Source: an uncultured Candidatus Actinomarina sp.
GTDB lineage: Bacteria > Actinomycetota > Acidimicrobiia > Actinomarinales > Actinomarinaceae
NCBI GenBank assembly: GCA_902593795.1
Contig: CACJJR010000005.1
Coordinates: 35,580 to 99,579 of the forward strand
Direction: 5' to 3'
DNA: 64,000 nt
Below the pieces are notes generated by a model that did no database searches, had not been told where the DNA came from, and was given only the letters and a program-made list of their open reading frames with translations. The translations under genes and the position numbers were made by a program. Each line of letters begins with the position of its first letter. The stretch's first letter is position 1. This document shows positions 1-64,000 of the stretch, piece by piece.

Positions 1-657
1 AAAATTATGTTCACACATAATGAATCTCTGGAAACCCATGCATCTTATTTCAATATAGATAAAGAAAAGTTAATTGTTGGTAAGCCAATCAGCACTTTTG
101 ACAATGAACTTTTCCAATTGACTTTATCTTATGATTATTCTTCAAAGCCATTAATTTTTGGATATTTTGGAATTCTAACCAAGGGAGTCAGAAGTTCTGA
201 AAATGTATTAAATTATCTGGAAGGTTTGGATAACTTAAAGTTTAAGTGGTTTACAAATCCTGATTCAAAAATTGAAATAAGCAAGCATATAGATGATAAA
301 GAAAATCATGAATTTTTAAATATGGTTTCAAGAAATGATGCTCTCAAAATTATGTCTGACTCAATTCATTGTCTTTTGTCTATAGGAAATAAAAACCCTT
401 CTCAATTACCAAGTAAGGTTATTGAATATATATCAACCGGTAAACCTGTAATTCATTTTGCAGAAATAGAAAATGATCCAGTAATTGAAATTTCAAAAAA
501 GTATTCTAATTTGATAGTTATTTCTAAAAGCTCAGATAAAGACCAATTTATTGAGAAACTTAATAATTTAACTAAAAATATTGATAAATTCTCAAGTGAG
601 GAATTCCTTGAGGAATACTCTCCGAAAACATTAGTAAATCAACTAGATTTTATCTAG
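1..657 (+). CDS. Glycosyltransferase, C-terminal part (probably truncated by the window edge)
   Basis: ORF open near the window start; GT-B-like C-terminal motif LPSKVIEYISTGKPVIHF. Confidence 0.6.
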   Translation, partial: KIMFTHNESLETHASYFNIDKEKLIVGKPISTFDNELFQLTLSYDYSSKPLIFGYFGILTKGVRSSENVLNYLEGLDNLKFKWFTNPDSKIEISKHIDDKENHEFLNMVSRNDALKIMSDSIHCLLSIGNKNPSQLPSKVIEYISTGKPVIHFAEIENDPVIEISKKYSNLIVISKSSDKDQFIEKLNNLTKNIDKFSSEEFLEEYSPKTLVNQLDFI

Positions 658-1608
658 AACTTGTTTCCAGTTTTCCGTATAAGAGTTTGCTAATAAGTAA
701 TCGTTCTCCGAAATACCTGCTTCATTAATTTTATTTAGTGCATCATCGATATTTTTATAATGGTATAGATAGACATTATTTGTTAAAAAATTCTGAGAGT
801 AAGGTTTAATTGGAGCTACAACTTTTAATCCAAGTTCTTGAGCCTCATAAAGTGGAAGCCCGACTGTTTCAAATTCACTTGCATGAAAATATATTTCATT
901 AAGAGACATGACGCTTAATGTTTGCTCATGTGTCTCTGTAAATACACAATTAAATTCATTTAATTTAGTTGGAGGATTGATAATTGTTACTTTTTGATTA
1001 TTTGGTAACGAGGTTAAAACATCTAGCATAAATTTAAAATTTTTATTTGGTATATTGCTACCAAAACATACGATGTTGTTATTTTTTTGTATAGCTTTTA
1101 CTTTTGTTTGTTTGATTTCACCTATTTGTAGAATCTTCTTTTTATATTTATCGTTGATTAATCCTCTTGTATGGCTTAACTGAACAACTATGTGTTCAGC
1201 CTTCTCAAAGCTTCTGTTAATAAAAAAAAGTAATAATCTATTTTTTAAATTTCTTGAAATAAAGGGAAGTATATTTTGTATAAAAATAAATGATTTCACT
1301 TGAGTATCAAATCCAAAATTTCCGAAATGAATAATTGCACTACTGCTATTAATTTCCTCCATTAACTTTTTTCCGATCAAGAAATTTAAATAAGGATGAA
1401 GATATCTTTTTTTTGTAAGTTGTATAAATTTTACGTTACCGTTTTCATAACTTTGATTTTTTAAATCTCCGAAAAATTCATTTTCAGAATATAAAACAAT
1501 AATATCTTCATTTAAAGTTGAGAAATACTCAAATGCTTCAACAAATAGCTTAACTCCACCTAAAGATTTAACTCCACATGCATTTAATACAATCTTTTTT
1601 TTCACCAA
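643..1608 (-). CDS. Glycosyltransferase family 1/4-like protein
   Basis: 321 aa; NACGVKSLGGVKLFVEAF N-terminus and IYFHASEFETVGLPLYEAQELGLKVVAP donor-site motif. Confidence 0.7.
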   Translation of the reverse strand: MVKKKIVLNACGVKSLGGVKLFVEAFEYFSTLNEDIIVLYSENEFFGDLKNQSYENGNVKFIQLTKKRYLHPYLNFLIGKKLMEEINSSSAIIHFGNFGFDTQVKSFIFIQNILPFISRNLKNRLLLFFINRSFEKAEHIVVQLSHTRGLINDKYKKKILQIGEIKQTKVKAIQKNNNIVCFGSNIPNKNFKFMLDVLTSLPNNQKVTIINPPTKLNEFNCVFTETHEQTLSVMSLNEIYFHASEFETVGLPLYEAQELGLKVVAPIKPYSQNFLTNNVYLYHYKNIDDALNKINEAGISENDYLLANSYTENWKQVLDKI

Positions 1609-1660
1609 TTCAATGATAGTTGTACATTAATAACTATTTAATCACTAAAATCATAAAGTA

Positions 1661-2740
1661 GTGATTAAAGAATATGACATTGCTCTTGTAGTTGGAACAA
1701 GGCCAAATTTTGTAAAGGCCGCACCGCTTTTAAAAAAGTTAGAGAATAAAAATAAAAAAGTTTTATTTATTCATACGGGTCAACATTTTGATAAAACTAT
1801 GTCTAACAACATCTTTATAGACTTAAACATGAGAGATGCAGACTTGAACTTGAATGCTCCCACTGATTCCCAAAGTAATCAGTTTCAATTCATCGTTAAA
1901 GAATTAATAAATATTTTTAATAATAATAAAATTGAGAAAATTGGTGTCTTTGGAGATGTAACTTCTACACTTGCTGCGTCAATAGCTGCAAAAGAGTCTA
2001 ATATTTACCTTTTTCATGTTGAATCAGGCTTGAGGTCAAAGAATCTTACAATGCCTGAAGAGCGAAACAGAATAATGGTTGACGCAATTAGTGACTTACT
2101 TTTAGTTCCATCCGAGGATGCCTTAGATAATCTACTAGATGAAAGAGTTCCTGAACATAAAATTCATAATGTTGGGAATATAATGATTGATACTTTATCT
2201 GAAAACAAGTCAAAAATTATTGATAATTTATCAAATCTAAAATCAGATTTAAAAATTATCAAACCGTATTTTGTAATGACTCTCCACAGGCCTTCAAATC
2301 TGTCAGATACTATATTAAATAATATTTTTGAAGCGGTAGAAAAATTTACCAAAGATTATCAAATTATCCTCCCAGCTCATCCCAGGCTAAAAAATTTTAT
2401 TAACGAAAAAAATATATCCCATTCCAGTATCAATCTTATTGATCCTTTGTCATATATTGACTTCATGTCTCTTGTTTACGGAAGCAAGCTAGTCCTTACT
2501 GATTCTGGCGGTATACAGGAAGAAACTACTTATTTAGGTATCAGCTGCCTTACTTTAAGAGAAGAGACTGAGAGGCCTATTACAGTCACTGAAGGCACTA
2601 ATAAGGTAATAGGACTCGAGAAGGAAAATATAATTAATGAAATAAATAATGTTTTAGACAGTAAAATTTCATATGAGACAAATATTAAATATTGGGACGG
2701 TGAAACCTCAGATAGAATCTATGAAATTTTATTTGATTAG
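1661..2740 (+). CDS. wecB: UDP-N-acetylglucosamine 2-epimerase (non-hydrolyzing)
   Basis: VVGTRPNFVKAAPLL, HTGQHFD, HVESGLRS, TDSGGIQEE motifs; GTG start. Confidence 0.9.
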   Translation: MIKEYDIALVVGTRPNFVKAAPLLKKLENKNKKVLFIHTGQHFDKTMSNNIFIDLNMRDADLNLNAPTDSQSNQFQFIVKELINIFNNNKIEKIGVFGDVTSTLAASIAAKESNIYLFHVESGLRSKNLTMPEERNRIMVDAISDLLLVPSEDALDNLLDERVPEHKIHNVGNIMIDTLSENKSKIIDNLSNLKSDLKIIKPYFVMTLHRPSNLSDTILNNIFEAVEKFTKDYQIILPAHPRLKNFINEKNISHSSINLIDPLSYIDFMSLVYGSKLVLTDSGGIQEETTYLGISCLTLREETERPITVTEGTNKVIGLEKENIINEINNVLDSKISYETNIKYWDGETSDRIYEILFD

Positions 2741-2742
2741 TT

Positions 2743-4005
2743 ATGAGTAAATTTAAATATGATCTTGCAGTAATAGGATTAGGCTATGTTGGCTTACCAT
2801 TAGCTATTGAGGCAGCTAACAGCAAACTAAAAGTTGTTGGATATGATATTAATGAATCACTAGTAACAAATCTAAATAATTCAACATCCCATGTAGAAGA
2901 TATATCAAATAATCAAGTTAGTAATTCTCTTGAAAAAGATCTAATTTTTACCTCTGATTCGGAAATCCTTGGTGAGAGTGAATATATAGTAATCAGTGTT
3001 CCAACTCCACTTACAGATTATCAACCCGACCTCAGTTTTGTTGAGGCTGCTACAAAAAGTATTGCAGAAAATTTGCAAAAAGGTCATGTAGTCATACTTG
3101 AATCTACAACTTATCCAGGAACTACCTTAGAAATAGTAAAGCCAATACTTGAGAAAAGTTCTAAGCTAACTGCAGGTGAAGACTTTTTGTTAGGATATTC
3201 ACCTGAACGAATTGATCCAGGAAATGAAAAATGGACTTTTAAAAACACTCCTAAAATAGTAAGTGGCATAAATAAAAAATCGCTCGAAAAAATATCAAAA
3301 TTTTATAAATTAATAATAGATGAAGTTGTTGAAGTATCTGGTACAAGAGAAGCTGAAATGGTGAAACTTATCGAAAATACCTATAGGCAAGTTAATATTG
3401 CTATGGTAAATGAACTAGCAATTCTATCAAATATGCTTGATATAGATATTTGGGAAGTAGTTGAAGCTGCTAAAACCAAACCCTTTGGATTCCAATCATT
3501 TAGACCGGGTCCAGGTGTAGGAGGTCACTGCATTCCTATAGATCCAAAATATTTGTCTTTTAAAACAAGACAAATTGGACAACCAGTCAGATTTGTTGAA
3601 CTAGCGCAAGAAATAAATAATTCAATGCCAAACTATGTTGTTGCAAGAATTAGTGAGTTAATGAATAAAAAAGAAATACTTCTAAAGAATTCTAAAATAT
3701 TAATTCTTGGTGTAGCTTATAAAAAAGATATTGGTGACACAAGAGAATCACCAGCATTAGATATTATTGAATCTTTGTTAGAAAAAAGTGTAGATATTTC
3801 TTATTACGATCCACACGTTGATGAATTGACAGTTAATAAAAGAAGTATTGCTAGAGAAGAAAATTTAGAAAATTTATCTAATTTTGACTTAATTTTAATT
3901 CATACACCTCATTCCAAATTTCAAGAAATTAATTTTGATAGCGTAACGTCTTTAATATTTGACTCTACTGGAAGCTTTACAATTTCTAATGCCAATAGAT
4001 TATAA
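2743..4005 (+). CDS. Nucleotide-sugar dehydrogenase (UDP-GlcNAc/ManNAc 6-dehydrogenase type)
   Basis: VIGLGYVGLPLAIEA Rossmann motif, GPGVGGHCIPIDPKYL catalytic Cys motif, GVAYKKDIGDTRESPALDI. Confidence 0.9.
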   Translation: MSKFKYDLAVIGLGYVGLPLAIEAANSKLKVVGYDINESLVTNLNNSTSHVEDISNNQVSNSLEKDLIFTSDSEILGESEYIVISVPTPLTDYQPDLSFVEAATKSIAENLQKGHVVILESTTYPGTTLEIVKPILEKSSKLTAGEDFLLGYSPERIDPGNEKWTFKNTPKIVSGINKKSLEKISKFYKLIIDEVVEVSGTREAEMVKLIENTYRQVNIAMVNELAILSNMLDIDIWEVVEAAKTKPFGFQSFRPGPGVGGHCIPIDPKYLSFKTRQIGQPVRFVELAQEINNSMPNYVVARISELMNKKEILLKNSKILILGVAYKKDIGDTRESPALDIIESLLEKSVDISYYDPHVDELTVNKRSIAREENLENLSNFDLILIHTPHSKFQEINFDSVTSLIFDSTGSFTISNANRL

Positions 4006-6451
4006 AAATAGTCCAAAATTTAATACTCTATCAAAAACTATAAATTTACTCGCCAGTGAGCTTGGTAATGTAATAAAAGATCAAGCTGGTGTAAAATATT
4101 TTAGAATAGTAGAAGATATTAGACTCAATTCAAAAAAATACAGACAAACAAACAATAATAAATATTTAGATAGTATTTTTAAAACTTTGAAATCTCTTAA
4201 ACCTAATGAGATATATATTATTGCAAAAGCTTTTACAATATTCTTTTATCTTTCAAATATTGCTGAACAAGTTTTTAGAGAACACACTTTAGATAATTCA
4301 AAAATTTCAATAAAGAAACAATCAGATAAAAATCTTATCTTCATGCCCGTTTTTACTGCACATCCTACCGAAAGCTCCAGGCAATCAACTCTTAAAAAAA
4401 TATATAAAATTGCTGAGATTATAGAAAGCAATAACTCGAGTGATATGAATGAGATTAATTCACTAATTACACAACTTTGGTATACGAGAGAAGTAAGGTC
4501 TACAAAGCCTAATCCGATAGACGAAGTAAAATCTTTGATTTACTATTTAGATATTTTATATAAAGATGTGTATCAAAGCATTATCGATGATGTGGAAATA
4601 TCAAGTAAAGCGAAGAATTTTGACTTAAAATTGGGTTCATGGGTTGGAGCTGATAAAGATGGAAATCCCTATGTTACAACAAAGATTACAAAGCAAGCTC
4701 TAGAAATTTACTCGAATCAAGTTTTAAATATGTACAAAGAGCAAATTGTGCAGTTTTCCGAAGAGTTCAGTATTTCAACTGATTTTGTTGAGAGTCCAAA
4801 AATGCTAACTAAAAAAATTGATAAATATAAAAAGATTTTACCGACAGAATATAAACACTATAAACGAGTTAATTATGATGAACATTTTCGAATTTTCCTA
4901 TCACTGGTATTTCATAGACTAGATAATTTTCAAAAAAATAGTAAGGGTTATGCATATTTTGACGAATTCTTAAATGATATATTATTGTTCCAGAGCAGTG
5001 TTCTTGAAATATTTGGAAAAAAAATTCAATATAACAAATTAGATCAATTTATTGAATTAGTTAAAAAATTTGAGTTTCATGGTGTGTCATTAGATATTAG
5101 ACAAAATGCTTCTGTGGTAAATGCAAAATCAGGCAGGGAGTACAGTGATTTTGAAGCGTTACTAAAAGACATACCAGAATTACAAAAAATTTATGGTGGT
5201 AATGTTTTTAATTCAATTATTCTTTCAATGACTAAATCAGAAACTGATGTACTGAATCTTTTTAAAATTTGTAAAAAATTTATCTCAAAAGAAAATATAC
5301 CATCCATAACTCCTTTAATAGAGGAAATTGAAGATTTGCAGAATGCTAACTTAATATTCCGAAGATTATTTTCTTATAAAGAATACTTAACATTTATTAA
5401 AAGTTTTAAAAATAGTAATCAAGAAATTATGCTTGGATATTCTGATTCAAATAAAGACGGAGGAATTATTTCTTCACAGTGGAATGTTTATAATGCTCAA
5501 ATAAATTTGTTTAAAGAAGGAATTAAGAAAAATATTAATGTTACTTTTTTTCACGGTAGGGGTGGAACCATTAGCAGGGGAGGAGGGCCAACTTACAATT
5601 CAATTATATCCCAACCTAAAGGTACAATATCAAATCAAATTAGATACACTGAGCAAGGAGAAGTAATTTCAGATAAGTACTCAACCTCATATCTTGGTTT
5701 TGAGAATATTAAATTAGGATCAATTGCATTTATTAATGAGTCAGATAGTAAATTAAAAAAAACTATTCCAAATGAAAAATTTTTACAAGAATTATCAGAT
5801 AAATCTATCGAAAAGTATAAATCTTTTATTTCTAATCCAGAATTGATACATTATTTTGAAGTAGGAACTCCTGTTAAATTACTTTCAGTATTAAACATTG
5901 GATCGAGGCCAACTAAGAGATCAAAAAAAGCAAAAAATATACAAAATTATAGAGCAATACCATGGGTTTTTGGATGGGCTCAAACACGCAACACTTTGAC
6001 AGGTTGGTTTGGGGCAGGCACAGCGTTAGACAGTATGATTGGAAAATATGGAATCAATAACGTTAGAAAAATATATAAGAACTCTGATTTCATGCAAAAT
6101 TTAATTAGCAATATAGAAATGACACTCGCAAAATCAGATTTAAAAATAGCAAAACTTTATGTTGATGGCTTACTCAACAAAAGTATGTTAGATATTTATG
6201 ATGAGATTTACAAAGAGTCAAAATTGGCTTTAGTTTCTATTATGAAAATTAAAAATATCAACGAACTGTTAGATGATAATAAAATTTTAAAAAATACACT
6301 TAGAATAAGAAATTCATATTTAGATCCACTTTCGATTATTCAAATAACTCTTATGCAAAAAATGAAAAGTAAAGAACTGGACCCAATAGAAAAAAATTCT
6401 TTGTTATTATCTATAAATGGTTTAGCTGCCGGTCTTAGAAATACTGGCTGA
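3989..6451 (+). CDS. ppc: Phosphoenolpyruvate carboxylase
   Basis: AHPTESSRQSTLKKI, GADKDGNPYVT, FHGRGGTISRGGGPTY, GSRPTKRSK, RAIPWVFGWAQTR. The track ORF begins at 3959 but the natural ATG is at 3989 (MPIDYKNS). Confidence 0.95.
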   Translation: MPIDYKNSPKFNTLSKTINLLASELGNVIKDQAGVKYFRIVEDIRLNSKKYRQTNNNKYLDSIFKTLKSLKPNEIYIIAKAFTIFFYLSNIAEQVFREHTLDNSKISIKKQSDKNLIFMPVFTAHPTESSRQSTLKKIYKIAEIIESNNSSDMNEINSLITQLWYTREVRSTKPNPIDEVKSLIYYLDILYKDVYQSIIDDVEISSKAKNFDLKLGSWVGADKDGNPYVTTKITKQALEIYSNQVLNMYKEQIVQFSEEFSISTDFVESPKMLTKKIDKYKKILPTEYKHYKRVNYDEHFRIFLSLVFHRLDNFQKNSKGYAYFDEFLNDILLFQSSVLEIFGKKIQYNKLDQFIELVKKFEFHGVSLDIRQNASVVNAKSGREYSDFEALLKDIPELQKIYGGNVFNSIILSMTKSETDVLNLFKICKKFISKENIPSITPLIEEIEDLQNANLIFRRLFSYKEYLTFIKSFKNSNQEIMLGYSDSNKDGGIISSQWNVYNAQINLFKEGIKKNINVTFFHGRGGTISRGGGPTYNSIISQPKGTISNQIRYTEQGEVISDKYSTSYLGFENIKLGSIAFINESDSKLKKTIPNEKFLQELSDKSIEKYKSFISNPELIHYFEVGTPVKLLSVLNIGSRPTKRSKKAKNIQNYRAIPWVFGWAQTRNTLTGWFGAGTALDSMIGKYGINNVRKIYKNSDFMQNLISNIEMTLAKSDLKIAKLYVDGLLNKSMLDIYDEIYKESKLALVSIMKIKNINELLDDNKILKNTLRIRNSYLDPLSIIQITLMQKMKSKELDPIEKNSLLLSINGLAAGLRNTG

Positions 6452-7567
6452 TAAATCTCTCAATTCGAAATGCATTTCGTCAGGAGATGTCCATGTACCG
6501 CCCCAAGCAAATCCCCAAGAGTTAAAAATTTCAACAACCCTTGGGTGATAACTAGATTTAGTATTTATATCTATAGCTATACCCCAAGCATGCCTAGAAA
6601 TACTGCCGCCAGCATCGAATCGGTTTATACGTCTTGGTGCATAACAACCGCCTGATTTTTTAAAATCTTTTATTGATAATGTATCAGCTAATCCTTCTTG
6701 TAATATTTGGTTCAATGCACCTTCTAGAGGTTCCCACATTAACCTATGACATCTAGTCGTACCAAGAATAGGGACTTTCTTCGCCTGTATATTTTCTTCT
6801 CTCCAAGACGGCTCAGTAGTTATCCAAGTACCGTCTCTTTCTTTTATTTGAAAATCACCAAACATTTCTTTGACTAATGCAGTAGGTAGTACCCAATTTT
6901 TATTTGGGTTACTTTCTCTAAATGTATATTTTACTTTTTCGTATTTGATATTTTTATACAGCTCAACGAAATGATTTTCATTAATTTCTGTATCCCATAT
7001 TATTGCTTGAATATTTCGGTATATTCCTAGTTTATAACCTATATCTTTATTTACCACACCTTCAAACCACCCTAATTCGGAATCCTTTAGGACCATTCCT
7101 ACTGTTATTTCGAGAGGTTCATTATTCATACCAATCAAATTTATCTTGTCATTAATTGAAAGGTTGTATCTTTCAGCAGTCAGGCTGGAAACTACAAGCT
7201 GGTTATTTTTGATTACTTTAGATACTTCATCATTATAAAAATAATCTACGGTCGAAGATTCAATTGTTTTCAAAGAAATGTTATAAAGGTAGTTTTCTAA
7301 TGTAGACAATTTAACATCATTGTTTAAAGTAACAATAGACTCTACGCCGACATTAGCCCGACCTATAAAAGTGACATTTGAGTTTAGTTTATTGACACTA
7401 TCAATAATTTCATTAGTCACACTGTAAAAAAGACTTCCAGATTGAGATATTGTGATTACATCATAATTGTTAATTTTGTTTTCTGAATAGACAGTTGGCG
7501 AATCATGATTAATATCTGATGTGACAAAAATATTTAATAAAGCTGTTGCTAACAATGTAAATAACAT
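6422..7567 (-). CDS. M15-family (D-Ala-D-Ala carboxypeptidase-like) peptidase with an uncharacterised extracellular N-terminal region
   Basis: C-terminal SRHAWGIAIDINTKSSYHPRVVEIFNSWGFAWGGTWTSPDEMHFEL matches M15 H-x6-D...H architecture; N-terminal hydrophobic signal/anchor. Confidence 0.75.
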   Translation of the reverse strand: MLFTLLATALLNIFVTSDINHDSPTVYSENKINNYDVITISQSGSLFYSVTNEIIDSVNKLNSNVTFIGRANVGVESIVTLNNDVKLSTLENYLYNISLKTIESSTVDYFYNDEVSKVIKNNQLVVSSLTAERYNLSINDKINLIGMNNEPLEITVGMVLKDSELGWFEGVVNKDIGYKLGIYRNIQAIIWDTEINENHFVELYKNIKYEKVKYTFRESNPNKNWVLPTALVKEMFGDFQIKERDGTWITTEPSWREENIQAKKVPILGTTRCHRLMWEPLEGALNQILQEGLADTLSIKDFKKSGGCYAPRRINRFDAGGSISRHAWGIAIDINTKSSYHPRVVEIFNSWGFAWGGTWTSPDEMHFELRDLSASISKTGS

Positions 7568-7656
7568 ACTTTCTTATATTAATTTTTTCAGAAATTTACA
7601 TATATTTAACATCTAAAAATACGTTTATTTTATTTAGAGCGTTAATCTAAATTTCT

Positions 7657-10245
7657 ATGAAACTTTTAACAAACTTTTTTTCAACTGCGGCTACTAAAAG
7701 ACCTGTGATAACCATTTTAGTTGTGCTGCTATTAACTGGATTTTTTGGATATATGGCCGGTCAAGCAGAAGAATTAAGCACTAGTTTCGGTGGGGAATTA
7801 GATACACCAGAAATTCAAGCATCTTCAAAACTTGGTGAGTATTTTCAAACTTCAGGTTCACAATCTGTATTTCAAATAATAATATCAGGAGAAGACGTTC
7901 TTACTGTTGATGGGTATCTAGCATGGCAAGAAATAAATAAAGCTGTTTCGGAAAGTGAAATTTATCCTTATTTGGTCAAAGATCAAGGTGGGGCAGTACA
8001 GGGATTTTTTGCTCCAGTAGACTTTGCAAAAGCATTCAGCCCAGCAATCAATGTTGCAGCAATGTCAGATGAACAATTTAAGCAGTTATACAACCAAGCA
8101 AATAGTCAAATGCCAGCAGAATTCAAAGCTTTTGCATCAGCACTATTATCTTCTACCTATGACGAAGATTTAACAACAGCTACGGCTGGTTTATCAATAG
8201 TTACAATAGATAGCTCATTAATAGTCCAAGACTTTGGTGGCTCCGATGGAGCCTTTATTGAACAACCTCGTATGGAAGTCGCTCTTGCAGATTCTTTAAA
8301 TGAAATATCAATTGAAGGCATTAAGGTTTCGGGATTTTCGTTCGGACTACTACTTGGCAATGAAGGCGATGATTTTCTTGAAGAAATTGGAATACTTTTT
8401 GGGCAAGCATTTTTAATAATTCTTGTTGTTTTGGCCTACATCTTCTTTATTAGACCTAGAAAAGGTTTTAATATCTTAAAGTCCGGCAGAAGAACATTTA
8501 GTGATTTGTTTTTAAGCTTAGGCGCAATTTTGCTTTCAATTGGGTGGATGCAAGGTGCTGGCACTATATTAGGACCAGGGTATCTTGACATTATTGGTGC
8601 CCCAAATCAAGTATCGCAAATTGCTCCAATTATATTAATTGGTCTTGGAGTAGATTATGCTATTCACTTTACTTCAAGATATAGAGAAGAAATAGGATCA
8701 GGAAATACTATTTCAGGTTCAACAACGTCAACACTTAAATCTGTAGGTGTTGCATTAACCTTGGCAACTCTAGCAACTATTGTTGGGTTTTTAACAAACA
8801 TAGTTTCTCCATTACCTGAGTTAAAAGATTTTGGCATTCTTGTATCTACTGGAATATTCTTTGCGTTTTTCTTGGTTATGACTTTTGTACCAGCTATTAG
8901 AACACTTTTAGATAAAAGAGCTGAAAATAAAAACAAAATAAATAATGATGCATTCTCATCATCTGGTGAAAGCGTACTTAATAAAGTTGCTGCTTCTAGT
9001 GGAATAATTCCAAAAAAATTAAAAGTAGTTGCCCTTATTTTACTATTTTCAATATCAGGCTATGGATATTTTAGTTTTACAAACTTAGAAACAATATTTG
9101 AATTTACAGATTTCTTACCGGAAGATGACCCAGTTGTTCAAACGCTAGGCTTATTAACCGAAGAATTTGGTGGTGGATTTGGCGAAACTACTAGCGTTCT
9201 CATTGAAGGTGATGATCTAGCAACACCTGGGGTCCATAATGCTTTAATTGAATCAATTAATAATTTAGCTGAAAAAGAAAATATAGTTGTTTATGCCGGA
9301 AATGTAGCTGCTGAGTCTGTAATTGGGACAGTTGGCCAACTTATGGCTCCACAAGGTGCAGCGCCCGGCGCACCACCTGCTATGCCTGATATGGAGTTAA
9401 TAGGTACTTTAGGTACTTATGGTGTAGACCTTATGTCAGGAGCTCAAGGCATTGATGCATTAAAAGTAAAAGAAACTGGAAATGTTCAGGGACTTTATGA
9501 GTATCTAGTGGAATCAGATCCAGAGTCATTCTTAGCAAATTTATACTTTAATGAAGATAATAAAGTAACAGCACAACAAGTAAGAATTACAACTTCTGCT
9601 GGTTCATTGGGGGCTGCTCAATTAAGAGATGATATTTACGAAGCATTTCAACCAATGTCTACTCTAGGAGTTTCTATTGCTGCAACAAATGATGCGATTG
9701 TAACTCAAAGTGTAAGTGACTTAATTTCTGAATCACAATTTCAATCTCTAATTTTTGCAATCCTTGCTTCTATGATATTTTTAGTTCTTTATTATATGAT
9801 TGATATTAGAAAACCGTTCTTAGGAGTAATCACCATATTGCCTGTTGTTGCCATAGTAATGGGAACCTATCTTGGAATGTACTTTTTAGATATTCCATTA
9901 AATCCTGTTACTTCAACCTTGTCAGGTTTAGCTATTGGAATTGGTGTTCCTTTTGTTATCCACGTAACAAACAGATTTAGAGAAACATTACTAGTTGCCG
10001 ATAGTCCTGTCGATGCAGTCAGAACTACATTAAAAACTACAGGTGGATCATTATTTGGTTCCGCATTTACTACTATGGCTGGTTTTGGAATTTTAATGAC
10101 CTCATCATTAAAACCATTTCAACAAATGGGTCAAGTAGTTGTTGTTGCTTTAGGTTTTGCTTTGGTTGCATCAATATTAATTCTCCCAACACTCTTAGTC
10201 TTTTGGGCAAACTATCATAATAAAAAAACTGCTAAATCTTTATAA
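7657..10245 (+). CDS. RND superfamily / MMPL-type exporter
   Basis: 862 aa; two repeated halves with TM blocks; GLGVDYAIHFTSRYREE and GIGVPFVIHVTNRFRET repeats typical of MMPL/RND proteins. Confidence 0.85.
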   Translation: MKLLTNFFSTAATKRPVITILVVLLLTGFFGYMAGQAEELSTSFGGELDTPEIQASSKLGEYFQTSGSQSVFQIIISGEDVLTVDGYLAWQEINKAVSESEIYPYLVKDQGGAVQGFFAPVDFAKAFSPAINVAAMSDEQFKQLYNQANSQMPAEFKAFASALLSSTYDEDLTTATAGLSIVTIDSSLIVQDFGGSDGAFIEQPRMEVALADSLNEISIEGIKVSGFSFGLLLGNEGDDFLEEIGILFGQAFLIILVVLAYIFFIRPRKGFNILKSGRRTFSDLFLSLGAILLSIGWMQGAGTILGPGYLDIIGAPNQVSQIAPIILIGLGVDYAIHFTSRYREEIGSGNTISGSTTSTLKSVGVALTLATLATIVGFLTNIVSPLPELKDFGILVSTGIFFAFFLVMTFVPAIRTLLDKRAENKNKINNDAFSSSGESVLNKVAASSGIIPKKLKVVALILLFSISGYGYFSFTNLETIFEFTDFLPEDDPVVQTLGLLTEEFGGGFGETTSVLIEGDDLATPGVHNALIESINNLAEKENIVVYAGNVAAESVIGTVGQLMAPQGAAPGAPPAMPDMELIGTLGTYGVDLMSGAQGIDALKVKETGNVQGLYEYLVESDPESFLANLYFNEDNKVTAQQVRITTSAGSLGAAQLRDDIYEAFQPMSTLGVSIAATNDAIVTQSVSDLISESQFQSLIFAILASMIFLVLYYMIDIRKPFLGVITILPVVAIVMGTYLGMYFLDIPLNPVTSTLSGLAIGIGVPFVIHVTNRFRETLLVADSPVDAVRTTLKTTGGSLFGSAFTTMAGFGILMTSSLKPFQQMGQVVVVALGFALVASILILPTLLVFWANYHNKKTAKSL

Positions 10246-10268
10246 ATTAATTTATTAGTATTATTTAA

Positions 10269-11039
10269 GTGAAGGTTTCTGAACTTCTTAAAATTGTTGA
10301 TGGCATAGTGCCTCTAAAAAATGCTTTTGAGGATGATTTAGTAGGAATAACTATTGGTTCTGAAGAAAATGAGGTAGATGGAATAATAGTTGCTCATGAA
10401 TTAGACAAACAACTTTTGGATTATTGTCTTGATTTAAATATCAATACTGTAATCACTTATCATCCACCTTCTTTCAATAAAGTTTTAGGAGATGATAATA
10501 ATGAAAGCTTTCATCCAGAACCTACAACTTTAGAATTCATTGATAATTCAATGAATATAATTACACTACACACTGCTCAAGATGTTTGTGAAGGGGGAAA
10601 TGGAGATACTTTGGCAGAGCTGTTTAATTTAAAAAATATAAAATTATTTGCAATGACAAATGATATATATGGAGCAGGAAGAATAGGGGATATTGAAAGT
10701 ATTTTAGTTTCTAAATTTAATGAGTTAGTTGAGAGTAAATTAAATACAAAATCAATAAGAACTAATGAATTCTTTCATAAAATAAAAGAAGTAAAAAGGA
10801 TAGCGATATTACCGGGTTCAGGGACACAATTCATTGATGAGATTATTGAAGACGTTGATATTTATGTGACAGGTGATATTTCTCATAGGTATTTATTAAA
10901 AGCAGATGATGCACGTGTTGGCTTGCTTCAAATAGGCCATATCTCAAGCGAAATACCTGGAATGAAAAGGTTTGTTAATAAATTAAATATTGCTTTAAGC
11001 AAAGAATTAGAGTACATATATAGAGAATTTTATGAATGA
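10269..11039 (+). CDS. Nif3-like dinuclear metal center protein
   Basis: VITYHPPSF, LHTAQDVCEGGNGDTLAE, YVTGDISHRYLLKADD; GTG start; conserved synteny with zinc-ribbon protein and RNase H. Confidence 0.85.
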   Translation: MKVSELLKIVDGIVPLKNAFEDDLVGITIGSEENEVDGIIVAHELDKQLLDYCLDLNINTVITYHPPSFNKVLGDDNNESFHPEPTTLEFIDNSMNIITLHTAQDVCEGGNGDTLAELFNLKNIKLFAMTNDIYGAGRIGDIESILVSKFNELVESKLNTKSIRTNEFFHKIKEVKRIAILPGSGTQFIDEIIEDVDIYVTGDISHRYLLKADDARVGLLQIGHISSEIPGMKRFVNKLNIALSKELEYIYREFYE

Positions 11040-11736
11040 ACCTTTTCTCCTCAGTAACTTGATTGAGTTACAAGAACTAGACAATGAGATATTTAAATTA
11101 ATATCCCAGAAATCTGAAGGCGATACAGTTGTAAAACTTAAATCACTTGAGTTAGAATTCAAAAAACTCCAAAAAAACAAACAAAATTATGAACAGGATT
11201 TACAACTATATTTTGATGCAAAAGATCATATTGAAAAAAATATCATAGAATCAAAACTAAAAATAGATACAATAAATGAAAAATTGGGTTCTAACTTAGA
11301 TGCATCTGAGTTACAAAATTATAATCTACAAAAACAAAATTTTGAAAAAAACTTATTAGATTATGAAAAATCTTTAATAGAACTTAATGAAGAAAATGAA
11401 GAAGAATTAAGCAACATAAATAAAACAAATCAATCATTAGAAGAATTAAAACCTAATTTAATTAATTTATCTAAAACTCTTCAAACTGAATGGAAAGACA
11501 TTGATTTAGGTATTGGAAAGTATGAAAATGAAAAAAAGTTACTATTGACAAGTTTTCCAAAAGAAATCATTGATTTATATGATGATTTAAAATCTAAAGG
11601 TGTAGAAGTAATAGCAGCTTATAAACGTGAAAACCAATGTGGTTGTTGTGGAGTAGAGCTTACCTCAAATGAAATATATGAAATTACTAATTCTAACTTT
11701 CAGCAATGCCCATATTGTATGGGAGTAGTAATTTAA
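11032..11736 (+). CDS. Coiled-coil protein with C-terminal C4-type zinc ribbon
   Basis: CGCCGVEL...CPYC C-terminal zinc ribbon, long coiled coil. Confidence 0.85.
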   Translation: MNEPFLLSNLIELQELDNEIFKLISQKSEGDTVVKLKSLELEFKKLQKNKQNYEQDLQLYFDAKDHIEKNIIESKLKIDTINEKLGSNLDASELQNYNLQKQNFEKNLLDYEKSLIELNEENEEELSNINKTNQSLEELKPNLINLSKTLQTEWKDIDLGIGKYENEKKLLLTSFPKEIIDLYDDLKSKGVEVIAAYKRENQCGCCGVELTSNEIYEITNSNFQQCPYCMGVVI

Positions 11737-12125
11737 TGTACAAAATATATTGTGACGGTGCATCGCGTTCTAATCCTGGTGAAGCATCGATTGGAGTTTC
11801 AGTCACAAAAGAAGGTAATGAAATTGAATTTATTTCTAAAAAAATTGGTATAGCTACAAATAACGTTGCAGAATATAAAAGTTTAAAAGCAGCTTTGATA
11901 CATTGTGTAGAAAATAAAATTACAGATGCATGTATATTTCTAGATTCTCTGCTTGTAGTTCAACAAGTCAATGAAAAATTTAAGGTAAAATCTGACAACT
12001 TAAAAGAACTAAATGCACAATGCAAGGATTTAATGAGTCAGATTAATAATCTCGAGATTATTCATGTACGTAGGGAGAAAAATAAGCGTGCTGATGAGCT
12101 CGCAAATATTGCGTTGGATTCATGA
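11736..12125 (+). CDS. Ribonuclease H-like protein (RNase HI family)
   Basis: YKIYCDGASRSNPGEASIG, NVAEYKSLKAAL, RREKNKRADELAN; start at ATG 11736 (TAATG overlap) rather than 11706. Confidence 0.9.
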   Translation: MYKIYCDGASRSNPGEASIGVSVTKEGNEIEFISKKIGIATNNVAEYKSLKAALIHCVENKITDACIFLDSLLVVQQVNEKFKVKSDNLKELNAQCKDLMSQINNLEIIHVRREKNKRADELANIALDS

Positions 12126-12598
12126 TTATATTGTGGACTACCAGTTTTTCTATACTTCTTTTCCTTTATATTTTTAAGGACAAAAATGCTGATCTAAGAT
12201 TTGTAATTTTAGGTAGTTTGTTTCCAGTTTTTTTGGATTTTTTGCTTTACTTTCTTGGCGCTACTCAACAAAGTAAATTTATTGGTCATAGTATTTTTTT
12301 TACTATTATTTTATTTTTTTTAGTTATGGTTATTACAAAAAGAGGAACACTATTTCGGTCTAATGCTTTATTATTTTCAATTGGTTCATTTTTTTATTTA
12401 GTTCTCAGTTTTACTTGGTTAAACCAACAAGTGATCCTTTATCCACTTTTTGAACAATCAGATGATAATTTTTCATTAGCAAATAACATACAATTTTTAC
12501 TGGGTGTTTTGGGTTTATTTTATCTATTATTTAAAATTAGAAATTTTACTGCGTTGAAAAACTTTATTAGAACTGGTAAATTTACTTACTCGAAATAA
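12122..12598 (+). CDS. Integral membrane protein of unknown function
   Basis: Hydrophobic 158-aa ORF with several TM segments; overlaps the stop of the RNase H gene. Confidence 0.55.
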   Translation: MIILWTTSFSILLFLYIFKDKNADLRFVILGSLFPVFLDFLLYFLGATQQSKFIGHSIFFTIILFFLVMVITKRGTLFRSNALLFSIGSFFYLVLSFTWLNQQVILYPLFEQSDDNFSLANNIQFLLGVLGLFYLLFKIRNFTALKNFIRTGKFTYSK

Positions 12599-13325
12599 AC
12601 ATATTTATAGAAACTAATGTTAAAAATATTCCAAAACCTATGTTCAATAAATCTCTTGGTATTACATTAAATGCTAAGGTTCCACCAACAATTGAACCTA
12701 AAACTCCAAAAACCCCAACTATTAAACCAATCTTTAGTAGTTGAGTATCTTTTCTAATTTTAGTTGCAGCTGCTGTTAGCGCAGTAGGTATTGTTGTAAG
12801 TAATGAAATCCCTTGGGCAATGATTTGTTCAAAACCACCAAAAAATATAAGCATAGGAATTCTAATAATCCCTCCACCAATACCCAGAAGACCAGAACCT
12901 ATTCCTGACACAAGGCCGATTAAAAAATAAAGAACTAAGTTATCTTGAAAAGCAGATGAGACAGACGTGGAAAAAATGATCCTATATGCAGAAGCTATTA
13001 ATAGAATTGCAAATATTTTTTTCAGCGATGCAGTATCAATACTTTTTGTTAATTTGCTTCCAATGTAACTTCCACATATCCCTCCAAAAACAATTATCAA
13101 AATTTCAAATAACAAATTTGAACCATCTGAAAAATCATTTAGAACATAAGTAATACTGCTTCCAGATGCTACAAAGACTACAGCTAGGGATGACACACCT
13201 GTATTAGTTTTGAAATCAGATTTAGTAAAATACGTTAAAAGAGGAACAAAGACAACCCCTCCACCTATACCTAATATTCCTGAAAGCAGTCCACCAATGG
13301 AACCAATTATGAAATATATAATCAC
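12582..13325 (-). CDS. TauE/SafE family sulfite exporter-like membrane protein
   Basis: GLLSGILGIGGGVVFVPLL and GIGSGLLGIGGGIIRIPML duplicated motifs. Confidence 0.9.
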   Translation of the reverse strand: MIIYFIIGSIGGLLSGILGIGGGVVFVPLLTYFTKSDFKTNTGVSSLAVVFVASGSSITYVLNDFSDGSNLLFEILIIVFGGICGSYIGSKLTKSIDTASLKKIFAILLIASAYRIIFSTSVSSAFQDNLVLYFLIGLVSGIGSGLLGIGGGIIRIPMLIFFGGFEQIIAQGISLLTTIPTALTAAATKIRKDTQLLKIGLIVGVFGVLGSIVGGTLAFNVIPRDLLNIGFGIFLTLVSINMFISSK

Positions 13326-14306
13326 TTATTTTCGCAATTTGGGCAAAAGTTCTTTACCGAGTAACTTTATTGTTTCTTCTTGGTTAATAGAAGAAATTTG
13401 AATAGTAACTATATCTGAATCAAATTCGTTAACTAAAGGACTATAAATTTCAACTAGATCATCAATCGTCGATGCTTTTGAAAATTTAGCCATTATTTCT
13501 TCCTTGGGGAAGCTATCAGCTTCAATTCTTAGCGCTTCAGGATCTAATTGCTGAAGCCTGCTTGGAGCTCTAAGACCTCTCCATGACCTAAGGGCAGTCC
13601 ATGCATCTTCATCGTTTTCAGCAAACATAGTCCATCTATATGTGTGAATAGATAAGTTTTCTTTATTTAATTCACTACTTCTTTGTTTTGCAGGGTCGAT
13701 AACTCTTTCATAGGAATCTTTAGGGTCCTTGACACTAATCATTAGCCCATCTGCATACTCTGCTGCTACTTGTGAAGATTTAGGCCCACCCGCAGCTAAC
13801 CAAATTGGAATATTTTGGTTAGGAGGTGAATATAATTTTGCTTTTTCTGTTGTGTAATATTCACCATTAAAGTCTAATTTTTCTCCATCAAGCAATCTTC
13901 GAATAATAGTAAGTGCCTCAATAAGTCTATTTTTTCTTTCTTCATATTTAGGAAAATCATACCCTAAAGGACCTTCATTTATATTTTCACCAGTTCCAAC
14001 ACCAAGATGAAAAGTTGAAGGTGAAAGTCTATCAACTGTTGCAGCTGCCTGTGCAATAACACCTGGATGAATTCTCCATAAAGGTGTTGTTACACCAGTA
14101 CCAAGATCCATTTCTGGAATTTTATTAGCAAGCGCACCTAGAGTGGTCCAGGTAAAGTTTGATGCAGAATGGTCGTCTACCCATGGGTGAAAATGTTCCG
14201 AAATAGTTAACATGTCAAAACCAGCTTCTCTTGCTATTTCTGCATGCTTTAATAAATCTTCAGGTTGCCACTGTTCAGATCCCAAAAAATAAGAAAATTT
14301 TGTCAT
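13326..14306 (-). CDS. LLM-class F420-dependent oxidoreductase (F420-dependent G6PDH-like family)
   Basis: ISEHFHPWVDDHSASNFTWTTLGALA, LGVGTGENINE, PIWLAAGGPKSSQVAAEYADGLM. Confidence 0.85.
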   Translation of the reverse strand: MTKFSYFLGSEQWQPEDLLKHAEIAREAGFDMLTISEHFHPWVDDHSASNFTWTTLGALANKIPEMDLGTGVTTPLWRIHPGVIAQAAATVDRLSPSTFHLGVGTGENINEGPLGYDFPKYEERKNRLIEALTIIRRLLDGEKLDFNGEYYTTEKAKLYSPPNQNIPIWLAAGGPKSSQVAAEYADGLMISVKDPKDSYERVIDPAKQRSSELNKENLSIHTYRWTMFAENDEDAWTALRSWRGLRAPSRLQQLDPEALRIEADSFPKEEIMAKFSKASTIDDLVEIYSPLVNEFDSDIVTIQISSINQEETIKLLGKELLPKLRK

Positions 14307-14338
14307 TTACATATATTAGCGAAACACTATTTTTAGGT

Positions 14339-14360
14339 GAGTGCCCCCTGAGGGGCACTC
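14339..14360 (-). terminator. GC-rich hairpin just downstream of rnpB (candidate terminator or processing boundary)
   Basis: Perfect 9-bp stem GAGTGCCCC/GGGGCACTC with 4-nt loop; no strong U-tract. Confidence 0.5.
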
Positions 14361-14367
14361 GTGATTT

Positions 14368-14700
14368 TGTGAGATTATAAGCCGGATTCTGTATATGTTT
14401 CACATACGATAATCATCCATCTTGTATATTTGTTACCAAATATATCTAGCTACTTACCCGCAATTGTTTGCCGAGCCGGCTAATTGCTTCTTAGTATTGC
14501 TCCTAGAGGGGTTTACAAGCTTGTTTAATCACTTAAACAACTGGTGGTCTCTTACACCACCTTTTCACCCTTGCTTATCTAAGATAAGCGGTTTGTTTTC
14601 TGCTGCACTTTCCGTCAATTACTTGCCTGGGAGTTACCCAGCTCTATTGCTCTAAGGAGTCCGGACTTTCCTCGATAAATCGCGATTATCCATCTCACCT
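14368..14700 (-). ncRNA. rnpB: RNase P RNA, bacterial type A-like
   Basis: Reverse complement starts GGTGAGATGGATAATCGCG..GAGGAAAGTCCGGACTCC and ends ACAGAATCCGGCTTATAATCTCAC; terminal GTGAGAT/ATCTCAC form P1; internal GACGGAAAGTGCAGCAGAAAACAAACCGC, AAGGGTGAAAAGGTG, and GGTAA blocks. Confidence 0.97.
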
Positions 14701-14715
14701 AATTTATAGTAATTC

Positions 14716-15204
14716 TTAATTGGTTAGATGTGAATAGTTATTAATAATTTCTTGAAAATCATTTATTGATATTGGACCAATGTACTTTTTAATTACTTCA
14801 CCATTCTTCAATATATGTGTTTCTGGAACCCCAAATACTCCAGAATAAATTGCTATTTTACTTTTTTGGTCGACTAAGTAATTTATATTACCAGCTCCAT
14901 ATTCTGAAATGAATTTCAGTGCGTTGTCCCTACTGTCTTGAAAAGAAAGCATATACACAGAATCTTCGAACCCTTTAGTTTTTGATAATTCGATAAGGTA
15001 GGGGTGTTCTTCGATACATTCCAAACACCATGAAGCCCAGTAGTTAATAATCAGAAGCTCTTTATCTGATATATCAATATTTTCGCCTGTATCTAGAGTT
15101 TTTAAGTTATTTAAATCTGATGAATTTATAAAGATACCATCATCAGTAGCATTTGAACTACAAAAAGAAATTAATAAGAAAAATATAAGGAGTTTAATTT
15201 TCAT
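14716..15204 (-). CDS. TlpA/CcmG-like thiol:disulfide oxidoreductase
   Basis: NYWASWCLECIEEHPYL (WCxxC thioredoxin motif), GVPETHILKNGEV; N-terminal signal. Confidence 0.85.
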   Translation of the reverse strand: MKIKLLIFFLLISFCSSNATDDGIFINSSDLNNLKTLDTGENIDISDKELLIINYWASWCLECIEEHPYLIELSKTKGFEDSVYMLSFQDSRDNALKFISEYGAGNINYLVDQKSKIAIYSGVFGVPETHILKNGEVIKKYIGPISINDFQEIINNYSHLTN

Positions 15205-15730
15205 AAATTGACAATATTTCTTCTATTATTTCTAGATCGTCACCTGATAAAATAGGATTAGTCTTTAGAAGACTTAATATGTCGTAGCCCTCATTTCTAG
15301 TCTCTTCTTGTTGAATAAGGATAATTCCAAAATACGTCTTTGCTAGAAGTGAGTCTGGAGATATCGTTAATGCTTCTTCTATATAATTTAAAGACGTAGC
15401 AGTGTCACCTGAGTCATGTACCATCCATCCTATCTGAGATAATGCAAGACTTTTTAGTTCTAGATCTTCTGAATTTTGTGCGACATACATGAAGTGGGGT
15501 AGAGCACTTGAATAGTTAAATTCTTCAAAATATCTATTTGCAAGAGCTATTCGCATAGGAAAAATATCTGGATTTAGCTCTATAACTTTTTCCATTTCAG
15601 CATTTGATACATCTTCTAAGTTAGTTGAAGTGTTTTCAGTATTTGATGTATTCTCATTTAAATTTAAGAATAGAAACATAGGAAAAAGGAATAAAAACAA
15701 TCCTGCATAAACCCATTTATTTTTTAGCAT
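15194..15730 (-). CDS. CcmI/CcmH C-terminal-like TPR protein
   Basis: N-terminal TM plus TPR-like region (SSALPHFMYVAQ..., TATSLNYIEEALTISPDSLLAKTYFGIIL); position in ccm operon. Confidence 0.65.
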   Translation of the reverse strand: MLKNKWVYAGLFLFLFPMFLFLNLNENTSNTENTSTNLEDVSNAEMEKVIELNPDIFPMRIALANRYFEEFNYSSALPHFMYVAQNSEDLELKSLALSQIGWMVHDSGDTATSLNYIEEALTISPDSLLAKTYFGIILIQQEETRNEGYDILSLLKTNPILSGDDLEIIEEILSIYEN

Positions 15731-16076
15731 ATAATTTCCTTACAAATAACAAAATAAAAATTGATATTAAAACTAAAGGGATTATTAGTATTTCTAAATT
15801 TTGATTTATAGGATTTGTGATTATTCTTTCTCCATATCTTGAGACCCAAAAAGAGTATATTTCATCATCGGTCATACCGTTGTTTATTTGTTCTAAAAGA
15901 ACAGCACCCATATCATCTGCATATTCTGATGGTGAATCATAAATAGTCTCGCCTTGACATACAGGGCATAATAATGACTTACTCCATTCTTCATATCTAG
16001 ATTCATTGTCGGGAAAAATACTTGGTAAAATCATTAACAAAACTAGTAGAAAAATAGTTAAATATTTATTTTTCAT
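15717..16076 (-). CDS. ccmH: Cytochrome c maturation protein CcmH (CycL/NrfF-type)
   Basis: SLLCPVCQGETIYDSPSEYADDMGAVLLEQINNGMTDDEIYSFWVSRYGERI and C-terminal TM. Confidence 0.9.
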   Translation of the reverse strand: MKNKYLTIFLLVLLMILPSIFPDNESRYEEWSKSLLCPVCQGETIYDSPSEYADDMGAVLLEQINNGMTDDEIYSFWVSRYGERIITNPINQNLEILIIPLVLISIFILLFVRKLYAKK

Positions 16077-17961
16077 ATTTTCTCAATCTAGGTAAAAATG
16101 AAATACTTGATATAAATAATCCAATCCACATGATAAAAATTCCATAATTGTTTCTAACGATAAGTTTGTAACTGCTCTCATCAATGAATTTTACAGTTAT
16201 ATAAATATCATTTAAAAAAGTTCTAAATACTGCTGGAGAACTTATTGCTTGTTGAGAAGAATTTTTGAATATATTAAGTGATGTAAACTTTGTATTACTT
16301 CCGTTTGATATGGGTAGTTTAATTATATTCTTTTCAGGTAAACTTTCTTCGATTGAATCATAAACAAAGAAAGTTTGATTGTTGAAATTGAATTCCTCAA
16401 ATGAGTTAATTTCTTTTTCTGTAGAGTAACTTTGACTTACATTAAAAATTATTCCTAAAGCAAAAATTCCAATTCCTAAATGTGCAATTTGACCAGTCCA
16501 ATAAGATGTATTTGTTTTTTTATTTCTATAGTTTTTATAAAAATTGCTAAAAGTAATAACAATCAGCAAAACAGAAATAATAACTGTAAATATTAATATG
16601 TATGAATTATTCAAGTAAAACAATATGAAAATACTTAAAATCAACGAGCTATTTACTAAAATATTATTTTCTTCAATCCATTTTTCAATATTTATATTTT
16701 TTATTGGAAGTTTTACTGAAAAGATCATTAGTCCTAATAAAATCAATAAGAGAGGTCCTACTAAAATATCGTAATAAGATCTTCCAATTGTGATTTGTCT
16801 GTTGTACAAAGTTTCATATATTAATGGAAATATAGTGCCTATAAAGATAACAAGCGCAGATGAAAATAAAAATATATTGTTGTATACAAAGAAACCTGAT
16901 TTTCCAAACCAGTTCTCTATCTTTTTAGATTTAGAAAAATATTCAATATTTTTTGATCCTATAAAAATAAAAATGAAACCAAAAAACAACATTCCAAATA
17001 ACAAATAGGTGCCTATATTTCCATTAGAAAATGCATGAACTGATATGAGCACACCAGAACGAGTAACAAATGTGCCAAATATTGTTGATAAAAACATTAG
17101 CCCGACAAGAATATAGTTCCAATTTAATAGTGTGTTTTGAGATTTCTGTATCTTTGCTGAATGAAGAAAAGCTGTAGCAAGTAGCCAGGGAATAAATGAT
17201 ACATTTTCAACTGGATCCCAAGCCCAATATCCACCCCAACCTAAAACCTCATATGACCAAGCCGCACCTAGGGTAATCCCAATTGTTAAAAATAACCAAG
17301 GTATGTAGGTTGTTTTTTCGGCAACCTCAACCCATGCATTAGTGTCATCACTTTTTGAATACAGCCTACTTGTTGCTGCAACAAATGGCATTGTCATGCC
17401 AACATATCCCACGTACAACATAGGCGGGTGTATAGCCATAAGAGGGTGGTTTTGAAGTAGAGGATTGGGCCCACGTCCAATATTGCTTATTACTAATTCT
17501 TGAAAAGGTAGAATTGTTGAGTTACTACAGCCGACAACTGCAAGCTCTATGCAACCAGCAAATGGAGATGAACTAAAAACTGTGTATCCTACAAAAAATA
17601 TCATAATAAGAGAAAAAATTTTAATATCTATATCTGATGAGTTATCTTTATAAAGTTTTAAATAAATATACATAAACAAACTTAAGCAAAGATTCCACAA
17701 CAATATAGACCCATCTAATGACCCCCAAAGGGATGCAAACTTATAAAGAGGTGGAGTAGATTTAGCTGAATAATTAGCAATATAAGATACAGAAAAATCA
17801 TTCAAGAAAAGACCGATTTCAAGTAGGCAAAATAAGAAGATTTGAATAAATAAATTCAGCCTGACAAGTATTTCTGTATAGATATGTTTATTCTTAAAAA
17901 ATAAAAATATTAGCAAACCAAAACTTATCCAGCTGAAAATAATACCAGTGTTATAAATCAT
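16066..17961 (-). CDS. ccmF: Cytochrome c maturation protein CcmF
   Basis: WWD-type motif WGGYWAWDPVENVSFIPWLLATAFLHS; many TM helices; 631 aa. Confidence 0.95.
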   Translation of the reverse strand: MIYNTGIIFSWISFGLLIFLFFKNKHIYTEILVRLNLFIQIFLFCLLEIGLFLNDFSVSYIANYSAKSTPPLYKFASLWGSLDGSILLWNLCLSLFMYIYLKLYKDNSSDIDIKIFSLIMIFFVGYTVFSSSPFAGCIELAVVGCSNSTILPFQELVISNIGRGPNPLLQNHPLMAIHPPMLYVGYVGMTMPFVAATSRLYSKSDDTNAWVEVAEKTTYIPWLFLTIGITLGAAWSYEVLGWGGYWAWDPVENVSFIPWLLATAFLHSAKIQKSQNTLLNWNYILVGLMFLSTIFGTFVTRSGVLISVHAFSNGNIGTYLLFGMLFFGFIFIFIGSKNIEYFSKSKKIENWFGKSGFFVYNNIFLFSSALVIFIGTIFPLIYETLYNRQITIGRSYYDILVGPLLLILLGLMIFSVKLPIKNINIEKWIEENNILVNSSLILSIFILFYLNNSYILIFTVIISVLLIVITFSNFYKNYRNKKTNTSYWTGQIAHLGIGIFALGIIFNVSQSYSTEKEINSFEEFNFNNQTFFVYDSIEESLPEKNIIKLPISNGSNTKFTSLNIFKNSSQQAISSPAVFRTFLNDIYITVKFIDESSYKLIVRNNYGIFIMWIGLFISSISFLPRLRKYEK

Positions 17962-18359
17962 TCTGAGTAGTTTTCAACGTTATATGTTTCACCGTCACTA
18001 GAAACATATTCATTGTCGTGTTTTACTAACATATCATCTGCAAAAAAAGCATCATCTTCAAATACACCATCGAGAATTACACCCATGTTTTCTTGAAATA
18101 GGTCTGGTATAAAACCATCAAATACTATCTCAATATCTTTATTTCCATCAGTAATCGTAAAAATTGTAAATCCAGCATCTTTAGATATTGAATCTTCTAC
18201 AACAAAACCGCCTAATTTAATTCTCTCATTTTTTGAAATTTCTATATTAGATGTTTCTGAAGTCGTATAATAATAAATCGTATTCCTAGAGGCAATGATG
18301 GTACTTGCATAAATAATTAGTCCAATGCCCAAAAGGACAACAATAAAATTTTTCTTCAC
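17958..18359 (-). CDS. ccmE: Heme chaperone CcmE
   Basis: C-terminal LVKHDNEY matches the CcmE heme-binding KHDxxY motif; N-terminal TM; operon context. Confidence 0.9.
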   Translation of the reverse strand: MKKNFIVVLLGIGLIIYASTIIASRNTIYYYTTSETSNIEISKNERIKLGGFVVEDSISKDAGFTIFTITDGNKDIEIVFDGFIPDLFQENMGVILDGVFEDDAFFADDMLVKHDNEYVSSDGETYNVENYSE

Positions 18360-18364
18360 TCTAC

Positions 18365-19033
18365 TTAAATTTTAGCTCTTGATTTAGGATTTAAATAATC
18401 GTCCCATAATATATCATTCGAATTTCTAAATTTTCTGGCAAGAAATACATGAACAAGTGTCACTAATAATACACTAAGCAATAAAGTTAGGAGGATATCG
18501 GTTGACATAGGTGCATCGCCTGATGCTACAGTTTCTTGACTCAAGATACTTGCTTGTTGATGAACTGATCTCCACCAAATTACACTAAAGTGCAATATAG
18601 GAATTTGAATCACGCCAAAAATCCCAATAAAGGATGAATTTCTTGCAGTCTTTCCTAAATCTTTATTAAATTGTCTAGATGCAATGTATCCCAAGTAAAC
18701 AAGTAAAAGAATAGCTGTTAAGTTAAGTCTTGCATCACCCCAAACCCACCAAGTTCCCCAAGTTTGCTTACCCCAATATGAACCCGCTAGTAGGGTAATA
18801 ACAGTAAACACAACTCCAGACTTTGCATTTGATACTGCTAATGAATCGAATTTTTGTTTTTTAGTAAAAAAATATAGAACGGAGTATACAAAAGTCAGAG
18901 TATATCCAAGATAGGCAACCCAGACAGTAGGCACATGAATATACAAAAGTTTTGAGTATATACCTTGAGTAACATCGTAAGGTCCAAAAAAAGATATTCC
19001 AAGCCATACAACTAATGGTCCATACAACATCAT
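18365..19033 (-). CDS. ccmC: Heme exporter/handling protein CcmC
   Basis: HVPTVWVAYLGY, WGTWWVWGDARLNLTAILLLVYLGY. Confidence 0.9.
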   Translation of the reverse strand: MMLYGPLVVWLGISFFGPYDVTQGIYSKLLYIHVPTVWVAYLGYTLTFVYSVLYFFTKKQKFDSLAVSNAKSGVVFTVITLLAGSYWGKQTWGTWWVWGDARLNLTAILLLVYLGYIASRQFNKDLGKTARNSSFIGIFGVIQIPILHFSVIWWRSVHQQASILSQETVASGDAPMSTDILLTLLLSVLLVTLVHVFLARKFRNSNDILWDDYLNPKSRAKI

Positions 19034-19665
19034 TTTGCACTCCTTAAGTAAAAATTAGTAAATGAATAAACTACCAAAGTAATACCTAAATACATCATTA
19101 AGTAAATGTTACTGATGTCTTGATTTACACCTAACCAAAGTGGCGCAATCAAAATTGCGAAACCGATATAAATTGGAACAATTAGTGTAAATTGTACGAA
19201 TCTATTACTGAAAGTAGTAAATACCTGAAAAAATAGATTTATCATAATTGTGTTTAAACAAAAAAATAATACAGCTAATGAAATGTGTATTAGAGATGAA
19301 TTAAGAGAAGTATTTGTAAATCCAGAAAAAAGGATTAAAAGGAGAATAATCTGGGGATAAAATATTCCAACTTCTGCAGCTGTTTTACTGTAAAAATAAT
19401 CTACCTTTTTAATTGTTCCAAAATTTAATTCTTTAACTAACTTTTGTTCATCAAGAGGATTTCTTATAGAAAAAAGAGTAGTAAAAATGATTAGAAATAA
19501 AAGTTCAACAATTAAAAAAATATCATTATCAACTCGGAATCTATTTTCTGACAAAATAGGAAATAAAATTATTAGGACACACATTGTTGGTGTAATTAAA
19601 AATAAAGAAGTATTATTTCTAAATTCCATATTTATTTCTTTTTTAATTATGAATTTTTTAATCAT
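19030..19665 (-). CDS. ccmB: Heme exporter CcmB
   Basis: Hydrophobic 211 aa with FSIRNPLDEQKLVKELNFGTIKKVDYFYSKTAAEVGIFYPQ; between ccmA and ccmC. Confidence 0.8.
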   Translation of the reverse strand: MIKKFIIKKEINMEFRNNTSLFLITPTMCVLIILFPILSENRFRVDNDIFLIVELLFLIIFTTLFSIRNPLDEQKLVKELNFGTIKKVDYFYSKTAAEVGIFYPQIILLLILFSGFTNTSLNSSLIHISLAVLFFCLNTIMINLFFQVFTTFSNRFVQFTLIVPIYIGFAILIAPLWLGVNQDISNIYLMMYLGITLVVYSFTNFYLRSAK

Positions 19666-20251
19666 TTAAGTTTATGGTTCTTTCAACATTATCAAGAGCA
19701 TTGATGCTTTCCTGACTAGATAAAATTGTAGTTTTTCCTAAAGATTCTCTTTTGCTAAATAAATCAAATAAAAGTTTAACCCCATTTTCATCGAGGTAGA
19801 CTACTGGTTCATCAACACAAAGTACATCAGGATTTTTAATATCTGCGATCGCAATTTCACTTCTCTTGACCATACCACTTGAGAATTCTTCAATTAAGTC
19901 ATCTTTAAAGTTGTAAAGCTCGTACTTATTTAATATTTCTATTACATTTTCATCAACCAAATTTTCATTATGAAGAAAATAATTTATATTCTCAATTAAG
20001 GACATTTTTGGTACTAAAGAAGGCGTCGATCCAATTTCGATTATTGAATTGTTTCCTCTTTCAATACCTGATTTGAAAGTATTGCCTATAAAGTTGTTGC
20101 TGATACACATAATCAGTGTTGTTTTACCTGAACCATTTTTACCAATAATTTCATAATTCTTTGAAAGCTCTAAAGATATATCTTTATTTTTTATTACAAG
20201 TTGATTCCCGTATCCAAGTGATAAATTTTTTGATTTGAAAATTAAACTCAT
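19658..20251 (-). CDS. ccmA: ABC transporter ATP-binding protein CcmA
   Basis: Walker A GKNGSGKTTL, signature EEFSSGMVKRSEIA, Walker B PDVLCVDEP; operon context. Confidence 0.85.
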   Translation of the reverse strand: MSLIFKSKNLSLGYGNQLVIKNKDISLELSKNYEIIGKNGSGKTTLIMCISNNFIGNTFKSGIERGNNSIIEIGSTPSLVPKMSLIENINYFLHNENLVDENVIEILNKYELYNFKDDLIEEFSSGMVKRSEIAIADIKNPDVLCVDEPVVYLDENGVKLLFDLFSKRESLGKTTILSSQESINALDNVERTINLND

Positions 20252-21762
20252 TTACTTATTGTATAAGGTTCTTTATTTCTAATAAAACGTAAAATCAATT
20301 GAAGTTCATTGAAATAGTTAATTTCTGTATAGTTCTTATCACCAGATTTTAAATAAATATCATTTTTGCCTATAGGGTCTAATTTTAGATTAATTTTATC
20401 TTGAGATATTTCTATGTTTGAATCCTTTAACAAATTAATAATTTCAGTATCTAGATTTAATATGTTTGAAATAAAATTCTCAAACTCAATATAATTCTCA
20501 AATATTATCTTAAAATTTTTTAATTTTTGAGCTTCTTCAAAATTCTGTAAAGCAGAATGTTGGTTCAAATTATTAATTAGTATTTCTAGCTCTTTCTCTT
20601 TATTTTTAAAAAATGATATTAATTTTTCATTTACATTTACTAAGTATGTATCAAGATCAAATGAATCTATACAAGCACAGTCAGTACTAAGCAATATGGA
20701 TATATCACATTGCGTTTTTCTAGAATTATTTCTTTTGCAATTCAGTGTTTCAAATTTGTAGTCTAAAAAATTTTTAAAATTTTTGGCTTTTGAATAACTT
20801 AGAAAAGGTCCTAATTGAAATAGCGTATTTTTTGTATTTTTTAATTTTGAAATTTCAAAGTTATGTTTGTTATTCTTTAACTTTACCCAATATATGTTTC
20901 TTGATATACGCCCACTTCTATTTAATGAAGGTTTTAATTTGTTAATCAGTCTATGTTCGACAATTAGTGATGAAAGTTCGTTGTTCAAATTAATAATATT
21001 TAATTTATCAGAAGAATTGACTATTTTATTTGATTTATAACTTCTTGAATAACTTAAATGTGAATTAATTCTGTTTTTTAAGTTATTAGATTTACCAACA
21101 TATTGTATATTTTTTTTGTTAGAAAATATATAAACACCGTGAGTGTTTGGAATATTTTCTATTTTGAATTTATTTTTTAAATGTAAATCAATACTATTTA
21201 AATAATAATTGACACTTTCAACATCTTTTTTATTTTTTATTTGATCAAAAACTGCGAGATTTTTAAAAACTTCATATGTAGTCAGCACATCTGCTTTGGA
21301 GTTATGTTCATTTTGATTAACTGTTTTAAAATATTTACTTAATGTTACTAATTTGTGGTTTTTTACCTTAGACCGCATCAGTGCTCTTGATAAATTTAAT
21401 GTATCTATAGTTTCATTGTCAAATTTTTGCAAGTTGTTGCTTGTTAATGCATAATTTAAAAATGATAAATCGAACTTTAAATTGTGTCCTATTATTATCG
21501 AATCAGATATAAAGTTTTTAATATTTAATATTTCATCATCAATAATTGGAGCATCTTCTACATGCCATTGATATATACCGGTTAGATTAGATATGAATAG
21601 TGGAATGTTCTGTTTAGGGTTAAATTTTGAGTAATAATCGTCTACCACTTTTTCATTCAATACTTTTAAAATATAGAGTTCAATAATTTTATTAGATCCC
21701 GCTTTAATGCCTGTGGTTTCTACATCTAGAATCGCTAAGTTCTTATTTTTTACAAAGTCCAA
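20248..21762 (-). CDS. DEDD exonuclease (DnaQ/epsilon-like) fused to GIY-YIG (UvrC N-terminal-like) nuclease domain
   Basis: LAILDVETTGIKAG, IIGHNLKFDLSFL, HNSKADVLTT (DEDDh); NTHGVYIFSNKKNIQYVGKSNNLKNRINSH (GIY-YIG). Confidence 0.9.
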   Translation of the reverse strand: MDFVKNKNLAILDVETTGIKAGSNKIIELYILKVLNEKVVDDYYSKFNPKQNIPLFISNLTGIYQWHVEDAPIIDDEILNIKNFISDSIIIGHNLKFDLSFLNYALTSNNLQKFDNETIDTLNLSRALMRSKVKNHKLVTLSKYFKTVNQNEHNSKADVLTTYEVFKNLAVFDQIKNKKDVESVNYYLNSIDLHLKNKFKIENIPNTHGVYIFSNKKNIQYVGKSNNLKNRINSHLSYSRSYKSNKIVNSSDKLNIINLNNELSSLIVEHRLINKLKPSLNRSGRISRNIYWVKLKNNKHNFEISKLKNTKNTLFQLGPFLSYSKAKNFKNFLDYKFETLNCKRNNSRKTQCDISILLSTDCACIDSFDLDTYLVNVNEKLISFFKNKEKELEILINNLNQHSALQNFEEAQKLKNFKIIFENYIEFENFISNILNLDTEIINLLKDSNIEISQDKINLKLDPIGKNDIYLKSGDKNYTEINYFNELQLILRFIRNKEPYTISK

Positions 21763-21764
21763 TT

Positions 21765-22556
21765 TTATTTAGTTAATTCCCACATACCTATAGCAGCAGC
21801 TGTTGAAGCATTTAAAGAATCTACATTATTAGTCGATCTGATGCACAAGGCTACATATTCGTTTTCAAACCACTCATTAGAAATGCCGTATTGCTCAGCA
21901 CCTACCACTACAGCAAAGTTATTTTTAGGTTTAAAATTCTCTAGACTTTCTTCACCTTCAGGATCTAAAAGAAGAATTTGATAATTATTTGAATTTAAAA
22001 AATCTCTTATCTTATTATTACTGCTGCTCCAGATGTTCATATTAAAAACATGCCCAATAGAAGCTCTGATTACATTTGGGTTAAAAATATCTGTTATTTC
22101 ATCAGAGAGAAAAATATTGTTTATACCAAAAGATTTTGCAGTTCTAATCATTGTTCCCAAGTTTCCAGGTTTCTCTATTTGATCTGGTATTAAAATAGGT
22201 CCGTTTATTTTATCAGGCAGGCTTAAATCTCTTGTATTAAATACTGCTATGAAACCATCAGGCCTATCTCGATACGACATAGCTTTAAAAACTTTTTCAG
22301 ATACTTTGACAATTCGAATATTTTCTTGCTCACATTCATTAAGTAGATCTTTATTATTTTCTCCAATGAATAGATCACTACAAAAATACAATGTATCAAT
22401 TTCATAATTTGAATCTAATAATTTATAACATTCTCTGAAACCTTCAGAAATTGATTTATTAGATGACTTCCTATTTCGATTTTTTTTCAAAGATACTAAG
22501 AATTTATATTCAGGATTATTGAGTGATTCAATATTTTTATTTGCTGAAAAATTCAT
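21765..22556 (-). CDS. TrmH/SpoU-family RNA methyltransferase
   Basis: DQIEKPGNLGTMIRTAKSFGINNIFLS, VVGAEQYGISNEW, SLNASTAAAIGMWEL. Confidence 0.93.
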   Translation of the reverse strand: MNFSANKNIESLNNPEYKFLVSLKKNRNRKSSNKSISEGFRECYKLLDSNYEIDTLYFCSDLFIGENNKDLLNECEQENIRIVKVSEKVFKAMSYRDRPDGFIAVFNTRDLSLPDKINGPILIPDQIEKPGNLGTMIRTAKSFGINNIFLSDEITDIFNPNVIRASIGHVFNMNIWSSSNNKIRDFLNSNNYQILLLDPEGEESLENFKPKNNFAVVVGAEQYGISNEWFENEYVALCIRSTNNVDSLNASTAAAIGMWELTK

Positions 22557-23142
22557 TATGTGTAAGTTTCTTTTTTATATTTTGCTTTTTAGAGTTTACT
22601 ACGTTGTTGTTTTCCACTCCTGCAGTAACCATTCCAACAATTTGATAATCATGCGGTATTTTGAATAAATCATGAATTTTTTTTCTGTCAATACTGTGAA
22701 GTCCCATAAATCCTGTTGCAAAACCTTGTTCCTCAATAAGAAGTAAGCAGTTCATTAGTGCAGCTCCAGCGTCAACATACCAATATGGAATGTCCCATTC
22801 TTTAGAATTAACTGCATTTTTTTTGTCAGAAGATGAATATCTCTTGTGATACTCTTCTTCATTTAACAATAAAAAAAATAATCCTAAAGAATTCGATATC
22901 CACGGAGATTGATTATCTTTTTTGAAACTATCTTCATTAAATATTTGTGATACAGTTTCTATTTTTTTTGTGTCGAAAGTATTTAGTATTTCAATTCCTC
23001 TTGAAAATCCAGCTGTAGGTATTTTTATTGCGTACTTTGCAATATCTTCTAAGCTATTTTTATCAAAGGAAGCTTTTTGATAACTTCTGACTACTTTCCT
23101 ATTATTTAAAAGATTTTCGAGATAGGTAGTTTCATTAGTCAT
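22537..23142 (-). CDS. Nitroreductase-family protein
   Basis: NRKVVRSYQKASFDKNSLEDIAKYAIKIPTAG; WYVDAGAALMNCLLLIEEQGFATGFMGL. Confidence 0.85.
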   Translation of the reverse strand: MTNETTYLENLLNNRKVVRSYQKASFDKNSLEDIAKYAIKIPTAGFSRGIEILNTFDTKKIETVSQIFNEDSFKKDNQSPWISNSLGLFFLLLNEEEYHKRYSSSDKKNAVNSKEWDIPYWYVDAGAALMNCLLLIEEQGFATGFMGLHSIDRKKIHDLFKIPHDYQIVGMVTAGVENNNVVNSKKQNIKKKLTHNEFFSK

Positions 23143-24202
23143 TAAAATTTTGCAATGAATTTACTACAGCGTCTCCAACTTCGCCTGTAGTCATACCCAT
23201 TTTCCCAGCTGAAAGTGAGTCAAGCTTTATAGCTGTATCAATTACAGCTTTCTCTATGTTGTCAGCGTATTTCTCTTCTCCTAGTTGCTTTACCATCATC
23301 GCAGCGGCACCAACGCAAGCTAAAGGATTAATAGCATTTTGATTTGTATATTTTGGTGCAGAACCTCCTATAGGTTCAAACATGGAAACCCCTTCTGGAT
23401 TAATATTACCACCAGCAGCAATACCCATACCACCCTGAATCATCGCACCTAAATCGGTGATAATATCTCCAAACATATTATCAGTAACTATTACATCAAA
23501 CCATTCTGGATTTTTCACCATCCACATACACACAGCGTCGACATGGCCATAGTCTGTTTCAATTTCAGGATAATCTTTTGCCACATCATAAAAGATTCTT
23601 TCCCATAAATCGTGTGCATAAGTTAAAACATTAGTCTTCGCACATAATGTAATTTTTTTACGGTTATTATTTTTTGTATATTCAAAAGCATATTTTATAC
23701 ACCTGTGTATTGCATAATATGAATTAATTGATTCTTGAGTAGCAATTTCATTTTCAGTTCCGTAATGAATATAGCCTCCAGCCCCTGCATAAAGTCCTTC
23801 AGTATTTTCTCTAACAACAACAAAGTTGATATCTTCCGGCTTCTTATTTGCTAAGGGAGTTTCTACACCTGGATACAGAACCACAGGCCTTAAATTTATA
23901 TACTGATCAAATTCTTTTCTAAGTTTAAGGAGTATTCCTTGCTCAAGTATTCCAGGCTTTACACCAGGGTGACCTATTGCTCCTAATAAGACTGCATCAG
24001 CGTTCTTTAATTGCTCAATGTCTTGATCTGTGACAAGTTCTCCTGAACTTAGATACCTGTCACCACCTAAATCATTATTACTAAAAATAAATTCTACACC
24101 ATAGTCTGCAGAAGTTGCTTTAAGAACTTTAACTGCTTCATTTACTACTTCTGGACCAGTTCCATCACCAGGAAGTAATGATATGTTATATTGTTTACTC
24201 AT
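23135..24202 (-). CDS. leuB: 3-isopropylmalate dehydrogenase
   Basis: [54 protein letters not shown]; next to leuA. Confidence 0.88.
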
Positions 24203-25689
24203 TTGTTTAACGCATTCAAAAATGACTCTACGGAACCTTGTACAACATCAGTTGAAACAGCTCTTCCTTGCTTCATTAAGTGTCCATCATTTATTATTGT
24301 CACAATTTCAGCAGTTGCATCAGCACCTTTTGTAATGCTCTCAACTCTATAGTCAATTAAAGTTGCGTCTGATTTAAGAATAATTTTAACTGCAGTAAAT
24401 GCAGCATGAATCATACCATCTCCAGTTGCTTCTTCAGTCACTTCCTTATCGCCAACTTTAAGAGTTACACTAGCTGATGCGAATTCATCTTTACTGTTTA
24501 CAGAAACTGAAATAAGCTTTGCAGCATCATTTTTTGTTTCAACTTGTCCTACTATTGCTCTTAGTTCATTTTCTACAATTTCACCTTTTCTATCAGCAAT
24601 TTTTTTAAATGTATCAAAAGCATTATTAAAAGCATCATCATCTAAAGTAATTTCTAATTTATCTAGGGCGTCTTTGAATCCCGCTCTACCAGAATGTTTT
24701 CCTAGTATAATTTTTGCCTCCTGACCTACTGAATCAGGGGACATGATTTCATAAGTAGTTGTATTTCTTAAATAACCATGTTGATGAATTCCTGATTCGT
24801 GACTAAAGGCATTTTTGCCAACAACTGCCTTATTATATTGAACAGGATATCCAGTGAGTTTAGATACTAATCTTGATGTTTCAAATATCTCTTGAGTTTC
24901 AGCTTTAATTTCTACTCCAAATTGATCTTGTCTTGTTTTCACTGCCATAATAATTTCTTCAGTAGAAGTATTTCCTGCTCTTTCACCAATTCCATTTATA
25001 GCACCTTCAATTTGTCTCGCACCTGCAGTAATTGCTGTTAATGAATTAGCAACTGCTAATCCTAAATCATTATGGCAGTGTGTAGAAATTATTACATCAT
25101 CGTTACCACCTTTGACTTCATCATAAACTGCCGTTAATAAATCTAGGTAATCCTGAGGAGTTGCATATCCAACTGTATCTGGAACATTAATTGTTGTGGC
25201 TCCTTCTTCTACAGCCACTTTTAATACCTCAATAAGAAAATCTTTGTCAGTCCTTGTAGCATCTTGTGCTGAGAATTCTATGTTTTCACAAAGCTTTTTT
25301 GCATACTTTACAGACTCTTTTGTATCATTTAATACTTCCTCTTTGGTTTTTCGCAACATGTGCTCCATATGAATTTGAGATGTAGAAGTAAAAACATGTA
25401 TTCTTGATTCTTTAGCAACTTTTATTGCTTCCCATGCCTGTTCTATGTCATCTGGGTGACACCTAGCAAGAGAAGCAATAGTAGAATTTTTTATATTTTT
25501 TGCAATCAAATTTACACCTTCCCAGTCGCCAGGTGATGATGCTGCAAAACCAGCTTCAATTACATCAACCTTTAATTTTTCAAGCTGTTGTGCAATTAAC
25601 AACTTCTCTGATGGAGTTAAGGCTATTCCGGGACTTTGCTCACCATCTCTAAGTGTTGTGTCAAATATGACTAGTTTATCGTCGCTCAT
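24199..25689 (-). CDS. leuA: 2-isopropylmalate synthase
   Basis: [64 protein letters not shown]. Confidence 0.95.
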
Positions 25690-26702
25690 TTATCTTTTGA
25701 TATATCCTTAGCATTCAAAAAAGGCATCATTTCTCTTAGACCCTTGCCAACTTCTTCAAGTTGGTGTTTTGAAGCTTCCGCTCTTTTTTCGTTTAAAAAA
25801 GGAGACCCCTCTCTAGCTTGTGCCATCCACTCTTTAGCAAATGCACCAGATTGTATTTCTTCAAGAACTTTTTTCATTTCACCTTTTGTTTCAGAAGTTA
25901 TTATTCTTGAGCCCCTTGAAAAATCACCATATTCTGCTGTATCAGATATTGAATGCCTCATCCACTCAAAGCCACCTTCGTACATCAAATCAACAATTAG
26001 TTTTACTTCATGCAAGGTTTCAAAGTAAGCACTTTCTGGTTGGTATCCAGCTTCCACGAGTGTTTCAAAGCCATTTCTTATTAATTCAGTCAAACCTCCA
26101 CATAGAACAACTTGTTCACCAAATAAATCAGTTTCAGTTTCTTCTTTAAATGTGGTTCTTAAAATACCAGCTCTACCGCCACCAATTGCCGATGCATATG
26201 ACATTGCAATATTTTCAGTATTTCCTGAAGCATCTTTATGAACAGCTACAAGACATGGCATTCCACTACCTTCTGCATAGGTTCTTCTTAAAAGATGACC
26301 AGGGCCCTTTGGAGCAACCATAGCAACAGATAAATCTTCCCTTGGAACTATTTCATTAAAATGAATGTTGAAACCGTGTGCGAAGAGTAGGGTAGCCCCT
26401 TCTTTCATATGCAATGAGATTTCAGAGTTATAAACATCTGCCATAACTTGATCTGGTAAAAGAAGCATTACTATGTCAGCATCTTTAGTTGCATTTTCTA
26501 AGTTTGCGACTTTTAAACCCATTTCTTCAGCTCTATTGAAAGACTCAGATTCCTCTCTTAACCCAACAGTTATATCTACGCCAGACTCATGCAAGTTAAG
26601 TGAATGAGCATGTCCTTGACTACCAAAACCTATTACAGCTACTTTCTTTGACTTTATCAATTCTTGATCTATTGATGAGTCATAAATTATTTTGCTTTCC
26701 AT
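25686..26702 (-). CDS. ilvC: Ketol-acid reductoisomerase
   Basis: [72 protein letters not shown]. Confidence 0.97.
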
Positions 26703-26711
26703 ATATCCTCC

Positions 26712-27185
26712 TTACAAATTAGATTGCAGTGCTATTCTTCCACCTCTTACCATTTCTATAATTCCAAAAGGTTTCATCAAAGATTCAAATTTGTCTAGTT
26801 CCTTAGATGAACCTGTTAATTCAAAAATTGCAAAATCCTGTCCTACATCTACGGAAGTAGCATTTGAAAGAGAAGCTTTTTCAATTACAGAAGTTTGAGA
26901 ATCTTTGTTTATAGAAACTTTCAATAATAAAACTTCAGTTTCAATTGTCATAGATGGATCAAGTTCAACTATTTTTATAACATTAACTAATTTGTTTAAT
27001 TGTTTTTTTACTTGTTCAACAGCATCTAGTTCAGTAACTATTGTCATCTTGGATCTGCCTTCAATATTTGTTGGCCCAACGGAAAGAGAATTTATGTTGA
27101 AACCTCTTCTTGAAATAGTTGATGACACCCTTGCTAGAACTCCAGGTTTATCCTCTACTAAAACTGATAAAATTCTCTCACTCAT
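26712..27185 (-). CDS. ilvN: Acetolactate synthase small subunit
   Basis: LSVLVEDKPGVLARVSSTISRRGFNINSLSVGPT ACT domain; downstream of ilvB. Confidence 0.95.
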   Translation of the reverse strand: MSERILSVLVEDKPGVLARVSSTISRRGFNINSLSVGPTNIEGRSKMTIVTELDAVEQVKKQLNKLVNVIKIVELDPSMTIETEVLLLKVSINKDSQTSVIEKASLSNATSVDVGQDFAIFELTGSSKELDKFESLMKPFGIIEMVRGGRIALQSNL

Positions 27186-28894
27186 AAATTTTTAAGATCT
27201 TCTTTATTCATAATTATCTGATCGTTGCTTCCACCTGCAGGCACCATAGGAAATACCATATCATCTGGGTCAACAACACAATCTACCAAAACTGGTTTAT
27301 CGTTTATTTCTAACATTTTGTTAAAAACTTTTTCAACATCAGATTTTTCCATCATTCTCATGCCAATAGCACCCATTGATTCTGCTAATTTAACATAGTC
27401 AGGTGTATCGTGGGTTAGTTCAGAAGCAGAAAACTTACTATTGTAAAATATCTTTTGCCACTGACGTACCATCCCATGGTTACCATTATTAAAAACAACG
27501 ATCTTTATAGGAATATTTTCCGTAGAAGCTGTAATAAGCTCCTGACATGTCATTTGAAAGCATCCATCACCATCTAAAGCCAAAACTAATTTATTTGGGT
27601 ATGCTGTTTTAGCTCCAATTGCACCAGGTAGAGCATAGCCCATTGTTCCTAAACCACCTGAATTTAACCAAGTATTAGGTTCAGTAAAATTCCAGTGCTG
27701 GGAAATCCACATTTGATGTTGCCCAACTCCTGAAACTACAATTGCTTCCTCTTTAGTAAGTTTTTGAAGCTCTTCAAGTACATAAGGAACTTTGAGAGGC
27801 CCCTTGGCTTCTTGTTTGTAAGATAGAGGAAACTTAGATTTCATATCTTTAAGTTCTGATATCCAGCCTTCAGTATCTAGATTTGTGTCGTCAAGTGATT
27901 CTATGAGTCCTTTTATTACACTTTTTGCATCACCAACAATTGGTACTTCTGCATCTCTTACTTTTCCAATCTCTGCAGGATCTATATCTGCGTGAATAAC
28001 TTTTGCATTTTGTGCAAAAAAAGATGGATTAGCAGTTACTCTGTCATCAAACCTAACACCTATTGCAATCAATAAGTCTGCATTTTGGATAGAGGTTGTT
28101 GCGGTATAATTTCCATGCATTCCTGGCATTTCAAGACATAATTCATGTCCATCAGGGAATGCTCCTCTTCCCATAAGAGTAGTAACAACGGGGATTTTAA
28201 ATTTTGTAGCTAAATCGAACAGTTCGGTATTTGCTTTAGAATGAATGATTCCTCCACCAACGTATAAAATCGGTTTTTTAGATTTTTTAATTAAATTTGA
28301 AGCCTGTTGAACCATTTTAGGGTTTGGCTCAAGCGTTGGTTTGTATCCAGGTAGGTCTAATGCACCTGGTTCAACCCAAGAAGCTTGTTGATTAAGAATA
28401 TCTTTTGGTATATCGATTAATACTGGGCCGGGTCTTCCAGTAGTGGCAATATATTTTGCCTCTTTTAAAATCTGAGGTATTTCAGAAGCATCTGTAATTA
28501 AATAATTATGTTTTGTTGCTGCCATTGAAAGGCCAACAGTGTAAGCCTCTTGAAAAGCATCATTTCCAATAGCATCTGATGCTACTTGTCCGGTAATAGC
28601 TAATAAAGGAGTAGAGTCCATTAATGCATTTGCTAAAGGTGTAATTAAGTTTGTTGCACCAGGGCCAGAAGTAGCTATTACAACACCAAGCTCACCTGTT
28701 GCCTGAGCGTATCCTTCAGCCATGTGCCCAGCACCTTGTTCATGTCTAGCGAGTATGTGTCGAATAGGACTATCGTATAAAGGATCATAAGCAGGGAGTA
28801 TTGCACCACCTGGCACACCAAATACTGTAGAAACATTAATATGCTCTAAACCTCTTATTACTAATTCTGCGCCACTTAATTTGTCTTTTGTCAT
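27182..28894 (-). CDS. ilvB: Acetolactate synthase large subunit
   Basis: GGAILPAYDPLYDSPIRHILARHEQGAGHMAEGYAQATG, GDGCFQMTCQEL, ThDP-binding region. Confidence 0.97.
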   Translation of the reverse strand: MTKDKLSGAELVIRGLEHINVSTVFGVPGGAILPAYDPLYDSPIRHILARHEQGAGHMAEGYAQATGELGVVIATSGPGATNLITPLANALMDSTPLLAITGQVASDAIGNDAFQEAYTVGLSMAATKHNYLITDASEIPQILKEAKYIATTGRPGPVLIDIPKDILNQQASWVEPGALDLPGYKPTLEPNPKMVQQASNLIKKSKKPILYVGGGIIHSKANTELFDLATKFKIPVVTTLMGRGAFPDGHELCLEMPGMHGNYTATTSIQNADLLIAIGVRFDDRVTANPSFFAQNAKVIHADIDPAEIGKVRDAEVPIVGDAKSVIKGLIESLDDTNLDTEGWISELKDMKSKFPLSYKQEAKGPLKVPYVLEELQKLTKEEAIVVSGVGQHQMWISQHWNFTEPNTWLNSGGLGTMGYALPGAIGAKTAYPNKLVLALDGDGCFQMTCQELITASTENIPIKIVVFNNGNHGMVRQWQKIFYNSKFSASELTHDTPDYVKLAESMGAIGMRMMEKSDVEKVFNKMLEINDKPVLVDCVVDPDDMVFPMVPAGGSNDQIIMNKEDLKNL

Positions 28895-28911
28895 ATATTT
28901 TTATCGTTCCT

Positions 28912-28941
28912 AAAAAAAAACCCCCCTATTTTTTTGGGAGG
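28912..28941 (-). terminator. Intrinsic terminator (attenuator) in the ilvB leader
   Basis: mRNA sense: CCTCCC-AAAAAAATA-GGGGGG (6-bp stem with one GU) followed by nine U's; lies just before the ilvB ATG. Confidence 0.85.
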
Positions 28942-28965
28942 CGCTCATCAAAGCAAAATGAGCGC
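28941..28965 (-). promoter_or_regulatory. Leader hairpin upstream of the attenuator terminator
   Basis: Perfect 8-bp stem GCGCTCAT/ATGAGCGC, 9-nt loop TTTGCTTTG; its 5' arm starts at the last base of the leader-peptide stop codon. Confidence 0.8.
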
Positions 28966-29015
28966 TAAATAAGTAATAGCACCAATTTTGAAATGACTAC
29001 ATTTAAATTTTTCAT
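28965..29015 (-). CDS. Branched-chain amino acid leader peptide MKNLNVVISKLVLLLI
   Basis: ATG AAA AAT TTA AAT GTA GTC ATT TCA AAA TTG GTG CTA TTA CTT ATT TAG; 10 of 16 codons are Leu/Val/Ile, followed immediately by hairpin and terminator upstream of ilvB. Confidence 0.88.
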   Translation of the reverse strand: MKNLNVVISKLVLLLI

Positions 29016-29023
29016 TTAGAATA

Positions 29024-29031
29024 ACTATAGT
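29024..29031. promoter_or_regulatory. Shared palindromic -10 element (ACTATAGT) for divergent ilvB-leader and queG transcription
   Basis: ACTATAGT is its own reverse complement, giving TATAGT on both strands; 8 nt from the leader ATG (-) and 14 nt from the queG ATG (+). Confidence 0.55.
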
Positions 29032-29045
29032 AAAGCCAAAAAAAA

Positions 29046-30155
29046 ATGAAAGAAATAAATATTATAAATTTTTTAGAAGACAACGATATTAAATTGTCTT
29101 CTAATTTCAAATTAGGAGTAACTAGCCTTCCTTCTAACATAAATTTTGAAAAAAAAATTAGTGAAATAAAAGATAAACAACTTCATGCAAATATGAAGTT
29201 TACTTTTTCAAAACCAGAATATTCAGGTTTAGCCGACAAATTTAGTTGGGCTAAATCAGCATTACTCTTAACTTACAACTATAAAAATAAAACTCAGCCC
29301 TCAATGCTTGTTTCCCCTGGCTATGGTCAAATAGCTAGGTTTGCAGAAGAAGATTATTATCTTCCTTTAAAAAATAAAATTTTAGAAATTGAAAAAGTAT
29401 TTGAAAATTTAAATGTAAAATTTCAGTCATTTATTGATAATCCAAGTCACTATGATCGTACATTTTTTGTATCTTCAGGACTAGGCTGGCAGGGTAAAAG
29501 CACAATGATGCTTACGCCAGGTTCAGGACCATGGCAATTGCTATCAACTATCTATGTTGATTTTAATTTTAAAGAAAATAAAAATTCGGAATTTTCTTGT
29601 GGAGAATGTAATTTGTGTCAAATTTCATGCCCAACAGGTGCATTAGACATTGATTATAAATTAGATTCAAATAAGTGTATTTCTTACTGGTTACAATCTC
29701 CTGAGATTATTCCATATGAAATAAGAGATGCAATTGGAAATAAGTTTTACGGTTGTGATGATTGCCTAACCTCATGCCCTCCAGGTCAAGAGAACAAAAT
29801 TATTGTTACATTTAATGAAAACCAAAGAGTGAATCTTCAAGAAATTATTGAATCTGACGATGAGCGTTTACTTGAAAAATACTATTGGTTTTATATACCA
29901 AAAAGGAATGCTGAATTTTTAAAAAGAAATGCCATTATTGCATTGGGGAATAATCCTGATAACAGTACTTCAGAATTTTTTAGAAATGTTTATTCGAAAT
30001 TCTCGACGCACTTAAAAATTTATATACTTTGGGCTCTTGTTAAGGATAATAATTTTGAATTGTGTGAACAATTAATTAAATTGTATGATTCAGGTAATCC
30101 AAACATATTGGAAGAATATGAAAAATTAAAAGAAATGATTTCGTTGGTCAAATAA
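29046..30155 (+). CDS. queG: Epoxyqueuosine reductase
   Basis: [13 protein letters not shown], two 4Fe-4S motifs [16 protein letters not shown] and [12 protein letters not shown]. Confidence 0.88.
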
Positions 30156-30169
30156 TCTATTCTTATTCT

Positions 30170-31831
30170 ATGGCAAAAATATCTGATGATGTAACACAAG
30201 GTGTAAACAAATCTGCTGCGCGTGCAATGCTCCGTGCAGTTGGACTAAAGGATGATGATTTTAATAAATTTCAAGTTGGTATTGTCTCTGCTGGTAATGA
30301 AGTAACACCATGTAATCTTACAGGACCTGAATTATCTGAACATGCAAAGGTAGGAGTTAATGGTCCAGATTCTGCAGGATTAATTTTTTCAACTATTGCA
30401 GTTTCTGACGGTATTTCTATGGGTCATGAAGGGATGAGAGCTTCACTTGTCTCTAGAGAAGTTATTGCAGACTCAGTTGAATTAGTTATGCACGCTGAAA
30501 GATTTGATGGAATGGTTACAATAGCTGGTTGTGATAAGTCGTTACCGGGTATGTTGATGGCTGCAGGAAGAATTAATAGACCAGCCATATTTCTTTATGG
30601 CGGAAGTAGTTTGCCTGGTGTTTACAACGGTAAAGATATATCTATAGTCGATGTTTTTGAAGGTATTGGCGCATATGAAAAAGGAATGATATCAAAAGAA
30701 GATTTATATGAAATAGAGTGTGCAGCATGTCCTGGAGTAGGGTCCTGTGCAGGAATGTTTACCGCAAATACTATGGCATCTGTTGGTGAAGCTATAGGGA
30801 TGAGCTTACCTGGCACTGCGTCAATACCAGCAGAGGATGATAGATTAAGGGTTGCTGCCAAAGAATCAGGTAAACAATTAAATTATTTATTAAAGAACGA
30901 TATAAAACCTCGAGATATTATGACTAAAGATGCGTTCACCAATGCAATAACAACTGTTCTTGCATTAGGAGGTAGTTCAAATGCCGTACTTCATCTTTTA
31001 GCTATCGCTCATGAGTCAAAAATGGATTTAGGTTTAGAATCTTTTGATCAGCTAAGTCGCAATGTACCACATCTTGCTGATATGAAACCATTTGGAAAAT
31101 TTCATATGGTTGATTTAGATAAAATTGGTGGTGTACCTGTTGTTTCAAAAATACTTTTAGAAAATAATCTAATAAATCCAGATTGTTTGACTGTTACTGG
31201 AATGACTGTAGGAGAAAATTTAGAGAAAGTAGAAATACCGAAAAACCAAGATGTTATCAGTTTTCCAGACAATCCAATATCTAATGAGGGAGGCATAGCT
31301 GTTTTGAAAGGCAGTTTGTCACCAAAAGGTTCAGTAGTCAAAACTGCTGGAATTGATGTCAATAATTTTTCAGGACCAGCAAATGTATTTGACAGTGAAC
31401 AAGATGCATTAGATGCACTTTTTAATGGCGATATAGAAAAGGGACAGGTAGTTGTAATAAGAAATGAGGGACCAAAGGGTGGCCCAGGCATGAGAGAAAT
31501 GCTACAAATAACTGCAGCAATCAAAGGTGCTGGGCTTGGCAAAGATGTTTTGTTAATTACAGATGGAAGATTTTCAGGAGGTACAACTGGTTTATGTATA
31601 GGTCATGTAGCTCCCGAAAGTTTTGATAAAGGCCCTATATCTATATGTAAAGATGGAGACATTATCAGTCTTGATATTTCAAACAGAACCATAGATTTAA
31701 ACATATCTGAATCGGAAATGAATAAACGGCTTGGTCTACTTACTCTTCCAGAGCCTCGATATAAATCTGGAGTGCTCTTCAAGTATTCTAAATTGGTCAG
31801 TGGTTCAGACACCGGAGCAGTTACAAATTAA
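30170..31831 (+). CDS. ilvD: Dihydroxy-acid dehydratase
   Basis: [54 protein letters not shown]. Confidence 0.96.
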
Positions 31832-31836
31832 ATAAC

Positions 31837-32607
31837 ATGATTTTTATTTCGGATGTCCACTATCAATTAGATCATCTTAACTCTTTGCCTAAAAACAAGG
31901 GTCCAGTTGTAATATTAGGTGATTTAATTAACTGGATTGATTACAGAGATGGACAAGGGATTGCTATGGATGTATTTGGAAAAGATAATGTTGAAAAATT
32001 AGTTAACTTGCGAAAAGAACATAGGTTTGATGAAAGAAAAAGTCTCTGGAAAGAACTTTATCAAAGTGATCCAGATGAAATATCTAAAAAAATGCAAGAT
32101 GCTATTTTAAAACAATATGAAGATGTTTTTAGTGTACTTAAGAATTATGAAGTTTGGTTTATACCTGGCAATGTAGATGATGTAAATATTATGAATTCAT
32201 ATACAAACAATTCAATTAAGAATGTAGATGGTCTAATCGTGGAATACAATAATAAAAAAATTGGATTTGCAGGCGGTGGTGTTCCAACACCAATTAATGC
32301 TAGAGGTGAAATTGATGAAGATACTTTTTCTGAAACATTGTCCACATTAAGAGAATCAGAAATTATTTGTACGCACGCACCACCATTAGTCGATGAATTA
32401 GTAACGGATGTTATAACAAATAAGATTGAACAAGGATGGCCAGCTTTAAAAGAATTTATTGAAAAGTATCAGCCCCAGTATTCATTATTTGGTGATGTTC
32501 ATCAGCCAAAAGCTTCAAATTGGGTAATAAAATCAACAAAGTGTATTAATGTAGGTTATTTTCGAGCAACTAATCAATATTTAGAATTATCATCAATTTA
32601 TATATGA
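31837..32607 (+). CDS. Calcineurin-like metallophosphoesterase
   Basis: FISDVHYQLDHL, VILGDLINW, WFIPGNVDD, CTHAPP, LFGDVHQP. Confidence 0.85.
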   Translation: MIFISDVHYQLDHLNSLPKNKGPVVILGDLINWIDYRDGQGIAMDVFGKDNVEKLVNLRKEHRFDERKSLWKELYQSDPDEISKKMQDAILKQYEDVFSVLKNYEVWFIPGNVDDVNIMNSYTNNSIKNVDGLIVEYNNKKIGFAGGGVPTPINARGEIDEDTFSETLSTLRESEIICTHAPPLVDELVTDVITNKIEQGWPALKEFIEKYQPQYSLFGDVHQPKASNWVIKSTKCINVGYFRATNQYLELSSIYI

Positions 32608-33518
32608 ATTGCTTATCATTTGACGTTGGAGGCACAACTGTAAAATACGGTTTGATAAATTCATCTCACAAAGTTTTAAAGAAAGATAAGTTTCCTACAC
32701 CAGCAAATGAAGAAGAATTAATTTATTTGTTTTCTAAAATTATCGAAGATAATTTATCAGATATTTCAAAAATTTCAGTGGCGATGCCAGGATACGTAAG
32801 TGTAGCAAACAACAAATATTTGTACGGCCCACATTTACAATATGATATTGATTTTTCAAAATTAACAAATTTTTCAGAATACGATTTTTATCTAGACAAT
32901 GATGGCAATGTGGCAGCTTATTGTGAATATATATTAAATTATAAAAACAAATATTCTAATTTAATAATGTTAACTTTTGGCACAGGAGTCGGTGGGGGAA
33001 TAATATCTGAAGGTAAATTATTAAGAGGACAAGGAAATGCAGGTGAGATAGGGCATATGCTTACCTCTAATGATAGAGAAGTCGAAGGCGACAGTGGAAA
33101 AAGAGGTAGTTTTGAGCTATCTGTTGCTGCATCAGTATGGACAAAGAAATGTATGGAATTAACCAAGAAAAATCATGATTCAGAACTTTCCAAAAAATTT
33201 GCTATCAAAAATGTTGGGTCAGTACTGTTTGATAATGAACTGAGTTTAACAAATTCAGAAACTGCTGTTAGAGATGAAATAATTCAAAACATCTCAAATG
33301 GACTGTTAAGTTTATTTGAAATTTTCGACAATGAAGCTTTTGTTCTTGGGGGAACTATGTCTTCTGAACCTTTTGATTTAATTAAGCTTATACAAAGTGA
33401 TATAAAGAATAGATTTAAATTTCCATCTCGAAATTTCCCTAATATATTTATTGCTTCAGAAGGAGAAGATTCCGGAATAATTGGTGCAGCAGCTTTAGCT
33501 TTTAATGAACAAAATTAA
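32604..33518 (+). CDS. ROK-family sugar kinase/regulator-like protein
   Basis: LSFDVGGTTVKYGLI, LDNDGNVAAYCE, LTFGTGVGGGIISEGKLLRGQGNAGEIGHM. Confidence 0.85.
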   Translation: MNCLSFDVGGTTVKYGLINSSHKVLKKDKFPTPANEEELIYLFSKIIEDNLSDISKISVAMPGYVSVANNKYLYGPHLQYDIDFSKLTNFSEYDFYLDNDGNVAAYCEYILNYKNKYSNLIMLTFGTGVGGGIISEGKLLRGQGNAGEIGHMLTSNDREVEGDSGKRGSFELSVAASVWTKKCMELTKKNHDSELSKKFAIKNVGSVLFDNELSLTNSETAVRDEIIQNISNGLLSLFEIFDNEAFVLGGTMSSEPFDLIKLIQSDIKNRFKFPSRNFPNIFIASEGEDSGIIGAAALAFNEQN

Positions 33519-34188
33519 TTCTGTTTTACTGCCTGGGTCATTTTTCACATATGATTATGTTGAAAAAACAAAAAAATTAACTTCACTAGAAATTGATACT
33601 ATATATTTTTATGATCATACGGTAAATCCTGTTGATAAGAATCTAGAGGTTTATCAGTTAATAGATGGACTTTATAAGCTCTACGATATTGTAAAAAATG
33701 ATATAAGTTTGGGTGTATGTGTATTGAATATTAATTCAAGACCTCATCAGACTTTGTTTGAGGATTATATAAATAAATTACTAGACATAAAAAATTTTAA
33801 ATTAGGAATTGGAACTGGTGATGATAAATTTGAAAAAAGAATGAATTTTTCAAACAATGTTGAACAAATTATAAATGAAGTAAAGTCTTCAAAAAAATTT
33901 GCATCAAACAATACTCAATTATTTATTGGAGGAAATTCAAAAGAAAAACTTAATTTCATGAAAAAGTATGATCTAGGAATAAATCAATGGATGGGTACTA
34001 AAAAAGCTTTTCAAGAAAAAGAGTCAATATACAATAAAATAAAACATCCTTTAGGAAGATTGAGTATATGCTTGAATCCTTATAAACCAATTATTTTCAA
34101 AAGTGATTTGAGTTATGAAAAAATATTTGTATTAAAAGATTCAAATAATGAGATTTTTTATAAAACACTAGATAATATTTTTAAATGA
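33505..34188 (+). CDS. Divergent luciferase-like (LLM) protein or unknown
   Basis: Weak resemblance to LLM TIM barrels (KLGIGTGDDKFEKRM; IDTIYFYDHT). Confidence 0.35.
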   Translation: MNKINSVLLPGSFFTYDYVEKTKKLTSLEIDTIYFYDHTVNPVDKNLEVYQLIDGLYKLYDIVKNDISLGVCVLNINSRPHQTLFEDYINKLLDIKNFKLGIGTGDDKFEKRMNFSNNVEQIINEVKSSKKFASNNTQLFIGGNSKEKLNFMKKYDLGINQWMGTKKAFQEKESIYNKIKHPLGRLSICLNPYKPIIFKSDLSYEKIFVLKDSNNEIFYKTLDNIFK

Positions 34189-35348
34189 ATAAGTTCAGCA
34201 ACGATTTAATAAATAATTTTCCAGAATATTTATTTAATGAAATCAATCAAAAGAAAATTTCTGCTCGTCATTCCGGAAAAGATATAATTGATTTAGGTTA
34301 CGGAAATCCAGACTTACCAACTCATGACAAAGTTGTTGAAAAGCTCATTGAAACAGCGAAGATTAAAAAAAATCATAAATATTCTGTTTCAAAAGGCATA
34401 TATGGGCTTAGGGAAGCTATATCAAGAAAATATGAAAATAATTATCAAGTAAATCTTGATCCTAACTTTAATGTTGTAAATACTATTGGCAGTAAAGAAG
34501 GCTTGACGCACCTCTTGATGTCTGTGTTAAACCCTGGGGACAAAGTTGTTGTCCAAGACCCAAGCTATCCAATACATCATTTCGCTCCATTAATTGCTAG
34601 AGCTGAGACAATTAAAATCAATTGCTTAAATGAATCAGACTTTTTGATGCAATTAGTTCAAACTTTAAAAAAAACAAAAATAAAGCTTCTACTCATTTCT
34701 TTTCCACATAACCCAACAACGCTTACTGTTGATCAAGTCTTTTATGATAATCTTATTGAATTAGCTGAAAAATATAATTTTCTAATAGTGAATGATTTTG
34801 CATATTCAGATATATATTTTGGCGGAAATAAACCACCATCTCTTTTGAGTTCTGACAAAAGTTTATCCCATAGTATTGAGCTATATTCACTTACTAAAGG
34901 CTTTTCAATGGCAGGTTGGAGAGTAGGGTTTGCAGTTGGTAATAAAGATGCAATTTCTTCAGTTACCAAATTAAAATCATATATAGATTATGGTACTTTT
35001 CAACCAATTCAAATTGCATCTACCGTAGCTTTAAATGAACTAGAGGAATATCCATTTGAATTATCATCTGTCTATAAGGAAAGAAGAGAATTAATAGTTG
35101 ACAATCTAGAAGACTTGAACTTTAGTGTGCAAGAATCTACAGCGACAATGTTTGTATGGGCTAAACTTCCTGAAAAATTCAGAAATGACTCACTTAAATT
35201 TTCACTAGAACTATTAGAAAAATCTAATGTAGCAATTTCACCAGGTGTTGGATTTGGAAAATATGGGGAAGGGTATATTAGGATTGCTTTAGTAGAAAAT
35301 AAACAAAGAATTAGACAAGCTATGAAAAATATTAAGGCCGCATTGTAA
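34185..35348 (+). CDS. Class I/II pyridoxal-phosphate aminotransferase
   Basis: DLGYGNPDLPTHDKVVEKL, SFPHNPTTLTVD, SLTKGFSMAGWRVGFAVGN. Confidence 0.9.
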   Translation: MNKFSNDLINNFPEYLFNEINQKKISARHSGKDIIDLGYGNPDLPTHDKVVEKLIETAKIKKNHKYSVSKGIYGLREAISRKYENNYQVNLDPNFNVVNTIGSKEGLTHLLMSVLNPGDKVVVQDPSYPIHHFAPLIARAETIKINCLNESDFLMQLVQTLKKTKIKLLLISFPHNPTTLTVDQVFYDNLIELAEKYNFLIVNDFAYSDIYFGGNKPPSLLSSDKSLSHSIELYSLTKGFSMAGWRVGFAVGNKDAISSVTKLKSYIDYGTFQPIQIASTVALNELEEYPFELSSVYKERRELIVDNLEDLNFSVQESTATMFVWAKLPEKFRNDSLKFSLELLEKSNVAISPGVGFGKYGEGYIRIALVENKQRIRQAMKNIKAAL

Positions 35349-36374
35349 ATGTATGATTTAAGATCAGATACTGTAACAAAGCCATCTAAAGAAGTTATTC
35401 AAAGCGCTTTAGATGCGGAGCTTGGTGATGATGAATACATTGAAGACCCTACGGTTAACAATTTAGAGAATCATTGTGCTGAATTATTAAGTTTTGAAAA
35501 AGGATTATTTGTTTCATCAGGCTTAATGGGCAATCAGGTTTCACTCTTAATTCATAACGAACCTGGAACCGAAGTAATTACACCTCATGACTCACACATC
35601 AAAAATTATGAACACGGTGCAGCGGCTTTTTTATCTCGAGTTCAATTTCGTGATGCTCAAAATATAGATGGGGAAGTAGATTTAGAATTCATAGAAAAGC
35701 TTATATTGAAATCAAAAATTCATAAACCACAAATCAAAACAATTTCTATCGAAAATACTCACCTAGCATCTGGTGGGTCAGTTGTATCTTTTGATTCAAT
35801 AAAATCTCTTAGTGACCTATCAAGAAGGCACGACCTCAAGCTTCATGTGGATGGTGCAAGAATTTGGCACGCAATATTAGAAGATAATAATAAGAATTAT
35901 GGAGATTACTGCGATAGCTTAACATTTTGTTTCTCAAAGGCACTAGGTGCTCCTATTGGTTCTATGCTATTGGGTTCTAAGGAGTTTATAAAAGAAGCAA
36001 GAGAATATAGAAAAAAACTCGGCGGCGGCATGAGACAGGTAGGAGTTATTGCTTCGATGGCAAGCAAGGCTTTAGAAAATCGAGAATGTATTCTTGAAGA
36101 CCATGTTAAAGCCAAAAAAGTTTATGACTTTCTAGTTATAAACTTAAACAATGAAAAAATAGAAAGTGTTGTTTACAAAGGTACGAATATGATATTTATA
36201 AATGTCATAAGTGAAGAAGATCCAAATAAACTATTAGATATATTTTATAAAAATTCAATTAATGCAGGTCTTATTGGAGATAAGTCTATCAGATTAGTTT
36301 TGCATAAAGACATATCTAGCGACGATATAGATGATATATCAAATAGGTTACTTCACTCTTCTTCTGAATTTTGA
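35349..36374 (+). CDS. Low-specificity L-threonine aldolase / beta-eliminating lyase
   Basis: YDLRSDTVTKPSKEV, GDDEYIEDPTVNNLE, LHVDGARIWHA, SFCFSKALGAPIGS-like. Confidence 0.88.
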   Translation: MYDLRSDTVTKPSKEVIQSALDAELGDDEYIEDPTVNNLENHCAELLSFEKGLFVSSGLMGNQVSLLIHNEPGTEVITPHDSHIKNYEHGAAAFLSRVQFRDAQNIDGEVDLEFIEKLILKSKIHKPQIKTISIENTHLASGGSVVSFDSIKSLSDLSRRHDLKLHVDGARIWHAILEDNNKNYGDYCDSLTFCFSKALGAPIGSMLLGSKEFIKEAREYRKKLGGGMRQVGVIASMASKALENRECILEDHVKAKKVYDFLVINLNNEKIESVVYKGTNMIFINVISEEDPNKLLDIFYKNSINAGLIGDKSIRLVLHKDISSDDIDDISNRLLHSSSEF

Positions 36375-36592
36375 TTCCATTCAGTAATCGATTTTTCAGA
36401 TAAATTCACTAATATATAAACTCCAACTAAATTGAAAAGATTAATTGCACCCATATAGGTTAAGACACTATTTAGGCAATTGCCATCATTAGAAACAATA
36501 CAAAACGTATTACCTAAAAGATAACCTATATAGCTAGACAATAAAATGACTGAAGTATATATTAAAGCTCGAGTCTTGTTGCTAAATCTCAT
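36353..36592 (-). CDS. Small membrane protein, unknown
   Basis: 79 aa, two hydrophobic segments, fills the gap between flanking genes. Confidence 0.45.
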   Translation of the reverse strand: MRFSNKTRALIYTSVILLSSYIGYLLGNTFCIVSNDGNCLNSVLTYMGAINLFNLVGVYILVNLSEKSITEWNQNSEEE

Positions 36593-36615
36593 AATTATAT
36601 TAACTTTAGCTTATT

Positions 36616-36840
36616 ATGAATTTTCCTAATCCGTGGATTACAATTTTAAGTTTTGTATATATCTTTTTCAATGGATTCTTTGCATTTCAGCTAAGTAGAA
36701 AAATAGTTGAAGTGTATCTTGAAAAATTTAATTCAAAGTTTTTTAAATCTTTGGAGCCAATTATTGGTAGTTTAGGATTCATCGGTTCCTTTGGTGGAGG
36801 CTTACTTATTCTATATTTATTTATAATAAATATAACTTAA
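36616..36840 (+). CDS. Small membrane protein, unknown
   Basis: 74 aa, two hydrophobic segments. Confidence 0.45.
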   Translation: MNFPNPWITILSFVYIFFNGFFAFQLSRKIVEVYLEKFNSKFFKSLEPIIGSLGFIGSFGGGLLILYLFIINIT

Positions 36841-36859
36841 TGTATTATCTAAGACAAGC

Positions 36860-37402
36860 CTAGTATGTGTGTAATTTAGAATTTTTAAAATATTGTATTT
36901 CACAATGATCGGGCCTATTTTTTGTAAAATCTTTATCATTTAAATAATAGTAAGTAAATGCTCTAATCGTATCTTGATGAGATACAAAAAGTGTATTCTC
37001 ACATTTTTCATAAATATTGTTAAATCTATCAAATACGCTTTTTAAAGATTCTCCAGTATTCATTAAATTTAGTGGACTGTCATCAGCGTTTTTGAAGTTT
37101 TGTGTTAATTTAATTTCGTCCCATGTTCTTCCGATCCAATCACTAGGGCCTGCCCATTCAATTATGTTATAGGATGTAGTTATATTTATTTTAAGTACAC
37201 TGTTTACTATTTCTGCTGTTTGCCTTGCCCTTAATAGAGGAGAGGAGATAATATTTTTAATATCAAATTGTTCTTTAATTTTTATTGCAGCATTTTTAGC
37301 TTGAGTTCTTCCATTATTGCTTAGGTAAAATCCTGGAAGGTTTGCATAAAAAACATTCTTCTCATTTTGCACTTCTCCGTGCCTTAGAAATAAATTACTC
37401 AT
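36860..37402 (-). CDS. Histidine phosphatase (phosphoglycerate mutase-like) family protein
   Basis: LFLRHGEVQNEKN RHG motif, SSPLLRARQTAEIV, LFVSHQDTIRAF. Confidence 0.9.
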   Translation of the reverse strand: MSNLFLRHGEVQNEKNVFYANLPGFYLSNNGRTQAKNAAIKIKEQFDIKNIISSPLLRARQTAEIVNSVLKINITTSYNIIEWAGPSDWIGRTWDEIKLTQNFKNADDSPLNLMNTGESLKSVFDRFNNIYEKCENTLFVSHQDTIRAFTYYYLNDKDFTKNRPDHCEIQYFKNSKLHTY

Positions 37403-37440
37403 TTATTTAGACTAACTCAGTTATATATTAAAATCTAAAC

Positions 37441-37788
37441 ATGGGTTTGAATAAAGAAGAAGAAGAAATTCTAAAGCAAATTGAACAAGAGTTAATGAAG
37501 GATGATCCTGACTTAGCGAAAACTGTTGAGGACTCAACATTATCTAAGTTCACAAGAACTAGAGCTGTCATTTCTTTTTTTGTTTTTATTCTTGGTCTCT
37601 TAACAATGTTTAGTACATACATAATTCAACCCGCTTTAGCAATTATTGGTTTTTCTGTAATGGCTGTTTCAGGTTATGTATTTGTTTTTAACACACGAGC
37701 ACTTTTAAAAGCAGAAAATGTAAAAGAGTGGAATGTGAAACAAGTTATTGGAATTTTAAGAAATCAAGATAGCTCTAGACAAAAATAA
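37441..37788 (+). CDS. DUF3040-like actinobacterial membrane protein
   Basis: LNKEEEEILKQIEQELMKDDPDLAKTV N-terminus plus two TM segments. Confidence 0.7.
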   Translation: MGLNKEEEEILKQIEQELMKDDPDLAKTVEDSTLSKFTRTRAVISFFVFILGLLTMFSTYIIQPALAIIGFSVMAVSGYVFVFNTRALLKAENVKEWNVKQVIGILRNQDSSRQK

Positions 37789-37834
37789 AAAAATTAATTA
37801 AATTAATTATACATCATTTTTTTAGGAGTAAGGT

Positions 37835-38326
37835 TTGAAGAAAAATGCTTTCACATCAAAGCAAGCGTGCTATCTTTCAGGGTGCACGTCACATCAATTA
37901 AGATATTGGGATAAGGTAAATTTAGTTTCTCCCTCCATACAATCATCTGACGGAAAGCCTGGTGTGCCTAAATTTTATTCTTTTCGAGATATAGTTGCTT
38001 TAAAAGTAATTAAAACTTTATTAGATAATGGAATGAGTATTCAAAGGGTTAGACGAGCTTGGAAGTACTTAACAAAAAACGGTGACCTTACTAAACATCT
38101 TTCTGAAGTTAAGCTTAAATCTGATGGACAGACTATATATTCTGTTGAAGATAATGAAGTATTTGATGCGCTTAAAAATGGTCAACTAACATTTTTTGAA
38201 ACTATTGACAATGTTGCTCAAGAAGTAAAAGAAGATGTATCTAAATTTGAATTGGATAAAGAAAGATTTCTAATTTTATTGACTAAAGTAGAAGATGATG
38301 TACTTAGTCAAGAACTTCAAGCTTAA
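37835..38326 (+). CDS. MerR-family transcriptional regulator
   Basis: TSHQLRYWDKVNLVSPS...FYSFRDIVALKVIKTLLDNGMSIQRVRRAW; SD AGGAG upstream of TTG. Confidence 0.85.
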   Translation: MKKNAFTSKQACYLSGCTSHQLRYWDKVNLVSPSIQSSDGKPGVPKFYSFRDIVALKVIKTLLDNGMSIQRVRRAWKYLTKNGDLTKHLSEVKLKSDGQTIYSVEDNEVFDALKNGQLTFFETIDNVAQEVKEDVSKFELDKERFLILLTKVEDDVLSQELQA

Positions 38327-38349
38327 AACAATTTTTAATTTATTTTCTT

Positions 38350-38859
38350 ATGAGTCTAACTAGTCACAGAACTCTAATTTTAAATTCTACTTTTCAACCA
38401 CTATCCGTAGTTTCTTTTAAACGAGCAATATCGCTAATTCATAATAATAAAATTAACGTGATAAAAAATTCTGATATAATTTTACGATCTGAAAACAAAG
38501 AATTTTTTATTCCAAAAGTCGGTATTTTAACGTATTTCGTAAAAGCACCCTTTGCTAGAAGAGTTGCATTGAATCGCGAAAATATATTTATCCGTGATTA
38601 TTATACATGCCAATATTGTGGTAAAACTGCCGAGTCAATAGACCACATAGTACCTCGTTCAAAAGGTGGGCTTCATGAATGGTCAAACGTGGTGGCATGT
38701 TGTAAAAAATGTAATTTAATAAAAGCAGATAAACTACTTCACCAAACACATTTAAATCTTAAAAAAGCTCCAGCTAACCCAAAAGATAATTTTTGGATTA
38801 AAACTATTGTCGGTAGTAATCCAGACCCATCCTGGAAAGAATATCTTATTTCAGCATAA
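38350..38859 (+). CDS. HNH endonuclease
   Basis: CQYCGKTAESIDHIVPRSKGGLHEWSNVVACCKKCNLIKAD. Confidence 0.92.
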   Translation: MSLTSHRTLILNSTFQPLSVVSFKRAISLIHNNKINVIKNSDIILRSENKEFFIPKVGILTYFVKAPFARRVALNRENIFIRDYYTCQYCGKTAESIDHIVPRSKGGLHEWSNVVACCKKCNLIKADKLLHQTHLNLKKAPANPKDNFWIKTIVGSNPDPSWKEYLISA

Positions 38860-38874
38860 AAAAATTTTTATCAA

Positions 38875-38921
38875 AAAGTGTTGCAGAGTGTCATAAAGTG
38901 TCATATAATGTAAAGAAGTGG
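38875..38921 (+). promoter_or_regulatory. MraZ-box-like repeat array (five boxes, 10-bp period) over the mraZ promoter
   Basis: AAAGTGT(38875) AGAGTGT(38885) AAAGTGT(38895) ATAATGT(38905) GAAGTGG(38915); embedded promoter TTGCAG(38881)-17 bp-TATAAT(38904). Confidence 0.75.
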
Positions 38922-38945
38922 TTCAAGGCACGAAAGGCGGATAAA

Positions 38946-39371
38946 GTGTTCCTTGGTGAGTTTCAACATACAATGGACTCTAAAGGTAGGGTAGTTATAC
39001 CTTCAAAGTTCAGAGAAGAGCTTCAACAGGGCTGTGTTATTACCAAGGGACAAGATAACTGTCTTCAAATATTAACAAAAGACAATTGGCAAAATGAAGC
39101 ATTAAAAATGGCTTCTCTTCCGTCAACAGATCGTACTTCAAGACAATTAAGAAGAGCACTATTTAGCGGTGCTATTGATGTGAAAATTGATTCAGCCGGA
39201 AGGGTTCAAATACCTGAAAACCTAAGAGTTTATAGCGGCATAGACATAAATGAAGATGTAACAGTAACAGGCTCGGGTCCTGTTGTTGAAGTTTGGTCAA
39301 CAAGAAGTTGGAAGAAAATTCAAAATGAAGCTGATCAGGCTTTTGCAAATATTAACGAAGTGAAAGGTTAG
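38946..39371 (+). CDS. mraZ: Transcriptional regulator MraZ
   Basis: FLGEFQHTMDSKGRVVIPSKFREEL, SGAIDVKIDSAGRVQIPENLR (two SpoVT/AbrB-like halves). Start re-called to GTG 38946 with AAAGGCGG upstream; track ORF begins at 38898. Confidence 0.9.
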   Translation: MFLGEFQHTMDSKGRVVIPSKFREELQQGCVITKGQDNCLQILTKDNWQNEALKMASLPSTDRTSRQLRRALFSGAIDVKIDSAGRVQIPENLRVYSGIDINEDVTVTGSGPVVEVWSTRSWKKIQNEADQAFANINEVKG

Positions 39372-39372
39372 G

Positions 39373-39463
39373 TTCATAGCCAGCTCTCTAGACAACTAAA
39401 TTGGAACACCCTTACTCCGCCCAACTTTCCAATTGGTGCCAGTTCTAGAGAGCTGGGTATGAA
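39373..39463 (+). ncRNA. Candidate mraW RNA motif / start-codon-sequestering hairpin in the rsmH 5' region
   Basis: TTCATAgCCAGCTCTCTAGA pairs with TCTAGAGAGCTGGgTATGAA; apical AATTGGAA/TTCCAATT; loop CACCCTTACTCCGCCCAACT; lies between mraZ and rsmH (mraW). Confidence 0.75.
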
Positions 39464-40379
39464 TACAAACAGGGCAGAGTATTTGACACACGATGGGGTT
39501 ATGATATCAGATGTATCTGATATATTACTTAATGCTCCAGAAGGTATTTTTATTGATGCAACTTACGGTTATGGTTCACATTTTAATCATTTTTCAAAAA
39601 ATCATAACCAATTAAATTTTATTGGATTTGACAGGGATGGAGAATCTGTTTTTAATTCTGATCCTAGTCACGAAGTAGTTCATTCTAATTTTTCAAATAT
39701 TGATAAATACTTAGAATTAAATAATATAAATTCTATAAGTGGAGTTTTTTACGATTTTGGAGTTTCTTCGCATCAATTAGATTCTTCTCATCGAGGATTC
39801 TCATTTCAAGATGATGCAAATCTTGACATGAGAATGGATTTATCACAGAAATTATCAGCAAAAGATGTAATTAATGAATATGAAATAAATAAATTAATTA
39901 ATATTTTTTTTAAATTCGGAGAAGAAAAGCATTCAAAAAAAATAGCTAATTTAATTATTGAGAATAGGCCTGTCAATACAACTGAACAACTAGTCAATAT
40001 AATTAAATCAGCGTTACCTAGACAAAATCCAAAATTTACAAACAGTACAGTGAGAAAAATATTTCAATCAATAAGAATTGAGGTAAATAATGAATTAAAC
40101 GAGATAATAACATCTATTAATAAATTAAAGAGTTTCATCAATAAAGACGGATTAATGATTTTTTTAACGTATCACTCTATTGAAGATAAAATTGTTAAAA
40201 AATTTATTGATAAAGAAGTAACGGGATGTATATGTGATCCTAAATTTGCAATTTGTACATGTAGCATTAGTGCCCAATTTAAATTGGGAAAATTCAAAAA
40301 AAGAAAATCTTCCATCTCTGAAATTAAATCTAATCCTAGATCCAAATCTGCTGTTCTCAGATATATGGTAAAAATATGA
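39459..40379 (+). CDS. rsmH: 16S rRNA m4C1402 methyltransferase RsmH (MraW)
   Basis: IFIDATYGYGSHFNHF, DFGVSSHQLDSSHRGFSFQDDANLDMRMD, TYHSIEDKIVKKF. Confidence 0.95.
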   Translation: MNTNRAEYLTHDGVMISDVSDILLNAPEGIFIDATYGYGSHFNHFSKNHNQLNFIGFDRDGESVFNSDPSHEVVHSNFSNIDKYLELNNINSISGVFYDFGVSSHQLDSSHRGFSFQDDANLDMRMDLSQKLSAKDVINEYEINKLINIFFKFGEEKHSKKIANLIIENRPVNTTEQLVNIIKSALPRQNPKFTNSTVRKIFQSIRIEVNNELNEIITSINKLKSFINKDGLMIFLTYHSIEDKIVKKFIDKEVTGCICDPKFAICTCSISAQFKLGKFKKRKSSISEIKSNPRSKSAVLRYMVKI

Positions 40380-40699
40380 AACTCAAACACTTTTTATTTT
40401 TTCTAGTTGTTTCAATATTTGCTTCACTGGTTGGCAATTTGTATACAAATATGAAGATAAATGAAGTTTCTAAAAATTTATCAATTTTAAATAACGATAT
40501 AGTTGAATTACAGATACTTAAAGATCAAACCTTTAATTTATATCAGGAAAAATATTCTATACAAAATATTGAAAAAATCTCTGACTCATTAAATTTTAAA
40601 AAACTTGACGTATATATAGTAAACAAAAATCTCACTTCACCTTACAAATTAGATTCTGAATTAGTAAAAGTTAATATTTTAGGCTCTTTAAGTAAATGA
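40376..40699 (+). CDS. ftsL: FtsL-like septum protein
   Basis: Small bitopic protein (one N-terminal TM, coiled coil) between rsmH and ftsI. Confidence 0.6.
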   Translation: MKLKHFLFFLVVSIFASLVGNLYTNMKINEVSKNLSILNNDIVELQILKDQTFNLYQEKYSIQNIEKISDSLNFKKLDVYIVNKNLTSPYKLDSELVKVNILGSLSK

Positions 40700-42366
40700 A
40701 ATATTACAAAATAAAAAGCTGGAGTTTATTTCTTGTTGTATCATTTAGTTTTACATTGTTTAGTGGCTTATTTTTAAAAAATGTTTATGATTTACAGTTT
40801 ACAAATTCTGAATATTTTCAGGAGCAGGCTTTATCTTATCGTATAAAATCTGAAACACTTAAAGCAAAGCGGGGAAGCATATACGATAAAAATTTAAACC
40901 CTTTAGCAACAAGTACTCAAGCATTCAATATTGGTATTTATCCAAATAAGATATCAAATGTTAAAGAAGCATCAGTACTTTTAGCTCCCTTTGTTCAAAA
41001 AGATAGTACTGAGATTGCTAATAGAATTTTAAATTCAAATAGATTTTTTTATTTAGATAGAAATATTGAGTACATAAAAGGTGAAGAGATTAAAAGCTGG
41101 AATTTAGATGGGGTCCTAATAGAGCCCTCCAGCAAAAGAATGATTCATACACCTTCAATGAATAAGATAGTGGGCTTTGTTGATACAGATCATAATGGAA
41201 TTGAAGGATTAGAGTTGTACTTTAATAGTTCATTGAATGGTACAGATGGAATAATTAGTTATGAAGCTGCTCCAAACGGAAGTATAATTCCACAGGCAAA
41301 TATACAAACAACACAGCCAATACATGGTGAAGACTTAGTTTTGACTCTTGATTCAGAACTACAATATTTATCTACCAATTTGTGTAAAGAAGCGCTTAAA
41401 AATACAGAAGCATTTAATTGTTCTGTAGTATTTGCAAATGCAAATACAGGAGAAGTTTTAATATCAGCAGAAGAAAAGAGTGAAAAAGAGTTCATAAATA
41501 TAGATCTGATAAGCTCAAGAGCCCAATATGAACCAGGATCATCTTTTAAAATATTTTCAATAGGGTTAGCGCTAGAACAAGATTTAGTAGACGAAGAAAC
41601 AGAATTTTATGTTCAAGACAAAATTGAATTAATAGAAAATTCATGCCAAAAAAATTTTAAAGGATATAAGGGCTGTTATAGAGATTTTTTAAAACATGAC
41701 CCCTACACCTTAAGCGTTAAAGAAATAATTGAGAGATCATCGAATGTAGGAACCATTATGGCTACTCAAGAACTAAATATTTCTGATTTAGAAAACTATC
41801 TTAAAAAATATGGATTTATACAAAAAACTGGAATTGAACTTTCTGGAGAATCGAAAGGTAGTTTTGATTCTTACAAAAAATGTACAACATGTTTAAGTTC
41901 TCTTGCCATAGGCTATTCAGTAAATGTAACTCAAATGCAAATGGTAAAAGCTTACAGCATAATTGCTAATGGTGGTAGAGACATTGATTTAACAGTGGTT
42001 AAATCTCCATATGTAAATAAAATACAAAATCAGGTTGTAAGTATAAATACATCAGAAAGGCTTAAAAATTTACTCATTAATGTAGTAGAAGGAGAAAATG
42101 GAACAGGACGTTCTCTCAGAATGGATAATTACAAAATTGGTGGAAAAACTGGCACAAGCAGAACACATATTGAGGGTATAGGATATTCAGATTATAGATT
42201 TAATACATCATTTACTGGATTTATTGAAACGACTGAAGGGCCGATTGTTGGATCTGTAATACTTTGGGGTGCGTCAGTCTCACAACAATCAGAATATGTA
42301 ACAGGTGGATCTACAGCTGCACCAATTTTTAAAACAATTGTAAGCTATTTAGTACCAGGAGATTAA
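40696..42366 (+). CDS. ftsI: Peptidoglycan transpeptidase FtsI / PBP
   Basis: KRGSIYDKNLNPLATS, SxxK YEPGSSFK, SxN RSSNVGT, KTG GGKTGTSRTH. Confidence 0.9.
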   Translation: MKYYKIKSWSLFLVVSFSFTLFSGLFLKNVYDLQFTNSEYFQEQALSYRIKSETLKAKRGSIYDKNLNPLATSTQAFNIGIYPNKISNVKEASVLLAPFVQKDSTEIANRILNSNRFFYLDRNIEYIKGEEIKSWNLDGVLIEPSSKRMIHTPSMNKIVGFVDTDHNGIEGLELYFNSSLNGTDGIISYEAAPNGSIIPQANIQTTQPIHGEDLVLTLDSELQYLSTNLCKEALKNTEAFNCSVVFANANTGEVLISAEEKSEKEFINIDLISSRAQYEPGSSFKIFSIGLALEQDLVDEETEFYVQDKIELIENSCQKNFKGYKGCYRDFLKHDPYTLSVKEIIERSSNVGTIMATQELNISDLENYLKKYGFIQKTGIELSGESKGSFDSYKKCTTCLSSLAIGYSVNVTQMQMVKAYSIIANGGRDIDLTVVKSPYVNKIQNQVVSINTSERLKNLLINVVEGENGTGRSLRMDNYKIGGKTGTSRTHIEGIGYSDYRFNTSFTGFIETTEGPIVGSVILWGASVSQQSEYVTGGSTAAPIFKTIVSYLVPGD

Positions 42367-42369
42367 AGT

Positions 42370-43764
42370 TTGAACAGTCTAAATTTAAACGACTTAAAGA
42401 GTAAAGATATTAACTACTCTAAGATTGTCAATCATACACTCGATGTAACTGATGATTCTATATTGTGTATAAATCATAATGAAAAAGAAAAATTAGATGA
42501 ATACATAATGCTTTCTTTAAAGCAAAATCCAAAATTTATCATTACTAGCAACAGTAGTGAAATAGAGAACGAAAAAGTTTTAAAATTTGAACATTACGAT
42601 TTGGTTTTTAATCACATTTTACAAGAAATTAGTCCAAACTTTAATGACTTAGATTATTTTGGGATAACTGGCACTAATGGCAAAACAACAACAGCTTTTT
42701 ACTTAAATCAATTAATTGGTGAAGAAAATTTATTTGTTGGGACTATAGATGAAAAAGAAAAGTATTTTTTTACAAATGAAAAAATATTAACAACTCCGAA
42801 ATTGTTTAACATTGTAAAGATGATTTCATTACAAAAAAATAAAATAAAATCAGTTTCTCTCGAAGTGTCATCACATGCTTTGGATCAAAATAGATTGGGT
42901 AATCTAGAGTTTTTAATCTCAGGCTTTACAAACTTAAGTCAAGATCATTTAGATTATCATGGATCATTAAAAAATTATTTAGACACAAAAGCAAAATTAT
43001 TTCAAAAGGGTGTATCAGAAAAATTTGTTTACATAGAATCTGAAGATACCAATGACTTATTAAAAGCATCAGATATTGCTTCTTACAGTATTGGCAGTAA
43101 ACAAAATAGTAATGTTAGGTTTATAAAATTTAGTGATAATACCCTTAAATTTATTATTGATGGATATAAAGTAGAGTGCGAATTAAATTTAACTGGACCA
43201 AAATTTATTGAAAATTTTCTTTTGGCTTTTTCTATGGCTTATTACTCGGGACTATATAACTTAAATGACCTTATAAGTAATTGTAGAAATTTAACAAACC
43301 CACCCGGAAGGTTTGAAACTATAATGCATGACAATAAAACTGTAGTTGTTGATTATGCTCACACACCTGTAGCTATAAGTGAAGCTATTAATCATGCTAA
43401 GGGTAAATATATAAGTGTAAAAGTTATTTTAGGCGCTGGTGGGGACAGGGATAAAAGTAAAAGGACAAAAATGGGAGAAGCAGCAGTAAATGCTGATTAT
43501 ATTATTATCACAAATGATAATCCCAGAAGTGAAGACCCAGTAGAAATTTCTAAAAATATACTTAAAGGTATTCCATTAAATAAAAATACTGAAGTAATTC
43601 TTGATAGAAAGAAAGCGATATATAAAGGCGTAGAAAGCCTAAAAGATAATGAAGTTTTATTAATATTAGGTAAAGGTCATGAAAAAGATCAGGAAATTCA
43701 AAATAAGTTTTATCCTTTTGATGATGTCAAAATTGCTAGAGAAGCATTGGAGTTAAGAAATTGA
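42370..43764 (+). CDS. murE: UDP-MurNAc-tripeptide synthetase, meso-DAP type
   Basis: GITGTNGKTTTAFYLNQL; TNDNPRSEDP (DNPR meso-DAP signature); TTG start. Confidence 0.92.
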   Translation: MNSLNLNDLKSKDINYSKIVNHTLDVTDDSILCINHNEKEKLDEYIMLSLKQNPKFIITSNSSEIENEKVLKFEHYDLVFNHILQEISPNFNDLDYFGITGTNGKTTTAFYLNQLIGEENLFVGTIDEKEKYFFTNEKILTTPKLFNIVKMISLQKNKIKSVSLEVSSHALDQNRLGNLEFLISGFTNLSQDHLDYHGSLKNYLDTKAKLFQKGVSEKFVYIESEDTNDLLKASDIASYSIGSKQNSNVRFIKFSDNTLKFIIDGYKVECELNLTGPKFIENFLLAFSMAYYSGLYNLNDLISNCRNLTNPPGRFETIMHDNKTVVVDYAHTPVAISEAINHAKGKYISVKVILGAGGDRDKSKRTKMGEAAVNADYIIITNDNPRSEDPVEISKNILKGIPLNKNTEVILDRKKAIYKGVESLKDNEVLLILGKGHEKDQEIQNKFYPFDDVKIAREALELRN

Positions 43765-44819
43765 TTGGAATTATTGTATCAGGTGGAATAAGTTTTCTTG
43801 TAGTGATATTTTCAACATTAATCGGAGTAAACTTTTTTAAATCAAGGAACATCGGTCAAGAAATTCAAGAAGAAGTTGATTTTCATGATCATAAAAAAGG
43901 CACTCCTACAATGGGAGGTTTATTTATTGTCTTTGGGACTTTTGCAGGATATGCACTTTCACATATTAATTTTTGGACAATTGGAGAAGGTTTTAAAGTT
44001 GAAATAACCTCTATGAATACAAATATATTACTAATTTTTGGAATTGCATTTTCGATGGCATTAGTAGGGCTTCTAGATGATTTTTTAAAGGTCAAAGCAG
44101 GAAGAAATCTTGGATTAAAACCCTCTCAAAAGTTAATTTTACAAACTTTAGTAGGTCTAGTAAGTGCTTACTATTTTTTATATTTAAATTACGATTCAAG
44201 TTTCTATTTTTTTAGTGGTCTTGGCTTTGATATAGGTATCTTAAAGTGGTTAGTAATAATTTTTTTCATTATTGGTATCACGAATTCTGTTAATTTTACA
44301 GATGGATTAGATGGATTGGTTGCCGGAAGTAGTGCTATTAGTTTTGGTGGTATATTAATTATTTCTTTTTGGATATACAGACACCCAGAATATTATTCAA
44401 GATTTATAGGACAGAGTTTTTTAACAGTTGATATTTCACTTTTAATTTCAGCTGTAGCCGGAGCTTGCCTCGGTTTTTTATGGTGGAATACAAATCCAGC
44501 AAAAATAATAATGGGTGACGTAGGATCGCATTTTTTAGGAGCCTTATTTCCACTTATTCTGTTTGCACTAGGCACCGATGGTTTAATATTTTTCTTTTGT
44601 TTTCTCTTTATTTTAGAGGGCGTTTCAGTAGTGATTCAGATTCTTTCTTTTAAATATAGAAAAAAAAGAATATTTAAAATGGCTCCTCTTCACCATCATT
44701 TTGAGATGAGTAATTGGGCCGAAACTACAATAATTGTTCGTTTTTGGATAATAAATGGAATAGCTGTTGTAATTGGACTCGGCCTGTTCTATGCAGACTA
44801 TGTACTTTTTGGACAATGA
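43761..44819 (+). CDS. mraY: Phospho-MurNAc-pentapeptide transferase
   Basis: HKKGTPTMGG, NFTDGLDGLVAGS, MGDVGSHFLGA, APLHHHFE. Confidence 0.95.
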   Translation: MIGIIVSGGISFLVVIFSTLIGVNFFKSRNIGQEIQEEVDFHDHKKGTPTMGGLFIVFGTFAGYALSHINFWTIGEGFKVEITSMNTNILLIFGIAFSMALVGLLDDFLKVKAGRNLGLKPSQKLILQTLVGLVSAYYFLYLNYDSSFYFFSGLGFDIGILKWLVIIFFIIGITNSVNFTDGLDGLVAGSSAISFGGILIISFWIYRHPEYYSRFIGQSFLTVDISLLISAVAGACLGFLWWNTNPAKIIMGDVGSHFLGALFPLILFALGTDGLIFFFCFLFILEGVSVVIQILSFKYRKKRIFKMAPLHHHFEMSNWAETTIIVRFWIINGIAVVIGLGLFYADYVLFGQ

Positions 44820-46000
44820 AATATTCATTAATACTTGGCTATGGATCAACCGGGCAAGATATTGAAAAATTCTTAATTTCTAAGAATAAAAAATATTATA
44901 TTTATGATGATTATAAAACAGTTCCAAAAGAGTTTACTTTTGAATTAAGCGATATCACTAGCTTAGAAAATATTTTTGTATCACCAGGAATAAAAAAAGA
45001 TCATGAAATAATTAATCTTGCCGAAGAAAAAAATATCAACTTAACATCAGATATTCAATATTTTAATGAAATAAGTAAGATAAAAATTGTTGGCATTACG
45101 GGAACAAATGGAAAGACTTCGTTTGTAACCTTGCTAGATAAAATATTAAAAAAGCATGGATACAAAAGCAAAGTTGCAGGAAACATTGGAAATTCACCAC
45201 TTAATTTAATAAGTGATAAAGAAAATTTAGATTTTTTAATACTAGAGCTTTCAAGTTTTCAACTAAGTCATTTAACTAAACTAGATTTAGAGATTTCTGT
45301 GGTCTTAAATATTTACGAAGATCATATTGATTGGCATAGTTCTTTTGAAAATTACGCTGCTTCAAAATTAAAAATATTCAATTTTACAAAAAATAACAAA
45401 AATAGATTTTTGGGTCCTGTAGATAATCAATTAAAAAAAACAAATTTACTACCAAGAAATGTGAATGTAATCAAAGATATGGAAGCATATTTCTTGCCTA
45501 ATTACTTTGACGATTTTGTATCAATGTTTATTAAAATTTGTAGTAGATTTAAAATTGCTAAAAATGAAGTTATTGATTTTTTATCTTCAGAGCCTTCGGT
45601 AGAACATAGATTTGAATTATTCATCACTAAAAATGGTGTAAATTTTATAAATGATTCAAAATCTACAAATCTTGAGTCCGTAAACAAAGCCTCCTTTAAA
45701 GTTAAAAATTGTATGCTAGTTATGCATGGCCTGTCGAAAGGGATTGGTTCAAATAAACTTGATTTATCAAATGAAGTTAAAAAAATATTAATACCTAAAG
45801 ATTCAGAATTTGATTTATCTAAATATTCCAAAATTATTACTGAGTATGATTCCTTTGATGAACTAAATACAATTATAAAGGCTAATTATAAAGATTATGA
45901 GACAATATTATTTTCATGTGGAGGATCTAGTTTTAGTGATTTTGATAATTATAAAGATAGAGGTAATTATTTTAAAAAAATGATAGAAAGTGAAATTTAA
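44816..46000 (+). CDS. murD: UDP-MurNAc-L-alanine--D-glutamate ligase
   Basis: GITGTNGKTSFVTLLDKIL, LNIYEDHIDWH, NDSKSTN; ATGA overlap with mraY; track ORF start (44714) is too far upstream. Confidence 0.92.
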   Translation: MKYSLILGYGSTGQDIEKFLISKNKKYYIYDDYKTVPKEFTFELSDITSLENIFVSPGIKKDHEIINLAEEKNINLTSDIQYFNEISKIKIVGITGTNGKTSFVTLLDKILKKHGYKSKVAGNIGNSPLNLISDKENLDFLILELSSFQLSHLTKLDLEISVVLNIYEDHIDWHSSFENYAASKLKIFNFTKNNKNRFLGPVDNQLKKTNLLPRNVNVIKDMEAYFLPNYFDDFVSMFIKICSRFKIAKNEVIDFLSSEPSVEHRFELFITKNGVNFINDSKSTNLESVNKASFKVKNCMLVMHGLSKGIGSNKLDLSNEVKKILIPKDSEFDLSKYSKIITEYDSFDELNTIIKANYKDYETILFSCGGSSFSDFDNYKDRGNYFKKMIESEI

Positions 46001-47097
46001 TGAAATTAGATTCTTTAAATTTTATTAAACGATTAAATATATTTTCTATTCTTTTTCTTATTTCATTTGGTATTTTATTAAATGTTTCAGCATCTTCTGT
46101 TGAAGGATTGAACTTATTTGGAGATAATTTTTATTTTATAAAACGCCACCTAACTGCAATAATCATTGGAGTATTAATATTTAATATTTTAAAAAACTTT
46201 AATACAGATTTTATATCAAAATTTTCAGCTACTTCTATTGTTGCTATATGTATTACCCTTTTTCTAGTTTTAACTTACGGAATAGTTGTAGGAGGTAGTC
46301 GTCGGTGGATCGATTTAGGCATTGTTAATTTTCAACCAAGTGAACTTGCCAAACCATTGATAATTCTATGGGTAGCAAAACAAATTTCAAATGACGTTTC
46401 TAATGACTCAGATATTAAAAAATTTATTAGAGCTATTTTTTTGCCATTGTTATGTGCTTTCCTAGTTTTACTGGAACCAGATTATGGTACATTTGCATCA
46501 ATTTGTTTTATTTTATTTTCACAAATATTCTTTTCGAAGATTAAAATTATATATCCATTGTCTGCAATTCTTGTATCTATGATACCTTTATATACGATTG
46601 CTAGATCAAGTAACTATCGTTTAAATAGAATAAATACTTGGCTTTCGGGAAAATGCGATATTGGTATAGATTTGCTTGGTGACTGTTTTCAATTAAATCA
46701 AAGCAGGATAGCTATCAGTTCGGGAGGACTATTTGGTCTTGGTCCTGGAACTTCTAGGGCAAGGTGGGGTTCATTACCTAATTCATACTCTGATTTTATT
46801 TCATCAATAATTGGTGAAGAGTATGGATTTTTTGGATTGTTTTTACTAGTTTTCGCTTTTCTTATATTGATTACAACAACATTTTTTATTGCAGTTTCTG
46901 AAAAAAACGAAATGAAAAAACTTATTGCTGTAGGTTTTGGAAGTTGGATATTTTTTCAAACAGTAATAAATTTGGGAGGAGCAGTTGGAATTATTCCAAT
47001 AACTGGTATTGTTTTGCCTTTTGTTTCATATGGATCAAGTGCTATGATTTCGATATTTGTAGCATTAGGCATGATGTATTCGAAAGATTATGAATAA
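46000..47097 (+). CDS. ftsW: SEDS glycosyltransferase FtsW
   Basis: GGSRRWIDLGIVNFQPSELAKPLIILW, GLGPGTSRARWGSLPNSYSDFISSIIGEEYGF, PFVSYGSSAMIS. Confidence 0.93.
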   Translation: MKLDSLNFIKRLNIFSILFLISFGILLNVSASSVEGLNLFGDNFYFIKRHLTAIIIGVLIFNILKNFNTDFISKFSATSIVAICITLFLVLTYGIVVGGSRRWIDLGIVNFQPSELAKPLIILWVAKQISNDVSNDSDIKKFIRAIFLPLLCAFLVLLEPDYGTFASICFILFSQIFFSKIKIIYPLSAILVSMIPLYTIARSSNYRLNRINTWLSGKCDIGIDLLGDCFQLNQSRIAISSGGLFGLGPGTSRARWGSLPNSYSDFISSIIGEEYGFFGLFLLVFAFLILITTTFFIAVSEKNEMKKLIAVGFGSWIFFQTVINLGGAVGIIPITGIVLPFVSYGSSAMISIFVALGMMYSKDYE

Positions 47098-48106
47098 TAA
47101 GATTTGTTTTTTCTGTGTTGGTACTGGGGGACATGTTCTTCCCGTAAAAAATTTAGTTAATGAATTAAAAAATTTAGATGTAGACAAAGAAAACATCATT
47201 GTAGTAACTGATGACAGGGGTAAGGAATATTTAGATAATTTAAATATAAATACTGTTATTACAAACGCATATGCTTCACAAAATGGAATATTAGGTTATG
47301 TATTAAATTTTCCTAAAATAATTAAATCTATCATTCAATTAAGAAGATATTTAAAAAATCAAAATATATCTGTAATTTGTACTACCGGAGCTTATATCGC
47401 ACCGATAGCAGCTATAATTTCAGTTTTACTTAATTCAAAATTTTATATACAAGAGCAAAATGTGTACGCAGGTTTAGGAAATAAATTGAGTGCTATTTTT
47501 GCTAAATCTGTTTTTTGTTCATTTGAAGATACAAAAAACATTAGGAAAAAGAAATTAATTTATACCGGTCCTATCGTAAACACATCACTAACTAGAGATG
47601 ACATAAGAATATATGAAAATAAAACTATTGGATTTATGGGAGGAAGCCAAGGCTCTGAACAGATAAATAACTACGTTGAAAAATTTATGAAAAGTGATAA
47701 TCAATTGAATTTTAATATTTTACATGTAACTGGTAAAAACAAAGACACTTTAGATATAGATAATAAAAATTACCAAAGTATTGAATTTATAAAAGAAATG
47801 GATGATTTTTACAAAAAAATTGATATTTTAGTTGGAAGAGCAGGAGGAGGATCCTTAGAAGCTGCTTATCTAGGGATACCTCAAATATTAATTCCTTATA
47901 AGCACGGAACAACTTCATCACATCAGAAACTAAATGCAAAATATTTAGAAGATAAAGGATGGGGAATTACAGTAAATACATTTGATGAATTAACAAGTAC
48001 AATTAAAAATATATCTAAAGATATTACAGAAAATAAATTAAATTTACCAAATATACCAATAGGTAATCAAAGCATTTCTAAGGAGCTATATGAGCAAATC
48101 AATTAA
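47090..48106 (+). CDS. murG: UDP-GlcNAc--MurNAc-(pentapeptide) pyrophosphoryl-undecaprenol GlcNAc transferase
   Basis: VGTGGHVLPVKNLV, IQEQNVYAGLGNKL, LVGRAGGGSLEAAYLGIPQILIPYKH. Confidence 0.9.
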   Translation: MNNKICFFCVGTGGHVLPVKNLVNELKNLDVDKENIIVVTDDRGKEYLDNLNINTVITNAYASQNGILGYVLNFPKIIKSIIQLRRYLKNQNISVICTTGAYIAPIAAIISVLLNSKFYIQEQNVYAGLGNKLSAIFAKSVFCSFEDTKNIRKKKLIYTGPIVNTSLTRDDIRIYENKTIGFMGGSQGSEQINNYVEKFMKSDNQLNFNILHVTGKNKDTLDIDNKNYQSIEFIKEMDDFYKKIDILVGRAGGGSLEAAYLGIPQILIPYKHGTTSSHQKLNAKYLEDKGWGITVNTFDELTSTIKNISKDITENKLNLPNIPIGNQSISKELYEQIN

Positions 48107-49412
48107 CTCATATAAATCATGTTATATTATCGGCATTGGTGGATCTGGAATGAGCTCTATTGCAAAATATCTCTCACAAATGGGGTTAGATGTTTCAGGA
48201 TACGATCAGCGAAGTTCCTATGTCACTAATCTATTAAATAATGATGGAATAAAAGTAGATTTTGAAATTTCTAATCTTAAATATACAAGTGAGACTATGT
48301 ATATCATTTCTTCAGCAATCAACATAGATTCTACTTTTCTAAAAGATTTTATAAATGAACCTAACGTATTTACAAGGCCAGAATTTCTAAAATTACTCTC
48401 AAAAACGGTTTATTTAATTGGTGTTACAGGAACACATGGAAAAACATCAACTACTGCCTTATTAGCTCACATATTTAAATTTAATGGAGTAAATATATCT
48501 TATATATATGGAGGCGTAACTTCATTTAATGGAATTGGTGGACACTATGGTGATAAGAAACTTCCTTTATTACTTGAAACTGATGAAGCATTCAATACTT
48601 TCAAAGAACTAGAAATAAACAGTTTACTTATAACAAATATAGATCATGATCATATTGATCATTTTGGATCTTACGAAAAATTAGTAGAAGCATTCGGAGA
48701 GGTTATTTTAAATGTAAAAGATAAATGTGTAATAAATATTGATGACACAAATTTATCAACTTTTTTAAGAGCGAATGATATCTCTTACTCTTCAACAAAA
48801 AATTCAATTTACAAATTAAAGCTCCCAGAATCTTTAGAGTTCGAAGGAAAAGACTACACTATTACAACAAAATTAATTGGTGATCACTTTATTTCAAATA
48901 TTGTAGGTGCAATTGCTCTAGCTCAACAACATGGAATTACAATTGAACAAAGTTTAAATGCAATAGAGCATTTTGCAGGTGTGAAAAGGAGAACTGAACA
49001 TATTGGTTCATTTAATGGTACTCATTTTTATGATGACTACGGTCATCATCCTACAGAGATAAAAGCTACAACAAAAGCACTCAAAGAAAATACTTCAGGA
49101 AAATTAATTGTTATATTTCAACCCCACAGGTATACAAGAACAAGAGATAATTACGAGGCATTGAAGAATTCTTTTGAACACTCAGATATAACATTAATTA
49201 CAGACATATATTCTGCAGGTGAGAAACCTATACCTGGTGTTTCTAGTATTTTGTTCGAAGGAGAGGACATACAGTACATTAAGTCTCCAAGACTAGTTCC
49301 ACATTTCATTAAAAATAATATCAAATCAGGAGATATTGTTTTAACTATTGGAGCTGGTGATATTACTCTTTTAGGGCCACAGATATTAAAATATTTAAAT
49401 GAAAATAAATAA
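48090..49412 (+). CDS. murC: UDP-MurNAc--L-alanine ligase
   Basis: GIGGSGMSSIAKYLSQMG, GVTGTHGKTSTTALL, DDYGHHPTEIKAT, FQPHRYTRT. Confidence 0.95.
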   Translation: MSKSINSYKSCYIIGIGGSGMSSIAKYLSQMGLDVSGYDQRSSYVTNLLNNDGIKVDFEISNLKYTSETMYIISSAINIDSTFLKDFINEPNVFTRPEFLKLLSKTVYLIGVTGTHGKTSTTALLAHIFKFNGVNISYIYGGVTSFNGIGGHYGDKKLPLLLETDEAFNTFKELEINSLLITNIDHDHIDHFGSYEKLVEAFGEVILNVKDKCVINIDDTNLSTFLRANDISYSSTKNSIYKLKLPESLEFEGKDYTITTKLIGDHFISNIVGAIALAQQHGITIEQSLNAIEHFAGVKRRTEHIGSFNGTHFYDDYGHHPTEIKATTKALKENTSGKLIVIFQPHRYTRTRDNYEALKNSFEHSDITLITDIYSAGEKPIPGVSSILFEGEDIQYIKSPRLVPHFIKNNIKSGDIVLTIGAGDITLLGPQILKYLNENK

Positions 49413-50259
49413 TGTAAACCTATCAAAAGTGACCACGTATAGGTTTGGTGGTTTGTGTAAAAATTTTATTATTCTAGAAAATCCAGATGATATTTTAGAA
49501 ATTCCAGAAACGATAAACAGTGCTAATACTTTTGTTTTAGGACGAGGTTCTAATATTGCATTTTCTGATAATGAATACACAGGTTATATATTAAAGTCTG
49601 AATTTCAATATATTAATAAAACAAACAATCTCAATATATTAGAAGTTGGTTCGGGAACATACTTACCTGAATTATCAAGATATTTAAAAGAAAATGAATT
49701 AGGAGGGGGAGAGTTTTTATTAGGTATTCCAGGAACATTAGGAGGAGCATTAAAAATGAATGCGGGTTCTTATGGTTACGAAATTGCAACTAATGTATTA
49801 GAAATAAAATGTTATGATCTCGATGAAAAAAAAATAATAATACTCGATAAGGATTCTATAAATTATAGTTACAGAAACTCTAATAATTTAGATAACAAAA
49901 TAATTATTTCGTCAATTCTTAAATTTGAAAATTGTGATCCGAAAATTATTTCCAAAAAAATGTCTGATTTTAATATGCGAAGAAAAAAAAGTCAGCCTCC
50001 GGGTATTTATAATGCAGGAAGTGTTTTTAAGAACTCAGATAATTATTTTGCTGGAGAATTGATAGAAAATGCAGGATTGAAAGGGTTTTCTATAGACAAT
50101 GTAAGCGTAAGTACTAAGCATGCAAACTTCTTCATTGCTAAAAAAGGTGCAAAAGCATCTTCATTGTTTAGTTTAGTTCAGCATGTTAAGGAAAAAGTAT
50201 ATGACAAATATGAAGTAAATCTAGAAGAAGAAATTCAGTTTATTGGTGAATTCACCTAA
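49399..50259 (+). CDS. murB: UDP-N-acetylenolpyruvoylglucosamine reductase
   Basis: LGRGSNIAFSD, GIPGTLGGALKMNAGSYG, AGSVFKNSDNYFAGELIENAGLKG. Confidence 0.92.
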   Translation: MKINNVNLSKVTTYRFGGLCKNFIILENPDDILEIPETINSANTFVLGRGSNIAFSDNEYTGYILKSEFQYINKTNNLNILEVGSGTYLPELSRYLKENELGGGEFLLGIPGTLGGALKMNAGSYGYEIATNVLEIKCYDLDEKKIIILDKDSINYSYRNSNNLDNKIIISSILKFENCDPKIISKKMSDFNMRRKKSQPPGIYNAGSVFKNSDNYFAGELIENAGLKGFSIDNVSVSTKHANFFIAKKGAKASSLFSLVQHVKEKVYDKYEVNLEEEIQFIGEFT

Positions 50260-50955
50260 ATGGAAAACGAATTTAGCATCCAAGAAAAAAATTCTTTAAG
50301 ATCATTCCTTATTTTTACTTTTTTACTTATAGTCATGTTGTGCATAGGTTTTTCAATTAATTCCTCTTATTTTAAAGTTAAAACTATTGAAATAAATAGC
50401 ACTTCATCCAAGTACAATATTTCTGACTTCTCTATCGAAGCATTAAATAAATCTATATGGTTAATTAATGGGGATACTTTTCTTAATAATCGCATCAAAT
50501 TCCCAACTATTGAAAATGTTACAGTGGCTAAAGAATATCCTGACAAAATAATCCTGAACATCACGGAGTACGAAGAGCTGTTAGTTGTGACAGATTTAAG
50601 AGGGAGTATTCCGCGCAGGACTATACTTTATAAAAATGGATTAGAGATTGAATCAGCTGATATAAACAATTTACCAACTATTTCGATACTGAATGGACCT
50701 GTGCAAGCAGGTTTCAATGGAGAACTGATATCGATGATGATGACTTTTAAAAACTATGAACTGGATTTATCTACATTCACATTTAATTATGATGGACAAA
50801 AAATTGTAGGAGAGTACAGAGAAACTACTGTCGATTTTGGACCATCTCTTAACCTTGGGATAAAGGCAGCTGCCCTCGGTTCTCTGCTTGAAAATTCGAA
50901 TTGCAGTGGAGAAATTAAGTTTATAGGATCAGAAGAATTAATTGCAGATTGCTAA
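50260..50955 (+). CDS. ftsQ: FtsQ-like division protein
   Basis: N-terminal TM followed by POTRA-like region (NRIKFPTIENVTVAKEYPDKIILNITE); position between murB and ftsZ. Confidence 0.75.
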   Translation: MENEFSIQEKNSLRSFLIFTFLLIVMLCIGFSINSSYFKVKTIEINSTSSKYNISDFSIEALNKSIWLINGDTFLNNRIKFPTIENVTVAKEYPDKIILNITEYEELLVVTDLRGSIPRRTILYKNGLEIESADINNLPTISILNGPVQAGFNGELISMMMTFKNYELDLSTFTFNYDGQKIVGEYRETTVDFGPSLNLGIKAAALGSLLENSNCSGEIKFIGSEELIADC

Positions 50956-50999
50956 ATCTAAATATAAACTATAGATATAGATAAAAATTTAAAAACATA

Positions 51000-51028
51000 T
51001 TGTCTTTAAAAATAACTAGTGATATTGT
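51000..51028 (+). promoter_or_regulatory. Candidate ftsZ promoter
   Basis: TTGTCT (51000-51005), 17-bp spacer, TATTGT (51023-51028) in the 100-bp ftsQ-ftsZ gap. Confidence 0.45.
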
Positions 51029-51055
51029 TTAAATATCGAATTGGAGAAATAATTT

Positions 51056-52120
51056 ATGGCAACTAAAAGAAATACAAAAGAAAAAGGAGTCAATTTAAAC
51101 ATGAGACCTAGAAACTACACAGCAGTCATTAAAGTTGTTGGTGTTGGCGGAGGTGGAACTAACGCAGTCAACAGAATGATAAAAATGGGAATTAAAGGTG
51201 TAGATTTCGTAGCAGCAAATACTGATGCTCAAAGTCTCCTTGGTTCCAAAGCAGATTTAAAACTTGATTTAGGAAGAAAGACTACAAGAGGACTTGGTGC
51301 TGGTGCGAATCCTGAAGTTGGTCGACAAGCAGCAATTGACTCAAGAGAGCTCATAGAAGAAGCTTTAAAAGGTTCTGACATGGTATTCATTACTGCTGGT
51401 GAAGGTGGAGGTACCGGAACTGGAGCCTCACCAATCATCGCTGAGATTGCACATGAGATGGGTGCTTTAACAGTTGGAGTGGTAACTAGACCCTTTGGTT
51501 TTGAAGGTAGAAGAAGATCTGTACAAGCAGAAGAAGGTGTACAGGCATTAAGAGATGTTTTGGACACACTTATTGTTATTCCTAACGATAGGTTACTTCA
51601 AATCTCTGATAAAGACATTAAGGCAAGTGAAGCATATCTAAAATCTGATGAGATTCTATCAAATGGTGTTAAAGGTATATCTGGTTTAATCACCCAGCCT
51701 GGTGTTATTAATGTTGACTTTGCAGATGTTAAGACAATATTGAAAGACGCTGGTAACGCTGTACTTGGTATAGGAAGATCTACAGGAGAACAAAGAGCTC
51801 CAAATGCTGCACAGGCAGCTATTTCTTCGCCTTTATTAGAAGCAACAATGGACGGTGCTGAGGGTGTTCTAATTACAATAACTGGTTCTGAAGACCTGAA
51901 ATTGCAAGAAATTAATGAAGCTGCAAGAGTAATAACAGAAAAAGCAGACGATAATGCAGAAATAATCTTTGGTCACACCATTGATGAAACTCTAGGAGAC
52001 GCTGTAGAGGTAACTGTAGTTGCGGCAGGATTTGGACCACGACCAAATAGAAGAGTCAAAGAATCTAGTGAATTCGAGAATAACGGAGGTGACGGTCTTC
52101 CTGATTTTATTAAAGGATGA
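51056..52120 (+). CDS. ftsZ: Cell division GTPase FtsZ
   Basis: [34 protein letters not shown] tubulin signature, C-terminal DGLPDFIKG peptide. Confidence 0.97.
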
Positions 52121-52704
52121 TCGAATCAAAATTAATCTCTAAGGCTTTATTTACAGATAAAAGTTTTAATAATTTAGAAGAATTACTAGTTCAAATTGGT
52201 GTAAAGTCACACGCATTAATGGAACAAACTCATTCTGATAAAGTAGTTCATGCTAATGAAGCAGGAATCTATAATTCAGACGGAATAATTACTTCAAATA
52301 AAAATCTAGGTTTAGTTGTTAGAACTGCAGATTGCATACCAATTCTTTTAAAAGACGATATCAATATAGGAGCTGTACATGTTGGCTGGAGAGGCGTCAA
52401 AAATAAAATAATAAATAATGCGATCAAACATTTTAATTTAAGTGAATTACTTATGTCTGTTGGCCCACATGCACAATCTTGTTGTTATGAGGTAAAAGAA
52501 GATGTTAGCAAATATTTATACAAATATATAGACATTCGGGAAGGAAAAAAATATTTAGATATGTCACAAAGTCTAAAAGAATTATCCAATGAAACTGGTT
52601 TTCAAATTGAAGTTTCTACAATTTGTACAATATGTGATAGCTCTTACAACTCCTATAGAGAAAATAAAACAAATAAAAGGCAATATGGATTTATATGGAT
52701 ATAA
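52117..52704 (+). CDS. pgeF: YfiH/PgeF-family multicopper polyphenol oxidase-like (peptidoglycan-editing factor)
   Basis: [41 protein letters not shown]. Confidence 0.85.
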
Positions 52705-53306
52705 ATAATTTAGATACAATTAATTCCAAAGTTGCTTCATATAGTGCAAAATTACTACCGGTTATTAAGAATCGAACGAATAAAGAGATAAAATTTTTAT
52801 ATGATTTTGGGTTTAGAGAGTTTGCCGAAAATAGATTAGATGATTTTAAACAACATGTTAGCGTTTATAAAGATGTGAGTTATCATTTTATAGCCCCAAT
52901 ACAATCAAGAAAGTTAAACGAAATAACACAGCACTTTAAATATATACATACAATCTCACGAATTAAAGAAGTAGATATTCTAAAATCTTCAGATACAAAA
53001 TGTAATTTTTTAATTCAAATAAATATTGATGATGATCCAAAAAAGAGTGGAGTTAAGAAAGAGGAAATATATAGTTTTTTTGAACACTGTCTTAGTAAAG
53101 GTAATAATCCAATAGGTATTATGACTATTCCCAGCATTGACTCACAGCCTGAAATCGTATTTTCAAATATGCAAAATATTAATGAAAAACTGAAAAAAAA
53201 CTATGGTTACCAGGGAGAACTTTCAATGGGTATGTCTAATGACTACGAAATTGCACTTGATTACGGTGCTACAATAGTTCGTATAGGAACTAAACTATTT
53301 AAATAA
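52695..53306 (+). CDS. YggS/ProSC-family PLP-binding protein
   Basis: LYDFGFREFAENRLDDF, HFIAPIQSRKLNEI, LSMGMSNDYEIALDYGATIVRIGTKLF. Confidence 0.88.
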   Translation: MDINNLDTINSKVASYSAKLLPVIKNRTNKEIKFLYDFGFREFAENRLDDFKQHVSVYKDVSYHFIAPIQSRKLNEITQHFKYIHTISRIKEVDILKSSDTKCNFLIQINIDDDPKKSGVKKEEIYSFFEHCLSKGNNPIGIMTIPSIDSQPEIVFSNMQNINEKLKKNYGYQGELSMGMSNDYEIALDYGATIVRIGTKLFK

Positions 53307-53743
53307 TGCTAGAAAAATTTCTTATTTCGATTGGACTAAAACAGCCAGAACCTGTGCAAGATATTGTACAAAATCAGCAAACAACTGTTCGTCCATCTGG
53401 AGAAAATCGATTTATTGATGATGAAAATATAGGAGATATAAGAGTTCACTCTCCTAAGGATGAAGTAGAAATCAAAGCGTTAAGATCTTTTTCTGAAATA
53501 CACAATTTAGGTATTGCAATAAAAGATGAGTTTATAGTTGCTATGGATATTAGAGACATACCTGATCAGCAGGAAAGAAGAAGAATATTAGATTTTGTAA
53601 CTGGGATGGCCTTTATGAGTAACTCTACAATAAGGTCTATTAATAGAGATGGTGTTTTTTTAATATTGCCATCAAGTTCTTCCCTCAGCTCATTAGAAAG
53701 AGAAAGACTTCAAGATTTAGGTTTGTATAAAATAAATGTGTAG
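53306..53743 (+). CDS. sepF: Cell division protein SepF
   Basis: VEIKALRSFSEIHNLGIAIKDEFIVAMDIRDIPDQQERRRILDFVTGMAFMSNSTIRSINRDGVFLILP. Confidence 0.9.
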   Translation: MLEKFLISIGLKQPEPVQDIVQNQQTTVRPSGENRFIDDENIGDIRVHSPKDEVEIKALRSFSEIHNLGIAIKDEFIVAMDIRDIPDQQERRRILDFVTGMAFMSNSTIRSINRDGVFLILPSSSSLSSLERERLQDLGLYKINV

Positions 53744-54002
53744 TATTACATATTTACTCTTTAGATTATTTTATTATTCACTTTTTGCATGGATAATTTT
53801 AAGTTGGATTCAAGTACCTTACGATCATCCGATAGGCCAAGTTAAGAGTGTTTTAGATAAATATTTTGAAAGAATTCTTGCACCTATAAGATCTAGAATC
53901 CCTGCTTTAAGAATTGGGATGGCTGGCATTGACCTTTCGCCGTTAATTCTTATAGTCGGTTTTAATTTAGTACAGCCTTATATTTTAAGAGTCGTTTGTT
54001 AG
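53736..54002 (+). CDS. YggT-family membrane protein
   Basis: LFAWIILSWI...YFERILAPIRSRIPALRIGMAGIDLSPLILIV. Confidence 0.88.
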   Translation: MCSITYLLFRLFYYSLFAWIILSWIQVPYDHPIGQVKSVLDKYFERILAPIRSRIPALRIGMAGIDLSPLILIVGFNLVQPYILRVVC

Positions 54003-57000
54003 CTTATTAATTAATATTTCAACATTTCTATCATGAACTTTGTTATTGGTATCTGATATCTTTGTTACCAAATCAAGTGATAATGTTTCACTTGAGATAT
54101 ATTGTGTAAAATTTTCAACTGTGCTTACAACAAATTTATCATTTGTAATAATAGTCAATTTTATTCTGTCGGTAACATCAAATCCTTGATTCTTCCTTTC
54201 TTTTTGAATGTATGAAACAAGCTCTCTTGACATTCTCTCCATTAGTAAATCATTATTTAACTCTGTATCAAGTAATAAACAAAATTCTCCTACTATATCT
54301 AATCCATCAACTTCTTCTTTTTTAATTAAATTTATATCTATATCTTCAAGATTTATTGTTATTCCATCAACCTCTGTTGTTTTGTTTTCTAGAAGTAAAT
54401 TTTTCTGTTCAGTAGAAATAATTTTTAGATATTTTACAACTTTATTAATATCTTTACCTAACGTTGGTCCAAGTATTTCAAAATTTGGCTTAAATTCATA
54501 ATCAATCCATTTATCAACATTTTTTTCTATTTTTATTTCCTTGATATTCACTTCATTCATAATTAGATTTTCTATCAGCTCTAATTGTTTAGTTATATTT
54601 TCATTATTTGAAATAATTGTTACTGATTTTAAAGGTTGTTTATTAGGCAACTTAAGTTTTACTCGTAAATTTCGTACACTTTTTATTATTTTTTTAGCCA
54701 AATCTACACTGTCTTCTAGTTCTTGATCAATATATTTTGGATTTGATTCAGGGTAATCGCAATAGTGTATGCTCTTTTTTTCATCATCTATTAAACCTTG
54801 ATAAATTTTTTCACAGATAAATGGAAGTACGGGAGCCATAGCTTTGTTAAATTCAATAAGAACTTCGTGTAAAGTTTTGAAAGCATTAATTTTGTCAATA
54901 TCATCGACACCTTTTTCTTTCCAAAATCTTTTTCTGTTGGATCTTACATACCAGTTTGTAAGTTCATCAACAAAATTCATTAAAGGAGGTATCACTTCAT
55001 ACAAATAGTAATTCTCCATCTTTTCATTGATATTTTTTATTAACGATTGAAGTGAGGATATTATCCATCTATCCATTAAACTTCTTTCTTCTATAGGGGA
55101 TGCCTTTTCAAGTTCTTCAAAGGTTATTTCATCAGCATTTGCATATGTTGAAAAGAATGAAAAACTGTTCCATAAAGGAAGAATTATATTTCTTGTAACT
55201 AATTTTACCCCTTCTTCTGAAAACTTAAGTGGTTCTCCTCTTACTACTGGAGAGTTAATTAAATATGCTCTTAAACTATCTCCTCCAAATTCATTTAATA
55301 AGTCTTCAGGATCAGGATAGTTTTTCAAACTTTTACTCATTTTTCTACCATCCTCAGCAAGAATCATTCCAGTAGTAATACAGTTTTTAAATGCAACTGA
55401 ATCAAATAGGGCTACTGCTAAGACAGTTAACGTATAAAACCACCCTCTAGTTTGATCTAACCCTTCAGCAACGAAGTCAGCTGGAAATCCTTGCATGAAA
55501 AGCTCTTCGTTTTCAAAAGGATAATGTTGTTGACCATAAGGCATTGCGCCAGATTCAAACCAACAATCTAGAACTTCAGAAGTTCGCCGATATGTTTTAC
55601 CATCTTTTGTAATGATTAGGTCATCTAAATAATGACGGTGTAAATCTGTAATTTTCTTTCCTGTTAATTTTTCAAGTTCAGACACTGATCCAATACAAAT
55701 TGAGTCATTTGGGTCATCTTGATTAATCCAGACAGGTATACAGCTTCCCCAATACCTATTTCTACTGATAGCCCAATCTCTAGCATTACCTAACCAATTT
55801 GAAAATCTTTTTTCTCCAATGAAACCTGGTACCCAATGAGTGCTTTGATTTAATTCAACCATTCGGTCTCTGATTTTTTCTACGTTTAAAAACCAAGTGG
55901 GAATAGCTTTGTAGATTAATGGTGTTCCAGTTCTCCAGCAAAATGGATATGAGTGCATCTCAGTTTTTTGACTGAATAAGCTTCCTCTTTCTTTAAGTTG
56001 TTTCATAATTTTATAGTCAGCATCTTTAACATTCATACCTTCTAGTTCACTAAATGTATTATCAAATTTTCCTGAAAGAGTTACTGGATCAGCAATTACT
56101 TCAATTCCAGAATTTTTAAGTGCATAAAAATCACTTTCTCCATAAGCCGGAGCTTGCGATACTAAACCTGAACCAGATTCAGTATTCGTGTCGTCACTGT
56201 GTATTAACCTAAAGGCACCATCAGAAAATAAGCTTTCATACTCTTCATAAGCTGGAATATAAGTTGCTCCGAGCAGCTCTTTACCAGTACAAGTTAAGAT
56301 GACTTCTATATCATAGTCTTTTAACTCATGCAGTCTTTCAGTTGCAATCCAATAAAATTGATCGTTAAGAGAAACTCGAGAGTATTCAATATTTTTACCA
56401 ACAGCGATAGCAAGATTTCCAGGAATGCACCAAGGAGTTGTTGTCCAGACTAAGAATTTATCACCTTTTTGTACATCATTAAAATCATCTCTTGCATTTA
56501 AGGTAAAGTAAATTGATGGATCTTCAACTTCTCGATAATCCATATTTGCTTCAAAGTTAGATAGAGGGGTAGAGGCAGCCCAAGAATAAGGTAAAACTTT
56601 GTAGTCCTGGTAGATAAGTTCTTTCTCCCAAAGCTCTTTAAAAACCCACCAGACACTTTCCATAAAATCAATATCCATTGTGTTGTAGTCGTTTTCAAAA
56701 TCAACCCATCTACCAATTTTTCTTGTTATTTTTTCCCAATTTTCAGTATTTGTTTGAACTTGTGTTCTGCAAGCTTCATTAAATTTATCAATCCCGTATT
56801 CATCAATTTGTTGAGGATCTTCTAAATTTAGATTTTTTTGGACTTCCATTTCAATTGGTAAACCATGCACGTCCCATCCAAATCTTCTTTCAACGTAATA
56901 TCCACGCATGGTCCAATATCTAGGAACAATATCTTTAATTACACCAGCTAAAAGGTTTCCATAATGAGGACTTCCTGTTGGAAATGGTGGACCATCATAA

Positions 57001-57128
57001 AATCTAAAAACTTTATCATTATTGCGATTATTTAAAGACGTTTGAAAAGCATCTATTTCATCCCAATAATTTGAAATTTCATTCTCCATATCGGCTAAAT
57101 TAATATTATTTTCGACTCTTTTAAACAT
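53985..57128 (-). CDS. ileS: Isoleucyl-tRNA synthetase (long, eukaryal-like type)
   Basis: YDGPPFPTGSPHYGNLLAGVIKDIVPRYWTMRGYYVERRFGWDVHGLPIE, RKMSKSLKNYPDP; 1047 aa. Confidence 0.95.
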   Translation of the reverse strand: MFKRVENNINLADMENEISNYWDEIDAFQTSLNNRNNDKVFRFYDGPPFPTGSPHYGNLLAGVIKDIVPRYWTMRGYYVERRFGWDVHGLPIEMEVQKNLNLEDPQQIDEYGIDKFNEACRTQVQTNTENWEKITRKIGRWVDFENDYNTMDIDFMESVWWVFKELWEKELIYQDYKVLPYSWAASTPLSNFEANMDYREVEDPSIYFTLNARDDFNDVQKGDKFLVWTTTPWCIPGNLAIAVGKNIEYSRVSLNDQFYWIATERLHELKDYDIEVILTCTGKELLGATYIPAYEEYESLFSDGAFRLIHSDDTNTESGSGLVSQAPAYGESDFYALKNSGIEVIADPVTLSGKFDNTFSELEGMNVKDADYKIMKQLKERGSLFSQKTEMHSYPFCWRTGTPLIYKAIPTWFLNVEKIRDRMVELNQSTHWVPGFIGEKRFSNWLGNARDWAISRNRYWGSCIPVWINQDDPNDSICIGSVSELEKLTGKKITDLHRHYLDDLIITKDGKTYRRTSEVLDCWFESGAMPYGQQHYPFENEELFMQGFPADFVAEGLDQTRGWFYTLTVLAVALFDSVAFKNCITTGMILAEDGRKMSKSLKNYPDPEDLLNEFGGDSLRAYLINSPVVRGEPLKFSEEGVKLVTRNIILPLWNSFSFFSTYANADEITFEELEKASPIEERSLMDRWIISSLQSLIKNINEKMENYYLYEVIPPLMNFVDELTNWYVRSNRKRFWKEKGVDDIDKINAFKTLHEVLIEFNKAMAPVLPFICEKIYQGLIDDEKKSIHYCDYPESNPKYIDQELEDSVDLAKKIIKSVRNLRVKLKLPNKQPLKSVTIISNNENITKQLELIENLIMNEVNIKEIKIEKNVDKWIDYEFKPNFEILGPTLGKDINKVVKYLKIISTEQKNLLLENKTTEVDGITINLEDIDINLIKKEEVDGLDIVGEFCLLLDTELNNDLLMERMSRELVSYIQKERKNQGFDVTDRIKLTIITNDKFVVSTVENFTQYISSETLSLDLVTKISDTNNKVHDRNVEILINKLTNDS

Positions 57129-57246
57129 ATCATTAGATTTTATAGGGTTTTTATTGCAACCTGTGTTTTTAAATAAAATTTAAAAAAATATAAATTTGTA
57201 TTTTTTATCTAAAAAATGGTTAATATACGTTCAATAATAAAAAAAT

Positions 57247-57624
57247 ATGGCTAGAAAATTATCACAAAATACAATTAATAAGTTTAAAAAAAGACTTGAA
57301 GCTGAACGAGAGCAGCTTTTGTCAATTCTAGAACAACACCAACAAGAAAGGGAAAATATAAGACTCTCTGAAGCATCAGCTGAAAGAAGTCCCGACCCCT
57401 CTTCAGCGGATGGTGGGTCTATGGCTTTTGAGCTTGAAAAGGAACTGACTCTTGATGAAAACACTAGGCATTTACTAAATCAAATTGAACATGCACTTGT
57501 ACTAATTAAAAAGAAAAAGTATGGCAATTGTGAAAATTGTGGCGAACCTATTCCTGTAGCAAGGCTTGAAGCTCTACCTTATGCAACCATGCGCAAAGAG
57601 TGTGCGGAAGCACTTGAATCTTAA
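57247..57624 (+). CDS. DksA/TraR-family zinc-finger-like protein (degenerate second metal pair)
   Basis: YGNCENCGEPIPVARLEALPYATMRKECAEALES with N-terminal coiled coil. Confidence 0.85.
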   Translation: MARKLSQNTINKFKKRLEAEREQLLSILEQHQQERENIRLSEASAERSPDPSSADGGSMAFELEKELTLDENTRHLLNQIEHALVLIKKKKYGNCENCGEPIPVARLEALPYATMRKECAEALES

Positions 57625-58072
57625 AAATAAATTCTTACCATATATAATTACGGCACTTTTAGCCTCGTTAGATCTTTTTACCAAGTTTTTAATAAGAGAA
57701 AACAATATTCAAGAGAATGTAGTTGTTGAAGGAATATTAACAATTGATTTAACTTACAATACAGGTATCGCCTTTGGCTTGCTAAGTGATTACACAATCT
57801 TTACATATATATTGTCGATATTTGTATTTATTTGGCTAGTTATTCAAATTAAGGATATTAAAGAAACAAATTTAGAGTTGTTTTCATTGGTACTTATATT
57901 ATCTGGAGCATTAGGTAATTTAGGTGAAAGAGGTTGGAATTTAATTACAGGGAATGACGGCAAAGTAACTGACTTTGTTGAATTACTGTTTATTCCAAGC
58001 TTTAACTTAGCTGACACTTTTATTTCAGTGGGTATTGTGTTGTTGTTGTATTCGGAGATTAAAAAAAATTAA
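57614..58072 (+). CDS. lspA: Lipoprotein signal peptidase
   Basis: LDLFTKFLI, TYNTGIAFGLL, SGALGNLGERG, SFNLADTFISVG; start uncertain (TTG 57614 proposed; track ORF starts at 57566 inside the dksA-like gene). Confidence 0.88.
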   Translation: MNLKNKFLPYIITALLASLDLFTKFLIRENNIQENVVVEGILTIDLTYNTGIAFGLLSDYTIFTYILSIFVFIWLVIQIKDIKETNLELFSLVLILSGALGNLGERGWNLITGNDGKVTDFVELLFIPSFNLADTFISVGIVLLLYSEIKKN

Positions 58073-58730
58073 TATTGAAATAGTTTTCCAAAATGATTTG
58101 TTTGTAGTTATAAACAAACCACATGGCCTTTTAGTCCACGGAACTGACACATCAGATGAATACACATTAAGAGATTACTTAATTGAAAGTTTTGATGTTC
58201 ATGGTATTGGAGAAAATAATAGAGAGGGGATAGTACACAGGCTTGATAAGGTGACTTCTGGTTTAATCATTTGTCCAATTAATTTAGATGCTTACAACCA
58301 ACTAAAAGATAACTTTGAGAAAAGAAAAATTAAAAAAAGATATAAAGCAATTATTCAAGGCTCTTTAAAAAGTAACTCCGGAGAAATTAATTTACCTTTA
58401 ATTCATTCAGTCAAAAATAGAAAAAAAAGAGAAGTTAATAAAAAAGGTAGAGAAGCAATTACAAAATATACAACTTTAACTAAAAGCAATTCACACTCAC
58501 TACTTGATGTAGATTTGATTACTGGCCGCAATCACCAAATAAGAGCACATTTAGAGTATCTCAAAACACCAATTGTAAATGATGTTCTTTATAGCGCAAA
58601 AGCAAGTCCTCTTTTAGATAAAGATACTATTTGTTTGCAATCATATGAACTTGAATTTGTTTTGTTTGAGAAGGAATACAAATTTTCAATTAATGAGCCA
58701 GATTATTTTAGTTCGATAATGAAGATGTAA
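58035..58730 (+). CDS. RluA/RluD-family 23S rRNA pseudouridine synthase
   Basis: FVVINKPHGLLVHG, REGIVHRLDKVTSGLIICP, LITGRNHQIRAHLEYLKTPIVND; start uncertain. Confidence 0.9.
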   Translation: MCCCCIRRLKKINIEIVFQNDLFVVINKPHGLLVHGTDTSDEYTLRDYLIESFDVHGIGENNREGIVHRLDKVTSGLIICPINLDAYNQLKDNFEKRKIKKRYKAIIQGSLKSNSGEINLPLIHSVKNRKKREVNKKGREAITKYTTLTKSNSHSLLDVDLITGRNHQIRAHLEYLKTPIVNDVLYSAKASPLLDKDTICLQSYELEFVLFEKEYKFSINEPDYFSSIMKM

Positions 58731-58758
58731 TTTTCTAAAAAAACTTTACAATTGATTT

Positions 58759-61700
58759 ATGAGTAAATCATTTGTTCACTTGCATGCCCATACAGAGTAT
58801 TCAATGCTTGATGGTGCTGCGAAAATTAATGATTATCTAAAAAAAGTAAAAGAGTTAAATCAGCCTGCTGCTGCAATTACTGATCACGGTAATCTCTACG
58901 GTGCCTTAGAGTTTGTTCGTCAGGCGGAAATTTTAGATATAAAACCAATAATTGGTTACGAGGCATATGTAACTCCAGGATCAAGATTTGATAGACCTGA
59001 GAGAGATAAAAATAAGAGATACCACCTCACCCTTTTAGCAGAAAATAATACAGGATATCAAAACTTAGTTGAGCTGGTTAGTAAAGCATATTTGGAAGGT
59101 TTCTATTACAAACCTCGTGTTGATTATGATCTTTTGAAAGAACATGCAGAGGGGATAATTGCTTTATCAGGCTGTCTAGGAGGTGAAGTTGCACAACATC
59201 TCGCTCCAGATGGATCAAGAGAAGAGGGCAATACCGCTAATGAAAAAAGTTATGAAAAAGCATTAGAAAAGGCTAAAAATTATCAAAATATATTTGGTCA
59301 AGATAATTTCTTTATTGAATTACACAATCATGGAATCAACCAGCAAATTCAAATATTAGATGATTTGGTGAATATTTCAAAAGAGATTGATGCTCCATTA
59401 GTAGCTGCAAATGACTCCCACTATGTTTCAAAGAATGATTCCTCTGCTCATGATGCTCTACTTTGTGTACAAACAAATGCAACAATGGAAGATGATGACA
59501 GATTTAAGTTTGATGGTGAAGAGTACTATGTAAAATCTTCTGAAGAAATGCGACAATTATTTCCAGACGAATTATTTCCAAATGCATGTGATAATACTCT
59601 AAAAATTGCAGATAGAGTTAATTATCAATTTTCTTTTGATAAGGATTATTTGCCAGATTTTCCTATCGATGATAGTTCACTGACGGTCGAAGAGTTTTTA
59701 AGAAAGAAAGTTTTTATTGGAGCTGAACAAAAATACCATGAAATTAATACTGAGGTACAGGAGAGAATAGATTACGAGCTCGATGTAATAAATTCTATGG
59801 GATTTGCTTCCTATTTTTTGATTGTTGGAGATTTGATTGAGTTTGCTAAATCAAAAAACATAAGGACAGGTGCAGGGAGAGGTTCAGCAGCAGGTTCAAT
59901 CGTTTCATATTGTCTTGGAATAACAGGAATAGAGCCACTGAAATATGGATTAATATTTGAAAGATTTTTAAATAAGGGGAGAAAGTCTCTCCCAGATATT
60001 GACATGGACTTTGATGAAAGATATAGAGGAGATGTCATTCAATATGCTATTGATAAATACGGTCAAGACAGAGTTGCACATATAGTTACTTTTGCGACAA
60101 TAAAAGCAAAACAAGCAATTAGAGATGCAGCAAGGGTATTGGGACTTCCTTTTTCAAGTGGAGATAAGGTAGCAAAATTAATGCCACCAATGATCTTAGG
60201 AAACACAGCAACTATATCAGAATGTCTAAAATTAGATGAAAATAATGAAAGTGGATACAGCAAAGAGTTTTATTCAGCTTCTGAAGATTTACGGAAACAA
60301 TATACTGCCGATCAAGAGGTAAAAAAAATTATTGATATTGCGCTTGGTCTTGAAGGCTTAAGACGTCAAGATGGCATCCATGCTGCGGCAATAGTTATAT
60401 CGCCAGATAAAATAACAAACTTTCTTCCCATACAAAGAAAAGGTGAAAATGCAGAAATAGTAACTCAGTACGAAATGCATACAGTAGAAAAATTAGGTTT
60501 ACTTAAAATGGACTTCCTAGGACTTAGAAACTTATCAATTGTTGACAGAACGTTGGAATTAATTGGTGATAAAAATTTAGACATTGACAATATAGAGCTC
60601 AATGACGAAAAGACATATAATTTATTCTCTGAAGGAAAAATGACTGGAGTATTTCAACTTGAAAGTAGGGTTGCTCAGTCTGTATCTCGAAGCCTTAATC
60701 CTAAGAGGTTTGAAGACATAGTAGCTTTAGTGGCTTTAATTAGGCCTGGACCACTTGGAGCAGGAATGCATAATGAGTTTACAGACCGTGCAAATTCTCG
60801 AAAAGATATTGAATACTTACATCCAGATTTAGAAACCATTTTAAATGAAACTTATGGTGTAATTTTATATCAAGAGCAGGTTATGCAAATAGCTGAAAAA
60901 ATAGCTGGTTTTGATTTACAAGAAGCAGATAATTTAAGAGTTGCAATGGGAAAAAAGATTCCACAAGTTATGGAGGAACAACGCAAAAAGTTTACAGAGG
61001 GCGCAGTAAAAAATGGATACTCAGAACAATTTGCTATTGAAATTTTCGATCAGATTGCATATTTTGCTGGCTATGGATTTAATAAAAGCCACTCAGTCCC
61101 TTATGCTTTGCTTGCATATCAGACAGCATATTTAAAAGCGAATTATCCCGCTGAGTACATTGCTGCTTCATTAACAGCTGTTAAGAGAGACAAAGACAGA
61201 ACAGCAATTTTTCTTTCTGAAGCAAGAGAAATGGGAGTTAAAGTATCTACTCCAGATATAAACAAAAGTGAATCTGACTTTACTGTAAATAAGGATGAAA
61301 TTTTATTTGGTCTTTCTGCTGTCAGAAATGTTGGAGATATTACTTCAGATAAAATAGTTTTAGAAAGAGATACTAATGGAAAATTTGAAACTATTGAAGA
61401 TTTTTTATCAAGAATAGATTCAAGATCATTAAACAAAAGGGGCATAGAAGCATTAGCACAAGGTGGAGGATTTGATTATTTTGGTTATCCAAGAAAGGGT
61501 GTTTTTAATGCAATCCCAGATTTGATTGATGATGCAAAAAGTCTTAAGACTCAAAAAGCAAACAATCAGACATCGCTTTTTGATCTGGATGCTCAAAGTA
61601 ATAATTTAACAACAATTAAAGATACTGAATGGTCTAAAAAGGAAAAACTTGAGAGGGAAAGGGAAATGCTTGGATTTTTTGTTAGTGAAGATCCCCTTGA

Positions 61701-62256
61701 GGGATACGGAGAGGTATTAAAATCAGAATCAACTCATTCTATTATTGAACTTCAAAGCATTGACGATGAGGAAGAACTGAATGTTGTTATTGCTGGATTA
61801 ATTTCGAATGTTCAAAAAAGAGTTTCAAGAAGAGGAAATCCATGGATTCAATTTGACTTACAAGACACAACAGGATCATTAGGGGTTCTTCTATTTAATA
61901 AACTAGTTGAAAAATATAATACAAATATTGACGGCGAAATATACTTAAAAGTTTCCGGAACTTATGTTGGAGGTTCAGAAAATACAATTCGTGCAAGAGA
62001 TCTAGAAGTTATAGAGCCTTCTAAGATGGTTGAAGATTTAGATACATCTCCACTAAGAATTTCTGTAACTGAAGAAAAATTAGATAAAAAGAATTTAATT
62101 TTGCTTAAAGAATTGCTAGAAAAGTATCCAGGTTTATCAAATGTCGAGCTTGAGGTTCATGGTAATGAAAAAATAAAACTGCTTGAATTAAAAGAAATTA
62201 AAGTTAAAAAAACCAATCAATTGAAAAATGAGATTAACACATTACTTACAACATAA
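58759..62256 (+). CDS. dnaE: DNA polymerase III alpha subunit
   Basis: FVHLHAHTEYSMLDGA PHP domain, TGAGRGSAAGSIVSYCLGIT, PDIDMDFDERYRG, FNKSHSVPYALLAYQTAYLK. Confidence 0.97.
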   Translation: MSKSFVHLHAHTEYSMLDGAAKINDYLKKVKELNQPAAAITDHGNLYGALEFVRQAEILDIKPIIGYEAYVTPGSRFDRPERDKNKRYHLTLLAENNTGYQNLVELVSKAYLEGFYYKPRVDYDLLKEHAEGIIALSGCLGGEVAQHLAPDGSREEGNTANEKSYEKALEKAKNYQNIFGQDNFFIELHNHGINQQIQILDDLVNISKEIDAPLVAANDSHYVSKNDSSAHDALLCVQTNATMEDDDRFKFDGEEYYVKSSEEMRQLFPDELFPNACDNTLKIADRVNYQFSFDKDYLPDFPIDDSSLTVEEFLRKKVFIGAEQKYHEINTEVQERIDYELDVINSMGFASYFLIVGDLIEFAKSKNIRTGAGRGSAAGSIVSYCLGITGIEPLKYGLIFERFLNKGRKSLPDIDMDFDERYRGDVIQYAIDKYGQDRVAHIVTFATIKAKQAIRDAARVLGLPFSSGDKVAKLMPPMILGNTATISECLKLDENNESGYSKEFYSASEDLRKQYTADQEVKKIIDIALGLEGLRRQDGIHAAAIVISPDKITNFLPIQRKGENAEIVTQYEMHTVEKLGLLKMDFLGLRNLSIVDRTLELIGDKNLDIDNIELNDEKTYNLFSEGKMTGVFQLESRVAQSVSRSLNPKRFEDIVALVALIRPGPLGAGMHNEFTDRANSRKDIEYLHPDLETILNETYGVILYQEQVMQIAEKIAGFDLQEADNLRVAMGKKIPQVMEEQRKKFTEGAVKNGYSEQFAIEIFDQIAYFAGYGFNKSHSVPYALLAYQTAYLKANYPAEYIAASLTAVKRDKDRTAIFLSEAREMGVKVSTPDINKSESDFTVNKDEILFGLSAVRNVGDITSDKIVLERDTNGKFETIEDFLSRIDSRSLNKRGIEALAQGGGFDYFGYPRKGVFNAIPDLIDDAKSLKTQKANNQTSLFDLDAQSNNLTTIKDTEWSKKEKLEREREMLGFFVSEDPLEGYGEVLKSESTHSIIELQSIDDEEELNVVIAGLISNVQKRVSRRGNPWIQFDLQDTTGSLGVLLFNKLVEKYNTNIDGEIYLKVSGTYVGGSENTIRARDLEVIEPSKMVEDLDTSPLRISVTEEKLDKKNLILLKELLEKYPGLSNVELEVHGNEKIKLLELKEIKVKKTNQLKNEINTLLTT

Positions 62257-62269
62257 CTAAAATAATTTT

Positions 62270-62479
62270 ATGGATTTTAATGTAGAAGAATTTATAAATA
62301 GATATAAAGAAAGAGCGGAAGCTGTAAAAAGCAGATCTATACCACCTGTAGGAGGTGATGATCGGATGGCCTTTATTAAACAAGCTGAAACTGATTTTCA
62401 AGATTTCATGATAATTGCCGATTCAGATTTTACAGTGGAAGAAGAATATTTAGTATTTAAATATAAATTAGATTCTTAG
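62270..62479 (+). CDS. Small conserved-looking protein, unknown function
   Basis: 69 aa, soluble, in a gap between dnaE and thyX; -10-like TAAAAT 6 nt upstream of ATG. Confidence 0.55.
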   Translation: MDFNVEEFINRYKERAEAVKSRSIPPVGGDDRMAFIKQAETDFQDFMIIADSDFTVEEEYLVFKYKLDS

Positions 62480-63138
62480 TCAAGATTTTTACTCATAGGA
62501 AAAATTTTTGCGACAACTTCAGCACACGCAAGTGCAATATCCATATGTTCCTTTTGAGTACCATTACCAGACCTTAATTCTATGTAATGAATCCAACTTC
62601 TTAGTGTTCCATTCATATACATTCTGCTAACGGTATTTCCTTCTGGCAAAACAGCTCGTGCTTGCTCTTTTGCAATACCATTTTTAATAGCCCAATTATA
62701 AGTTTCTTTAGCATTCTCGATTAAATCTTCTTGTTTTTTTATCCACATATTCGTTATTTCTTCATCATCAGTTTCTATAGAATTTTGTCGATTTTTAAGG
62801 TCTTGTAATCTTGCTTCTCTTGTAACGAATTCAAGATCTTTAACAGGGTTAGCATAACGTTGAGAAAATTCTTGAAAACTAAATGATCTGTGTCTTAAAA
62901 TTTGCCTGGCAATATCTCTTGTTGTTTCTATTTCTAAACAAGCACTAACCATTTCAAGGGGAGACCAATGAGCATTTTTAATAAGATATTTTATTAACTT
63001 TTCACTAGTTTCAGTATTTAGTTGATTAGATGGATTAGAAACCCTAGCACAGAATGCAACCAGTTCTTGAGCGTTATCAATACCATCATCTATAAATTCT
63101 TTAGTAGGAGTAGAATAACTTATTAACTTTACTTTCAT
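62476..63138 (-). CDS. thyX: Flavin-dependent thymidylate synthase
   Basis: ThyX signature RHRSFSFQEFSQRYA; LRSWIHYIELRSGNGTQKEH. Confidence 0.95.
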   Translation of the reverse strand: MKVKLISYSTPTKEFIDDGIDNAQELVAFCARVSNPSNQLNTETSEKLIKYLIKNAHWSPLEMVSACLEIETTRDIARQILRHRSFSFQEFSQRYANPVKDLEFVTREARLQDLKNRQNSIETDDEEITNMWIKKQEDLIENAKETYNWAIKNGIAKEQARAVLPEGNTVSRMYMNGTLRSWIHYIELRSGNGTQKEHMDIALACAEVVAKIFPMSKNLD

Positions 63139-63167
63139 TTATGTAACTATATTAAAATAATAAAAAT

Positions 63168-63431
63168 ATGTTTTTATTAAGAATAATTGTTTTTTTAATA
63201 CTGGTATCTTTATTGATTATTTTATCTTACCCGCTTTTAATTATTTATGATTTTTCTAGAGGTGGAAGTGGTTTTGGAATATGTAATGATCTTGTTAACT
63301 GCGTAATACCAGTAACAGAGGGGCCAAGATTGTTAATTCTATTAATATCTTCATTCTTTGTATTAGTTTTCTTCTTACGATTAATTATGAAATTTATTAA
63401 TACTATAAATGAAGAAAAGTCTATTCTTTAA
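63168..63431 (+). CDS. Small membrane protein, unknown
   Basis: 87 aa with two TM segments. Confidence 0.5.
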   Translation: MFLLRIIVFLILVSLLIILSYPLLIIYDFSRGGSGFGICNDLVNCVIPVTEGPRLLILLISSFFVLVFFLRLIMKFINTINEEKSIL

Positions 63432-64000
63432 TTACTAGATATATAGATATAAGTACAAGAATTACTCCAAACCAATTTAATAAATTTAAAAATTCATTTG
63501 CTACCAATATTCCTATTAGTAAAGCAAAAATTGCTTCTAAACTTAAGATTAAAGCTGAAGTAGATGCCTGAATAAGCTTTTGACCATATAGTTGTAAATA
63601 AAATGCACCAACATTAACTACAAGACCTAAAAAGATTACTGAGAACAAGTATTCTGGAAGAAATACAAATTCAGATAATGATATTAAAGGTAAGCACAAA
63701 ATAGTTCCGGTGAGTGATTGAACAAACATAAGTTGAGAGATATTCTGGTTTTTTACATATCGTTCGACTAAAACAATGTGCATTGCATAAGCCGCTGCAC
63801 ATATCAGCGTAAATAAATTTCCAAAAACTTGTGATATATCATTTATTGATATAAGCACTATTCCCGTAAATCCAAGAATTGAATAGATATAGTTTTTTGT
63901 TTTTAGATCAGTATTATTAAAAAGCTTAGAAAGAAAAGGTGTTAATACTATATAAAATCCTGTAACTACGCCAGAATTTATTGTTGATGTTGTTACCAAT
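63421..64000 (-). CDS. EamA/DMT-type transporter (partial; N-terminus beyond the window)
   Basis: Repeated hydrophobic helices, LVVNVGAFYLQLYGQKLIQASTSALILSLEAIFALLIGILVANEFLN. Confidence 0.8.
   Translation of the reverse strand, partial: LVTTSTINSGVVTGFYIVLTPFLSKLFNNTDLKTKNYIYSILGFTGIVLISINDISQVFGNLFTLICAAAYAMHIVLVERYVKNQNISQLMFVQSLTGTILCLPLISLSEFVFLPEYLFSVIFLGLVVNVGAFYLQLYGQKLIQASTSALILSLEAIFALLIGILVANEFLNLLNWFGVILVLISIYLVIKE

Follow-up and report, generated by a model that had tools for sequence, protein, structure and literature searches.

The trp, his and ilv attenuators of the enterobacteria combine a leader peptide rich in the pathway's end product, at which the ribosome stalls, with an intrinsic terminator; their leaders carry Shine-Dalgarno sites, and overlapping segments of the leader RNA form an antiterminator and a terminator that exclude each other. 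Across the phylum Actinobacteria, leaderless mRNAs are common. Leader peptides rich in branched-chain amino acids (BCAA) were predicted before actinobacterial ilvB genes in 2005, the mechanism then being unclear (PMC1262725). For ilvB1 of Mycobacterium tuberculosis attenuation has been shown experimentally: GUA is the control codon, the change of LVVI to AAAA abolishes induction, and in the published model a ribosome that has reached the stop codon covers about 26 nt, so that an antiterminator mutually exclusive with the terminator cannot form (PMC13236596). In Corynebacterium glutamicum ilvBNC (the ilvB-II motif), transcription starts about 1 nt away from the leader ORF, whose control codons are CUU and GUA (PMC11857589, PMC10272879); the antiterminator and terminator hairpins stand side by side, and a first hairpin that spans the leader is an anti-antiterminator. 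Streptomyces possesses leaderless BCAA leader peptides before ilvB, leuA and leuS, with hairpins before ilvB and leuA (PMC8079986, PMC1262725). The ilvB-OMG and Leptospira ilvB motifs are structured RNAs whose leader ORFs, located before ilvB, are rich in BCAA/Thr (PMC10272879).

Here, we analyze a window of 64,000 nucleotides from an uncultured Candidatus Actinomarina sp., in which a BCAA-rich leader ORF, a hairpin (P1) and an intrinsic terminator (T) precede ilvB. The locus shares with C. glutamicum the adjacent hairpins and the head of the operon, with M. tuberculosis the BCAA leader ORF and, as predicted by folding, the blocking of a hairpin by a ribosome at the stop codon, and with the enterobacterial systems the product-rich leader and the terminator. 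However, the start of P1 at the stop codon is a feature of the Acidimicrobiia element unlike C. glutamicum ilvBNC; the two hairpins have GCC in common in C. glutamicum, but one base in the window and none in most relatives; and a leader-spanning hairpin is seen here only in Actinomarina. The leader is predicted to be leaderless, in contrast to the enterobacterial ones, and the mutual exclusion of both the enterobacterial and mycobacterial models was not found for P1 and T by folding in Acidimicrobiia. At Streptomyces leuA a typical terminator is missing and the LEU pseudoknot is present (PMC8079986, PMC1262725); the Acidimicrobiia copies before leuA have both the stop-codon hairpin and a terminator. 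The ilvB genes of Corynebacterium and Mycobacterium already provide examples of leaderless leaders, of GUA control codons and of abutting hairpins; the unusual point is that P1 adjoins T yet generally has no base in common with it, and that folding shows no displacement in the GC-rich relatives and a weak effect in the window. The Acidimicrobiia element may overlap the ilvB-OMG or the Leptospira ilvB motif, to which it was compared by description rather than by alignment. A literature search found no paper joining leader peptides, attenuators and Acidimicrobiia.

The ilvB leader of Candidatus Actinomarina

A sequence-only reading of the window had proposed a BCAA attenuator consisting of a leader ORF, a hairpin and a terminator just before ilvB, with a single C belonging to both stems and an operon in the order ilvB-ilvN-ilvC-leuA-leuB. 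Direct reading confirmed the coordinates of these elements (Table 1) and identified the one base that P1 and T have in common as C28941, while NCBIfam matches showed the gene order to be right. The G of the leader stop codon is the first base of the 5' arm of P1.

Table 1. Features of the ilvB leader and its operon, with the cimA attenuator of the same genome
Feature	Position	Strand	Details
Leader ORF MKNLNVVISKLVLLLI	28965..29015	minus	ATG 29015-29013, stop UAG 28967-28965; read directly; kept in 28 Actinomarina loci
Hairpin P1, 8 bp	28941..28965	minus	GCGCUCAU (28965-28958) / AUGAGCGC (28948-28941); direct reading
Intrinsic terminator T, 6 bp	28912..28941	minus	CCUCCC (28941-28936) / GGGGGG (28926-28921) + U9 (28920-28912)
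-10 box TATAGT	29024..29029	minus	8 nt 5' of leader ATG; predicted leaderless transcript start
GUG Val codon, putative control codon	28980..28982	minus	codon usage comparison
Alternative hairpin GGUGCUA/UAGCGCU	28961..28983	minus	leader codons paired to the stop codon plus the first half of P1; MFE fold
ilvB, acetolactate synthase large subunit	27182..28894	minus	first gene of operon, ATG 28894; TIGR00118, 754.7 bits, cut-off 538
ilvN, ilvC, leuA, leuB	23135..27185	minus	NCBIfam above cut-off: NF008864, NF004017, NF002086, NF002898
cimA attenuator	L212:1416-1501; genome contig C3 near 150890-150975, outside the window	plus	

Ten of the 16 residues of the leader peptide are Ile, Leu or Val, and among the 438 ATG ORFs of 12-22 codons in the window this is the sole one with at least 62.5% of these residues. 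The leader RNA folds with a z of -2.7 relative to shuffled sequences. The genome is AT-rich and measures 1.07 Mb, within which there are three instances of GGG with T8 directly behind it: two of them are the attenuators of ilvB and cimA (see below), and the third falls within a coding region.

The TATAGT box lies 7-8 nt before the leader ATG in 28/28 Actinomarina loci, and -10-like hexamers peak 7-9 nt before the ATG in the 67 GC-rich Acidimicrobiia loci described below; going by this promoter spacing, the leader ORF would be leaderless. The gene queG is divergent from the ilvB leader. Between the leader (minus strand) and queG (plus strand), the -10 box is embedded in a perfect palindrome, ACTATAGT (29023-29030), which is conserved in Actinomarina and is likely to be a two-way promoter. 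Elsewhere in the window, a bacterial RNase P class A RNA is encoded at 14362-14701 on the minus strand.

Conservation and covariation across Acidimicrobiia

The relatives found with IlvB are assemblies of Candidatus Actinomarina, from single cells and from metagenomes, and belong to the class Acidimicrobiia of the Actinobacteria. According to the sequence-only reading, loss of the BCAA-rich ORF or of the paired stems in close relatives would speak against an attenuator; both are kept, the leader ORF, P1 and T being present in each of the 28 Actinomarina loci whose DNA upstream of ilvB is intact. In these loci the leader peptide closes with LVLLL- or LVLVL- and a single further residue, and the stop codon is always UAG; P1 takes the form GCGCUC../..GAGCGC, and T the form CCUCC../..GGAGG or GGGGG followed by a U tract. 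The single base common to P1 and T recurs in all Actinomarina ilvB leaders. Within the genus, the CCUCCUU/AAGGAGG stem of two loci (L025/L026) represents a compensatory change of T, while the bases of P1 are nearly invariant, so that the covariation evidence for P1 comes mainly from more distant relatives.

Six Actinomarina genomes (G004, G017, G022, G025, G026, G028) yielded no ilvB, and the element is absent from them too. As some of these (G004, G017, G022) carry cimA, missing contigs are as likely an explanation as loss of ilvB. In one further genome (G015; L027 / L050), ilvB begins at residue 116 beside unrelated sequence, possibly through misassembly or truncation.

Beyond the genus, 67 parsed ilvB loci of GC-rich Acidimicrobiia have a BCAA-rich ORF, P1 and T upstream. 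An unconstrained stem search placed the start of P1 between -3 and +4 nt from the leader stop codon in 67/67 of them. The linker between P1 and T ranges from -1 to 8 nt, and in the GC-rich relatives it is mostly 0-8 nt, with no base in common. The stop codon itself pairs inside P1 in these species and varies together with its partner (UAG..CUA/CU, UGAC..GUCA). As the sequence-only reading had suggested, covariation was sought in related genomes, and the P1 and T stems covary strongly: of 17 pairs in 54 sequences from the relatives, 13 have changed on both sides, giving 117 both-side-change cells against 42.7 +/- 5.9 in shuffled alignments and 13-47 in slid controls.

Since a MAFFT alignment that included Actinomarina (A1) misaligned P1, we built a covariance model (R1) from the alignment of the relatives (A2), which holds no Actinomarina sequence. 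In the window, as in its genome, R1 matches nothing but the element under study (E roughly 2.8e-5, computed over the window). Matches were obtained in 261/296 Acidimicrobiia genomes (about 88% of those sampled) and in 101/398 genomes of the phylum; a match at L181 (E 0.0054) has no leader ORF and was treated as false. Searches of the window and 20 relatives with Rfam, including the T-box, ppGpp and other riboswitches, gave no match at the gathering score over the element, and relaxed thresholds gave only sub-threshold matches to unrelated families there.

Additional copies and the codon-product match

Many Acidimicrobiia genomes have two to three copies of the element. The additional copies precede cimA (citramalate synthase, in the isoleucine route), 2-isopropylmalate synthase genes of two LeuA types, and 3-isopropylmalate dehydrogenase, the identities of representative downstream genes having been confirmed by NCBIfam. 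The codons follow the downstream product: the leaders before cimA (n=12) total 42 Ile, 2 Val and 1 Leu; those before leuA (n=9), 36 Leu, 2 Val and no Ile; those before leuB (n=7), 14 Ile, 11 Val and 2 Leu; and those before ilvB (n=46), 87 Leu, 100 Val and 29 Ile. None of 20000 label permutations was as specific as the observed assignment, it being understood that the leaders are not all phylogenetically independent. The leuB-like copies (L140, L157, L170-L173, L180) have Val/Ile leaders almost devoid of Leu, and their terminator stem differs (ACCGTCCAC..), which suggests that the dehydrogenases behind them may serve the isoleucine (citramalate) branch.

The window's genome has its second attenuator before cimA, outside the window, with the leader peptide MKKIIIII, a UAG stop, the hairpin CAACGU/ACGUUG and the terminator CCCUUGC/GCAAGGG plus U9. 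This copy was missed by R1 and found by inspecting the DNA upstream of cimA; attenuators of the MKKIIIII type precede cimA in 29/29 Actinomarina loci whose upstream DNA was read. One clade has U-A as the apical pair of P1 where the other has A-U, and P1 and T are separate in these copies.

The Val codons of the ilvB leaders depart from those of the gene itself. GUG makes up 45% of Val codons in Actinomarina leaders versus 7.6% in ilvB, and GUA 54.5% in the leaders of GC-rich species versus 4.1% in ilvB. GUA occurs in 65/67 GC-rich leaders, 2-6 codons before the stop, and is replaced by GUG in Actinomarina. Such a switch of the rare Val synonym with genomic GC content fits the expectation if slow decoding is selected. 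The GUG of the window, which is rare in the genus, flanked by Leu codons and situated where the relatives have GUA, is the probable main control codon; in Actinomarina it may also have been kept for pairing with the stop-codon segment.

Ribosome position and leader folding

The sequence-only reading had further called for folding with ribosome-blocked positions, and we simulated the ribosome as a 26-nt block centred on either the stop or the control codon. With the block at the stop codon the probability of P1 is 0.00, and with the block at the control codon it is 0.62 in GC-rich species and 0.69 in Actinomarina; by default it is 0.90 in the GC-rich species. P1 is the sole conserved element whose formation depends on ribosome position in these folds. 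T, for its part, averages 0.90-0.97 across all ribosome states, and equilibrium folding, when searched for displacement of T by P1, gave a T loss >0.2 in 0/65 GC-rich species. With the ribosome on the GUG of the window, T declines from 0.98 to 0.66 through lost basal pairs, and it is partly weakened in 3/28 Actinomarina loci, the window among them. In these models, then, the position of the ribosome appears to set P1, yet P1 and T do not exclude each other as antiterminator and terminator usually do.

The earlier impression of a non-textbook mechanism is upheld to the extent that folding found no strong antiterminator competing for base pairs. As candidates, the sequence-only reading had offered a pairing of GGUGCU with AGCGCC and the capture by the first hairpin of the one C it shares with T. 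The former is not conserved, nearly all relatives having AGUGCU, which breaks the first pair. The latter is real in the ilvB leaders of Actinomarina, but the sharing is absent in most relatives and therefore cannot be a general principle of the element.

In the window without a ribosome, the GGUGCUA/UAGCGCU hairpin outcompetes P1, which drops to 0.13. This alternative hairpin is kept in Actinomarina as a nearly invariant AGUGCU/AGCGCU and was not seen in the GC-rich relatives; it is possibly an anti-antiterminator, as in C. glutamicum. Two other candidate interactions were set aside. Pairing of the leader 5' end with the U-tract and the Shine-Dalgarno region of ilvB, predicted in the window's MFE fold, is by eye not kept in relatives. 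Against GGAGG of T serving as the Shine-Dalgarno site of ilvB stand the very variable distance from T to ilvB and the differing stem of the leuB copies.

A proposed mechanism and its alternatives

The conserved leader peptide, the covarying stems, the codon-product match, the leaderless promoter spacing and the distribution over the whole class sustain the original proposal of a BCAA attenuator. The element is very probably a ribosome-mediated transcription attenuator of ilvB-ilvN-ilvC-leuA-leuB, of a type found throughout Acidimicrobiia. Coincidence of an ORF and hairpins in AT-rich DNA, where short Leu/Ile-rich ORFs arise more easily, is refuted by the single equally rich ORF among 438 similar ones and by conservation with covariation in both genus and class, and we give it practically no credence. 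Scarcely more plausible is a T that acts as a constitutive terminator or dampener behind a leader ORF that is a translated small gene with no part in amino acid sensing: T is indeed predicted to be stable at every ribosome position tried, but such a terminator would not need leader codons that track the product encoded downstream, be it cimA, leuA, leuB or ilvB. The tested ilvB1 leader of M. tuberculosis speaks for the attenuator reading (PMC13236596), and an observation from Streptomyces coelicolor counts against it: as reported in PMC1262725, changing the candidate control codons of ilvB had no effect.

Under the attenuator reading, transcription would begin at or beside the leader AUG, and the ribosome would load on the 5' end with no need of a Shine-Dalgarno site, as the promoter spacing suggests. 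When charged Leu, Val and Ile tRNAs are ample, the ribosome would reach the UAG and mask the 5' arm of P1; with P1 held open, T would form and transcription end. Under starvation, it would stall 3-5 codons short of the stop, where the rare Val/Leu codons lie, leaving P1 free, and P1, folded directly against T, would keep T from closing fully at the RNA polymerase, so that the operon is transcribed. The sequence, with P1 starting at the stop codon, supports the masking of P1 by any ribosome that reaches the stop, and we infer P1 to be the ON structure.

As to how P1 would then act on T, we favor hindrance of T closure, given that the two lie next to each other in every species, and hold it somewhat short of an even bet that P1 acts by crowding T, with the taking of one C in Actinomarina ilvB leaders, rather than by sharing a whole arm. 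The conventional alternative, on which we look with some doubt, is a competition in which P1 is an antiterminator that wins bases of T through C28941 or a small boundary, the GGUGCU/AGCGCU hairpin being the anti-antiterminator; it draws on the one base common to P1 and T in every Actinomarina ilvB leader, on the fall of T to 0.66 in the window with the ribosome on GUG, and on C. glutamicum, whose antiterminator and terminator hairpins abut and have GCC in common (PMC11857589). It sits poorly with the GC-rich relatives, where the linker is mostly 0-8 nt, no base is common and no T loss is predicted, and with the cimA copies of Actinomarina, in which P1 and T are likewise separate. P1 might otherwise be a pause or synchronizing hairpin that keeps the RNA polymerase waiting for a ribosome to load on the leaderless ORF, T being controlled in some other way. 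The default formation of P1 in GC-rich species just upstream of T would suit such a role, and in C. glutamicum the first hairpin has been suggested to act in pausing (PMC11857589); however, folding disclosed no other alternative structure that would link ribosome position to T, and we regard this explanation as unlikely. Returning to crowding, its extension to a general design, in which a stop-codon hairpin crowds an adjoining terminator with no common base and is reused for ilvB, leuA, leuB and cimA by changing the codons only, is a speculative and rather doubtful proposition.

If the attenuator reading is true, the element constitutes an attenuator family that is unlabelled in Rfam, in which the sensed amino acid (Leu, Ile or Val) is swapped while the structure is kept, and the manner in which actinobacterial ilvB attenuators stop termination becomes testable through P1-T spacing alone. 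Actinomarina is one of the smallest free-living cells and is usually thought to be poor in regulation; it would then keep at least two such switches despite its tiny cell. Genes for ilvB of the Acidimicrobiia type also turn up in public records titled Bifidobacterium breve or Gammaproteobacteria (L098, L104, L116, L055), which are probably mislabelled or chimeric bins.
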